A stretch of 64,000 bases of DNA, taken from NCBI RefSeq assembly GCF_000340215.1, contig NW_006921546.1, positions 62,001 to 126,000 of the forward strand. Direction: 5' to 3'. This document shows positions 1 through 64,000 of the stretch, in pieces. The notes under the pieces were generated by a model that made no database searches, had not been told where the DNA came from, and saw nothing but the letters and a program-made list of their open reading frames with translations. The position numbers and the translations under genes were made by a program. Origin of the DNA: Pseudocercospora fijiensis CIRAD86 (taxonomy: Eukaryota; Ascomycota; Dothideomycetes; Mycosphaerellales; Mycosphaerellaceae). The stretch's first letter is position 1. Each line of letters starts with the position of its first letter.

Positions 1-860
1 ATAGTCTTAGGGCCTAACGCTATAGACGATAAGCGCTAGGAGTAGATCGAGTATAGTTAAAGAGACGAGATACTAGTAAAGGGCTAAGGTATAAGTCCTA
101 TTAATCTAGAAAATTATAGTTAAAGCTACTACGAAAAGCTAGTAAGGATTAGAATCGAGACTAGTCGTCTTTATATCCTCGATATAGAGTAGAAGTTTCT
201 TTATTAGTATTAGAGCGAAGCCTTTACGTCTATAAAGGCAAAGTAGCTTGCGATTAATACGATCGGGGCTAGGTATCTAGGGACGGTAGAAGTGTTACTA
301 TAGGAGGAAGGGGTATAGGTAATTATTCTATACTCGGTATATATAGCCGGCGTTCGTAGCCGGTAGATACTAATAGTTAAATAGAAAGCGTTTCTCGAAG
401 GCAGAGTGCTACTACTATATAAAATCTTTACTAAGGCAGAGAGGGCTTATATCCGGAATCTAAGCTACTAGTAGGATAGGTTAGCGTTAGAATTCTCTAA
501 ATCTCTATATAAGCCTCCGAAGGATTACCTATTTTAGCGATACGGCTTTATCTCGACTACTCCGTAGGCACCCGAAGAAGCTCGAGCGCTCTTTAAGGTC
601 TTTACTAAGAAGCGGAAGGAGTTCGAGGATTAGGATTAGTTAATAGAGCTATTAGTTAGTCTTAGGTTTCGTAGTTAGACTCGGCCTAAGCATTTGCTTA
701 TCGAGTATCTTATACCGAAAGAGGATAGATTAAGACTAAAAACGAGCTTAGATTCGTTAGGTATAGTAGCTCGGTTCCGTTAGTAGGAGAGAGCCGCCGT
801 ATAGAAGGCAAAATTTAGGTAGTTAGGGTAGCTAGGAAAGAAATTCTAGTAGTTAGGCTA
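1..860 (+). pseudogene. Unrecognised coding relic, charged C-terminal part
   Basis: Frame 1 stays readable across this stretch if TAG/TAA are taken as mutated Gln or Trp codons. It gives a hydrophilic, helix-prone protein, for example PEEARALFKVFTKKRKEFED near 550-630 and RPKHLLIEYLIPKEDRLRL near 680-745. The start lies outside the window, so this is a 3' part. I do not recognise the family. The other two frames are denser in stops. The C-terminal part runs into a degenerate repeat at 821-940. A GCCGG-containing motif sits inside the frame near 347-365. The protein could belong to a mobile element, but nothing in it proves this. Confidence 0.4.
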
Positions 861-940
861 GCTAGGGTAGCTAGGAAAAAAAATCTAGTAGTTAGGTAGC
901 TAGGAAACAAAAAAAAAGGTAGCTAGCTATTTACTACCTA
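821..940. repeat. Degenerate short tandem repeat (gtagttagg / tagctagg)
   Basis: Variants of gtagttaggtagctagga recur about four times, separated by A-rich runs, and end in a small inverted repeat (ggtagctagctatttacta followed by cctagctatt). From 941 to 1347 I see no convincing gene. Confidence 0.5.
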
Positions 941-1347
941 GCTATTCCTAACGATACGATACTATAAAAGAAAGGGTGTTTCCCTATAGCTACTAGTATA
1001 TATCTACTACTCCTAAGTCCTTACCTTACCGTACGAAACCTTAAAATATACCGACCGATATTGTATATATACTAGGCGCTATACTAGGAAGGGTAATAAC
1101 GAAACGATAGTCGAAATAGTCTAGTATACGAGCGAGATTACGACAACGTCGAGAGGAGGTCGTATACTTACCTTCGAGCCTATCGAGTCCTAGACGACGA
1201 TTAGGGCTAGATTTATCCTCTCCGAATCCTAGTAGTAGGAATTTATTATAGGGTACTACTACCTAGTCCTTACCTTTACGGAGTCTAAGTAGAAGGTTAT
1301 TCGGAGATATAAGAACATCGAGTATTAACCCGGAAATCTTCGAAAAG

Positions 1348-1728
1348 GCTAGCTAGGCGTATCTTTAGAAACCCGAGTATATAGAGCAGTTTAATTAATA
1401 GGTTTATAAGATATAGTTCCCTTTATACTTACGTTTAAAGGAGTGTAAACTCCGGAAGTACTCGATACGATAGAGGAGTAAGGAGCGAACGGATACATTC
1501 TAGAAGTTCTTTATAGAGGGGGCATTACACCGTTATACGACTTCTCGACTTAAAGGTTAACTAGTAATTGTCTATAACTTCTACGGTTTAATCTTAAAAT
1601 ACCCGAAACTAGGGGATAGGAACTTATCGCCTACGAACTATCTCTATTCTAAACGGTATCGGGAATCTTAAGGAGAGAGGAGAGTTAATATAGATACAGC
1701 GTTCTAGAAAGAGGTACGTCTTCTAAAA
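1348..1728 (+). pseudogene. Unrecognised small coding relic
   Basis: Frame 1 gives about 127 codons interrupted only by stops that RIP can create. The product is basic and rich in Tyr, Gln and Arg, with segments such as KPEYIEQF, FFIEGALHRY and LVIVYNFYGLILKYP. Neighbouring frames break much more often. The upstream end is unclear and no ATG is visible, although an ATA could be a mutated start. It lies just upstream of a minisatellite and a hAT transposase relic and may be part of that element. No family recognised. Confidence 0.35.
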
Positions 1729-1730
1729 TG

Positions 1731-1880
1731 CTAGCTATAGCTACTAGCTATAGCTGCCGGCTATAGCTGCCGGCTATAGCTACCGGCTATAGCTACCGGC
1801 TATAGCTACCGGCTATAGCTACCGGCTATAGCTACCGGCTATAGATTCCGGCTATAGATTCCGGCTATAGATTCCGGCTA
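1731..1880. repeat. 13-bp minisatellite (ccggctatagcta)n
   Basis: About eleven near-perfect copies of the 13-bp unit ccggctatagcta, with late units ending in gatt. Copies differ mainly by A/G at one position (gctgcc versus gctacc), as RIP would produce. The same GCCGG core recurs as short clusters up to 8.7 kb. Confidence 0.9.
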
Positions 1881-1926
1881 CTTAAATCAACCGTAGAGGT
1901 CTAGCTAATTATTATAGGCTACGCTT

Positions 1927-4060
1927 AAGGAAGCTCTAGGATTAAAGGCTACCGATTTCTCCCCCGAAGACTTTAAGCAACTAGCAAACGAAATGCTAGC
2001 TACAAACGGTCTTCCGGAAGACTTCTATAAAAGGGAGTCTATATAGAAGATATACCTATATCTTATAAACTACCCTCCCCTATTTCTCGGCGCGACAACC
2101 TAGCGTATTATATTCGAAAAGAACAAAGAGGCTACGTTAGACGACATTCGGGAGATCCTCCGTAATACTCGCCGAGTAGCTATTACTATCGATAGCTAGT
2201 TAAGCCGAACTATAAGAGCCTCCTTCCTCTCGATTATACTATACTTTATTAATTCGGATTAGAAACTCTAGGAACTTATAATCGGATTCCCTAAAATTCT
2301 AGGTTCCTATACTAGTAAGGATATAGCGAAGCTTGTCTATACGGTAATAGATAGAGTTAGCGTAACAACGAAACTAATCTCGATTACTACGGATAACGCT
2401 AGTAATAATCGAATATTATATAAGGCGTTATATATACAATTTACTCGTATATGTCTTTAAAATTACTAATTATATCGATAGGGTCGAGTACGTAGAGGAG
2501 ATTATAAGGTCTACAATCTAGCTTAATCTTCCGAATATTAAGCTCGCTACGATTCCGGATACGTACGATAATATATACGACGATAACGATAAAGAGGAGC
2601 CTAGTAATAGCCCTAGCCCTATTAAATCGGAGCCGACGTCGTTACTAGTTACATCCCTATAGAAGTTTCCCTACCTCGCTTATATAGTTTAAATCGCGAT
2701 CCGAGCCCTCTTTAAGACGCTTAAAATTGCACTATTATACGACGACTAATAGAAGATCCTAGATAAGGATAAGGTAAATTCGAAAGTCGAGAAACTCGTT
2801 ATAGCAATAAGATAGGATAAGGTAGAGAGCCTCGCTCTCGTTTTATATAAGGTATAACTTTTGTCTATAGCTAGTACCTATAGCCGGTAACCTAGTATAG
2901 TTCTAACTCTTTTTCTCTAGCTTCGTCGTCTAGTAATATATACGAACTCGAGCTTATAGAGATATAACCGATTCGAGGCTATTTAAAAGAACCTAATCGA
3001 GCGCCCTAAAACCGATACCTAGAATATCGTATAGAATAAGCGATAGTAAAAGCGGCCTCCTTAGCGCCTACTCCGTTTTATCTAAGACGTTAAAACCCGG
3101 TTCGATTCGACTTTCTATATAGTTACGAGGGGATATACTTTACGTACCGCTTTCGAGATCTATTAGAGTTCCGAGGGTATTAAGTAGCTTAGGCTTACCT
3201 CCGCTAAATAGTACTAAGTAGAGTATCTCGTCGATATTAGTAAGTATTATACAAAGGTTACTACTACGATTAGAAGAACCCGAGGACCGACGATCTACCT
3301 TATCTTTACGTACTATAACTAGCTCTTTAACGAGCTCGAGGAAACCGTAGCTAAGCTAGCTAAGAAGAGCGTTCCCTAGAAAGTAGCTATAACGAAAGCT
3401 ATAGATAGCTCCTATACTAAGTTATATAAATATTATAGTGCTACCTTTAAGTCGTTCGAGGATATCTATAGCGTTACGTACTTACTTAACCCGGTAGAAA
3501 AGGATATATACTAGTAGAGGCTAGAATAGAAGGCGGACGAGGTATAGCCGAAGCATTACTAGACTATTCTAGAAAAGATATTCTACGAGCGTTAGAAAGA
3601 AACTAGTCTAAATGCAGCTCCTATAAAGAAAAAGAAGGTTTAGAGGGCTCCGATATTATACCTATTTCGTAGGTAGGAAGTAGAGGTAGAAGAGGAAGCA
3701 ACTACTAAAGGGAATAAAGAAGAGTTCGATCTCTATCGGCGCGCGAGTAAGTATAAACCCGTAGGCTCGGAAAGAGGGCTAATAATCTCTAGATCTTACC
3801 GGTCTTCTAGATGAATTCGGAGACGATATTCTCGCTATATAGTAGCGGTTAGAGCCTAAGTTTCTAACGACAGCGTCGGTCGCTCGGGACGTTCTCGCTA
3901 TCCCGAGCGTAGGTATAGGCTATAAGAGGTCTTTTAGTATCGCTCGTTACTAGAGCCGCTTTAATCGAATATACTCGCCTACTACCTTCGAATCTATTAT
4001 AGTATTCCGATACTATCTCCTCTACTAGAATCGCTAAGGTAGGTTACTAAAGATTATACT
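1927..4060 (+). pseudogene. hAT-superfamily transposase relic
   Basis: A cut-and-paste DDE transposase of the hAT type, broken by many stops. Frame 1 near 2182-2400 carries a catalytic-core start (ITIDS) and the signature ISITTDNASNN, typical of hAT enzymes. Near 2672 a Cys-Leu-Ala-His-like segment appears as YLAYIVQIAIRALF, with Cys and His mutated to Tyr. Near 3080-3130 the segment QDVKTRFDSTFY matches the conserved hAT block. The C-terminal dimerisation domain is clear at about 3879-3965 (ARDVLAIPSVGIGYKRSFS). The frame shifts between blocks, so introns or indels are present. Length, about 700 codons, fits the family. Terminal inverted repeats were not found. Confidence 0.85.
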
Positions 4061-4418
4061 AAAGGAGTTAATCGAGGAATTAGAAAACCTTAAGATCGTA
4101 GAAACCTAGGAGCGCGAAGAGAATGCGAAATTTAGTCTAAGCGAAACCCTAATTAGCGATAACGAAGAGGAGGAAGGCGGAGGTAGAAGGCGATACCGGG
4201 TCGAGAAGCGGAAACGTATATAGGCTTAGAGTAGCTTTAAGGAGACGAAGCGTTTACGTATAAGGTAATATAGCCGGCGTATATAGCCGGTATATATCCG
4301 AAATATATTTCGAATTCCTAGGACCTAAATAGACTAGTTGCTATAGTAACCGACCCCGCTTACCTACGGACTATTTCTAATTCTCTATTCGCTCTTCCTC
4401 TCCTTCTTCCCTTTCCCT

Positions 4419-5221
4419 ATATTCTTAAAGACAAATATACCTTAAGGATTCGGCTCTTCGGGCCTTCCTAAGCCGGCTACCTCCCCTTCCTTAAGCTACT
4501 ATCCTTTATTCGAATCTAACGATAACCTACTAAGGCGGTTTAATAGAAGACTATTTGTTCTAAAAGGTAAGAAGCATTAATATCTCCTTACGATTATATA
4601 CTTATTAATTTTCTAGGTCCTACCGATATACCCTCGTCGCCTAAACGCGTAGATAAATATCTTTAGAGGCTAAAGGGCAAGGGTAAAGTAAGCTAAGTAT
4701 AGGGAGACCGTAGCGAGAACGAGATATCGGAAGAGTAAGGCTCTCCGTAGTATATACGAAGAAAGGGGATTCCTCGGAAAACAGTACCGAAAAATAAGAA
4801 GGCTTTAGATAGATAGGAGAAGGCTAAAAAGAGTAGGCGGACGAAGACTATCGCGAAGAAAAGTTATCTTTCTATTAAAAATAAGGGAATAAGACAGGAC
4901 TCGACGATAAAGAAGCGGCGCTTTAAACTAGGTACTATTACCCTTCGCTAGATCCGGCTTTTCTAAAACAAAAGAAGGACCGAGCTTTTAATCCCTAAGA
5001 CTCCCTTCTAGCGACTCGTCCGAGAAATTATATTAGATTTTCGGTCTAGTATACGATTTACGGCTAAGGCGATTAGTGCTCTTTAGGAAGCTACGGAGGC
5101 ATTTCTCGTAACCGAGCTTAAGCTTTTAAACCTCCTTACTATCTATACGAAGCGGGTTACTCTTTAAAATAAAGATATACAGCTTCTAGCTAAAATTCGG
5201 CGTCGGTTTATAGCGGATTAG
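4419..5221 (+). pseudogene. Divergent histone H3-like protein, relic 1
   Basis: The histone fold is at about 4922-5210 in a frame shared with a long Lys/Arg-rich tail. It reads KKRRFKxGTITLR, then PFQRLVREI, FTAKAISALQEATEAFLV, IYTKRVTLQNKDIQLL. The stops or CAG fall where H3 has conserved Gln (LFQ, PFQ, ALQE, DIQ). Spacing between helices equals that of H3, except for two extra residues in the alpha-N segment (FQNKRRTELL against YQKSTELL). The tail of roughly 140 residues lacks the canonical ARTKQTARKS start. A likely intron lies at 4567-4616 (GT to TAG, branch-like ttattaat) and splicing keeps the frame. A CT-rich stretch at 4381-4418 looks like a fungal promoter, and the start is probably ATA from ATG at 4419. 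It could be a centromeric-type or orphan H3 variant. Confidence 0.82.
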
Positions 5222-5606
5222 TTAGAAATTGTATTTAGTCGTTAGATTAACCTAGGAGGAGGCCTATTTTCGCATCCTTTTACCGGCTATAGGTGCCGGC
5301 TATATTTCTAATTTTATCTCCGCGCCGTCCCTAAATCTAAGGTACGAAGTAGAAACCTAGCGCTCTATATTTACCCGGCTATTACAGAGACGAGCTACAT
5401 TTAGATTAGTTTCTTCGTATATCGCGACCTAGCGGGTAGTAAGCGAAAGGGCGATAGAACGTTTATAATACGTCTCTATTTAGACCTAAAATACAAAGGT
5501 CCTAAAGAGCCCTAGTATCCTAACTATAAGGAGATTCTTTAGCATTAGCACTTTAATCCTCTATACTACGAGGTAGATAGTAAGCCTACGAGAGAGAAAC
5601 TTTAAC
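5222..5606 (+). pseudogene. Unrecognised coding relic downstream of H3-like 1
   Basis: The frame of the H3-like relic continues past its probable stop. From about 5366 it becomes well coding: IQISFFVYRDLAGSKRKGD, then LYLDLKYKGPKEP and ILQHQHFNPLYYEVD. It may be a second gene or a downstream exon. The pattern faintly recalls the middle of fungal DUF3435/tyrosine-recombinase proteins, but this is only an impression and I do not assign it. A GCCGG pair sits at 5281-5303. The frame ends where the 353-bp duplication begins. Confidence 0.35.
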
Positions 5607-5610
5607 GAGA

Positions 5611-6316
5611 AATTCTCTATAATACGTAGCGCTATTATATAGCTATAGATACGTACTAAGTCCGGCAACTCGAAGAAGATTTAAGACAGCGACCGAGTAG
5701 GAGAATAATAGTATATTAGTAGAGTCGAGGTCTTACAAGCGAAGCATAAGATAATATAGGCTCTTAGTCGTATAGAGTAACGTACTATATAAATAACTAG
5801 GCGTGCTACTCTTATTTACTTACGACCTATATCCTAGGATGCTCTACTCGTACTTTTTATACTCTTTTCTAATACCTTACCTATAATCGCTCCGCGACAA
5901 CCGAGTAAATATAAGCTATAGGATTTCCGCTCGGTACCTTAGCCTTCGAGATACGGCGGAGTTAATTCTCTATAATACGTAGCGCTATTATATAGCTATA
6001 GATACGCACTAAGTCCGGCAACTCGAAGAAGATTTAAGACAGCGACCGAGTAGGAGAATAATAGTATATTAGTAGAGTCGAGGTCTTATAAGTAAAGCAC
6101 GAGATAATATAGGCTCTTAGTCGTATAGAGTAACGTACTATATAAATAACTAGGCGTACTACTCTTATTTACTTACGACCTATATCCTAGGATACTATTC
6201 TCGTACTTTTTATACTCTTTTCTAATACCTTACCTATAAGCGCTCCGCGACAACCGAGTAAATATAAGCTATAGGGTTTCCGCTCGGTACCTTAGCCTCC
6301 GAGATAGGGCGGAGTT
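5611..6316. repeat. 353-bp head-to-tail tandem duplication
   Basis: Positions 5611-5963 and 5964-6316 are the same sequence twice with no spacer. They differ at only about a dozen sites, mostly C/T or A/G (for example gcgtgctac versus gcgtactac). Each copy has a TATA-like box (actatataaataa) followed by a CT-rich stretch (ttatactcttttctaa), a layout like a retrotransposon LTR or a promoter. Two abutting LTRs are one possible origin, a simple tandem duplication another. No coding frame is evident. Confidence 0.85.
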
Positions 6317-6861
6317 AAATTTAGAGCGATAGCCGGCACTCGTAGCCGGCATATAGAGACGGTAGTAGGCCTTTTCCTACTAAATAACTAGCTTGTTTAG
6401 TATAGCCTACCTAATATTTCTTATATTTACTAGCAATAGGCCTAGGTTACTTATAAGATTACTATAGCTAGTAAAGGCATTACTAAAGAATATCTATACT
6501 ATAGTAGGATACTATTATTACGCCGGCTATTTATTAAAAGGAGGCTTTCGCCTATTACTATACCGGCTATAGATACTAGCTATATTTTAAAGTCTGCCGT
6601 ACCTACCTTTTTTAGCCGTACCTGCCTTTTTTAGCCGTACCTACCTTCTTTCCTTGCTCTAACGTTACTATAATATAGGCTTGCGCGAAGCTTACTCTAT
6701 TACCTAGCGATACCGCGATACTACCTCTCTCGCTATATTCAACCTTCGTATCGATACCTATACCTCTACGCTCTATATCTACTACCTCCGTAATACCCTC
6801 GCTCCGCGCGCGCCTTCGTATACCTTCGTAACGTACTTTTTTCCTTAATTCGACGACTTTT
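6317..6861. other. Intergenic stretch with a 19-bp triple repeat
   Basis: GCCGG clusters occur at 6332-6352 and near 6562. At 6596-6652 a 19-bp unit (gccgtacctgcctttttta) is repeated three times, directly upstream of the second histone-like relic, so it may be promoter-associated. No gene is seen here. Confidence 0.5.
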
Positions 6862-7537
6862 ATAATACCGAGTCTGCTTAACTAAGTTACGACGCCTCGT
6901 AAGAAGGGACCTACTACTTCTACGGGTCGTAATAAGACCGGAAATAATAGAACGAGTATAGTATATTAACGTAAGAGGGCTACTACTACTACCGCTAGCT
7001 CCGGTACTAGAAAGGGCGTCGCGAGCAAGGCTCCGTATAAGACAACGGCGGGCAAGGCTCTACGTAAGACGACAACTAGCGCTTCTACTACTAGTAGTAG
7101 TCGTACGAAGCGTCGATAGCGCCTAGGAAGTAAGTCCTATTTATAGCCGGCAGCGTAGCCGGTAGCGTAGCCGGTAGCGTAGCCGGCATTCTTACTATCT
7201 TTTTACTAATCCTTCTTTAGCCGTAGCCCTCCGTTAGATTCGGTAGTATTAGAAGAGTTCTAAGCTCCTAATCCGTAAAGCTCCTTTCCGACGACTTATT
7301 CGCGAAATTGCCTAGGTTTATAGAACGGACCTTCGCTTCTAAGCCTCCGCGATAGACGCCCTTTAAGAGGCTATAGAAGCCTACCTAGTTCGTATCTTCG
7401 AATGTATATTTCTCTCCTATCTCTTTTCGGACTATACTAATACTATTTTAGCGGTCAACCTTATAGCTATCTACGTAAAGCGTATAACGATTATAGATAA
7501 GGATTTTAAAGCACTCGATTAGATTCTAAAAGGCTAG
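6862..7537 (+). pseudogene. Divergent histone H3-like protein, relic 2, with two introns
   Basis: A nucleosomal H3-type protein, broken by RIP. The fold reads VALR-x-IR-x-Y-x-KSSKLLIRKAPF, RRLIREIA, ASAIDALQEAIEAYLV, then NLIAIYVKRITI. The stops sit at the conserved H3 Gln codons (YQK, IAQ, RFQ, ALQE). The tail is Lys/Thr/Ser-rich and includes AGKAxRK, like the GGKAPRK block of H3. Intron 1 (7130-7220) splits the RPGT motif after GGA-A, and intron 2 (7404-7451, GTATAT to CTAAT to TAG) splits after IFE. Removing both restores exact H3 spacing. Loop 1 has H3 length, without the extension usual in CENP-A, so I call it an H3 variant and not CENP-A. After IKDF-like residues the C-terminus diverges, so the exact stop is uncertain (7537 or 7567). 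The start is probably ATA at 6862 or 6865. Confidence 0.88.
7143..7183. repeat. GCCGG minisatellite inside an intron
   Basis: Four copies of agccggtagcgt lie within intron 1 of the second H3-like relic. They are the reverse complement of the cluster ccggctacgctg at 7763-7800 and 8618-8640. Confidence 0.75.
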
Positions 7538-7727
7538 AATGTCTATATTCGAGATAGTGCTAGGTAGGATAGATGTTCTAGTAGGAAGGATATTCGTAGT
7601 GTCGTCTATAAGCTTTTCTATATACGAAATAAGCCGCGGTTATACGGCGCTATATACCGCGCTCTAAATACTCTCTAAGCATATATATATAGTATAGTAT
7701 ACTTTATTAGCCGTACGGAATAGAAGT

Positions 7728-8675
7728 CTTCGAAAATCCCGTTAGTACTAAGGAGTTAAAAGGCCGGCTACGCTGCCGGCTACGCTACCGGCTACGCTAC
7801 TAGGTCTTATAAAGAACTAAAAGAAGATAGACATTCTAGTTAATTTGTATTACTTTGGGTTTTTAGAAAAAGAAAATAAGGAAAAAAGGAAGAAGATTAA
7901 AGAACCTAATACTTATAGTTATAGGTATTATCCCTATTCTCTAGACTATATTATATACCTGCTTTCGCAACTCTACCTAATACTCCTACTAAATATCCTT
8001 ATACTCTACCTACTAGAAATTTAACTAGGTACCTAGACCTGTAGCTAGCTCTATATCTTTTACTATCTTCTATAGGTTAAAGGACTCCTCTATAGTAGCC
8101 TCTACTTCCTTATACAATACGAAGTTACTACCTACCCTATCCTTAATATCTGCTAAATAACCTAGAGTTCTAAGGAACGAACTAGCATTCGGCCGTAGTA
8201 TAGCGAGTAACTAGTAGAACGCCCTATAGAGCTACCTTATAGCTATTTCGTATATAGTACCGATATCGAGGGAGGAGCTATCCTAGTACTTAATATTAGA
8301 GTATAGTTTAGTAGGAAAGTGCTAGAACTTCTTACGGAGAGCTTCGACGGAAATCGATAAGTTCTACCTAGATCTAGATAAAGACATTCTACTAAGTAGT
8401 TAGGGAATTAAACTATAAACGAAAGGATGAAATTTATACCTAAGGAGTACAGTTTCCGAACTAAACTATAATACCTTATATATATATATATATATGCTTT
8501 TGATTAGTTAGTGCCCTTAGCTAATTGTCTATAGATTTAAGGTTATATAAGTACCTTTATACAACTACGTAGCCTAAGTAGGATTCGAAAATTCTATAAG
8601 TACTAAGGACTAAAAATACCGGCTACGCTGCCGGCTACACTGCTAAGTCTTACAAAGGGCTTGCTTAAAGCTACG
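7728..8675. repeat. Pair of ~93-bp direct repeats flanking a small ORF
   Basis: Copy 1 (7728-7820) and copy 2 (8582-8675) share ttcgaaaat, tagtactaagga, a GCCGG minisatellite (ccggctacgctgccggctac) and aagtcttacaaag-like ends. Copy 1 has one more minisatellite unit. They bracket about 760 bp containing a minus-strand ORF. They may be ends of a small element or products of a segmental duplication. A (TA)n tract lies at about 8477-8495. Confidence 0.65.
7863..8387 (-). pseudogene. Unrecognised 174-codon relic
   Basis: On the minus strand an ATG at 8387 opens a frame that runs to TAA at 7863-7865 with only RIP-type stops inside. The protein begins MSLSRSR and looks helical: VEALRKKF, TIYEIAIRQLYRAFYQLL, LGYLADIKDRVGSNFVLYK, VEATIEESFNLQKIVKDIEL. 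A hydrophobic run ends it. No family recognised. It is convergent with the second H3-like relic and sits between two direct repeats. Confidence 0.5.
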
Positions 8676-8880
8676 TATACATTCGTATACTTCTTAAAAA
8701 CCGATAAATTATATAGTTCGAACTAGCTACTTATATAGTTGCTTAGCAAACTAACCTAAACTAAACTAGAGTTTCGGCTTAGTAAACCAAACTAAACTAA
8801 CCCGAACTACTACGGGGTCTAATTAGGAAGTCGATAGTCTACTATCGAATATCGTACCTATCGTATCTTCTCGGCGCGAA

Positions 8881-10035
8881 TAGAAGTATAACGATCGTTC
8901 CGATAGCTAATATACTCGTACTTAATTTTCCTTAACTATCGCCTACGCTATTACTATCTATAAGTCGTAGAGTATAACTTTAGATAAGGATATACTTAAT
9001 ATCTCTAAGAAGGACTTTACCCCTACCTTAACTTATATCGCTTACTCTCGCTTCTATAATCTCGATAATATACTCTTCGATAAGCTATTTAACTATAATT
9101 GCTTTAAAGGCAAGCCGTATAAGTCTTATATCGATCGCTATATAGATTATATTTATTATAAGAAGTAGCGTAGTCTACTACCTAGAGCCGTCCTTTCCTT
9201 AGATCCGCTATATCTAGCTCTCGACGCTGCTTAGCGCGACGAGTATTACTAGGAGCGTAGTCTATAGACTCTATAGGCTTAGTAGGAGTATCGACTTTAG
9301 TAATAGCGTAACTAAGAATAAGCTAAGTAAGATATACTTCGTCGTCGATAGAAAGTAAAAGAGGCTAAGCTTAAAGTAGCCCTTCTCGAAATCGCGAGAA
9401 TAGAGTCTAGATAAGGTAAAGGCGAAGGTTAACTACTAGAGTCGTCTAAGGATATACTAGCTCTTTCGATAGCCTTATTCGCCTTCTTAGAGTATACACT
9501 TCTAACGCTAATTGTACCTAGTTAGTAGATAACCTTTACGGCTCTATATAATAGGTTTACTAAAGTCTATAGTCGGCGCTTTACGAATACTAACTATATA
9601 AACGCCCTTTATAGTCTCGCGAGTCGAAACGAAGTCGTTCTTAATAGTCTACGTATCGTAGCTACTACTTATATTAAAGACGACCGCCGCCTCGGTAATT
9701 AGTACGTAGTAGGAGAGTTCCTTAATAAAGAGACCTTCTAGAGTAATATTAAGGCTAATAGGCAAGCTTAGTAGACTCGTTAGCCCGAATAGCTTCTACG
9801 CGATAACAATATAGTTAATAGTAAGCCGGCGACCTAGTAAGAGTAAAAGCAAAGGTAGTATATAGAGATAGCTACTAAAGAGGAAGAGCTTAACGAAGAG
9901 ATATATATTTAGATTACTAGGATAGAAGAATAGGCTCGATAATTAGGCTTCGATAATAGACTACGTAGCAAGTAGGAGAAAGACTTAGAGATAGCGTAGA
10001 TATAGAATAATAACGATAATACGGGCTTTAAGTAA
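8881..10035 (+). pseudogene. Unrecognised Gln-rich coiled-coil protein relic
   Basis: Frame 1 runs for about 385 codons with stops explained as mutated Gln or Trp. The N-terminal part (9001-9180) has aromatic residues and possible Cys (FNYNCFKGKPYKSYIDRYID). The middle (9241-9420) is a Gln/Arg-rich coiled coil. The C-terminal part has KDDRRLGNQYVVGEFLNKE and ends in another acidic coiled coil before TAA at 10033. The similar-sized ORF on the opposite strand (10402-11592) converges on it, suggesting a two-gene module. No domain is recognised, and an ORF of a DNA transposon is possible. Confidence 0.5.
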
Positions 10036-10401
10036 TATATTATATACGAAGGATAGTACAATCGCTATACAATCGCTACTTATATAAATATAATAGCTAC
10101 GAGCGCGCTATAGATACTAAATCTAATTTATTCTCGAGCTCTATACGTCGATCCGCTTAATTAGGATAAGTACTATAGGGCTTAAACGATACTTTATAGT
10201 CTTAAGTATAGTATAAGCCTCTATAGTAGTTATTCGCTATAGACCGAATACGTCTAGATCTTCTTTAATCTAGGAAGTACAACGACCTACTAGTATAGGT
10301 AGCTTATTATTTAGCCGATAACGAGGTATAGTACGACGACCTAGTATCTAAGCCTCTTCTATAGCGCTAGTAGTACGCTTATCTAATATAGTCGGTTATA
10401 A

Positions 10402-11589
10402 TTAATATACTATAACTATAGCGTAGCTCGGAGCGGTACTAGAAGGTCTAGTATTAGATCCGGTTATAGAGGCGTTATTACGAGCTACTAGCGGCGGTAT
10501 AGATATTATATTATAGGAGACCTCGCCTCGGCGAACTAGATCCTCCTTACGAAGTATAGTTATACCTAATTTTAATAACTTCTAGACCTTCTTAGCCTCT
10601 ATATATCGCTCGTTAGCTATCTATACCTAGGTCTATATACCCTAAGTGGCCTTAGTAGCTACTACTACTTTAGCGGCCTTCTTCGTATCCTTCTTACTCT
10701 TCTTACTAGGACGCTTAGCTTTACCTCGGCCGAGATACTTTATATAGTTACTATAGACGTCGTTAATAATATTAGTTAGTATAGTAAGTAGGCTATCGAA
10801 TAGTAGTTTCTTAGTATTCTTATTATCGGCCTTATACTAAGCTATAAAGCCTAGTACGCGCTCCTTAAGAGCGGACTTATCGATATTATCGCTATAGTCC
10901 TACTTCTTAGTTAGATATAGCTTGCTTAACTACTACTACTAGAGATCCGATATAGTTATATTAGAGGGGATATCGAATATACGACTATTAAGTTAGTCTA
11001 GAAATAGTCCCTTTCCCTACTTTAAGACCTACTCGAAGATACATTCTACTATCTAGTACCTAGGTATACTATAGCGAGGCCTACGTACTAGTTTAGGCAA
11101 TACTAGCGGATCCTTCTAGTATAGGTCTATATCTAGCTCTAGATTATATATATTATAGTATAAGTCGGAGCCTTATATAAGGCGGTCGGGATCGATAGTA
11201 TATATATACTTATCTTCTCTAAGATAGTCGAGGCTAATAGTACGTATATACTTTCGCTACGCCTTAATATAATAGTAGCGGCTATTAATTAAGCTTATAA
11301 AAAGAGGATTTGCCTTCTCGCGAGCTTCTTTTTACTATAGCTTCTAGTCTTCTATATTAGTATTTTTAGCGATAGTATTATCGACGGCATAATAGCATTT
11401 ACTACTAGTCTAATACGTTTCTAGATAGATAGTAATACGTAGTCGAGCGATAATACCTTCCCTATCCTCGTACTACTCTATTAAGATATTAAAAGTAGCT
11501 TTATCGAAGGTATTCTATCTATCGCTAAGAACTATATTAATCTCTAGATTAGAGACTATATTAGTACGTAGGGGGCTTATACGAGCTAG

Positions 11590-11592
<3 letters not shown>
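10402..11592 (-). pseudogene. Unrecognised relic with basic C-terminal region
   Basis: The minus-strand frame runs about 397 codons with RIP-type stops only. It starts near a (TA)n tract (probable ATA from ATG). Segments read LRTNIVSNLEINIVLSDR, FNILIEQYEDREGIIARL, GFIAQYKADNKNTKKLLF, then a Lys-rich nuclear-localisation-like block (GRGKAKRPSKKSKKDTKK) near 10690-10740 and a helical tail. It stops at 10402-10404. The block order (helical N-terminus, long middle, basic patch) might suit a DNA-binding protein, but I recognise no family. Confidence 0.5.

Positions 11593-11618
<26 letters not shown>
11590..11618. repeat. (TA)n microsatellite
   Basis: About fourteen TA dinucleotides directly upstream of the minus-strand ORF start. 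RIP of CpA/TpG repeats could have produced or lengthened it. Confidence 0.8.
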
Positions 11619-11621
<3 letters not shown>

Positions 11622-12239
11622 CTAATATAGTACTACTTAGCCTACTATCGCCGGTACTAGCTTATAAAGGATTATTAGTAGATAGTTAGAGTCTTCTAAA
11701 ACTCTACGCTACGTATCGTCTAACTACTATAGAGGTATAGATACTGCCTTTAACTTACGGCCTAGAAGACTAGAGCTACGACCGAGCGTCTAGTAACTCG
11801 GCTAACTTAGGATTAAGCGCTTTCTTTAATAAGTATCTAACTACGAGAGCCTTATACGTTACTCCTATTATCGAGTTTATAATAGCGCGACCTTACTTTA
11901 CGTTATATAACGTTATCGTATATCGTATTGCTTTATACCTATAGTACTACCGCCTACTAAATAGTAGTAGTAGTAGAGGTATTACTATCGTTATTATTAC
12001 TACGCTCTAGTAGCGTATCGTATCCTATCGCCTAAGTAGCTATATTACTACTACGCTACTCTTACGCTCCTCGCTCGCTCCCTTACTTTAGACTTCTAAT
12101 TAATAAATATATTACGCCTCTATATTATATAACGGATAATGTTATAATTACTCTTTATATCTTTATATCGATACCTTAGTCGCGGTCTCTCTAACGCGTT
12201 AAAATAGTCTATATCTTACGCTAAAGATCTTGTTACTAC

Positions 12240-13208
12240 TCCCTAGCTATCCCCTTCCTAAAAAGATAGCTACTCCTATATCTTATACTATAGCCTTCGT
12301 CCTTAATGCTAACGCTTTAGAAAAATCTAACCTTTTAGTCTAGTATCCGAATATACCCTACGCTATAGTTATAGAGGATCGCTATAAGCGTCTTTCCTAG
12401 TCCCCCGTATTTACTAATACCTAGATACGCTATCTTAAGGAAGCCTTCTATATTTACGATCGACGTATATTTAGTACTAAGATACTAGAAGAGATATAAT
12501 TACCTCCTACTATCTTCGAGATAATATACTAACCTATAGTAGTTTCCTAGCCTTAGGCTTCGAGGCGACGGCGTAGTAGATATTATTAAGATCCGCGATA
12601 CCTTAGATAAGGTAATTCGGTTCTATCGTAATACTAGCGATTCTCTATAGCTACGCTTCCTTTATCGCGAGCTCTACTATATTAGATAGCCCTTTATATA
12701 AGAAACCTATCCTATACTATATAGCGAGCTCCCGGGTAGCGATAGACTCGCTAAGTATAGATACGAATCCGTTAATAGTATTATTAGCAAGTATATTAGC
12801 GTAGTCTTAGACAACTATAGCGGGGAAATTATCTTCTTCTATAACTTCTACGTCTCCTCTCGTCCTCTATTAAGTACTAATTTAGAAGATATCGCTATCG
12901 CTTATATATTTAACTATATCCTCTTAGCCGATTAGTTCTTAGCTAAGTTCTAGATCGCTATAGTACCGTTTCGAGACGCCGGCTTAAAGTAGGTATACGG
13001 TAACTATCTTCGTAACCCTACTACTCCTCCGGACCCGCGGTTCCTACCTAATAACTCGGCCGAGAGTAGTCTTAGGGTAGACTATAATCGTCTAGCGTAT
13101 ATAGACGTTAATCTTAAGGCTCTTATAGAAATCCTAATCGAGAAGGGCTATACTATAGATATATAGTATATTATTAATCTTACTAGTAATAATAATAATA
13201 TAGGTTAA
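12240..13208 (+). pseudogene. Unrecognised coding relic, possibly spliced
   Basis: Frame 2 is coding-like at about 12290-12500 (IVIEDRYKRL, TNTQIRYLKEAFYIYDRRIF). The reading then moves to frame 0 from about 12575 to 13180 (IRDTLDKVIRFYRN, RFLYRELYYIR, VLDNYSGEIIFFYNFYVSS, LEDIAIAYIFNYILLADQFL, VDYNRLAYIDVNLKALIEIL). The shift could be an intron or an indel near 12540-12575. No known domain is visible. Both parts use the same RIP-type stops, so they probably belong to one gene. Confidence 0.4.
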
Positions 13209-14262
13209 GTAAGGGTTAGTAGCAGTTATATATTAGGGATATAGTATAGTACTATAGTAGTACTTATAGTAGAATAGGGTAGGTTCTAAGTAAGTAAGTC
13301 TAGGATCCTAGCGCCTAATAGGGAGCGCGAGCTATACGGAGTTCTACCGTATTAGGGCGACTTCGAATTTAGGCTTATAGATAAGGATTCTAGTATAGTA
13401 ATAAGGAAGTTATATTTAGGCTAATAGTATATTACTTTCGGATCCTTTTATAGGCTAAAGCGGCAACACTTATAGTATTATCTTTAATAACTAGTTAAGC
13501 GAAACGTCTCTCTTATACCGAGGCCTACTCTATCTTTAGTAGTTCTATATTCTTTATCCCTTCCTATTTTAGCTTTTTCGGGTTAATTCTTCTTAAACTA
13601 CGGAATCTATAAGATATTAAACAGGAGTAAGGAAGAATATATATCTATTATATATAGTATTAATACGATAGCCTAAAATTGCGGATATATCTCTAGTAGG
13701 AGCGCTAATAAAGTATTACCTAGTAGACGGCGTACCTTTATAGGATCTATAAAATAAGGTCTAGAGGATGTTTTTAAACTACTACCTTATTTGTATTTAT
13801 TAGGATATACCTTCGGCTTTTATACTAAATGCTATTTAACCGCTCGTTTAGTAGCTATAGTAATTATGCCTACGGGTTTATAAACGCTAGTTTACTCGAA
13901 ATAATAATCTTATTACCGTATAGAGTAAGCTTATACTATATAGTCCTAATACCGAGCTCTATACTTACTATCTAAAGATATAATATAGATAAGGACGATT
14001 ATAACGATCCTTAAAGTAGCTAGGTACGCCTTAATACTAATATAAAGGACCGGTCTATTACTATAATCTACCCTTATACCTTTATATAACCTAGGCCTAG
14101 AACTGGACTATGTGGCACTTTTAGAGGAATTAAATCCTATAGATAGCTATCTATAGTATACTTCGACCCTAGGCCTCCTCTAGCCGACTTCTTATTAATA
14201 TTATCTATACTATACTAGCTATAAAATTCCTATTAAAGCCGGCGGTAGTACGAAATTTATAG
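13209..14262. other. No supported gene
   Basis: TA-rich sequence with short patches that read openly for 30-60 codons but no continuous frame or motif on either strand. Confidence 0.4.
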
Positions 14263-14615
14263 TATAGTGCTGTTTTTTAAAGTAGCTACGTCCGTACGGG
14301 ACGCTAATGCGGGCCGCTAACGGCCCGTTAATTGCTAAACCAATTCTAGCTAATATTTAGCTAGGTATCCCTTATTTCGAATAACGGCTTTATAGCGCTT
14401 ACGTATAGAGATAGTAGATTCTTGCGATATAGTTAGCTCGCTTAAAGAAACTAGTAAGGTTTAAAGTGAGGTTTTTAAACAGTTTAGGCACCTACGTTTT
14501 ATGCCTATAGAGCCGCTTCTAGTATGTTCTATCTATTACGTTAGTTAATCCCCTACGGTATATTCCGGTATACGGACGTTATACGGACGTAGCTACTTTA
14601 AAAAACTGCACTATA
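14263..14615. mobile_element. MITE-like element with 36-bp terminal inverted repeats
   Basis: The left end (14263-14298) and the reverse complement of the right end (14580-14615) match over 36 bp with one mismatch (tatagtgctgtttttt versus tatagtgcagtttttt, then aaagtagctacgtccgta). The first TA can be the target duplication, leaving TAGTGC, which is CAGTGC after CpA-to-TpA mutation. CAGTG ends plus TA targets are typical of Tc1/mariner-pogo elements. The 353-bp element has no coding capacity, so it is a non-autonomous derivative. A GC-rich inverted motif (gcgggccgctaacggcccg) sits near the left end. Confidence 0.85.
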
Positions 14616-15770
14616 CCTAATAGCGACGATAAGTTAGGACTAGATCTATATTAGTCTCTCGTTACTACTTCGGAGACCCGCTACTATAATCCTAGATATC
14701 CCGCCTAGATCTTACTAATACGATTAATCTCCTTACCCGAAGGCTACTAAAGTATAAGATTCCTCTTTAAGCTAAAATTAACTATTCTTCTCGTATCTAT
14801 AACCCGATTTTTAACTCTTCCTACTCGAGTAGCGGCTATATTAGTAGCCGTAAGTGCTACTATACTAGGCGCTCTTAAACTTAGAGGTTATGTCCTATAC
14901 TCTTATAATAAATTACCTCTAACTAACTTACTACGTCCTAATCCTTAACTCTAGCTATAACTAAAAAATTTATTATAAATACTTCTTCTTAATTAGGTCT
15001 ATACTCTTGTACTAAACCTCTACTAACTAAGCTTTCTTAATATAGTCCTTAAGTCCTAATTTAACTACTACAATTCCTTTTCCCTAATTGTACTTACTCT
15101 TGTATTAAACTTCTTCTACTAAACTTCCTCTTCTAAATTTCCTTTCCTAAACCTCTCTACTAAAGTTCTCTAATAAAATTCCCTAATTATATCCTCTACC
15201 CTAGCTATTATTAAGAGCTACGACGCTCCTCTTAGATCCCTCGTAGTATATAATCCTACTACGTAACTTTGCCTACTCTTTATTCTAATACGGGAACTAG
15301 ATAGGATTATAATCGTAGTTTAATCTCTAAATGTTTCCTACTCGATTCGCGAAAATATATCGTCTTACTCTATTAGCTAACTAGATACTCCTAGAGAAAT
15401 TCTCTAGAGCTACTTAAATTATACTTGCCTTATTCTAATATAAAAGCTAGCTAAGATTGTATCCGTAACCTAATCTTAAAAACCTCTCGCTTTATTCTCG
15501 AAAAATTGCTTACTCCTATCCTTTAGCTACTATATTACTCTCCGGGGAGTCGTATAAAGCTACTAGGTTGCTACTTAGGCTCTCTCTAGGTAGAGCCGAG
15601 AGAGTCGCCTTAAGGCTCGGTAGATCCTAAGTCGCTATTTACGCCGAGTACGTTATCTAGAGGTCCGGTTTAGTAGCTTCTAGATCAGCTAGAGTAGCTC
15701 GGGACTAACTACTAGCTAGAATTCTAATTAGCTACCCTAACCTATTAATATATCTTATTTCGGTAGGATT
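14616..15770. other. No supported gene
   Basis: The segment 14880-15220 is CT-rich on the plus strand, with many repeats of ctactaaac and cctaatt-like words. I see no gene, LTR pair or element end. This is where the missing 3' part and left LTR of the adjacent copia element would be expected, and they are not recognisable. Confidence 0.35.
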
Positions 15771-15779
15771 TTATATTCC

Positions 15780-18700
15780 GAAGTTCCGCTTTCGAGTTTT
15801 ATAGCTAAGACTAGCCTAGGTAAAAGTATATACTAGATCTTACGTTACTATAAGTATCGTATACGCTAATTAGAGGTTTAATTTCGGAACCTAGATCTTT
15901 AATACTAAACCTCTATATAAGCCCGTCCTTTAGCGGTTTAATCTCTACTTCTATTTTCGCTAGTATAGTAAGATTGTCGACGTATAACGCGACTATTAGC
16001 GTATAGTCCCTATTAACGAAGACCGAATCGTCCGCGGGTATAGTATAGAGTTTGTATTTTTCGAGGAAAGCCGTAATTATTATATTCTTAACTCGTCCGG
16101 ATTGTTTTAGTCCTAGTACTCTTTTTAGGAGTTTATTAGTTTAAGTACCTTATTACTTCCGGGAACTCTAGGCCTTTTAGGATAGCTAGGTAGACTTCCT
16201 CTATTAGTTCTCTAAGCAGATATATACTTACTATATTTATTTAGAATATAGCAAGTCCTTTACTTTTAGTAATAGCTAGAAGAAGGCGTAGGCTTTCGAG
16301 ATATATTACTAGAGAGAACGTCTTAAAGTAATCGATTCTATATCGGTATATAAAGCACTTTCCTACTAATCTCGCCTTAGAATTATCGATTTGTCTATTC
16401 GGTAGTATTTTTACTTTAAAAATCTATTTTAGAATAGTAACGTTTGTTTACCCTTTTCTATCCTTCTATCTAGAATAGTTAATAATCTCGTAGATATTAT
16501 TAGCCGTTAAGGACTCGATATATTCTTTAATAGCGTCTTTCTATTATCGGGAGTAAGAGCCGCTAATAGCTTCCGTATAGGTCTCGGGAATAGGTAATTT
16601 AAACGCATTTCGATAGTCGACCTTTAGAGCCGCTAGCCCTATCTCGTTTCTTAGTCTCTTCGATACCTTAGCAACCCTTATAGACTCTCTTAGTTCTTCT
16701 TTCCTTATATCCGAAGCCGTAGGAATAGTAAATAGTTCTCGAGCTATTCTTTCCTTATCGTTATTTAAACCGTTATCTTTATCTTATAATTCCGAAGTAT
16801 TATCTTCGGCTTCGGAAAACCCCTCTATTTCCTTAGATTCTCCTTTATCTAAGAGATCGATATCCTCGTCGTCGCTATCTATAATAGGCCGTAGGATAGG
16901 TAGCTCTTCTCTAGATAGTAGGCTACTTCCCTTAGTCGATTCGTTGAATTTAAAGCTAGTATAGATCTCGATAGCGTTCGTCTTAGGATTATAGATCCTA
17001 TACTATCTCGTAAACTTCGTATATCCTCCTAAGATTCCTAGAAATACCGTCTTTTCTAGCTTATTTTTCCTTTTCTCTTTAGAAATAAACGGATAGGCTA
17101 GATAGCCGAATACTCGTAAGTATTCTCCGCTAGGCTTTCTTTTAGTATAGAGCTCCTTAGGAGTTATATCTCTTTCTTTAATAGATAGCCTATTATATAA
17201 ATAGGTAACTATATAGGCTCCTTTACCCTAAAATCGTTTAGGTAATCCGGATCCTTCTAAAGTCGCCTATATCTTAGATATAATAGTACGGTTTTGTCTT
17301 TCTACTACCCTATTTTATTCTAGAGTATAAGGTATCTTTATTTCTTTTTAAAATCCTAGATAGGCCCTTAGAGCTTTAATAAGCTCCGGAGCGTTATTAA
17401 TTCTTACGGCCTTTAGTTTCCTCCCGGTTTTAAGCTCGTCCTCGTTTTTCTAAGTCTTAAAGGCGTCGTATACGTCGCTTCTATAGCGGGTAAGACGGAT
17501 ATCTAACCGTCTCGTAGCGTCGTCTATAATCGTTAGTATATATCTATTTCCTCCTAAGGTATCGTACTTATACGGACCTTAAAAGTCGATATATACCTAA
17601 TCTAGGCAACCTTATATCTTCTTAGTTTCCTCTCGACTCTATCGTCTATTAGACCTTATCGTAATATAAGTCTTATAAGACTTATCTAGCGTCGTAAGCT
17701 CCGGAACTCCTATTAGTACTTTATATATCTTAAGTTGTTTTTCGTTTCCCGGATATCCTAGGCGTTAATACTAAAGTAGAGTAGTACCTTTAGACGTAGT
17801 ACTAGCTACTATCGTCGTCTTATTAGATCTAGATTCTTTTAAAACGTAAGACCTTCTAATGCTTATTCCTTTAGCTAGTTCTTCGTTTCCTCTTCGAAGT
17901 ATAGCCTCTTTTTTAGTAAAAAGTATAGCCTCTTCTTTAGTAAATAGAGTCGTAGTATCTCGTTCCGAGAGTTAGCTTATCGAGAGAAGGTTATATCTAA
18001 TCTCGGGGACGTATATTACGTTTTAAATTATAGTCGGAATTCCTTTAAATCGAACGAGGATTGCTCTATATCCCTTAACCTTTATCGTTTTACCGTTCGC
18101 TAGAGTAACGTCTCTAGTCTTTTCCTTATAGTCCGTAAAGCAGGCCTTATTACTAGATATATATCTAGTATATCCGGAGTCTAGGATCTAATCTACTTTA
18201 ATAGATAGTCGAGTCGTAGAATCGATAGCCGTCTTAGCCGCGATCTTAGATTCCTCCTTATTATTTTCTTAGATTTTTCCGATCTTTAGGTCCCCTTTAT
18301 ACTTCCTATAGTCCTATTTAAAGTGCCCGACCTTTAAGTAATAGTAATACGTCTTTCCTTTAGCTTTATTAGCCGTATTAGACGTATTGCCTATCTTTCC
18401 GCTACTAGCCTTATCTTTCGCCGACTTCTTAGTATATCGGGCTACTACTTTATTGTTTTAGAAGTAGTAATAGTATATTTAACGTCCCGTAGTCGTTAAA
18501 CTAGTTCCTCGTAGGAAAGAGTAGATAACCCGGCCGCCTTTAAGGCGAATATAGTAGACGAATACTCTCGTTCTAAAGACAATATAGGGACTGCCTACTT
18601 AGAGGCCTCCGAGGGAGTTTAATCTTTAGCCGCGGCTTTAATCTCTGTTTACATTTACGTAATAGTCGAAGCCGTAGTATCGATATCCTTAAGGGCTCTA

Positions 18701-18960
18701 AAAGAATAGAAACGGGAGAGTAGCGTCGAAACCCGTTCCTTAGTTAATACCTCGCTTACTTCCTTTATTTTTGCGATTACCTCCTTAGTCGTATATAATC
18801 CTAGGAGGTATATCCGCTTATCCCCGGACGTAGACTTTATAAACGTAACCGCTTTTACGTCTTCTTGTTTAGCTTCTCTTAGCTTAGTCGAATCTCGTCT
18901 TATAGATTCCCTACCTTCGAATAGGGAGAGATCCGAAGTTCGGTTATCGAGAGTTTAGGG
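15780..18960 (-). mobile_element. Ty1/copia retrotransposon, 3'-truncated, RIP-mutated
   Basis: The minus strand encodes Gag-Pol in order. Gag is at about 18950-18450 (NRTSDLSLFEGRESIRR). A zinc knuckle at about 18365-18330 reads YYYYLKVGHFK, its Cys mutated to Tyr. The protease is near 18180 (LDSGYTRYISSNKACF, the DSGCT site with Cys to Tyr). The integrase C-side signature is at about 17340-17290 (PYTLEQNRVVERQNRTI). The reverse transcriptase is near 15985-15968 (LIVALYVDNLTIL, the YVDD box as YVDN). Protease-integrase-RT order defines copia. The RNase H region and the left LTR are missing, because coding stops near 15780. All defects are of RIP type. An LTR-like sequence follows the 5' end at 19020-19450. 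Confidence 0.9.
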
Positions 18961-19019
18961 AGCTAAAGAAGGGAGACCTCTTAGAAAAGTACCGCGTATT
19001 CGCTCTTTATAAGGTACTA

Positions 19020-19450
19020 TTAGGAGTAGACCCTAGGGATATTAATAAATATATAAACGTAGATATATTATAGATTATCGATAGTAACTATACTTATATA
19101 GATAGATATATCTATCTAGATATAGACATATATTTAGATATAGATCTTATATATATCTATCTTATAAGAACTAGATAGTAATACCTATAGAAAGTCTATC
19201 TATAGGTAGCTTTATCTTATCTAGTAATATCTATAGATATAGAAAGCCTTAACTATCGATAGGTTGTCTAAGCTAATACTAGTATAGATAATCGATCTAT
19301 ACTTATATATATCTAATTCGACTACTATTATCTAAAGATAAAATTGTTATATTAGAAGATAAAGAGTATCTATAAGTTATCTATACTCCTATAGATAGAA
19401 CCTCTCGATAAACGAGGCGGACTCCCTACTAGGTATCTAATAAAGATACT
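19020..19450. repeat. LTR-like sequence adjoining the copia 5' end
   Basis: This TA-rich stretch aligns with 25180-25394 joined to 30301-30395. Shared words include ctaatactagtatagataat, tattagaagataaagagtat and ctatctataggtagctt. Its place just beyond the copia gag start, and the presence of a second copy, suggest an LTR (one beside the element and one solo). Neither TG..CA ends nor a primer-binding site could be confirmed after RIP. Confidence 0.55.
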
Positions 19451-20899
19451 ATATCTAGTAGGATTATACTTTCTTAAATAGATAAAGCTCGCTACCTTTT
19501 TATTATTTAAGATAGTTTAAATTTAGGATTAGATACTCGCTTTCCTTAAAAATATTAATCGCTTAATCTCGCTAGGAAATACAAGGTATCTATTACTAAT
19601 CGGCTAGGTATTTACTACTATCCCTAGTATTTCTAATACCGAATAGAAGTCCGGATAGACCTCTCGCTATATAACTTCTTTTCTAAATTTAATAAGGTAC
19701 TTTACGAGGCACTTAACCTAATTGTATACCTATAGTAATAGTTAGGGTTAGTAAGAAGGATATTATTAAGCCTACTAAGACGGTAGATTTAATATAGAAG
19801 CTATTCTAATGCTAGTTTCCCTACTCTATAAAGTAGTTCTATCGTAGGTTAAGCTCTAGCTCTTACTACTATAGATACTAGCGGAGATATATACTATTAC
19901 TAAGTAACTACTAATTAATTTACCTACTAGTTTAGTAGTAACGGAGCCTCGTATCTAGTAGGTTATTGTTAACTCCCTTTAGTAAGCGCTGCTTTTTCAA
20001 TACTAGGTAGGTTATTACTAATAAACTTATACTACTTAATATATATATAGACTTGTCGTTACTCTAGATACCTAGTTAAATAGAAGATCTAGACCTCGCT
20101 CTACTATAGTAGTTACTAGAAGCAGATTAGAAGGTAGTATTATTTATATCGTTAAGTAGATAATAAAGTCTATATATTAAGCAGAGATAACGGATCCCTT
20201 TCTTCGTAGGAAACTTTTACTCCTTTACTAACCTCCTAGCTATTTAGTAGCCTATTTCGCTAGCAAACCCGGTCTCCCTATCCTATATTTCTCGTAGTAT
20301 AGATAACACGCGTATTTACGCTTTCTAGGCGTTACTACTCTTATATTATACTATAATCGCTCTATTGCCCTATATCTAGTAGTAATAAGGACTTAAGTCT
20401 AGAGAAAAACTAATAGTATACGAGTATTTGTACGCCCTACGTAACCTCGGCTATAGGTATAGTTACTACTAGAATTGTAAAAGAAGACTAGCGGCTCTTA
20501 ATTATATATAATCTAGACAATTCGGCGGAGGAGTACTATAAGCTTATTAAAAGTATAGGGCGTCCTAATATTCTATCCTATATAGACGTTAGCTAATAGA
20601 TAGCGACTTAATACTCTTCTAGAGTTTAAATAGGATCTTAGAGAATTTAAAAAATGGATTTTAAATCCTTATTCTAGAGATATACAGAGATAGCTAATAG
20701 ATACTTAATATTAATATTCTTCTAGAATAAATAAATATTTAGATAATAGTTATTAACCTTAATATATACTTCTCGCCGGAAGCTAATAAATATAGTATAT
20801 AAAGAGACACCTAAATCGTATAGTCGGGTAGAAGTTAGGCCGTCTTAGCAATATCTAAACGTATACGATTAGTACGTATACTAGTATAGTATAGGTAAA
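19451..20899. other. No supported gene
   Basis: Short open patches only. The end nearest 20900 may hold the N-terminal part of the following transposase. Confidence 0.35.
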
Positions 20900-22066
20900 T
20901 GTTTAAGCCTAGATTATTACTATAGTATTAAATAAAGGCCTCTTTCTTACTATTTTATTAAAGGGCGTCTTATCGGCGTCGACGATAGCTTCTATATACT
21001 ACCTTAGAGCTTAAGAGCTATAGATACGAGTTCTTGTACGGTATAATATAGCGGTATACGAGAAGGCCTAAAACTCGTACGCTATTTAGGTTAACGCACT
21101 TCTAATAGTCCCTAGATTAGATAGATAATAAGGTTTGCCGCCGTAGTACTCGCTTTACTCGAGCGTAACTCGCCGAGTTAAGTAAGCTATTACTAGGCAT
21201 AGGAATACTGCGTTTCTAGCCGAGTCGTTATAAAGTAGAGCCGTAGTAAGCGCTCTATACCGTATATTAAAGATTACCCTATCCGGATAGGTAGTACTAT
21301 TAAGTAAGGCTGTTCGGACGTAGTATCTCGTAGCATTCGATTATCTTTAATAGGACTAGAGAATTGCTATATTAAACCTAGTCCGAGTTAATAGATTATT
21401 AGCTAGGCCTAGAGTATAATAGGCTATAGTATAATACCGAGTATATTACTATAGAGTTAGCGTTTAGAGACAATAAGTTATAGGGCTTCGTTAATAGCGT
21501 ATTCTAGGCAATATCTATACCTAAGCACGATTAATAGTAGAAAATAATATATTCTTCTTATTACAAAGCGAACAGCTTTAAGTATTAAGGTATAGCTATA
21601 TCGGACGGCCTATTATCGTCTATATCGAAGCCGTTCTTAGGTCCTACGAATAACTAGAATATTTACGGCTAGGCCTACGTTCTAGCAAAGATTCAAGCGA
21701 TATTCGATCTACTAGGGTATCTAGAGCTCCGTAGACTAGCTATCTTTCTCGTAGGCGACTATATATATTTAAATCTTTATAGATATATATCTCCGTTCGC
21801 GGATTACTATAGTTAGCGCTAGATAACTAAGGATAGGCGTATAGCGAATAGTAAGCTTACGAGTATACGAATTCTCGTTAAGTAAGGCTTTAGTAAACTC
21901 GAGAACTATTAGGGTCTAAATTGGTTTAAAGGCTCGTTATAATTCGGTCTATAGCCTATTTCGCTCTACTAGAGAGTATTAGTATTGCTATATAACTATA
22001 TAGGATATATATAGTAGGAAAGTTATAGTATTACTCGAAGAAATCTAGACATTATAGGGTAGCGAC
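20900..22066 (+). pseudogene. PIF/Harbinger-like (DDE_Tnp_4) transposase relic
   Basis: Frame 1 reads through from about 21120: ALYTVYQRLPYPDR, FGRSISQHSIIFNRTREL (helix-turn-helix part), then QGFVNSVFQAISIPKHD, in which the first catalytic Asp of GF-x-D reads Asn through a TpG-to-TpA change. It continues YSSYYKANSFKYQGIAIS, FLVGDYIYLNLYRYISPF (second Asp), RILVKQGFSKLENYQGLN (normally R-x-x-V-E-x-x-FG, here Lys for Glu) and LVLLYNYIGYI. Order and spacing match the fungal Harbinger/DDE_Tnp_4 group. The start lies before 21120. The coiled-coil ORF on the other strand converges on it and could be the element's second gene. Terminal repeats were not found. Confidence 0.8.
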
Positions 22067-22239
22067 TTAACTATATAGTTCTAACAATCCGGCATTATTA
22101 TAGGCTTTATCCGCTACTCGAATAGTAGATAGAATCGCGCGTTCGAGATCGTAAATTATATACTAATACCGTCGGTAAAGAGTATAGTATAGTAGTAGAT
22201 ATAGAGATGCGTAATAGTAATATTAATATAAAGGTTTAG

Positions 22240-23660
22240 AAGTTATTATATCTTAGAATTTACTATTACTTCTAAAGCCGGCTAGCGGCTATAACCGATA
22301 CTAAGGCTATAGTTCGTACTTATATTACTCGAAGAGAAGACCCTTTCGATTATTATCGAGAAGTCTATATAATTAGGTAAGCTTCTCGATCCTTAGCGAA
22401 TTCTATTCTCCTTATATAATACCCGTACGAATGTCGAAATTTCTAGTATTACTAATGCGAATTTTGCTATTAATAACGCTTTTAGCTCTTCGATACTACT
22501 ACTCTTTATCTCTATTATCGTCGTACCTATACTATTAACTAACCTCTAGAAGTCCGTTACGGTTACTTTAAGACTATCTGCTATTACCTATACGCTTTTA
22601 AACCTAGCCGCCGTAGCCTTACGTTTAATATTAAATGCGGCCGCTAAATCGTCTGCTTTAGTACTCGATCTAGCTTATGCCTCTAGTAACTCGATCTTCC
22701 GCTTCTTAAAGGAGTTAGCTTCTCGTTCTAGGTCTAGTATACTATTAAACTAACGCTTAGATTGCTTTAAATCCTTCTTAGCAAGATTAGCAAGATTATT
22801 AGAAGCTATAGTGTATTTACCGATTAAGTTCTTCTTAGTAATACTAGCCTACCGAAGGGACTTGCTAGTCGTTCGATTAAGTAAGAGACCTTTACTTATA
22901 ACTCGAGCCTACGCTTTACGATTAGGACTACTATCTTCTTTAGTAGCGGCCTCTAGATTATTATTAACTTTAGCTTGTTCGTTAGTATTAAACTTGCTCT
23001 ACGAACGACTAGCTCTAGTAGAGGCTCCGGTACTCGTAGTACGACCTGTTACTATATTGAATAAGGCCTCCTTCTCTTTGTCTATCTGCTCTTACTTAGC
23101 TATAATCTGCTTACTAGCTTCCTCGTACCCTTATCCCGCCGAGACCTATTTTCCTTACTAGTTTCTAGCCTTACTATAGGCGTAGAATACGAGAGATCGA
23201 GCTTAGAAGGAACCGGAGAGGCTAGCTCACAGCAGAATTAAGAACTCTACTAAGATTAGGTACTTTCTAGCGCTAATTAAGAAGCCGAGTAACTAAATTA
23301 AGACCTCCGCTACGAGTTTCTTAATAGACTAAATCGTTACTAAGGACTATAGTTAATAAACTAAGTAAACTACGACGATTATTAACTCGTTAGTCGACTA
23401 TTACGCTTGTTCTTATACTAAATATAAGTAAATAGAAGCGCTCGCTAGCCTATAGCTTAAGTGCGCGTACGGATCGATAAAGCGTAGATTCTCGAGCGGA
23501 CTCGAGTACGGAAATAAACTAGATCTCGGCAGCTATAGCGGTAACGACTACGGTATAAACGGCGGTATAATCGGATAGTAATACTGCTAGTTTACTAGTA
23601 CTAGAGTCCCTAGAAATAGTATATAAAAGGCAGGCGGCGAATACAGCTATTACGATTACT
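22240..23660 (-). pseudogene. Coiled-coil protein relic convergent with the Harbinger-like gene
   Basis: The minus-strand frame runs about 470 codons with RIP-type stops. The N-terminal part (23660-23200) is Pro- and Leu-rich with hydrophobic helices (IIVVVYLVYQLQSL, LILVEFLILL). The C-terminal half (23150-22400) is a charged coiled coil: IIAKQEQIDKEKEALFNIVT, FNSILDLEREANSFKKRKIE, FNIKRKATAARFKSVQ. No catalytic motif is seen. Harbinger-type elements often carry a second, non-transposase gene, so its position supports that role, but similarity to a Myb-like protein is not visible. Confidence 0.5.
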
Positions 23661-25179
23661 ATTAAGACTACTATTAAGACTACTAGAAAGCCGGAGGTTA
23701 ACTACTTCGTACTAGGCTTCCGTACGTACTATATAGTAGATCCGGAGAGCTCTATAACCCTTTACTTAGATTATAGAAGGTATATAAGTACCCTAGTACA
23801 TAATTGCGGTCTATCTTAGTAGTTTTCTCTATAGTTATATATAATTAAACTAGATACGCGACTAGAAGAGGCGTAGTAAGAGACCCTCGGCTCCGCCTAG
23901 AAGCAAGAATAGTGCGATTAAACTTTTTAACTTCTAACTATATTTACTTCTAGCTAGTCTATTGCCTAATCTCTCGAGACGGACCTATATATAGTCGTAT
24001 CTACGGCGTAAGGAAGGGTATAGGTTCTAACTCTAATCGTTACCTCGAAGAGATTAGGCGTAGTAGGGGGCTAGAAGCTAGTTGTTTCTTTACTAACCTA
24101 ATCTATTAATACGGTCTATTAACCTTCCGTTACTAAAACGCTAGATTATATTAAATAACCCTTAGATAGTCTATATATATCCTATATAGCTACTACTATT
24201 TTTATCTTTATATAGATACTATAAGTCCTTATAGTAAGGAAGCTAAAGAACCTAGGTCTTAGCGCTATTGCTTAATTAGGCCTAGCGCCTTACTAATCGG
24301 GAATGTACCCCGAATCTAATACGAATCTAACGTATTCGGAATCGGATACGATAGATACTCGCTAGTACGAGCTTAGCTTAGTTAGTAATAACTAGGTATT
24401 ATAAAATACTATTTAAGGTATTTAGGAGATACTCTAAGTATATACCTTATTTCCTAACTAGGTATAGTACCGATAGCAGCCTTCGATTCCGGTATTCTAA
24501 TAAGGGAGCCCCTTAAAGAGTTCTACTAACGTCTAGAAGCTTCTAGGATCTATTAGCTAATATTTAAGTTACCGATTAAGGTACCTAAAGTCATTTTTAA
24601 TTAATATAAGGCCCTAGAGATCGGTAGGAACTTCGAACGTAAAGAAAAAACTTCTATAGGCTCGATAGCCTCTAGAACGACTAGTGCTCGAGATCTAGTT
24701 ACGAGGTAAAAACTAGGGACCTAGTAGTACGCGTAAGCTATTACGCGTCTCTAGAATATTCTACAACCTTTATAGCTAATATAGAAAGGCGACAAATATC
24801 GGAACCTAGCTAGATAAGCAGTTTAACTATTATTTACTCGATTAGTACTACTATAACTTCCGATACTTCCTATAACTTCCGCTCGACTATATATTATACC
24901 CTCGAAGAACTTGCAAGCCTAGCTTGCTTATAATGCCTCGGAAACGACTCGAAGGATAAGATAATAGATATCTATAGATATCTATAGCTATCTATACCCG
25001 CGACAGTTCTCGATAATAAGTAGTCCTATCGACCTATACAAAAAAGAGGGATAGAATAGAAGGTTATTTAGGAGCTTCGTACTTTTTTTAGTAAATATAT
25101 TAACGTTTATACCGAACGGAACGACCGAAGCGAGCCGCACCGATAAAGACCCTAAGGATCTTACTTAGTATATATATAG
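23661..25179. other. Mostly non-coding, one short open patch
   Basis: On the plus strand at about 24478-24870 a frame with RIP-type stops reads IAAFDSGILIREPLKEFYQ and VPKVIFNQYKALEIGRNFER. It is too short and isolated to name. The rest shows no motif. Confidence 0.3.
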
Positions 25180-25394
25180 GGGAATATATACTACGGATAC
25201 GATTATCGAGATATTATAACTAGACAATACTACCTATAGAGAACGTATCTATAGGAAGCTTAATCGAACCTAGGATATTATCTATAGATACGAGAAATCT
25301 TAGTTGTCTATAGGTTATCGAAGATAATACTAGTATAGAGAAACTATCTATACTAGTATATATCTATCTCGATATATATTATCTAAATATATAG
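25180..25394. repeat. Left half of a second LTR-like copy, split by LINE copy 1
   Basis: Aligns with the sequence at 19180-19320. The match resumes at 30301-30395 on the far side of the LINE. The last 15 bp (25380-25394, tatctaaatatatag) are the LINE target-site duplication. Confidence 0.6.
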
Positions 25395-28300
25395 ATAGAT
25401 AGATAGATATTTCATTTGCCTGTTATAGTGCCTTTCGGCCTATATAGGTCTGTTTCTATGTATTGTTTTAGGTAGGAAACTAACTTAGTTAGTAAAAACC
25501 TCCCTCCTGTCCTATTTATAAGTGTTAATCTTCCTCGTTTCCTTATTTTCCTTCCTCTAAGGTATACTAGTGTTATAGTTGTTACCCTCTGACTACCTTG
25601 CCTACTGCCCTGCCCTTCTTTCCCCCTCTTCTTCCCTCCTTCTTATCTACTCCTTAGTTTCCCTTACTAGTACGAATTGTTATATAAATCCCTATTTAAT
25701 AATCCACTTTACTATCCTCTTTAGGTCTTCTTTATTCTAGATTAGCTTGTCGTATTCCCTTTCTATTGCTTTGAGTCTCTAATTACTTCTGCCTTCTAAC
25801 TATTAAGGGCAGACTAGTAGTATATACTTAGGGTTCTAAGATTGGTAGCTATATTAGTACGCCCTACTTTCAATTCCTAGGACGTTTCTTCTAAATAGGT
25901 AAGATCTAAGTCTAATATGCTTAGATCTGATTTAGATAGCTAGGCTTGCCTCGGCCCTGTTTAGGTCCTTATAGAGCTAGTAGTTGTATTAACTAAATTT
26001 GATTAGTGCCTTTAGGATTCCTAGTCTAACTTGTGTTTTGTTCTATTCCTGCTCCTATAGGTATCTAGTAATTGATTCTGCTAGGCTTTGTTTCTCTCCC
26101 TTTAGCTTGTTTTCCTTTAGCCTTATATTTAGACCCTAAAGCTCTTTCTCTAGTATTTCTCTTATTAAGACTCTATATTGCTCTAGGTCTTTAACTTTCT
26201 AGGGAGTTATTTATAGTCTGTCTCGCCTCCTAGTCCTAATATACTAGGCTTTTATCTTATCTAGTGCCTTTTAGATAGTCTGTTAGGCTAGGTATTCTAT
26301 TGTCTTTACTGTATATTGGTATCTTAGTCCCTTGAAGTATTGTTTGACTAGTAGGATCCCTAATTCCATTTCTACTACCCTTATTAGTATAGTTTTGTAT
26401 GCTCCTAGGATTTTCTTTAGGCTTTAGGTTTAGGACCTGCTAACTAGTTGCTTAATCCTCTTTAGTGTTTTCTCCTAGGCTGTCTATATCTATGCTCTAT
26501 ATAGTATTGCTAGTTTAACAATTGCTTTATATATAACTTTAGCTTTCTCGAATGTAGCCCCCTATATAGAGGCTATAAGCCTATTAATAGATTGTATATT
26601 AGTATCTGCCCTCTGCTTTACCTTCTTTACTTATAGTCCCTAATTTAGTTTTAGATCTAGCTAGATCCCTAGTACCCTAAGCTCTGCTAATAGTTAGGTT
26701 TTAAAGCCTTAGATAGTAATTAATTGCTTTATATTATAGGTTGATTTAGCCTTACTAAAGTAGATAAGCTAGTACTTTTCTAGGGCGAATTTTGCTCTAT
26801 ATCTCCTTACCTATTTTTTATACTCCTAGTGCTTCTCTTCTAGGATCTTGTAGTTAGTTTCTATTATCTTAGACTAGGCTAGGATGTTTGTGTTATCTAT
26901 AAACCCTAATGCTAATATGTTTTTTGATTCTAGGAGTAGGAGTAGGTCTGCTATAAAGATAAGGAAGAGGATTAGGGAGAGTGTTAATCCTTAGGGGATT
27001 CCCTTTTCGGTTAGTATTAGGTCTAATTTGAATTTGCCTAGAATAAGCTGTATTAACCTTTCCTATAGGAAGGACTAGATAAATTAGACTATCTAGTTTA
27101 GTATAGCTTTCTGTTTAAGTATATATAGGAGCCTTTTATAGGAGATATTATTAAAGGCTCCTAAGATATTAAGGGAGAGGAGGGTTGCTACCTAGTTTTA
27201 ACTATAGTACTAGATATACTTAATCTGCTCTGTAATTAGTTCTATAGCTATTAGTGTTAACCTCTTCTTCCTTCCTCCTATCTAGCCTTCGGGAAGGATG
27301 TTCCTTTCCTCGGTAAAGGTTATTAGCCTTTTAGCGACAATTTTTTCTAGCATCTTGCCTATTATATTAAGTAGGGCTATTAGTCTGTAGGCCTTAAGCT
27401 ATATATAGTCTTCCTTCTAGGGCTTCCTTAGTACTACTATTAAGGACTTCCTAAATAGTCTTAGGTAGTGTCCTAGTGCTAGGCTTTATAAGAAGATATT
27501 AGCTAGTACTAGGGCTAGCCCCTTCCTATATACTTTTAGGAGTTTGTTATAGATCTTGTCTTCTCCTAGTACCTTATTGCCTAGAATTTTCTTTAGGATC
27601 CTTTTAATAGTTTCGGGTTTAACCTAGGTATCTCTTAGTATACCTAGCCGTAGAGTCTCTTATTCTTTCTCCTTTATATCTAATAGGTCTACTTGTACTT
27701 TTCTATAGAAGAAGTGTTAGCCTAGGGCTCTTGCTTTCCCTTCTATTATAGTCTACATTTGTCCTTATTAGTCTATAATGTCCGGGAATTGTAGTAGTAT
27801 ATCCTTATCCTATTTAGGTCTCCTTACCTATTTAGCTATCCTCTATATCTCCTCTAGTTTCTTTGTAATTATTCCTATTATAGATCTCTATTCTTATATC
27901 TTGTCTTTCTTAATCTAGATCTTCTTTTCCTAGTAAGCTTTGTTATAGTTGTCCTATACTTCCTAGGTATAGGTTTGTATCTACTGCCTCCTAGCCTTCC
28001 TTACTACTTTAACCTTCCTTATATACTCGCTAGTCTAGTATAGTTACTAGTATAGTAAATGTTTCTTTGCTAGGGTATACTTCCTAGCTACCTATTTTAG
28101 GATTCCTATTAGTTCTTCTACTGCCTTATTAATGTCCTTTAGCCTTAGTAGGTACTTTATTAAGAGTTCCTCTAGTTTTAGGTCCCTTTCTAGTTCCTCT
28201 CTAATCCTACCCTATTAGGTACCTTTCTAGTTAAGCTTCTCCTTTAGTTCCCTTTCCTAATTGGCCTAGACATTTAGCTTAATCTATACCGGGAAGTAGT

Positions 28301-30285
28301 CTAATAATTCTTCTAGTTCCTAGTTAACCCTATATCTTGTAATCCTGTTCCTAATCTAATATAATATAAAGTATAGGTCTAGTATACTACTGCTTCCTCT
28401 TGCCTCCTAAGTAATTAGTCCCTTTAGGGTAACAATTTCTATTCCTTCCTTCTCTAATATATTAATTAGTCTTCCTACTAGGAAGTAGTAAGCTAGGGTA
28501 AAGTCTAAGCCCTAGAGGGGGTAGTAGAGGTTGAAATCCCTAAGTAGGATTTAGTAGGTGTTCCCCTAGATTACTCTAGGTAGCCTTTCTAGGGTTTTTA
28601 GTTAGGTACTACTTCTTAAGTCTAGTAGTAGGTTGTATATACAGTAGACTTAGAGTGTACCTTAGGATGTCTCTACTTAAACTAATATTAGGTCCCTATC
28701 CTCCTATAGTATAGCCTACTAGGTTTCTATATCTATCTCCTTGCTAATATAGATGTATATCCTTAGGGCTCCCTAGTTATAGATAATTGGGTAGTATCTT
28801 AGGTCTTTAACTATTGCTAGTCTCTTTGTATATAGGTTGAGCTAGGGCTCTTAGATTATAATAATGTAATGTTCTTTTAGGTTTAGTGCTTAAAGGAAGC
28901 TCCTCTGTACCTTGTCTTTACTCTTATTAATATTGTACTATATAATGTTTAGTGATGTTACAATGTTTATTAGGTTTTATCTATATTATTTCCCTATAAG
29001 TTTTCCTTTAGTCTTCCCTTACTTTAGACTAGTATTTAACTAAGCTTTGTCTGCCCTACTTCCTTCCCTATAATATCGAGGTATCTTAGTCTCCCTAGAT
29101 ACTAGTAACTCTCTTATGCTAGTGAGGCCCTAAATGTGAACCTATTATCTTGTCTAGACCTCTTTTGTAGTACTTAGCTAGGTTACTTCTGTACCTAGCT
29201 GCCCTAGTTTATTATATATCTTTTTAGTGTATTAATTCTAGCTTCCTTTGCCTTCCTTGCTGCCTATATTCTTACTAGGCATTCCTTCGCCTAAGAGGGG
29301 TATCTTTTAGTATAGTATATATATCTTGCTTCTCCCTTATATACTTTGCATTCTTTAACCTAGTAATCCCCTATATAATAGGAGTAGGTATTGGTTATCT
29401 TTATGCACTTAGCTACTAAGTGTCTATAGTGTTAATATTTAGAGCATTGTATTATCCTATAGTTGCTTCTATATATCTCTATTTCTAATCTTTTAAAGTC
29501 CTAGAACAACCCCTAGTCTAGTACTATATTAGCTTGCTCTATACTCCCTACCTAGATAATTAGGGAAGACTGCTTCTTAGTCTCTTCGATTTTCCTTTTA
29601 ATCTATACTACCTTTGTAATCTTTAGGCCTAGGTAGGTAGCTTAGTTTTGTCTCTATAGACTCTTAATGTCCTATTCTTCTTTAAAGCTTCTTATTATAC
29701 TATAGGCTATAATTATAAATTGCTATTAGGAGACCTTTGCTATTTTCCCTATCTTAGTTATCTATTCTTTTTGTGTTTCTAGCTTCTTTTTGTCCTACTC
29801 TTGTACTATAAACAGCTTAATTACCCCTTTACCTTCGTTCCTAGCCCTAATTACCTCTTTAACTATAATTCTTTCTATAATCTCTTTCCCTATAAGTCCT
29901 TGGATTTCCTTTTGCTCCTATAGGTCCGTAATATAGACTCTAACTACTGTCCTCGGGGGTTTTAGCGCCTCCTAACTAGCTACTGCTACCTAGGTGCGGT
30001 AGTTTAGGCTTATCTCCTATTGTTTCTTCGTAATCTTTACTGCGACTGTATTAGCTACCTTTATAATTACGTAGCTTGCCTAGCTATAGATTGCTTTTAG
30101 TCCTCTAAGGAGTTCTAAGATTATTATCCTATATGCCCTCTTAGGGGTTCTTCTATCTTCTGCCTTTAGTACCTCCTCTGCCCTAATATATAGTGCTTTC
30201 TATTCGTCCTCCCTTCCTTCTTAACTGTCTTCCCTTCGTCTCTAATTGTTCGCTACTATTTTGTATCAACCTTTCGAACTATATC
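25395..30285 (-). mobile_element. Tad-type LINE, copy 1
   Basis: A 4.89-kb non-LTR retrotransposon on the minus strand, flanked by a 15-bp target-site duplication (25380-25394 and 30286-30300). The 5' end is on the right, with ORF1 starting around 30257, where the ATG reads ATA. ORF1 is charged, with a gag/zinc-knuckle-type region. ORF2 holds an endonuclease and a reverse transcriptase. The RT box at about 26905-26880 reads LALGFIDNTNILA, the FxDD site mutated to FxDN. Further RT-type text reads RAKFALEKYQLIYFSKAKS. The 3' end carries tetranucleotide tail units (tatc)n and no poly(A). TpG and CpA are clearly more frequent than in surrounding DNA. Confidence 0.9.
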
Positions 30286-30300
30286 TATCTAAATATATAG

Positions 30301-30395
30301 TTGTCCTATTAGAAGACAAAGAGTATCTATAATTTCTCTTTAGTAAGATATCTATAGGTAAAATTCCTTACTATAAGACAATGTTATCTATATAC
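30301..30395. repeat. Right half of the split LTR-like copy
   Basis: Contains tattagaagacaaagagtat, matching tattagaagataaagagtat near 19345. Read together with 25180-25394 it gives the site before LINE insertion. Confidence 0.6.
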
Positions 30396-30779
30396 TATTA
30401 AAAGTATTCGACGACCTATATCCTAAGATAGAAACGATAGCACTACAAGAAGGCCTCTAGGCATCTTAGTATCCTAGAGTCTATATAGATAGACTCGCGA
30501 AGATCTAGGACACTACTAAGAGGTATAAAGGAGGTAGAAGTCCCGAGCTTCTATTAACTAGCTCCTCTAGCCTAAGAGAGTCCTAACCTACCCTAAGAGG
30601 GAGCTAGGCTATAGCGGGCATTTAATTAGAAAAAGAGAACTACTAAATATAAGAGAATACAAAATATTTAATCTAAGAAATAAAGGCAGCTACCTCTTAC
30701 CCTAAGGGCCTAGCTAATAAATAGGTAGCCCTCCTCCCCTTCCTCCTCTAGAGATATATAACTACGATCCTCTACTACT

Positions 30780-33700
30780 AATAGAACGCGACAATAGTAT
30801 AGTTAATTAAAGACCTAAGCGACTACCTACGAAAATAGAAACCTTCCTATAGCGGCTAGCAGCTAATATCTTAGGCATAGCTTGCCCTTTAGGCTAGATA
30901 CCCCCCTCCCTAGGCTAGATCCCTCCTATAGGAGGTATACGTAGTATATATAAAGGTAGGGGATGCCTTAAATAGAGAAAAGACCCTTAATAAAAGCAAT
31001 ATAGAACTCTTAAAGGAGATAGGAGACCCTAGAGTAATTAGGGTTAGGAAATAGCCTAGCGGAAATCTTACTATAGTTAGAATATTATAGATAGTATAAG
31101 CCTAGCTTTAGGGGAGTAGGGAATAGATATAAGAGATATTCCTAGAAGGAGATATATTTTAGGTAGCCTACTAGATAGTAGTCTATAGGTTATATATAAT
31201 AGACTATAGCCCCGATAAGAAGGTAACTATAGAAAGATTATAAGACGATAATACTAGATAGTACCCTAACCTTTAAGTAGGAAGAACCTTCTAGCTTAAG
31301 AGCTCTAAGGCTAGGGAAGGATAAATATACTCCTTAATAGTACTCTATATATATAGCGCTAGCTAGGTAGAAGAAATTATAAGGAAGGGACTACTAGTCT
31401 AAGGAACTATCCTCCTAGTAGGATCCTTTACCTAGTAATAAAGGATAGTATAGTACCTTTAATACTAGAGGTTTAGATATATAACTAAATACTATAATAA
31501 GAGCTAGGTATACGGAAAATACGTAGAGGAAAATAGAATAGACAAATACGCTAGTAGTAAATATATATACTAACTATAAAGATAGCTACTATACCTAACC
31601 TAGGATATATAGCGTAAAGCTAGCCGCCTAGGCAAACGTAAGAGAATTTAGGGACGTAATAGTATAGAAGTTTAGAGGGATATTAAGGAGCTATAGAGAC
31701 TAGACGCTAGTATAGAGTAGGAAGAGGTAAGCTAAATCCCTAGGAGAGCGGAGGAGAGAGACCTAGTAGGATACCTAAGAGAGAAGATCCCCGGGAAGAC
31801 TAATAGGTACTATAAGTATAAGGAATTAGGGAGATACCTAGACTAATAAACTTAGCTTCCTCCCCTTATAGCTAAGCTAATAGAGGGCAATAGAGAGGGA
31901 AGATATATAAATAGTAGACCCCTAACTATCCTCTAATCTTAACTAGACTCTATATTATCTAGTATAATACAAACTATAACGTAAACAAGGTATAGAGAGC
32001 CTTCCTCTAATAAATAGACCTAAAGGAGGACTATATTCTAGTAGTTTAGGAGCCCTAGATTAATATAGCTATAGGAAATATAGTTAAATGCCTAGGCTTC
32101 TCTCTTATTATCCCTTAAGGCTAATAACCTAGGGTAGTACTCTATGTCTCTACGGAAATAAAGGAGGCTTTATAGGAGGTAAACTTATAATATAAAGACC
32201 TACTATTAGTAGGTATATAGATAGGAAGGGATAGAATTATTATCTATAACTACTACTACCTATTAGCCCTAGAGAGTAGTAGGGAGGTAGGATTACTACT
32301 ACCTATAGAGTAGGCTATCCGAAAGTACTAAGGTAATAGCTAAGTCCTAGTAGGCAACTTTAACCTTTACTACCTAATATAGGGAGGCAACCTAGACTAG
32401 AGCTAGTACTACTAGGTAGATAGCTTTATTAGAACTATAAGAGAGAATAGCTTACTTCTTACTATAGTAGTAGGGATAGTAATAAAGGAGAACTAGAGGA
32501 GCGTAAGGACCCTTAACCTTATATTTATTACCTATAATATCTAGTAAAGACTTAGCTAATACTAAGTATATAAATATATAGAGAGACGATTAGACTATAA
32601 GCTAATCTCTATAAAGATATAGGAGCTATAGTAGGAACGGAGGGACCGAATACCGAGGCCCTAGTAGAAAAAAAGCCGACTAGGAGATAGTTAGAGGAGA
32701 CCTCTAGTAGAGGCTCCCCTCCCTACTCTAAGGGCTATTTGCTATAATAGAGTAGGTTAAGGAGGCTATAGTAGGAATATGGTTCGTAATATAGGAATAT
32801 ATTAGTAATACTATCTAACTAGTAAGGCTATCTAACTTTGTAAAGATATCCTAGACTTAGGAGTATAGTAGGATAGTTAGCTATATACGCTATCCTATAA
32901 GAGAGTAGATAAAGTATAGGATAGAAGAGAACCGTAAGGCATACCTAGTAGCTATATACGCTAAGTGCAAATAGATTTAAAAAGATACTAACCTAATATA
33001 GAGAATAGTAGTAAGGGAGGCTATAGAATAGTATTCTAAGATATAGAAGCTAGCTCGCTAGGCAAAGGAGAAGAAGGGAGAAAAGATAGGCCCTCCCTAG
33101 TTTCTACTACTCTAGTAGATAGAAGGAGGATATATATATACTAACGAAGGCAGAGTAGATATGCTAGCTAAGCATTTCTTCCCTAAACTAACGGAGGCTA
33201 ATCTATAAGATATCCTAGAGGAACTAATACTCTAAGAGAGGATCTAAATAGATATCTTAGTCTCCCTAGAGAAGATTACCTAAATCCTAAAGAAAATAGT
33301 GCCTAACTTGGCCCTAGGACTAGACTAGATTACTAATAGGTTTTATAAGGAATATAGGTAGATCTTAGCCCTATACCTAGCACTACTATTTATACTATAT
33401 ATCTAACTTAGCTACTACCTAAAGGCATTTAAGAAGTCTATTATAGTAGTTTTTAAGAAACTATAGAAACTAGACTGCTTAAAGCCTAGTATCTGTGTCT
33501 GAACTCCGTACTTGATACCTTAGCTAAAACCCTTAAGGCAATAGTAGTAGAGATAATCTTAAAGTAGGTTAAAGAGAAGGGACCCTTACCTAAATTATAA
33601 ATAGGAGCTAGGCTAAAAAGGTCTATAGTCTCGGCCCTAGAGCTAGCTATAGAAATTATAAAAAGAGCCTAGGAAATAGACAAACTATATATATTATTAA

Positions 33701-33870
33701 TACTATACCTAGATATCTTAGGAGCCTCTAATAATATATTATACTAGAGACTCCTCTAAAATATTAAATAAAAGGGAGTCCTAGACAAAATCTGCCTCTT
33801 TATATAGTCCTTCCTCTACGATAGGAGGACGACGCTCGAGTAGCAACGAAAGTTATTAAATACTAAGATA
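30780..33870 (+). mobile_element. Older LINE, plus strand, truncated in its reverse transcriptase
   Basis: ORF1 is at about 30780-31940: IKDLSDYLRKQKPSYSGQQL and IVRILQIVQAQLQG, with a decayed zinc knuckle near 31490 (KYYNKSQVYGKYVEE) and then a basic region. ORF2 begins near 31960 with an endonuclease (VVQEPQI, LVGNFNLYY) and continues into the linker and early RT (AFKKSIIVVFKKLQKLDC, LALEIIKRA-like, ILYLDILGASNNI). Coding stops near 33860 after FLYDRRTTL, before the FxDD box, so the 3' part is absent. A small anomalous segment at 33490-33520 interrupts the expected RPIALLNTL motif. It is much more heavily mutated than the two minus-strand LINEs. The 5' border (30396-30780) is unclear. Confidence 0.8.
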
Positions 33871-34008
33871 GGAGATATAAGTATTGTTGTTATTATTAGT
33901 AGTAGTAGCAGTAGTATAGAAGGCAGGCGTATAACTAAGCTTCTAAAGCTCGCGTTCTATAGTTCCTTTTACTAACTTTAAAAATTTAAAATATTACTAA
34001 CTTATATA

Positions 34009-37000
34009 GATAGATAGATATTTCATTTGCCTATTGTAGTGCCTTTCGGCCTATATAGGTCTGTTTCTATATATTATTTTAGGTAGGAAACTAACTTAGT
34101 TGGTAAAAACCTCCCTCCTGTCCTATTTATAAGTGTTAATCTTCCTCGTTTCCTTGTTTTCCTTCCTCTAGGGTATACTAGTGTTATAGTTGTTACCCTC
34201 TAACTACCTTGCCTACTGCCCTACCCTTCTTTCCCCCTCTTCTTCCCTCCTTTTTATCTACTCCTTAGTTTCCCTTGCTAGTGCGAATTATTGTATAAAT
34301 CCCTATTTGATAATCTACTTTACTATCCTCTTTAGGTCTTCTTTACTCTAGATTAGCTTATCGTATTCCCTTTCTATTGCTTTTAGTCTCTAATTACTTC
34401 TACCTTCTAACTATTAAGGGCAGACTAGTAGTATATACTTAGGGTTCTAAGATTAGTAGCTATATTAGTACGCTCTGCTTTTAATTCCTAGGACGTTTCT
34501 TCTAAACAGGTAAGATCTGAGTTTAATATGTTTAGATCTGATTTAGATAGCTAGGCTTACCTCGGCCCTATTTAGGTCCTTATAGAGCTAGTAGTTATAT
34601 TGACTAAATTTAATTAGTGCCTTTAGGGTTCCTAGTCTAACTTGTGTTTTGTTCTATTCCTACTCTTATAGGTACCTAGCAATTGATTCTACTAGGCTTT
34701 GTTTCTCTCCCTTTAGCTTGTCTTCCTTTAGCCTTATATTTAGTCCCTAAAGCTCTTTCTCTAGCATTTCTCTTATTAAGACTGTATATTGCTCTAGGTC
34801 TTTAACTTTCTAGGGAGTTATTTATAGCCTATCTCGCTTCCTAGTCCTAATATACTAGGCTTTTATCTTATCTAGTGCCTTTTAGATAGTCTATTAGGCT
34901 AGGTATTCTATTGTCTTTACTATATATTAGTGTCTTAGTCCCTTAAAGTATTGTTTGACTAGTAGGATCCCTAATTCTATTTCTACTACCCTTATTAGTA
35001 TAGTTTTATATGCTCCTAGGATTTTCTTTAGGCTTTAGGTTTAGGACCTACTAACTAGTTACTTAATCCTCTTTAGTATTTTCTCCTAGACTGTCTATAT
35101 CTGTGCTCCGTATAGTATTGCTAGCTTAATAATTGCTTTGTATATAACTTTAGCTTTCTCGAATATAGCCCCCTATATAGAGGCTATAAGCCTATTAATA
35201 GATTGTATATTAGTATCTGCCCTCTACTTTACCTTCTTTACTTATAGTCCCTAATTTAGTTTTAGATCTAGCTAGATCCCTAGTACCCTAAGCTCTGCTA
35301 ATAGTTGGGTTTTAAAGCCTTAGATAGTAATTGATTGCTTTATATTATAGGTTGATTTAGCCTTGCTAAAGTAGATAAGCTAGTACTTTTCTAGGGCGAA
35401 TTTTGCTCTATATCTCTTTACCTATTTTTTATACTCCTAGTACTTCTCTTCTAGGATCTTATAGTTGGTTTCTATTGTCTTAGACTAGGCTAGGATGTTT
35501 ATATTATCTACAAATCCTAATGCTAATATGTTTTTTGATTCTAGGAGTAGGAGTAGGTCTGCTATAAAGATAAGGAAGAGGATTAGGGAGAGTATTAATC
35601 CTTAGGGGATTCCCTTTTTAGTTAGTATTAGGTCTAATTTGAATTTGCCTAGAATAAGCTGTATTAATCTTTCCTATAGGAAGGACTAGATAAATTAGAC
35701 TATCTAGTTTAGTATAGCTTTCTGTTTAAGTATATATAGGAGTCTTTTATAGGAGATATTGTTAAAGGCTCCTAAGATATTAAGAGAGAGGAGGGTTGCT
35801 ACCTAGTTTTAACTATAGTGCTAGATATGCTTAATCTGTTCTGTAATTAGTTCTATAGCTATTAGTATTAACCTCTTCTTTCTTCCTCCTATCTAGCCTT
35901 TAGGAAGGATATTCCTTTCCTTAGTAAAGGTTATTAGCCTTTTAGCGACAATTTTTTCTAGTACCTTGCCTATTATATTAAGTAGGGCTATTAATCTATA
36001 GGCCTTAAGCTGTATATAGTCTTCCTTCTAGGGCTTCCTTAGCACTACTATTAGGGACTTCCTAAATAGTCTTAGGTAGTGTCCTAGTACTAGGCTTTGT
36101 AAAAAGATATTAGCTAGTACTAGGGCTAGCCCCTTCCTATATACTTTTAGAAGTTTGTTATAGATCTTGTCTTCTCCTAGTGCCTTATTGCCTAGAATTT
36201 TCTTTAGGATCCTTTTAATAGTTTCGGGTTTGACCTAGGTGTCTCTTAGTATACCTAGTAGTAGAGTCTCTTATTCTTTCTCCTTTATATCTAATAGGTC
36301 TGCTTGTACTTTTCTATAGAAGAAGTGTTAGCCTAGGGCTCTTGCTTTCCCTTCTATTATAGTCTACATTTGTCCTTGTTAGTCTATAATATCCGGGAAT
36401 TATAGTAGTATATCCTTATTCTATTTAGGTCTCCTTACCTATTTAGCTATCCTCTATATCTCTTCTAGTTTCTTTGTAATTATTCCTATTATAGATCTCT
36501 ATTCTTGTATCTTATCTTTCTTAATCTAGATCTTCTTTTCCTAGCAGGCTTTATTATAGTTGTCCTATGCTTCCTAGGTATAGGTTTATATCTACTGCCT
36601 CCTAGCCTTCCTTACTACTTTAACCTTCCTTATATACTTACTAGTCTAGTATAGTTGCTAGTATAGTGAATGTTTCTTTGCTAGGGTATACTTTCTAGCT
36701 ACCTATTTTAGGATTCCTATTAGTTTTTCTACTGCCTTATTAATGTCCTCTAGCCTTAGTAGGTGCTTTGTTAAGAGTTCCTCTAGTTTTAGGTCCCTTT
36801 CTAGTTCCTCCCTAATCCTGCCCTATTTAGCACCTTTCTAGTTAAGCTTCTCCTCTAGTTCCCTTTCCTAATTAGCTTAGACATTTAGCTTAATCTATAC
36901 CGGGAAGTAGTTTAATAATTCTTCTAGTTCCTAGTTGACCCTATATCTTATAATCCTGTTCCTAATCTAATATAATGCAAAGTATAGGTCTAGTATACTA

Positions 37001-38890
37001 CTGCTTCCTCTTGCCTCTTAAGTAATTAGTCCCTTTAGGGTAACAATTTCTATTCCTTCCCTCTCTAGTATATTAATTAGTCTTCCTACTAGGAAGTAGT
37101 AAGCTAGGGTAAAGTCTAAGCCCTAGAGGGGGTAGTAGAGGTTGAAATCCCTAAGTAGGATTTAGTAGGTGTTCCCCTAGATAACTCTAGGTAGTCTTTC
37201 TAGGGTTTTTAGTTAGGTACTACTTCTTAAGTCTAGTAGTAGGTTGTATATATAGTAGACTTAGAGTGTACCTTAGGATATCTCTACTTAAACTAATGTT
37301 AGGTCCCTATCCTCTTATAGTATAGCCTGCTAGGTTTCTATATCTATCTCCTTGCTAATATAGATGTATATCCTTAGGGCTCCCTAGTTGTAGATAATTA
37401 GGTAGTATCTTAGGTCTTTAACTATTGCTAGTCTCTTTGTATATAGGTTAAGCTAGGGCTCTTAGATTGCAATAATATAATGTTCTTTTAGGTTTAGTAC
37501 TTAAAGGAAGCTCCTCTATACCTTATCTTTGCTCTTATTAATATTGTACTATATAATATTTAGTAATGTTGCAATATTTATTAGGTTTTATCTATATTAT
37601 TTCCCTATAAGTTTTCCTTTAGTCTTCCCTTACTTTAGACTAATATTTGACTAAGCTTTGTCTGCCCTACTTCCTTTCTTATAATATCGAGGTATCTTAG
37701 TCTCCCTAGTTACTAGTAACTCTCTTATGCTAGTAAGGCCCTAAATGTGAACCTATCGTCTTGTCTAGACCTCTTTTGTAGTACTTAGCTAGGTTGCTTC
37801 TATACCTAGCTGCCTTAGCTTATTGTATATCTTTTTAGTGTATTAATTCTAGCTTCCTTTGCCTTCCTTGCTGCCTATATTCTTACTAGGTATTCCTTCG
37901 CCTAAGAGGGGTGTCTTTTAGTATAGCATATATATCTTGCTTCTCCCTTATATACTTTACATTCTTTAACCTAGTAATCCCCTATATAATAGGAGCAGGT
38001 ATTAGTTGTCTTTATATACTTAGCTACTAAGTGTCTATAGTGTTGATATTTGAAGCACTACATTATCCTATAGTTGCTTCTGTATATCTCTATTTCTAAT
38101 CTTTTAAAGTCCTAGAACAACCCCTAGTTTAGTACTATATTAGCTTGCTTTATACTCCCTACCTAGATAATTAGGGAAGACTACTTCTTAGTCTCTTCGA
38201 TTTTCCTTTTAATCTATACTACTTTTGTAATCTTTAGGCCTAGGTATATAGCTTAGTTTTGTCTCTATAGGCTCTTAATATCCTATTCTTCCTTAAAGCT
38301 TCTTATTATACTATAGGCTATAATTATAAATTGCTATTAGGAGACCTTTGCTGTTTTCCCTATCTTAGTTATCTATTCTTTTTATGTTTCTAGCTTCTTT
38401 TTGTCCTACTCTTATACTATAAACAGCTTAATTACCCCTTTACCTTCGTTCCTAGCCCTAATTACCTCTTTAACTATAATTCTTTCTACAATCTCTTTCC
38501 CTATAAGTCCTTAGATTTCCTTTTGCTCCTATAGGTCCGTAATATAGACTCTAACTACTGTCCTCGGGGGTTTTAGCGCCTCCTAACTAGCTACTACTGC
38601 CTAGGTGCGGTAGTTTAGGCTTATTTCCTGTTGTTTCTTCGTAATCTTTGCTGCGACTATATTAGCTACCTTTGTAATTACGTAGCTTGCCTAGTTATAG
38701 ATTGCTTTTAGTCCTCTAAGGAGTTCTAAGATTATTATCCTATATGCCCTCTTAGGGGTTCTTCTATCTTCCGCCTTTAGCACCTCCTCTGCCCTAGTAT
38801 ATAGTACTTTCTATTCGTCCTCCCTTCCTTCTTAACTGTCTTCCCTTCGTCTCTAATTGTTCGCTGCCATTTTTTCTGTTAGTAGAAGAT
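34009..38890 (-). mobile_element. Tad-type LINE, copy 2
   Basis: Nearly collinear with copy 1 over the whole length, differing mostly by C/T and G/A changes in both directions. It is flanked by an 18-bp duplication, atattactaacttatata, at 33991-34008 and 38891-38908. ORF1 starts at an intact ATG at 38870 (MAANN), only about 20 bp from the 5' end. A Cys-containing knuckle region is visible near 38040-38010 (YKYQHYRHL, with partial Cys to Tyr). The RT box at about 35525-35490 reads FVDNINI. Left of the element, three GATA units precede atttcatttgcc, the shared 3' end. Bases upstream of the ATG differ from copy 1, so the 5' ends are not identical. Confidence 0.9.
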
Positions 38891-38999
38891 ATATTACTAA
38901 CTTATATACTATATAGTTATTCTTACTAGACGCGACATATAAGACTACCGACCTTAGTTAGAACCTTTTTACTATATATTCGCAATGCGTTAGGTTGTT

Positions 39000-40720
39000 A
39001 GTTACTAGTAGGCTACCTATTGCTAGAATCGTAGAAAGCTAAGCTTATAGAAGCCGGACTTCGAGCTATTAAGGCGTAGTTACTACTATAGAAGCTAATT
39101 ATAGCTATAGTCGACGACTTAGCCTTAGAATAGGTAGCTATTAATCTCTCGTAGAAGGATAACGATAAGGTACTAGTATAGGTTTACCTCTACTAGCGGT
39201 ACGTTAAAGAGACCTTCCTTCGCTCGTTCCTAGAGGCCTAATTTCTAGAGGTTATTAAGCGGTTTTACTACTTAATCTACTACGTACGTAGCGTAGGCGA
39301 CGTTACTACTAATATAGTATAGATTTAAGAGTAGTTATAAAAGTATAAGCCTATAGGATAGTAGGACAAGGTCTAATATATAGGCTATAATTAGAATAGC
39401 TAAACTTTACGAAAATAGGCAACTTAGGTACGGCTCTATAGTCTTTTATTACTACAAATAAGGACTACCTCGCTATTAGAGGGCTATTACTATACTTTTA
39501 AGTATAACTGTAATAAGCGTAACCTAGTATTCTATATACTCTATAGCACTATTATCGAGGTTCTTAAAGTAGACGATAGGTAGCCTTATAAGGCATAACT
39601 AACTAGTTATAGGCTCGGTAAACGTATATAATATTAGTACTATAAGGGCCTCCTAGGCTTCGAGATACTATAACTCGTAGCTACTTAGGATTATATTCGA
39701 GAATAGGTAGATATTACTATTAAAATAGAAGCTAAGGCAGTACCTATATATAGGGGCATACTACGCAGTTATAACTATATAACTCTAGCTCGCTATAATT
39801 GCCTCGTATAGTTTCAAACTCGCAATACTACGCCGCTACCGCTAGACGAATTTCCGCGCTTCTACTAGCGTTAACGACGCGTATTAACGTAGAGGTTTCT
39901 AAGGATAAGGGGGCTTAGTAGACGACGAGGAGGGCTCGGTAGGCGTAGTAGAGGGCTCGGCGGATAATAGCGGTATTAGAAGATATCGAAATAGGCGGAA
40001 AATACGTATTAAAGTTATTCTAGGTATCTATACGATACTCGACGCGCCGGACGACCTCCTACGCTAGCGCTAGGCGATAATTAAGCTACCCGCTAAGTTA
40101 AAATTTACTATCGCTTCGTAGCGCTAACTATAGCCGTATTAGTCTAACTTTTAGTATCGTAAGGAGGCTTACCGCGAGCTAGGTACTAAGTTATTATTAG
40201 AGTAGTAGATATATAGAAATAGCGGAAAGTAGGTAACGACGTAAGGTTATAATAAGAAGCCGCGGCCGAAAAAGATCGATAAAGCGCGTAGTTATAAGAT
40301 AACGATAAAGGTAGTATTTATTAAACGTATCGATTAGAATAGGGATCTAGAAGTTATTAATATTAAGGTACGGCGTAATAACGACGCTTAGTATACCGAG
40401 TACTAGACTATTTATCGCTTCGACCTATAGAAGAGATACGACGCGTTAATAATAGCCGCTACCCTTTAGGTATAAAAAAGCTATAAGCTATTAGTAGTAT
40501 ATAGTACTATTTGCGCTTAATACGATACTAGAGCCTAGGAAGTCTTTATCGCCGCCGGCGGCGCCTATATATCTCGAGTCGACTATAAAAACGCCGGTAA
40601 ATCGTACTAAGTAATATATAAATACGCGCGCCTTAGCGGTTAGGTTAGTAGCTAGTAAGATTAGCAAGAAGAGCTATTATTATAGCTAGGACAAAGTAAG
40701 TAGATAAGACAAAGTAGATA
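39000..40720 (+). pseudogene. MULE transposase C-terminal relic
   Basis: The reading frame with RIP-type stops contains IRTTSLLEGYYYTFKY near 39455, almost the same as VRTTSLLEGYYIHLKH in the MULE at 50.9-55 kb. This segment lies after the catalytic core in that family. Near 39760-39850 a SWIM-type region can be guessed (ITLARYNCLVQFQ, then TTPLPLDEFPRFY), with most metal ligands mutated. A Gln/Arg-rich and Lys-rich tail follows to about 40330. The catalytic DATYKTN-type block is missing upstream, where the LINE copy 2 flank lies, so this is a 5'-truncated copy. Confidence 0.6.
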
Positions 40721-40989
40721 AGATAAGGTTAGAATTAGTATTATAGGCCGCTCGGTTACGCTCGCTATATTCCGAGCGGCTAATTAGATCTACGGTTTAT
40801 TTCTCGAATTCGGCTCGAATTCGTAGTCTATCTAGGCGACTAAATTCTTATAGTTTCCGCTATTCGATTAGTAAAAAAAGCTAAAGCTTAGAGTTCCGAG
40901 AATTCTCGAATAAAGCCGCTTACCTTATATAGTTATTAAAATAGCTAATTAATTCTAATAAATCTAGCGCGGGCTAGGCTTCTAGCGTA

Positions 40990-42816
40990 GCTTAGTAAGG
41001 AATATCGAAACTCCGACTTGTTTACATTTTCGAAACCCGAACAAATAGCTAATCTTTAGACAACTTCTACGCTACTAATATATTAGTAATACGTACCGTC
41101 GATAAGAAGCGAACCTATACGACTATTTACGTCTATAAAGACTAACTAGCGCTACTTATATAGCGTAGATAGCTTATACTTATAGACGCGACTTATAAAA
41201 CTAACTATCTCGGCTAGTTTTTATATACTATAATAATACGAGACGATAACGGCCTTTAGCGATATATTACGCACTTTCTAAGTTTTACTAATAATAGCGA
41301 TATCGTATTAGCGTATCTTAAACAGATTATTCGATAGTCTAGCGGCCGCTATAGTTATAGACTACGCTTCTTCCTTACTAACGACTTAGTAGCCTAGAGA
41401 CGCGCTATTCGATTAATATAGCCTCTAGTATTACCGATAGACGAGAATACTCCGCAAACAGCTATAGAAGCTACTAAAATCGAGGACTCCGAGTCTAACG
41501 ACGATGCCTTCGAACCTCCGTACGAAACCGACTATCTTCTTTACTACGTCTATCTCTTACGATCGATAAAATAGTACTTATTACGCGAGGCCGCCGAGAA
41601 GTCGCGCTACTACCTCTATTCCGCTATTAAATTAAGGCGCTCCGTCGCTAGTTATATAGACAGCCTATAGAGCGCTATTCTAAGCCTTCTAAAGTAGAAT
41701 ATATTACAAAGGAGCTAAAGGATAATATTCGCTATTAGGCGCTCTATTATCGTATAGACTATACTATTCTAATATAGGTAAAAAATACTAATACCCTCGA
41801 AGGTTATTATAACAAATATAAGTACGAGAATAAGGCGCGAGTAGCTAGCGAATATACACTCTACGGTACTATAATATACGTAGAAATAAAGGATAGCGAA
41901 TACGAATAGCGTTTACTTTATTATACCGATAGCAATAATAGTAAGATCTATCTATTAGCGACTAGCGATAACGGCCTTCTAAAGCGCTAGTTAGTAGACT
42001 TTCTATAGCAGTTATAATAACTAATCGGTAAGCAATACTAGCTCGGTATCCAACCTAACTATATAGCGGCGCGCTTACTTAGTAATAAGACAACGTACGA
42101 ATATAAATTCTATTTATAATATTAAGTTGCCTACGCTAACCTATAGTACTACGGTTTCTAACTCGGTTCGAATCAAATGAAAGACTACGACTTCTAGCGC
42201 TAGCTATTTATGTTTTAAGACGCTAAATAGGATAACGGCGGCGGCGGCTTCTTAATCTACGAGCGAGTAACGACTTCGTATCCTATTAGAGAGCTCTATA
42301 ACGATATTAGTACGCTAAGCGTACCTAACTTCTTATAACGCGAGCGCGTCTACGAGTATAGCGACGATATTCGCCGTTAGATATATACTATTAAAGAGCA
42401 CTACGCTAATAAACAGACGCTATTGAAATAGCGATAATACGAGTAGAAGCGCTTCCTTAAGCGACTTAATTATATTAGCGGTCCTTAACGCGCTAAGGCC
42501 GCGCGCCTTGCTATAGAAGATTGCTTTAGCCTCGAATTACTATCGAAGACGCCGCCTCTATAACTATCGCAAGTACCCCTATCTACTAGGATACTACTAA
42601 GTTAATACTATATTAATCTTAGATAAATTACTAGTCTATCGACTAAGACTAAGAGCAGGGCGACGGTTAAAGAGAAGGGGTTATATAGTAAGGTTCGCGA
42701 GGCAAGACGCGCGGAAATAGCGACTTCTAAGGCATAGGCTACTCTTAAGCGCGCTCCGTATAAGGCGCCGCCCTCCGCGTAGCCTACGGCGGCGGCGGCG
42801 GCGGCGGCGATAATAG

Positions 42817-42855
<39 letters not shown>

Positions 42856-42962
42856 GGCCTGTCTCCTTTAATATAACAACCTCGAGTAATTATACCTTAG
42901 GCTCTAAGCGTAAGGCAACGGCGACGGTAAGGCTAGGTTCTATAAGTAAGAAGCGTAAGTAA
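40990..42962 (+). pseudogene. MULE-type transposase relic with simple-repeat C-terminus
   Basis: Frame 1 at about 41185-41330 reads RRQLILIDATYKTNYLGQF, then RYITHFLSFTNNSDIVLAYL. DATYKTN followed by a hydrophobic strand is the start of the MULE catalytic domain. An acidic, Tyr-rich part follows (IEDSESNDDAFEPPYETDY). The end is in another frame: seven GCG codons and about twelve CTA codons (42786-42855), then GSKRKATATVRLGSISKKRK and TAA at 42960-42962, a nuclear-localisation-like end. The CTA run may be a CCA (Pro) run changed by RIP. Terminal repeats were not identified. Confidence 0.6.
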
Positions 42963-43577
42963 ATAGGTCTATATTATCTACTATAATAATAATACCTTAA
43001 TTCGGTCTATACCGCTATTTCTACGCTATCTCCTTAGCTTTGTTTTTAGCGGCGGTAAGGTCTAATACTACCCCTACCCTACGTAACGCGATAACATTAC
43101 CTAGGTTATAGTTTTAGTAGGGATTGCTAGTAGAAACGGACGTTTAGTATACGCCGACCTCCGATTAGGTATCTAGGCTATTAGCTATTATAGCTATATC
43201 TATTAAATAGACTCGCTAGCTAGGGATTATCTAGAAGACTAGATATCTATTATCCTAGCTAGGATAAGTAGCCTTACTCTATATATATCTAAGGAGAAAA
43301 GCCGGTAGTATAATAACTCCTCTTTCCCTAAGTTCTGTCCTCCGTAGGCTCTAGTTCCTACCTATAGTACTTTATATAGTATTAGTTGCCCTAACCTACT
43401 CCTCTTGCTAGGTAGGCTTAGCCTTCGCCCTCCTCGGCCCCCTTCTCTACTCCCCTCTCCTTGTCCTAATACTATATTAGTACTTCCTCCTTTGCTAGTA
43501 AGAACTAGTCGAGTATACCTTCCTATATTAGCTACCTTGCTATTACTAAGAGTCCTTTCCCTATAGTAGTGTTATAA
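42963..43577. other. Non-coding, with a fragment of the 0.61-0.67-kb repeat
   Basis: At about 43205-43250 the words gctagggattatctagaaga and ctagatatctat match part of the repeat unit at 44070-44110. A CT-rich tract lies at 43390-43500. No gene is seen. Confidence 0.4.
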
Positions 43578-44212
43578 TATATATTAGACGATAGATTAGA
43601 GGGTCTATATATCTTAAGATCTTTGAAACTCTATAAAAGAGGCAGAGTTCCTACTTAATATATACTAGAGTTCCTATATTTTCTTAAACTATACTTTCTT
43701 AATCGCTAAATCTATCTATACCTAGCCCTATACTATCTAATATAATTTCTAAGATAATACTCGGATAAATAAACTAGATATAACTATATCGATCTACTTT
43801 AATAACTAAGATCTAGGAATATAGTTCTTATACTACTAGATACTAACTGTCGATAGTCTATCTATAGATATCTTTAGAATAGGAAATTGTAATTTATTGT
43901 TTAGATACCCGAGGCTAATATCTAGATTAAGAATAATCCCAATCCGCTATTCGTTTTAGACAATTAGATATATAGCTTACTAAGTAGTGACTTTATTATA
44001 AGAGATATAGATAGAATCCCTATCGATTTTCGGGTTTTATAGTAGTAGAGTCTTTATCTTAGTATTAAATAGACTATCTAGGTAGGGATTATCTGGAAGG
44101 CTAGATATCTATGATAAAACCGATATTTCTATAGATAAAGCCTATATATATAATGTATAGTAATCTGTGTATATATTGCCTATATTAGAGGATAGATTAA
44201 GGGGTCTATAGC
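43578..44212. repeat. Tandem repeat, unit A (~0.61 kb)
   Basis: Starts with attagacgatagattagagg and tatatatcttaagatctttg, and ends with a further copy of the same boundary (attaggggtcta-like) at 44195-44212. It shares long blocks with units B and C at 46702-47560 (for example ctctataaaagaggcagagt, gatctactttaataact). The Tc1/mariner element begins right at its end. Confidence 0.75.
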
Positions 44213-46701
44213 GGGTCCCCCTACGCTCGGAGAAGCTACGTTATTAAGTTCAACCCCTTAGAGACCCCTATAATTAGACTAGCGTACTAAGAGTAAATAA
44301 CTTTAGCTGCCTGCGCTTATAATAGTATTAGCTACTACTGCTACCTAGCAATAGTAACGATTAGGGCATATAAAGTCGGCTAGGTAGACTATATAGACTA
44401 AGTGTAAAGTAGACTAAATACTACGTATAGAAGCAGCTAATTATAAGAGCTAGTTAAACCCTTAGACCTTCGCGGAAGAGACAACAATATAGGAGATAAC
44501 AAGTAAGTATTTACTAATAGGTATATCCGCCTTCTACCTTAATAACTATAGCTATTCTCGTAGGCATAGTATTAATTAGCTATCTAATACGAGCGTTAGT
44601 AGCAACCTCGACCTATAAAGCGGTAATACGTGCTTCTATAGCTCTTTAAGAGGTTAGCACCTAGTAAGCTATATATAGTCGCTTCTTAATATCTACCTAT
44701 ACGTTCTTAATAGGGTTGAGGTTAGGTAAATTAGGAGGCTAGTTAAGCTTAAAGCGGTATATTCTTATCCGCAAACTAGGCGCGGCTCTTGTAGCTTATA
44801 TAGTAAGGTGCGTTATCCTACTAGAATATTAGGTCTAGTTAATAGATTAGCTCGTACGGAAATAGCTAGAAGCCTATAGGGTCGTATAGTGTTATATAAT
44901 TAGGGCGAGTTAAGTCGTAGATAGTATCGTTAACGTCGGTAATAGCTTCTTAAATAGAAGGGCTAATATACTTAGTATAAGAAGTTAAGTTAATCGTGCC
45001 CTAGTCGGCTCTATTCTATCGAATAAGGTTGCTACGGCTAGTACGGCCGGAAATACAACCCTAATATAGTTAATAGGGTATCGCCTTAAACCTACGGGCA
45101 GTTAGTATATTAGTAGAGTATAAGAGGGATTAAATTAGCTAGTTTTATATACTTTAGAGCTAGGCAATTATTATTAAATCGCTCGTTAGGGTTAGGAGTA
45201 ACCTAAGTACGGTAGAAGCTACCCTAGTAAATAGCAAACTCGTTACTAAAGATAACTTAGTACTAGTCTTACAAGGTCTAGTACTATAGCGATAGTACGA
45301 ATGCTAGTCGCTTAGCTAATTAAGTTAGTATAGTACTATTATAGAGTAAGGGTATATATGCCTTTAGTACGCTTAGTAATCTATAGTCGCTATACTATAA
45401 TACAACGTCTATAGCCGGCGGCTCTATAGATGCGGCGCATAGTCCTTACTAAGCAAGGCAGGTTCAAATAGTCTCTAAGCTTGCTATACGGCATTCGCCG
45501 GACCTCTGCGTTGCCTATAAAGAACAATTAGTATAGTTATAGCAGCTAGATTAAGTGAAATACTAGCCTTTAAGAGCGTCTTTAAAGCGCTAAATAACGC
45601 CCTTAGGAATAGTCTCTATATTGTCTAGTACGAAGCGCATTTCTCGAGTAAGAGATATACGCGCTAGACGGCACCTACGAGGCGTATTATATTCGCGTAG
45701 AATGCGACTAACTATAAAGGGCTATTATCTAAGGAAGGCGGCAATATTAGGTATAGTAATACTACGCTTAGCTAGTTGTTTAATAGTGTATCTAATACGA
45801 TAGGCTTCTTCTAGTATAGCTCGACTAAGTAGATCGATAAAGTAGAGGCTAGTCTTATCGTAATTGCCGAAGTCGTTATAAAAGATAGGCCTTAAAGGGC
45901 GCTTAGAAGGGGTTAGAAGATTCAAGATATCGTATAGCTTAAGAGGGCTTCTAGAAGGCACTAGATAGGGCATTGTTAGTAGCTTAACTTAAGTGCTAGT
46001 AATAGTATTAGCTAGGTTATATTTAAGAGACTTATTAAAAAAAGACTTAGTGCTAAAAGCAGACTAAGACTCTTCGAATAAGAAGTCTAAGAAGAAGGGA
46101 TCCTTAATTAGTTATATAGCAATCGTTGCCTTAAGAACTAGTAAGAAGGGAGGGACAATTAGGGAAGGGGTAGAGGTTAGAGAGGGAGTATCCTCTCTAA
46201 TCGGGGTCTAAGGAACCTACGGAAGCTTGCGAGCTATGCTTTTAGTAAGGAACTTAGTAGGGAGTATCGCTTAAGCGCTTATATATATTCCAAATAAGTG
46301 TATAAAGGAGATGCCTTCTCTCTAGCGAGATTTCCGGCCTATTTTATATACCTACCTCTTCTAATATTATAATAGCTCCTATACTAACTCTATAACTAAA
46401 ACAACCTCTTTTAAGCGCGTCGTCGAAGCAGCGAGATTGCCTATATATCGTCGTCGTAGTAGCGGTATAGATATTACTATATAAGGGCATTGTTAGTATA
46501 GGAGGCTTCGAGGTAGGTAGGTATTAGAAATTAGCTATAGTAGGCGGCGGCGAGCTATATATAGCGACGGCGACAAGGCCTAATTGCAACGCTTCTAATC
46601 GGATAAGAAGGCGATATAATATATAGATAGACGTAGATAGCCTATCGATATTATAAAGGTTGTTATCGGAAGGCAAACTCTACCCTCGGAATTAGCTAAG
46701 T
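44213..46701 (-). mobile_element. Tc1/mariner element inserted in the tandem repeat
   Basis: The transposase lies on the minus strand from about 45973 (ATG, MPYLVPSRS) to about 44500. The N-terminal part has helix-turn-helix-like text (IRYTIKQLAKRSITIPNIAA, then ILREYNTPRR). The C-terminal DDE signature is near 44760-44705, FKLNWPPNLPNLNPIKNV, matching WPPNSPDLNPIENVW of the Tc1/IS630 family with RIP-type changes. The element sits between a repeat unit ending in ggtcta and one resuming at tatatatcttaag, consistent with a TA target. Terminal inverted repeats are not clear by eye. The 46000-46700 part is non-coding. Confidence 0.8.
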
Positions 46702-47560
46702 GCTATATATATCTTAAGATCTTTAAAACTCTATAAAAGAGGCAGAGTTCCTGCTTAATATATATTAAAGCCCTATAGTTGTTTAAACTATGCTTTCTTA
46801 ATCGGTATCTTTAAAAAGAGATAGTAATCTTTAATGTAAGTGGGTATCTTTTCAGAGTTCTCTCTTTTGCTCTAGTTTATTATCGAAAACCTATCTATAC
46901 GTAGCTTTATTTTATCTAATATGATTCCTAAGACAATACTTAGATAAATAAACTAGATATAATTAATTATATCGATCTACTTTAATACCTAAGATCTAGG
47001 AATATAGTTATTATACTACTAGATACTAATTATCGATAGGCTATCTATAGATATCTTTAGAATAAGAAATTATAATTTATTCTTTAGATATAACACCTAG
47101 ATTCAAAAAAAAAACCTAAGCCGCTATTCGTTTTATACTATTATATATCTAGCTTACTAAGTAGTAACTTTATCCTAAGAGATATAGATAAAATCCCTAT
47201 CGATTATAAGATTTTACAATAGTAGAGTATTTATTTTAGCATTTGATAGACTAGCTAGCTAGGGATTATATAGAAGACATATAAATTTAATATTTCTATA
47301 GAAAACCCGTATATCGATAATATAAGGTAATCTATATATGTATTGTCTATATTAGACGATAGATTAAGGGGTTTATATATCTTAAGATCCTTAAAACTCT
47401 ATAAAAGTAACAGAGTTCCTACTTAACATATATTAAAACCCCTATATTTGTAAAAACTATACTTTCTAAATCGGTATCTTTTTAAAGGGATAATAATCTT
47501 TAATATAGGTAGGCATCTTTTTATAGTATCCCCTATTGCTATAATCTAGACTATATCTCT
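46702..47560. repeat. Tandem repeat, unit B and partial unit C
   Basis: Unit B (46702-47370) and the first 190 bp of unit C (47371-47560) are in the same orientation as unit A. The period B to C is 666 bp. Relative to A, B contains extra bases (tttaaaaagagatagtaatc and onward). The units differ by many transitions. They are non-coding and might be LTRs or a satellite. Confidence 0.75.
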
Positions 47561-48345
47561 AAATAAAAGAAAGCAATGGCCTTTTCTAATAGAGTTCTAG
47601 TTAGTACTATAGCATTTGTTATCTATAGACAGTACTTATAATAGATATTATAAACGTATTTCTTTTATAGCCTATACAAATAAATCTTAAAGAAGATGTT
47701 TTATATATATCTTTATAGTAGATTCTACTATTCTCTAGGCACTATAGTATAGCAACAAAGGATATATACAAACAGCGTTATTAAGTTTTAGAACTAGAGT
47801 TTTTTTAGCTCTCTAGAGATAGTAGAAACCCTATAGAATTCAATACCCTTCCACTACTTCTCGATATATATTTAGAAGGTTTTAGTCTATTAATATCTTT
47901 GTATTGTTTAGAATTATTAAGATAGTATTAGATAATTACCTTTTTCTGTTTAATAGAGTATAGAGTACTTATATTTAGGAATTTTAGGACTGCTATTTAG
48001 CGAGTATACGCTATCTATTCTATCTATAGTTTAGAGTATATACTAAAAAGTTAAGTAGCTTAGATCTCTTAGTTTAGGGATTTCTAAGTCTTCTACTATA
48101 TATTCTTAAGGTATTTCTTGTAAATTAGTTACTAAGCCGCTACCTAGTATCCGCTATTTGTTCTTTTAGGAAGTTAGGATATATCTAAAATCTATTCCCT
48201 TCCTTAGAGTTTGCTCTTATTAATAGTATGTCGGGTCTTTATATATAATAGAAGGGTTTCGTAACTTAGTAAGTGTAACGCTCTAGGCTAGAATAGGAAG
48301 CTAAGAAGGCCTAATCTAGTAGTAGACTATATAGTATACGCGCTA
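47561..48345. other. No supported gene
   Basis: AT-rich sequence with more CpA/TpG than average and no continuous frame. It may be degraded continuation of the tandem repeat or an unrecognised element. Confidence 0.35.
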
Positions 48346-48387
48346 GGTTAACGAGTGCGCTCTAGAGCTAGAGCGTACCTATTAACC
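48346..48387. repeat. Imperfect 18-bp inverted repeat
   Basis: ggttaacgagtgcgctct is followed a few bases later by agagcgtacctattaacc, its imperfect reverse complement (four mismatches). It could be a hairpin or an element end. Confidence 0.5.
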
Positions 48388-48806
48388 GCTCGAATAAGAT
48401 GCTAAGCAAGTAAATAAGGTATAGCCTAATAGAACTAGCCGCTAGCTTCAATCTCGCGCTTTCTACGTAGTACGCGTATTGCTTTATAGTATAGTATAGA
48501 TAGTATTTTCTCGCCGATATAATAGCTTTAATATCGTTTTATTAAGGCTTCTAGCCGATTAATAACAGTCGCTCTTAATTAGTCGATATAGTAGCTCTTC
48601 TATAGTTACCGACGGCCTCTTCGGCGCTAGGGTTTAACGATATTCGCGCTTAATCTCTATAACCCTGCTTTGTTAATTACTTTGTATTTAATAATAGTAT
48701 ATCGCTACCTATATAAGAGCCCTTATAAAGGCCTATTCCTTCTCGAGAACGTACCGAGATACCGGATGCTATTATATAGCATTTAGCTTACCTCGGCGGC
48801 TAACAA

Positions 48807-49990
48807 ATGCCGCCTCCGAAGAAGCCTATACGTAAGAGCTAGTCCGTACGAGAATCTAGAGTATTAAGTAAACGAGCCGCGTTAGTTAGCGCGGCTCTTA
48901 GATAGACGGAAGTAGAAGCTAAAGACGATAATATAACGCAGGTTAATTAGCGAGGCATAACCTATAGTAAACAAGTTATACTAAGCAAGATAGTAAGCAA
49001 GAATATTAAGAAATAGGGCAAGGAGGGTTTCTAGCGAGATATAGGGTATAACTTTATAATAGAGACTCGTCGCCGCTACGGTACTATTAAGAAGCCGTAG
49101 GACCGTATAGTTGCTATCTATCTACGGTAGAGTAACCCTACGTAGGGCGGCACTTATATAGACTCTAGTACTAAATTTAACGACGAGTTTAATACCCGTA
49201 TAAAGACTATTCTTAAAGCGATAAAGGAATACGAGAAGAAGGGTAAAGATAAGGTAGATAAGTAGGCAAAGAAGGATAATAGAGCTATAGAGGCATAGCG
49301 TAGAAGACGTAACTTATCGAGACCTAAGAAGAATAAGAAGCGAGGCCGTAGTAAGCGATAAGCGATACCTAATCTAGAGATTAAGGGCGAGTACGGTAGC
49401 GGTAGCGATAGTAGCGATAGTAAAGCTTATAAAGAAAGCGTAGAAGAAGAATATAGTAAAGATAAAGATAGGAATAAGGACGACCTACCTAAGAGCGTAT
49501 ACCCTAAAGTAGAGCTCGAAGAATAATCTACTTAGCTTCTAACTTCGGCTCCGAGTTCGCTAATACCCTCCGGTACGCTAATCGTACCTATCTCGCTAGG
49601 GAAACGTCCTCCGAAGAAGGGTAAGAACTATACTAAAATAGCGGTAGCGAAGCGTAAGAGAGAGAAGAAGGCCTCGAGCGCTAAAGAGACCTTAGCGAAG
49701 ATCTAGGCGGAAGGAATTAGCGGTAGGAAGCGGAAAGCGGAAGCTACGCTAGATAGTAAGGTTAAGCTAGAAGTTAAGCGTTTAAAGGAGGACATTAGCG
49801 GCATTAAGAGCTTACTAGAGACACTAATAGGACGCCTGCCTATACAGAATGTTAGTAATCCTATCTAGAGTAATCTAGGTCCTACTATAGTAGATAGGGG
49901 TACGTCTCTATAGTAAGAGATAGGCTTTAATAGCGAGGAAATAGGTAAATTTAATACTAATCCGGAGTGCTATTTAGAGTAACTTTATTA
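48807..49990 (+). pseudogene. Lys/Arg-rich protein relic with intact ATG
   Basis: An ATG at 48807 starts MPPPKKPIRKSQSVRESRVL. The frame then continues for about 390 codons with only RIP-type stops. Segments include IVAIYLRQSNPTQGGTYIDS, AIKEYEKKGKDKVDKQAKKD, RRNLSRPKKNKKRGRSKRQA, an acidic stretch (GSGSDSSDSKAYKESVEEEY) and a coiled coil (KLEVKRLKEDISGIKSLLE). The alternating basic and acidic low complexity suggests a nuclear, possibly nucleic-acid-binding protein. No fold is recognised. It may be a second gene of a DNA transposon or a retroelement gag. Beyond 49990 to 50690 there are only short open patches. Confidence 0.5.
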
Positions 49991-50689
49991 GATATATTAT
50001 CGCACTATATTAACCTCCTATATCGACTAACCTTATATACTACTTCGTAAAGGTATCGCTAATATTCTCGAAGACAAACTCGTATATACGAGTCGTCCGT
50101 TTAAACGAATATCTATAGGCTTATAATATAGCTATTTCTATCGTTTACGCCTACTAAGCGCGATAAATACTATAGCGAGTATCTATACTAATTCTACCTC
50201 TTCGTCGGCTTCTATAGCGGCGGCGGCAGTAGCACTTAGTACTTTAGTATAGGCTTCGCGATAACGCGCCCGAGAACGCGATATATATATAAGAACCTAT
50301 ATATACGAAAGAGACGGAAATATATACTATACTAGGCTCTATCTAGCTATCTTAGTACCCTAATTAAGCCTAGAGCGCTCGTACTATACGTCGTAGAAAT
50401 AGGCTCTCCGAGTTGCGAAACCCTTCTAATCTCCCTTCGAATAGAATTAGTAGATACTATAGGAACGAGAAACTAACGTTTTTGCCGCTTCTAACGAAGT
50501 CTACTATTCGTATTTCTAATAAAAATACCTATATCTTCTAAAATATAATAACTTAATAAAGAATACGGCCCCTTTTATCTTAGTATAGCTTAAAACGAGC
50601 TAAAAGCCGACTCTAATTAGTCGCCGGCGAGGAACTTTTAAATTTCTCGGTTCGTAAGCAGTTTGAAGGGCGTAGGAGTTATAGTATAT

Positions 50690-50874
50690 ATTATAACGCT
50701 TAGCCGCTACAATAGTAGTATTTCCGATACTGTCTCTATCGTTTACGCCTAATTTAGCGGTACTTTTTACTCGAGGCGGTATCGTTTACGCCTAATCTAG
50801 CGGTATTTACTCGAAGCGCTATACTCGAAAGGCTTATCCTACGCCTTCTAGATAGTACTACTCGCTATAGGGTA
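50690..50874. repeat. Minisatellite array, segment 1
   Basis: Contains tcgtttacgcctaatctagc twice and the words gatagtactactcgctata and ggcttatcctacgc. The same words recur at 54951-55299, 58660-59566 and 62322-64000. Confidence 0.7.
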
Positions 50875-51099
50875 TAAGTATATTAACCTATATAAGGGTA
50901 TAGATCGCGCCGCTACGGCGGCTAGGTTTGCAAGGCCGCTTAACTACTTCTATAGTTGTTTACAGGCTATATATAGACCGCTAAGCTGTCGTTATTAGAG
51001 CTAATTTAAATCCTTATAATCGCATAGTATAGGCCTATAAATAAGGAGTCGAGAATGAAGCTAAACTAGACCTTATTTAGAGGCTATTTCTACCTCTTA

Positions 51100-54000
51100 T
51101 TTATCGACCTATTCTATCTCTTCCTCGCGGTTACGTGTCGCGCTTGTTTCGACCTTACTATCGCTAAATTCTACGCTCTTTACGATATATAAGAAACACC
51201 TGCCTCCTAAGGATATAGAAGCGTTGCTTGCTAAGCTAGAGGTAGAGCGGCCGGTACGTATATAAGGTCGGTAAGGTCGAGAATAGCGCTAAATTAGTGT
51301 ATAGTTTAAGAGCCTATTTCTACTAAATATATATAACCGAAGGCGCCTGTTCTTCTACCCTCTTATAACCGAGTTTAGTAGTGTTTAGGCGTGCGAGGGT
51401 CTACGGATAGAAGGCTTCGAATACGACGAATACCGCTATTTCGTAACTAATGTATAGTATTATAAGAATCGACCGAATAAGCTATTAAAGGACTCGCAAG
51501 GTCGGTTATATCGCCGACTCGGCTTCGAGTGTCGTATCTATAAGCGCTATATAGACTATAATCGCGTAGATAGTAGAGAGGTTGTTTTTAAGCGTAGAAG
51601 GCCTTAGCGATAGTGCGTAGCGCGTACGATGTATATATACGACTATTGCGCGAAGTTAGTAATTATTAAGGTCTACGAGAAGCGACTAAATCGCGAAATA
51701 GGCGAGTTTCTCGATAACTGCGTACCGGCCGAGCTACCTTCGACTCTAAGTACGAATTTAACGGTTATAAGGCTAGTCTACGTAGTGTTAAAGCCGCTTA
51801 CTAACCGCTACTCGTATAGTCTCGAATTCGTCGATTCTTTATAAACTAACGATAGCGTAAAGGCGGTATAGAAGGACCTAATCGCTTCTCGAGGTAGCTT
51901 AACGTTAGTCGCTTAGTTAGTTAAAGAAATGCGAAGGCCTAAACAGAGGCAAATTTAGCATAATGCTAGTACGGTTAGTATTACTCGAGACCGCGTTTCT
52001 AGCGCTAATCGAGAAGGTTTAAAGCGACTAAGTAACAAGCGAAGACAAGGTACTAAACTAGCTATCGAGGAGCAGTTATAGTAGGCTTATAAGTACTTGT
52101 CTACGAAATTCAGTAGTAGAAGTAGCTTTATAGAGATAATTGAATCTCGTAGAAGCGATAGACTCGTCTATAGAGGCCTAATTTAGGCGGCAAACTAGCA
52201 ACTTCGAGCCCTTCGCAACTATAGGTCCTTATTCTTACTAGATTCTATACACCTTACTAATAGGCTTAAATGGCCTCTCTTAACTATATACGTCCGTAAT
52301 AACTACCTAGAGTAGCTTCTAGCGGCTCACTTCCTTATAGATTGCGAGCAAGTATACCTAATTAAGAAGGCAATCTCGAGCCTTCGAGAAATAGCTAAAT
52401 TGGACTACAAACACTAGATAACCGGTTTTAATAGCTATAGGAAGTACTTCTTCTTTAACTAGGCCAACCGCTGTTCTTCTAAAGCTAAAGACTAAGACGA
52501 CTTTAACTATACTAAGCAATCTTCCTAGATACTACTATAGTTAATAACTAACGACTTAGCAAGTAAATAGCTCGGAGTTAGTTACGGTCTTAGAGATTGT
52601 AGTATTATTTAACGCCTCTACTAACGGCACCTTATTAAGACCCTCGAGAAGCACTTTAAGCGCTTTCTACCTGTTTTAAAGGCAATAAGCAAGGCTCTGT
52701 TTATCGCTCGAGACTAAGAAGAATACTAATACTTTATTGACTAAGCAATAGCCGCCTTTAAGACCTATAATACGGCTAAATCGAGTAAAGAATTAGCCTA
52801 TTTAAAGGCCAATTAGAAGGCCTCCGATAGCGATCGCTAGGCGACTTAGGCAAGGCTCGGAGACCCAATTTTAATAGCCGTTCGTACTACTAGTCTATTA
52901 GAGGGCTATTATATACACTTAAAGCACCGAGACAAGCGTTAGATACGCAAATAGAGCTTGCGAGGTGCGTATTGGTCCCCTTCTTCTATTGCTATCGGAA
53001 TTCTATAAGAATAGAGTCCTACTACATTCCTTAGAACGGGCGGATTCCTTAGAATAGGCTAGCTTTTAGCCTTTAGTATTATTCTCAGACTTCTACGGCT
53101 TCTTGTCTCTTCTATATAACAATAACTAACTATTCTAGGTACCGTCCTATACCTCGTTTAGCTTAATAACTATATCCGCGAGCGCGTCCGTTAAAATAGC
53201 GTTGTCGATAAGAATAGCTAGCTTCTAATATAGCGTTAAGAGAAGACTTCTAAATTTCGACGGTTACCTCTTTCTATATAGAAGAAAATAGCAGATAAGC
53301 TTATATAGTGCTACAAGGATATAGACAATAACAAGCCTACTTAGCGAATAGCTCTACCGGCTACGGACGATAATATATACACTAAGTGCTTCTGTTACTT
53401 CTAGCATAGCTATTACCTTCCTTGTAAGCATATTTAGCGCTTTTATAAGGAAGCAATTAGTCGCCTTACACTATACCGTTGTAGCCTCTATATTAGTCGC
53501 TTCTAAGGTCTAAATAGCAACCTTGTCTACTCCGACTAGCTTAACACAAAGCTTATTATTAAAGACGAGCAGTTAGTATAGGTCTTCTACGTTAACAAGG
53601 TACTAGGAGTGTCTCGGAAGCGCTAGGTAAAGGAATACTTCTATTCTATATAAGAAGCAGTCTTATAGGCCTTCTTCCGGTTCTACGACTCGCAGGCTTC
53701 TAACCTTACCGACGGTTAGCAATATAAGGCCCTTCTATAGTAGGTTACTAACTTTGTAGTACTTAGCTACAACTCGCGAGTCGCTTAGATAGACTAGTAG
53801 TTTAAGAATAGTACTCCGTAGGCTGAATTAATACCTCGTCGTGCTACAAAGTAGCGAGTTATTAACGATAAGCCGTTACGGCAACTAGTCTTCTATATAG
53901 CTCTAGCTCTATTGCTACTGCTACTAGCACCTATCGCTTCTATAACTAACCTTCTATATCGGCCTCGCCTTATTGTCGAAGGCTACGCTCTACTAGTCTA

Positions 54001-54735
54001 TAGTCTACCTAATAGCAACGGCGTTATTGCTTAGGCTAAAGATAAAGACGCACTATACGAGGTTAATAAGGACCTATTTAATAGCCTCTTAGATATAGAC
54101 CTTCTTCTACAATTAACGCTAATTAGTCGATTACCGCTATCTTTGCTAAAGGACGCTAGTAAAAGTGATTAATACGATAACGACGAGGCATTAAGGCATT
54201 AATAGCCGTTGCTATCGTCCTTACTAGATAATTTGCCCTTACTAAGTAAGCTATTTCTACCTTCTATAGTAGAGCTACCTTCTATAGTAGAGCTACCTTC
54301 TATAGTAGAGCTACCTTCTATAGTAGAGCTACCTTCTATAGTAGAGCTACCTTCTATAGCAGAGCTACCTTCTATAGTAGAGCTACCTTCTATAGCAGAG
54401 CTATCTTCTATAGTAGAGCTACCTTCTATAGCAGAGCTACCTTCTATAGTACTATCTATAGCTCTATATTCTTTACCTATATAGTCGCCTAGTAAGGATA
54501 CTTCAATTGATCTACTATAGCTATTAGGTAGCTCTTATAAACCTCGTCGTTAGAAGCCTTTAATTAGTAAGCCTATAACACCTTCGAAACGCGCTCGTAG
54601 AAGGTTATACGTAGGTACACTACCTAAACCGCACCGGATAGATCAATCCTCTCGTACGCTATCTCCTATACTAATTAGACTACTAAAACGACGGATCTAA
54701 GGAGAGGTTGTCGCTTCTAAGCGGTAGAAGTGGTA
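51100..54735 (+). pseudogene. MULE 1 transposase relic with SWIM zinc finger
   Basis: One frame (frame 2) stays readable for about 1200 codons without a detectable frameshift, and all stops are Gln/Trp-type. The N-terminal region has basic DNA-binding-like text (RLGFECRIYKRYIDYNR). The MULE catalytic block is at 52232-52340 (LLDSIHLTNRLKWPLLTIYV, then AAHFLIDCE). A post-catalytic VRTTSLLEGYYIHLKH lies near 52890. A SWIM zinc finger is intact at 53384-53431, with Cys at 53387, 53393 and 53423 and His at 53429 (KCFCYF, then LPCKH). The C-terminus contains an 18-bp coding repeat (54257-54448) and basic clusters. Mutator transposases are usually 700-1000 residues, so this one is long. Confidence 0.85.
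54257..54448 (+). repeat. 18-bp in-frame coding repeat (LPSIVE)n
   Basis: Ten and a half tandem copies of ctaccttctatagtagag encode LPSIVE or LPSIAE within MULE 1. Unit variants are gta/gca (Val/Ala) and one cct/tct-type change (LSSIVE). Ala (GCA) units could be the older form and Val may be drift. All copies remain in frame. Confidence 0.95.
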
Positions 54736-54950
54736 GTGCTAAGGTGTAGGCGTAGACTTAGTCGTTTTCGAGCGATTACGGCTATTCGGAACGGTAGAAA
54801 TCCGAGGTAATTAGGTTGCACAAGGGGTGTTTGCAATACCCCGATTTGTACACTAATTTCGGTAGTTTTAGGGCACTCTATAGGGGCATATAGAACCTAC
54901 AGGGTATGCTAGAGCTACCTCGAATTTACTTTGTAGGTTGATATACTTAG

Positions 54951-55299
54951 ATCTTATATAAGCGTTTTGAATATTACTATATACTATAAGCGTTTTTATT
55001 AGTATTTACTATAAGCGTTCTAGATATAACTTACTATAGGTATTCTTAATAGTACTTACTATAGGTATTTTAGATAGTACTACTTCCTATAGGCGTTCTT
55101 AGTAGTACTTGCTATTAGCGTTCTAAATTAGACTTGCTATACGCGTTCCGGTTTATATAGAACTAACTATACTAAGCGTTTAAAACAAGGCTTATCCTAC
55201 GCGTTCCGGATAGTACTAACTCGCTATAGGTATTCTATAGATTACTCGCTATAGGCGTTTTATAGGGTACTCGTAGTAGGCCCTATATAGGTTACTCGC
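54951..55299. repeat. Minisatellite array, segment 2
   Basis: Repeats of the form cttgctataagcgttctaga and gatagtacttactatagg with a period of about 25-28 bp. MULE 2 interrupts the array at 55299/55300. Confidence 0.85.
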
Positions 55300-58200
55300 C
55301 TCGATACTAAACTAAGCCCTAGCTACCCGCCTTAGCCCTAGTATATCCCGAGGCTAGTACTATTATAGAATCGCCTCTATATAGAATTACGTACTCTTTC
55401 TACCTAATATAGGCTATTTCCGTTCTTAGTTAGTATTATTAATAGGCGCGTAGCGCGCTATATAGGAAGTCGTACCTCGAATTCTACCGTAGGCCTAAAA
55501 TTCGTATTTCTCCCCTCTTTTATAGTAGCTTTCCTAGTAAGTATTAAAAATAGCTAAATCTCTATTATACGAAGAGTTTCTCGATAATCTTATCGCCGGC
55601 GGCTAGAAGAAGGCGCGCTCTCGGCGGCGGACGATATTAAAGCTATTAAAGGTACTAAAGAAGGTATTAAAGGTATAGAGGGCACGCTATCGGCGGCGGC
55701 GGATATTAAGTTATAGAAAGAGGTAGAAATAGCAATAGACGGCGCGTAGTTAACGGTAGTAGATATTAAGTCGTAGGAAGAGGTAGAAATAGTAATAGAT
55801 AGCGCGCAATTAACGATAGTAGATATTAAGTCGTAGGAAGAGATCCGATTTATCTTAGAGATACGTATTCGAGGTTGCTATCGCTTACTTAGCCTACCTC
55901 GCGAGTGTGTCGCTTTGTCTAATAATAGGTTAGTATTGCTACGGCCTTAGAAATACCGATTTTTACTAATAGAGCGCCGCCGTAGACCTTTACTACGAGA
56001 GTTAATATTTAGGTCTTACTATACCCTTATCGAGTACGTCTATACCTTCGGAAAGTCGTCTAGATATAAGTTTAAGCCGTATAAGTCCTAGAAGAATAAT
56101 AATAAGGTTAAATATAGGCACCTCTTCGTATATAGTTGCTACGGTTTACTAGATAAGCGTACCTAGAAGGAATAGATAAAGCGGAAGTCGACTTCGAAGA
56201 AGATAGGGGATAGGTTCTATTCCTACGCCGTTGCTATCGATCTAGCGTAACTAGAAGGTAAATAGGTAACTAGCTATTCTTTAGAAGATAACTATTATTA
56301 TTATAACTACGAGAAGGACAATATCGTCGCCCTTACTATAGTATAGCGGAAGTTAAAGATAGCGGCTTTCCTCGAGTAGTTAGAAGGTTATTAGTAAGCG
56401 CGAATACTAACCTCGAAGATTATAGCCTATTTCTACGACTATAGTATTATCCTAAAGCCTAAGGATATATATAACGTTGCCTAGTCTCGTAATACTAATA
56501 CTTAATAAGAGATAAACTAGGCTTAGCGAATAGTTAAGTTATTAGACGAGAACGGCATCTTCTACGAGGTTAAAACTAGTCCGGAAAATAGGGCTATTCG
56601 TTCTATAACTACTCTCTACCTACGGTTACTAGAAGCCTTTAAGAATATATAATATATACTAATTATCGATACTACCTATTCTACTAATATCTGTAACCTC
56701 GAGCTAATAGATATCGTTACTACCGGCTTTATAAATTATACGATTAAGCTTAGTATTAGTCTTATACGTCCGAAGCTAGACAAAGCGGACTTCTTAAAGC
56801 TATTACGTCTACTACGGAAGGGCCTCGAGCAAGCCGGTTATCTACTGCCTCTTATTATTTGTACTAATCGTAAAGAAGCGCTTATACTAGCTATTAATAA
56901 TAAGTTTCCTAAGTCTAAGAATATCGTCTATAACTAGTATTTATAGTAAGATATACTAACTCAAGTCCGTAAAGAACGAGGCTAATTTAGACAAGTTAAA
57001 GCCGATAATAGAGGCTAGATAGACAGTCCTTAAACTACCCGCTTCTTAAAGCTCTTTATATATACTATTCGTAGTTAAACTAAGTAGCAGTTTAACGACA
57101 ACGCTCGGAAGTTAGATAACGGAGATCCTATATTTAAGGCATGCCTAGAAAAGAACTAATAGCGCTATAAGACACGCATTATTTACTACTAGACAAACGA
57201 GGCTCTATACTTCGGCTATAAGACTAGTTCTCGTATCGAGTCGGCCTATAGACGTATTTAATAATAGCTTAACTATAGCAGCCGCTACGATATCTTCTTA
57301 CTATTTAAGAGCCTGCTTAACTAGTAGTACGAAGGCTACGATCGTCGTCGTATTCGCCTTTATAAGAACCTAAAGAGGTATAATAAGGTACTAACTAGAC
57401 TACTCTAGTCTAGTATAGCTCGTATAATTAGTAATTATTAGTTACTAGAAGTAAAGGAGTAATATCTACGTATAGTCGACCTTCTATAGACTAAGACTAA
57501 CGATAATAGCAACGCGGTTAGGTACTCGGCCTATTCCTATAGCTCTCCTTACTATACCTATAGTAACTATACAAAATCGACCTACGGCTACCTTTATAGA
57601 TACGATATTATACGGCTTCTTAAGACAGGTAGCACTCGAGCTATACTATTACTATTATTCTTACTAGCTTATTAACTTCCGGAAAACGGCCTATTTACGA
57701 GAGCTAGAGGTAATCTATAGCAACCGCAATATATAGCTAGTAGGGCTACTTTATATAGCACTAAGGGTATAGTAACAGCTCGAGAATTAGACGATTTAAA
57801 CACTACTACTATTACTAAGAAGCAGAAGATAGTAACCGCTAGAATAGCTATCCTTAAGTTAGAACTAAGCGTATCTCTTATATAGCTTCGGACGACGGTT
57901 ACTAAGCACTATAAGTACGTAGAGAGCTAATACCGTACTTAATAATACCCTTACTAGAGGGCTAACCGTACGTATAGCTCTACCTACTATCTAAGCGGCT
58001 TTAAGTACTATAATCTACGAGTCGAGTCTTTACCTCTAGCCGCTCCGGAGCTACCTTCTAAGCTAGATCTATAGTCTACTTCGCCGAGAGATTAAGGACC
58101 TACGAGTACGTAAGAACTAACGTCTATAGGCGGAAGAAGAGCGAGCGAGGTAATAAGCTAACTATAGCCGCTAGTAGGCGGTATTATATAAACAATAACA

Positions 58201-58659
58201 ACGATAGGCTACTTAGTAATATTACTAGCAATAATAACAATAGTCGCTTATATAGCTAATAGGGCGGCAACTTTATTACTAAGTGCTATAGCAATAGTAC
58301 TATTAGTCTACTTAGTAGTAGTATTATATATAGTAAGTAGTAGGCTATTTAGTAAATAAGGGACTTATATAAGCTAGCATATATAGCATTACGTAGTTAT
58401 AAGACTATAGGTCGTAATACGCTTAGAGCTAAGTAGATAGCAAATGATAATACCTTAAATTTTGCTATACTACTAATTTGCTAGCAAACTTTAGCTTTAT
58501 AGCTACTAGTAGTAGTATAGTAGTAGTTGCCCGGCTAGCGGGGCCTACTGCGACGCGATTATTGCTTCTATACGCGATTTTATATAGAATAGCCGACCTC
58601 GTAATCTCGGGATATACTAGGGCTCGGGCAGGTAGCTAGGGCTCGGTTTAGTATCGAGG
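55300..58659 (+). mobile_element. MULE 2 with ~53-bp terminal inverted repeats
   Basis: The left end 55300-55352 (ctcgatactaaactaagccc, then ctagtatatcccgag) and the reverse complement of 58606-58659 (ctcgatactaaaccgagccc, then ctagtatatcccgag) match with few differences. Flanks are gttactcg on the left and ggtactcg on the right, an 8-9-bp target duplication with one mismatch, the size typical of MULEs. Both flanks are minisatellite array, so the element inserted into it. Length is 3.36 kb. Confidence 0.88.
55600..58190 (+). pseudogene. MULE 2 transposase relic
   Basis: Frame 1 runs from about 55600 to 58160 with RIP-type stops. Near the N-terminus a 60-bp coding repeat (55702-55842, two and a third copies) encodes DIKSQEEVEI-VIDSAQLTIV. 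A zinc-type DNA-binding region may lie at 55861-56160 (RPLLRELIFRSYYT, YRHLFVYSCYGLLDKR). The catalytic block is at 56653-56720 (YILIIDTTYSTNICNLELID, the D-T-T-Y-x-T-N form of MULE). Later text includes KADFLKLLRLLRKGLEQAGY and RIESAYRRIQQQLNY. No SWIM finger could be recognised. A long Arg/Tyr/Ser-rich tail ends near 58160. 58190-58605 is non-coding. Confidence 0.78.
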
Positions 58660-59566
58660 GGTACTCGCTATAAATAGTTCGATTGCTATTTAACTATAGG
58701 CGTTTTAGATAGTATTTGCTATAGGCGTTCTAGATAGTACTACTCGCTATTAGCCTTTTAAACGGTACTTAAAATAAGTATTTAGTTTTAGATTATACTT
58801 AGACTTACTTTATATATTCTGAATTAGACTTTATATACGCGTTTCGGATTAGACTTGCTATACGCGTTCCGGTTTATATCGGACTAACTATACTAAGCGT
58901 TTAAAACAAGGCTTGTCCTACGCGTCCCGGATAGTACTACTACTATAGGTATTCTATCGCGTACTCGCTATAGGCGCTTTATAAGGTACTCGTAGTAGGC
59001 GCTATATAGGGCACTCGCTATAAAGAGTTCGAATACTGTTTGCTATAGGCGTTTTAGATAGTATTTGCTATAAGCGTTCCGGATAGTACTACTCGCTATA
59101 AGCCTTCTAAATAGTACTTAATATAAGTATTTAGTCTCGGATAAGACTTAGACTTACTTTATATATTCCGGACAAGGCTTTCTATAAGCGTTTTAGTTTA
59201 GACTTGCTATACGCGTTCCGGTTTATATCGGACTAACTATACTAAGCGTCTAAAACAAGGCTTATCCTACGCGTTCCGAATAGTACTGCTCGCTATAGGT
59301 ATTCTATAGAGTACTCGCTATAGGCGTTTTATAGGATACTCGTAGTAGGTATTATATAGGAGACTCGATATAGGTAGTTCGAATACTATTTAATATAGGG
59401 GTTTTAGATAGTATTTGCTATAACCGTTCCGGCTAGTACTATTTGCTATAGATGTCTTAGAGAGTTGCCGCTATAAGCATTTCGAATATTACTACCCGCT
59501 ATTAGCGTTTTTAGTAGCATTTGCTATAAGCGTTTCGGATATAACTTGCTATAGGTATTCTAAATA
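58660..59566. repeat. Minisatellite array, segment 3
   Basis: Repeats of gatagtatttgctataggcg, ataagcgttccggatagtac and tactcgctataggtattc at about 25-28 bp. A longer block of about 360 bp (from ctataggcgttttagatagt to ggtactcgtagtaggcgct) occurs twice, at about 58685-59005 and 59042-59355, so a higher-order repeat is present. Confidence 0.85.
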
Positions 59567-62321
59567 TCCGAGGCTTTCGCTTACTACCGCCTCCTCTACG
59601 AGGAGGTTGCAATCTATATTATAATCGTAATATACGCGACAATCTATATTATAATACTATTATATCGCTTTCCTAATCGACTTAGTATATATATATTGTA
59701 TTTCTGACAATACTACGGCCTCGTAATCCCTTAACTGCGCGTATACGAAAGCCTATCGCAAAAATAACGCCGTACGCGTACGAGGAGACCCGGATTCAGG
59801 CTATTCTAAACAAGATCCTCGCATTCTACTACGAATACGACGAATACGTGCCCAATATCAAACAGTAGGCTACTAATAAGCGTGTCGACTATTAGAAGCT
59901 TCGTTTCCGATATTTAAAGGCTATAAATCGCCCTAGTAGACGTCCTATACTTACGGATCGACTCGCGACTCGATCGAAGCTAAACCTAGCTTAGTAGGCC
60001 GCTCTACTCGAATACTACTATAGGCGCGAGCTTATAGGCCTCGATATTCTAATACGACTATTATACGATATTGCTAATAATATACTCCTTCGAAACGCTC
60101 TAGATCCGCTTAATCTAGTAACAGTAGACAGGCGCTAGTCTAAGAGGTTTATAAAGCAATATAAGCTTTATTAGGTGCTATAGAAGCCTATCGAGATAGT
60201 ACGTAAGGAGGCCTATAAACCTAATCGAATAAGACGATAGTATATACGGTTATAAGAGACAATGCTATACTACAATATCGTTGATCTACGGCTTATTTAG
60301 AACTTCGATAAGACAGGCTTCCGTATAGGAATTAGAGGCACAGAATACGTAGTTACTATAGACCCGAAGCGTCGTTCTTAGAGCGCTTCCGAGACTAATA
60401 GGAAGTATATAACTTCTATTAAATTAGTTAACGCTATAGGCAATTATATACCTCCTATACTAATCGCTGCTAGCAAAGTACTATAAGAACGGTGGTTTAC
60501 TAACCTGTCCGGATCTACGCTAGTTAATATAACGGAAAGCGGATATCTTAACGACAACTCGGCCTATTACTATATCTAGCACTTCTATAAGTACTCGAAA
60601 CGATATATAACTAACGAGGACTAATAGCGTATACTAATTTACGACAATTATAGTTCTTACGACTTCTAAGAGTTCCTAGAGTTTGCGTAGTCTTACAAGA
60701 TAGTAATCTTCGGTCTACTAGCTTATATATTACATTTCCTTTAGCTACTCGATATAGTGCTATTCTAGCCGTTTAAACACTATTATAGGCAAGCTATATT
60801 AGACGCAATACGCACTAGTTGTACTCAATTTAGTGTTACCGAGTTTATAGCTACTATCGACTCTATAAGAGCTAATACCTTTAAAGTTAGTAGTATTAAA
60901 TCCTCCTTCCGTAAGACAGGTCTCTTTCTATTCGACCCGGAGCGTACTATACGGTTTCTTAGACTCGAATACAATAGTAGAGACACTATATAATATTAGC
61001 AAAGACTCGAACGACTAGATACGCTTACTATCGAAGAAGTAGACCGAGTAGTTAACGTAGCAGGTTTACTCGAATACGGAGATAGAGATAATAGTACGCT
61101 AACGATCCCTCGCTACCTATACTAACTAGAGGTACCTATACTATTAACGGAGAACTCGAATGGCATATTAAGCGTAAGAACTAGTATAAGACATACCGAC
61201 TTCCTCTAGCGACGACTCGAAGGCCTCCTATTGTTACCCTCCGCTAGGGTTACGAAGCGACTATTTGTCTATAACGAAGTAAACACTTAACTAGCTACCT
61301 AAGCAACGTTTAATCTCTCTTAAACCGAGGTAGTAACTCGTATACGTAAACGACGAGAAGATGCTTCTTCTAGACCTATCGTTGTAGGTAGACTATTATA
61401 TACTTTACAAGCAAGAAGAGCTATTAAGAAGCGCAAGTTTAATAAAGCCGCTCTTATAGAGCGGTAGGCAAGAGATAAGGCACGGCGCTCGAGAACGTTA
61501 TAGACTAACTATAAGAAGCGCTATCGCAAGGCTATTAATACAAGCATTAGGAGTCGTCCGAATACGAAGGTTAAGGTCTAACTATTATAAGAGATAGGCC
61601 TTAACTTGTAGCCTACTAAAGGTTAGTTAGTAAAGACATATACGCCTATTCTACCTATCGAGAAAGCACTTAAAGTATACCCCGTTATACGCATAACAGT
61701 TAAGATTGCTAGAGCTAAGAAGACTATTATCTCTACGTACAACGTACTTACCTACAACGGTAAACCTAGTAGTAATATTAATCCGGATACTAAAGAAGAA
61801 GATCTACTTAAATACTTATATAGGCTGTAGGTATAGACTTACAAAGAGGCAGAGCGACGTAGGCGAGATGCTATCGTTACTACGAGGCAGGCAGCTAAGA
61901 AGCGCTTACAGAAGCAGTTCAAGCGTAATAACGGCATTCTAGTGTCTAGTAATAAAGATAGTAGACAGGATAATAGCGACGATGATCTTATACCTCTTAT
62001 TAACTATGTATAGCCTGCTATACTACTGCGTAGTCTATCTAATAAGCACGAGTTGCCTATAAGATCGTTACCTCCGTAGCCGGTTTCCTCGCCCTAGTCG
62101 CTACCCGATAATAGTAAGCAAACCTAGTAGTATAGTATGTCTGTAACACTACCTAATAGTCTATATTATATATAGAGGTCTTTAATACATTCTATAGGTC
62201 TTGTTTGTCTATTCTAATACTAATCTAACTATATTATAATATAGATTGTCGACAATTAGTCGATTATAATATAGATTGTTACTACCCGAAGGGTAGGCGG
62301 TAGCGAAGCGGAAGCTACGGA
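59567..62321 (+). mobile_element. pogo/Fot1-like element with ~95-bp imperfect TIRs
   Basis: The left end from 59567 (tccgaggctttcgcttacta) and the reverse complement of the right end from 62321 (tccgtagcttccgcttcgct) align over about 95 bp, including two copies of caatctatattataat in each end. TA flanks at 59565-59566 and 62322-62323 are the expected target duplication. Both flanks are minisatellite array. Length is 2755 bp. Confidence 0.88.
59764..62217 (+). pseudogene. pogo-like DDE_1 transposase relic
   Basis: Frame 1 runs about 817 codons with RIP-type stops to TAA at 62215. The N-terminal part resembles the pogo/CENP-B DNA-binding region (EETRIQAILNKILAFYYEYD, then RLATRSKLNLAQQ). The catalytic domain reads NFDKTGFRIGIRGTEYVVTI (first Asp at 60307), RILIYDNYSSYDFQEFLEFA (second Asp at 60643) and LHFLQLLDIVLFQPFKHYY (third Asp at 60751). 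The last two are 35 residues apart, a DD35D pattern, and all three are intact. SSFRKTGLFLFDPERTI follows as in Fot1-type enzymes. A long basic C-terminal extension (KKRKFNKAALIERQARDKAR) makes it longer than the usual 500-600 residues. Confidence 0.9.
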
Positions 62322-64000
62322 TAGCACTTACTATAGGTATTTTAGATATTACTGCTTGCTATAAGCGTTCTTAGTAGTACTTGCTATTAGCGTTCCGAAT
62401 TAGACTTACTATACCCGTTCCGAATAGTACTTAGCATTATAAGCGTTCTAAAATAGACCTATTATAAGCGTTATAGATAATAGTTAGCTTAACCTACGCG
62501 TTCCTAATAGTACTACTCGCTATAAGCGTTCTTAGTAGTATTTACTATAAGCGTTTTAGATTTCACTTGCTATAAGTATTTTAAATAGTATTTGCTATAG
62601 GTATTTTCGATAGTACTACCTAGTATAAACGGTAGTGTTTCTAATACTATATTAGTCGTTTAGGCCTAATCCGGCGGTATTTACTCGAGGGCGAGGCGGT
62701 ATACTCGAAAGGCTTATCCTACGCGTTCCGGATAGTACTACTCGCTATAGATATTCTATAGAGTACTTACTATAGGCGTTTTAGAGGGTACTCGCTATAA
62801 GTAGTTCGAATACAATCTATCTATAGGCGCTTTAGATAGTAATTACTATAAGCGTTCCGGATAGTACTTACTCTACGCGTTCCGGATAAGACTTAGTATA
62901 GGCGTTTCGGATAAGAATTGCTATATAGCGCGTTCTAAATGAAACTTAGTATAGGCGTTATAGATAGTAACACTAACTATTAGAGCTCCGGATTAGACTT
63001 ACTATACGCGTTCCGAATAGTACTTAGTATTATAGGCGTTCTAAATCAGACTTATTATAGGCGTTATAGATAATAGTTAGCTTGTTATACGCGTTCCGAA
63101 TAGTGCTACTCGCTATAGATATTCTATAGAGTACTCGCTATAGGCGTTTTATAGGGTACTAGCTATAGATAGTTTGAATGCTATTTAACTATAGGCGTTT
63201 CAGATAGTATTTGCTATAAGCGTTCCGGATAGTACTGCTCGCTATAGACATCTCGGACAGTTAACGCTATAAGCGTTTCGAATATTACTACTTACTATAA
63301 GCGTTTTTAGTAGTATTTACTATAAGCCTTTCGGATATAACTTGCTATAAGTATTCTATATAGTATATACTATAGGTATATTAGATAGTACTTCTTGCTA
63401 TAAGCGTTCTTAATAGTACTTACTATTAGCGTTCTAAATTAGATATACTATACGCGTTCCGGATAGTACTTACTATACGCGTTCCGGAATCCGGATAAGA
63501 CTTAGTATAAGCGTTACCGATTAGAATTACTATATAGCGCGTTCTAAAGCGTTCCGGATAGTACTACTCGCTATAGACATCTCGGATAGTTACCGCTATA
63601 AGCGGTTCGAATATTACTACTTACTATAAGCGTTTTTAGTAGTATTTGCTATAGGCGTTTTAGGTTAAACTTGCTATAGGTATTCTAAGTAGCATATACT
63701 ATAGGTATTTTAGATAGTACTACTTGCTATAAGGGTTCTTAGTAGTACTTGCTATTAGTACTCCGAATAAGACTTGCTATACGCGTTCCGAATAGTACTT
63801 ACTCTACGTGTTTCGGATAAGACTTAGTATAAGCGTTTCGGATTAGAATTGCTATATATCGCGTTCTAAATAGAACTTAGTATAGGCGGTATAAATAGCA
63901 GCACTAACTATTAGCGCTCCGGATTAGACTTACTATACGCGTTCCGAATAGTACTTAGTATTATAAGCGTTCTAAACTAGACTTATTATAGACGTTATAG
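62322..64000. repeat. Minisatellite array, segment 4, running off the window
   Basis: About 1.7 kb of repeats with the core gctataagcgttccggatagt at spacings of 25-28 bp. Variants have ggcg for agcg, gtttt for gttcc, and occasional inserts (ttagcattataagcg, tatatagcgcgttc). The block tcctacgcgttccggatagt recurs in segments 1-3. Longer blocks repeat too, for example cagttaacgctataagcg at about 63255 and gatagttaccgctataagcg at about 63585. No gene is seen. Confidence 0.9.

What the first reader, a model, noticed from the sequence alone, without database searches (positions are those of the whole stretch)
4419..7537. Two different divergent histone H3-like genes within 3 kb of mobile, RIP-mutated DNA
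Both relics keep the whole H3 fold (PFQRLVREI / RRLIREIA, ALQEA-x-EA-[FY]-LV, KR-[VI]-T) with stops exactly at conserved Gln codons. They differ from each other across tail, fold and introns, so they are not recent copies. RIP acts on duplicated DNA. Their mutation therefore suggests each was multicopy, and their position among transposons suggests they were carried by a mobile or segmentally duplicated unit. H3 variants encoded in such a unit would be an unusual way to influence chromatin or centromeres.
Basis: partly seen in the sequence, partly recalled or inferred. Interest (0 to 1): 0.88.

Follow-up and report, generated by a model that had tools for sequence, protein, structure and literature searches.

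The report
Histone H3 genes inside dead transposons
Two odd histone H3 genes sit inside one cut-and-paste transposon copied hundreds of times in this fungus and since wrecked by the host's mutation defence; the case is already published, but one gene seems to carry introns, which does not fit the published idea that it was copied from a transcript.

Summary
Window 4937-5209 (A) and 7221-7528 (B) encode the folds of two different RIP-broken histone H3-like proteins. Both lie in one DNA transposon (window -1198 to 8821; 10,020 bp) with 20-bp inverted ends and an 8-bp target duplication: a hAT element. Its left end matches 329 sites in the 73.9-Mb genome. This is the case published by Dhillon et al. 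2019 (PMC6710886), almost certainly in the same species, Pseudocercospora fijiensis. It is therefore already known.

Three details go beyond or against that paper. (1) The published "16-amino-acid insertion" in the second copy is a 48-nt segment with intron-like ends. A second such segment lies one codon from the host H3 intron 2. B thus looks intron-bearing, not a captured transcript. (2) The element has diverged subfamilies, and the five copies of them examined all carry both A and B. (3) Between subfamilies 11 of 11 indels in the H3 coding parts keep frame. Fixed transversions in the folds lean to third codon positions in two of three comparisons. This hints at once-selected cargo, on weak statistics. 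Both are H3-type, not CenH3, so nothing supports a centromere role.

The parts
1..8821 (+). hAT transposon, part inside the window; the whole element is C15:60802-70821 (window -1198 to 8821, 10,020 bp)
   Evidence: colinear with 9 other copies apart from nested insertions and length changes; left end of copy C5 not seen
8802..8821 (+). right terminal inverted repeat (left one lies just outside the window, C15:60802-60821)
   Evidence: 329 genome sites match the 45-bp left end with up to 3 mismatches, reversed-pattern control 0
8822..8829 (.). right 8-bp target site duplication ATTAGGAA; left copy at C15:60794-60801
   Evidence: identical 8-bp duplications in 9 of the 9 copies with both ends in view (10 examined)
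1954..2412 (+). hAT transposase, catalytic-core-like segment (..ITIDS..TTDNASNN..), RIP-broken
   Evidence: read; no Pfam hAT hit for this piece; fixed transversions between subfamilies 4/1/9 by codon position; its likeness to a hAT core is recalled
3260..3634 (+). hAT transposase, middle segment, RIP-broken
   Evidence: transversions 5/5/9; no Pfam hit
3843..4100 (+). hAT transposase, dimerisation domain, RIP-broken
   Evidence: Dimer_Tnp_hAT E=0.0048, 17.1 bits, below cut-off 21.4; transversions 4/0/6
4567..4616 (+). possible 5' intron of H3-like gene A (GTAAG...CTAG, 50 nt)
   Evidence: sequence; the GTAAG start is kept in 5 of the 7 rows shown (changed in C12; interrupted by a short element in C11b)
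4617..4936 (+). H3-like gene A, long basic N-terminal tail
   Evidence: inter-subfamily indels +3, -6, -21, -12, all in frame
4937..5209 (+). H3-like gene A, histone fold, no intron
5611..6318 (.). two tandem copies of a 355-bp repeat in the element
   Evidence: 96% identical; arrangement differs between element copies
6904..7129 (+). H3-like gene B exon 1 (tail; its true start is not settled)
7130..7220 (+). H3-like gene B intron 1 (GTAAGT...TACTAAT...TTTAG) with a 12-bp minisatellite inside
   Evidence: one codon 3' of the host H3 intron 2
7221..7403 (+). H3-like gene B exon 2 (fold, first part)
7404..7451 (+). H3-like gene B intron 2, 48 nt (matches the published 16-residue 'insertion')
   Evidence: same length in the 15 copies aligned; without it B is gapless against H3
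7452..7528 (+). H3-like gene B exon 3 (fold, last part)
   Evidence: in copy C17 a short nested element interrupts it near 7523

Best explanation
A hAT-superfamily cut-and-paste transposon carries, beside its transposase, two separate histone H3-type genes (A and B). The element jumped to hundreds of sites, RIP recognised the repeats and mutated CpA to TpA in them, and cargo and transposase are now broken in the copies seen. SHOWN: one element holds both genes; ends, 8-bp duplications and colinear copies; the RIP signature; diverged subfamilies whose five examined copies all hold both genes. INFERRED: that the genome is P. fijiensis; that B came from genomic H3 DNA with introns (its intron 1 lies one codon from the host H3 intron 2); that the H3 frames were kept by selection while the subfamilies diverged; and that before RIP these proteins were made and used. 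The likeliest use is as replacement H3s that alter packaging of the element or its donor site, but no data here test that. It is the published P. fijiensis H3-hAT family.
For: Element anatomy and 8-bp duplications; 329 left ends, control 0; A and B both found in each of the nine other copies; Dimer_Tnp_hAT weakly, behind the transposase core; both genes in the four subfamily-II copies and the one subfamily-III copy; coding indels 11 of 11 in frame against 3 of 13 in introns, Fisher p=0.00015, or 9 of 9 without the two tail-repeat events, p=0.0005; fixed transversions (which RIP does not make) by codon position between subfamilies I and II 10/6/18 in the folds (p=0.037), and 13/6/24 in the transposase (p=0.003), summed, tested; paper with matching genome size, element size, ends and original H3 on scaffold 6.
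Against: Transversions are uniform by codon position over the whole of A or B in all three subfamily comparisons (A p=0.41, 0.65, 0.44; B p=0.74, 0.74, 0.91). In the folds the I-III comparison shows no third-position excess (9/4/9) and II-III a slight one (9/7/15; summed, not tested). The fold/tail split was made after seeing the numbers. The intron indel control is small and rich in minisatellite events. Subfamily III rests on one copy, subfamily II on four. Intron 2 is 48 nt without an in-frame stop, so an in-frame 16-residue insertion cannot be ruled out without RNA. No relative with an intact copy was in reach. DUF659 was not found here, and the dimerisation hit is below its cut-off. The paper reads the capture as a transcript.
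Confidence: 0.85

Rival explanations
1. Passive transduplication, as published: a host H3 transcript was captured once, is present twice in the element with a 16-residue insertion in the second copy, and rode along without function until RIP destroyed it.
For: Stated in PMC6710886; A has no intron in its fold; transversions over whole genes are uniform by codon position in all three comparisons.
Against: The 48-nt 'insertion' has intron-like ends and, in subfamily I, a branch-like TACTAAT, and sits where its removal makes B gapless; intron 1 of B lies one codon from a host H3 intron. All 11 coding indels keep frame. A and B differ at about 48% of fold residues and each is a deep separate branch.
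Confidence: 0.3
2. Two independent captures: A from a processed or single-exon H3 source, B from genomic H3 DNA, at different times.
For: Different intron structure; A-B identity (52%) is lower than either to H3 (58%, 66%).
Against: The tree joins A and B, though weakly (58/47), so one origin is neither shown nor rejected.
Confidence: 0.45
3. The relics are centromeric H3 (CenH3) genes that spread with the element and act at centromeres.
For: A weak CENP-T histone-fold hit for A (E=0.0017, 18.8 bits, below cut-off 28.1).
Against: Loop 1 has H3 length, not the 4-residue longer CenH3 loop of this genome; no RWQ; closer to H3 than to CenH3 in the 7 rows printed of 18; CenH3 intron position differs.
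Confidence: 0.03

Closest known systems
H3-carrying hAT family of Pseudocercospora fijiensis and five related Mycosphaerellaceae (Dhillon et al. 2019, PMC6710886)
   Same: Element about 9.5-9.9 kb (10.0 kb here); 20-bp TIR; 8-bp TSD; one or two H3-like genes; hundreds of copies; RIP-broken; original H3 on scaffold/contig 6; 16-residue length difference in the second copy
   Different: I read that difference as a 48-nt intron and find a second intron in B; I see diverged subfamilies with both H3 genes in the copies examined; a dimerisation-domain relic, which the paper could not identify, is seen weakly
H3L-carrying hAT of Pyrenophora tritici-repentis (Manning et al. 2013, PMC3538342)
   Same: hAT transposase plus a divergent H3-like gene between TIRs; H3L has tail insertions and matches neither H3 nor CenH3 fully
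   Different: 5.6 kb and 2.3 kb, one H3L, 26 nearly identical mostly intact copies with ESTs and, in the long form, a central ORF; Dhillon et al. report no DNA similarity between the elements; I could not compare the sequences

Membership tests
hAT superfamily DNA transposon | 8-bp target site duplication | tested here: met
   9 of the 9 copies with both ends in view, of 10 examined
hAT superfamily DNA transposon | short terminal inverted repeats | tested here: met
   TAGACCCCGTAGTAGTTCGG and its complement
hAT superfamily DNA transposon | transposase with hAT dimerisation domain | tested here: inconclusive
   E=0.0048, 17.1 bits against cut-off 21.4, on a RIP-broken read-through
hAT superfamily DNA transposon | DUF659 domain | tested here: not met
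   no Pfam hit in six frames of window 1-8800 or in pieces; Dhillon et al. report it for this family; RIP damage may hide it
Published P. fijiensis H3-hAT family | about 9.5-9.9 kb, 20-bp TIR, 8-bp TSD, one or two RIP-broken H3 genes, hundreds of copies, one intact H3 on scaffold 6 | tested here: met
   length here 10.0 kb
Published P. fijiensis H3-hAT family | H3 captured as an intron-free transcript | tested here: not met
   B has two intron-like segments, not proven by RNA; A fold intron-free
Histone H3 | histone fold matching PF00125 over its cut-off | tested here: met
   A 90.3 bits, B 75.7 bits, cut-off 26.4; B's best stretch covers positions 37-96 of 122, probably because of the intron
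Canonical H3 | conserved ARTKQTARKS... N-terminal tail | tested here: not met
   tails of A and B are longer and diverged; A keeps only an internal RTKTIAKKS-like stretch
CenH3/CENP-A | longer loop 1 and RWQ, as in the host CenH3 | tested here: not met
   A RFTAKAI, B RFQASAI, loop of H3 length
Pyrenophora H3L | common descent with A or B | not testable with these tools
   no Pyrenophora entry recognised among the 120 listed of 629 hits for A, or the single hit for B; most hits are unnamed

The most novel reading that the evidence does not exclude
The hAT lineage kept two diverged H3 variants as working cargo through the split of its subfamilies, as chromatin proteins that helped the element (for example by changing nucleosomes on its own copies), and the same design exists in the Pyrenophora element: 'histone-armed' transposons would be a recurring strategy in Dothideomycetes rather than an accident of gene capture.
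Probability: 0.3. Interest if true: 0.75.

Novelty: already known. Interest (0 to 1): 0.35.

Why it matters
The element is a published example of a transposon multiplying a core chromatin gene, so the finding as such is not new. What may matter is how the capture is read. If B entered with introns and both H3 reading frames were kept while subfamilies diverged, these were functional transposon-borne histones, not dead passengers of one captured transcript. That could be tested in relatives with undamaged copies.

Tried and rejected
Rejected: CenH3 origin (loop length, RWQ, identity). Rejected: A and B as recent duplicates (52% fold identity). Rejected: a plant relative. The two top protein hits for A, from Lotus and carrot, are tandem H3 fusions, which probably score high because two H3 domains add up. 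An open stretch at window -147 to 840 gave no Pfam hit (window 1-843) and no clear codon signal (18/16/24, p=0.41, against one subfamily-II copy). Six-frame scans of the neighbouring 8830-12500 gave nothing at E<0.1. The first tree had CenH3 one residue out of register and was replaced. In one search P0127 was dropped because the script could not cut its columns, so one search lacks it too. Literature beyond the two papers: I saw only the listings of the searches; in them I saw no other paper on this element or its introns. That library is open-access only. Of PMC6710886 I read parts 1-3 of 7 (abstract to the end of Results) and the first of two parts of the Discussion; of PMC3538342 passages and the first part of one section. 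On the repeat check of this report I added the two weaker fold comparisons, lowered the novel reading from 0.35 to 0.30 and raised the passive-capture rival from 0.25 to 0.30 for that reason, and corrected the statement on A's 5' intron.

Full report
What is there. The window lies at C15:62001-126000 of a 73.9-Mb genome in 30 contigs. The flagged stretch holds two histone H3-like genes on the + strand, both broken by TAG and TAA. Read through those stops, A (4799-5263) matches Pfam Histone at 90.3 bits and B (7196-7590) at 75.7 bits, against a cut-off of 26.4. Dinucleotides of the window show strong RIP: CpA observed/expected 0.16, TpG 0.21, TpA 1.72.

One element, not two. DNA searches for A and for B gave seven pairs of matches at similar spacing, the window's own included (only 40 of 398 and 40 of 470 candidates were scored). 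I took nine further copies with flanks. Their similarity to the window runs from window -1198 to about 8821 and stops there, apart from nested insertions and length changes; in C5 the left end was not seen. The ends are TAGACCCCGTAGTAGTTCGG and its complement. The flanking 8 bp are duplicated exactly in 9 of the 9 copies with both ends in view, the window included. The 45-bp left end occurs 329 times in the genome with up to 3 mismatches, the reversed control pattern 0 times. An 8-bp duplication and a weak Dimer_Tnp_hAT match (E=0.0048, below its cut-off) behind a readable transposase core make it a hAT element. DUF659 was not found here.

Already published. Dhillon et al. 2019 (PMC6710886; I read abstract, Background, Results and the first part of the Discussion) describe 784 H3-like sequences in 471 hAT elements of Pseudocercospora fijiensis. 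The full-length elements are 9.5-9.9 kb with 20-bp TIRs and 8-bp TSDs; the copies are RIP-inactivated except the original H3 on scaffold 6. Here the intact H3 is on contig 6 (L001). Manning et al. 2013 (PMC3538342; passages and part of one section) earlier described a hAT with an H3L gene in Pyrenophora tritici-repentis.

The introns of B. The paper reports that the second copy differs by an insertion of 16 residues and concludes that a transcript or retrocopy was captured. In B the extra segment is 7404-7451, exactly 48 nt, starting GTATAT or GTATGT, ending TTTTAG, with TACTAAT inside in subfamily I. It is 48 nt in the 15 copies aligned, with no fixed transversion between subfamilies. Without it, B aligns to H3 with no gap (..FE-x-V-N-L.. 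against ..FE-D-T-N-L..). A second such segment, 7130-7220 (GTAAGT...TACTAAT...TTTAG, with a variable 12-bp minisatellite), interrupts the P-G-T-V-A-L-R motif one codon downstream of the host H3 intron 2. Gene A is intron-free through its fold and has a possible 50-nt intron in its 5' part (4567-4616), whose GTAAG start is kept in 5 of the 7 rows shown. I therefore think B derives from genomic H3 DNA. Only RNA could settle it, because the 48-nt segment is also open in frame. That intron signals look like this in fungi is recalled, not tested.

What kind of H3. Over 82 fold codons A is 57.7% and B 66.3% identical to the host H3, and 52.4% to each other (means of 10 copies). The 7 A and B rows printed are closer to H3 than to the host CenH3. 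They lack the longer CenH3 loop and its RWQ. In an 82-column tree of 26 rows, A and B each form one group (100/100) on long branches; whether they share an origin is open (58/47). The database searches listed H3-family proteins for A (120 listed of 629 hits) and one H3 for B; I recognised no transposon-borne relative among them.

Were they working cargo? Five further loci revealed diverged subfamilies: II (four copies, about 75-85% identical to the window) and III (one copy, about 84-89%). All five carry both A and B. Between the subfamilies every indel in the H3 coding parts is a multiple of three: 4 of 4 in A and 7 of 7 in B exon 1; exons 2 and 3 have none. In the introns it is 3 of 13 (Fisher p=0.00015, or 0.0005 without the two tail-repeat events). 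Many intron events are minisatellite changes, so this control is weak. RIP makes only transitions, so fixed transversions are safe to count. Between I and II they are, by codon position, 10/6/18 in the folds (p=0.037), 13/15/9 in the tails (p=0.47) and 13/6/24 in the transposase as a positive control (p=0.003) (sums, tests). Against this: the folds give 9/4/9 for I-III and 9/7/15 for II-III; over whole A or B all three comparisons are uniform (p from 0.41 to 0.91); and the fold/tail split was made after seeing the data. Two single-copy 1-nt deletions were seen in the transposase core, one of them at the edge of the stretch; in A and B no frame-breaking indel was seen in 15 copies, but short nested elements interrupt B near 7523 in C17 and the 5' intron of A in C11b. 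I take this as weak to moderate evidence that both H3 reading frames were under selection while the element diversified.

Verdict. The centromere idea is not supported. The system is published, most likely from this very species. What I add is a likely correction (introns in B, so genomic capture), the subfamilies, and hints of selected cargo.

Noticed in passing
window -147 to 840: A long stretch with few stops in one frame at the left of the element, without a Pfam match; possibly a third gene comparable to the 'central ORF' of the Pyrenophora element, but transversions are not biased by codon position (18/16/24, one subfamily-II copy).
   Followed up: partly
L033 and L031 (copies C11b, C17): A roughly 370-bp piece made of the left and right ends of this family is nested inside two subfamily-II copies, like a short non-autonomous derivative.
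   Followed up: no
window 7130-7220: A 12-bp minisatellite (GTAGCCGGCAGC-like) varies in copy number inside the presumed B intron 1; similar GCCGGC motifs recur elsewhere in the element.
   Followed up: partly
window 7021-7060 and equivalents in C17, C11b: The tail of B has extra 15-bp units in two subfamily-II copies (+15 and +30) that would encode a short basic repeat.
   Followed up: no
window 8830-12500: Next to the element lies other RIP-rich sequence, seemingly with long readable frames near 9000, but no Pfam match at E<0.1 in six frames.
   Followed up: partly
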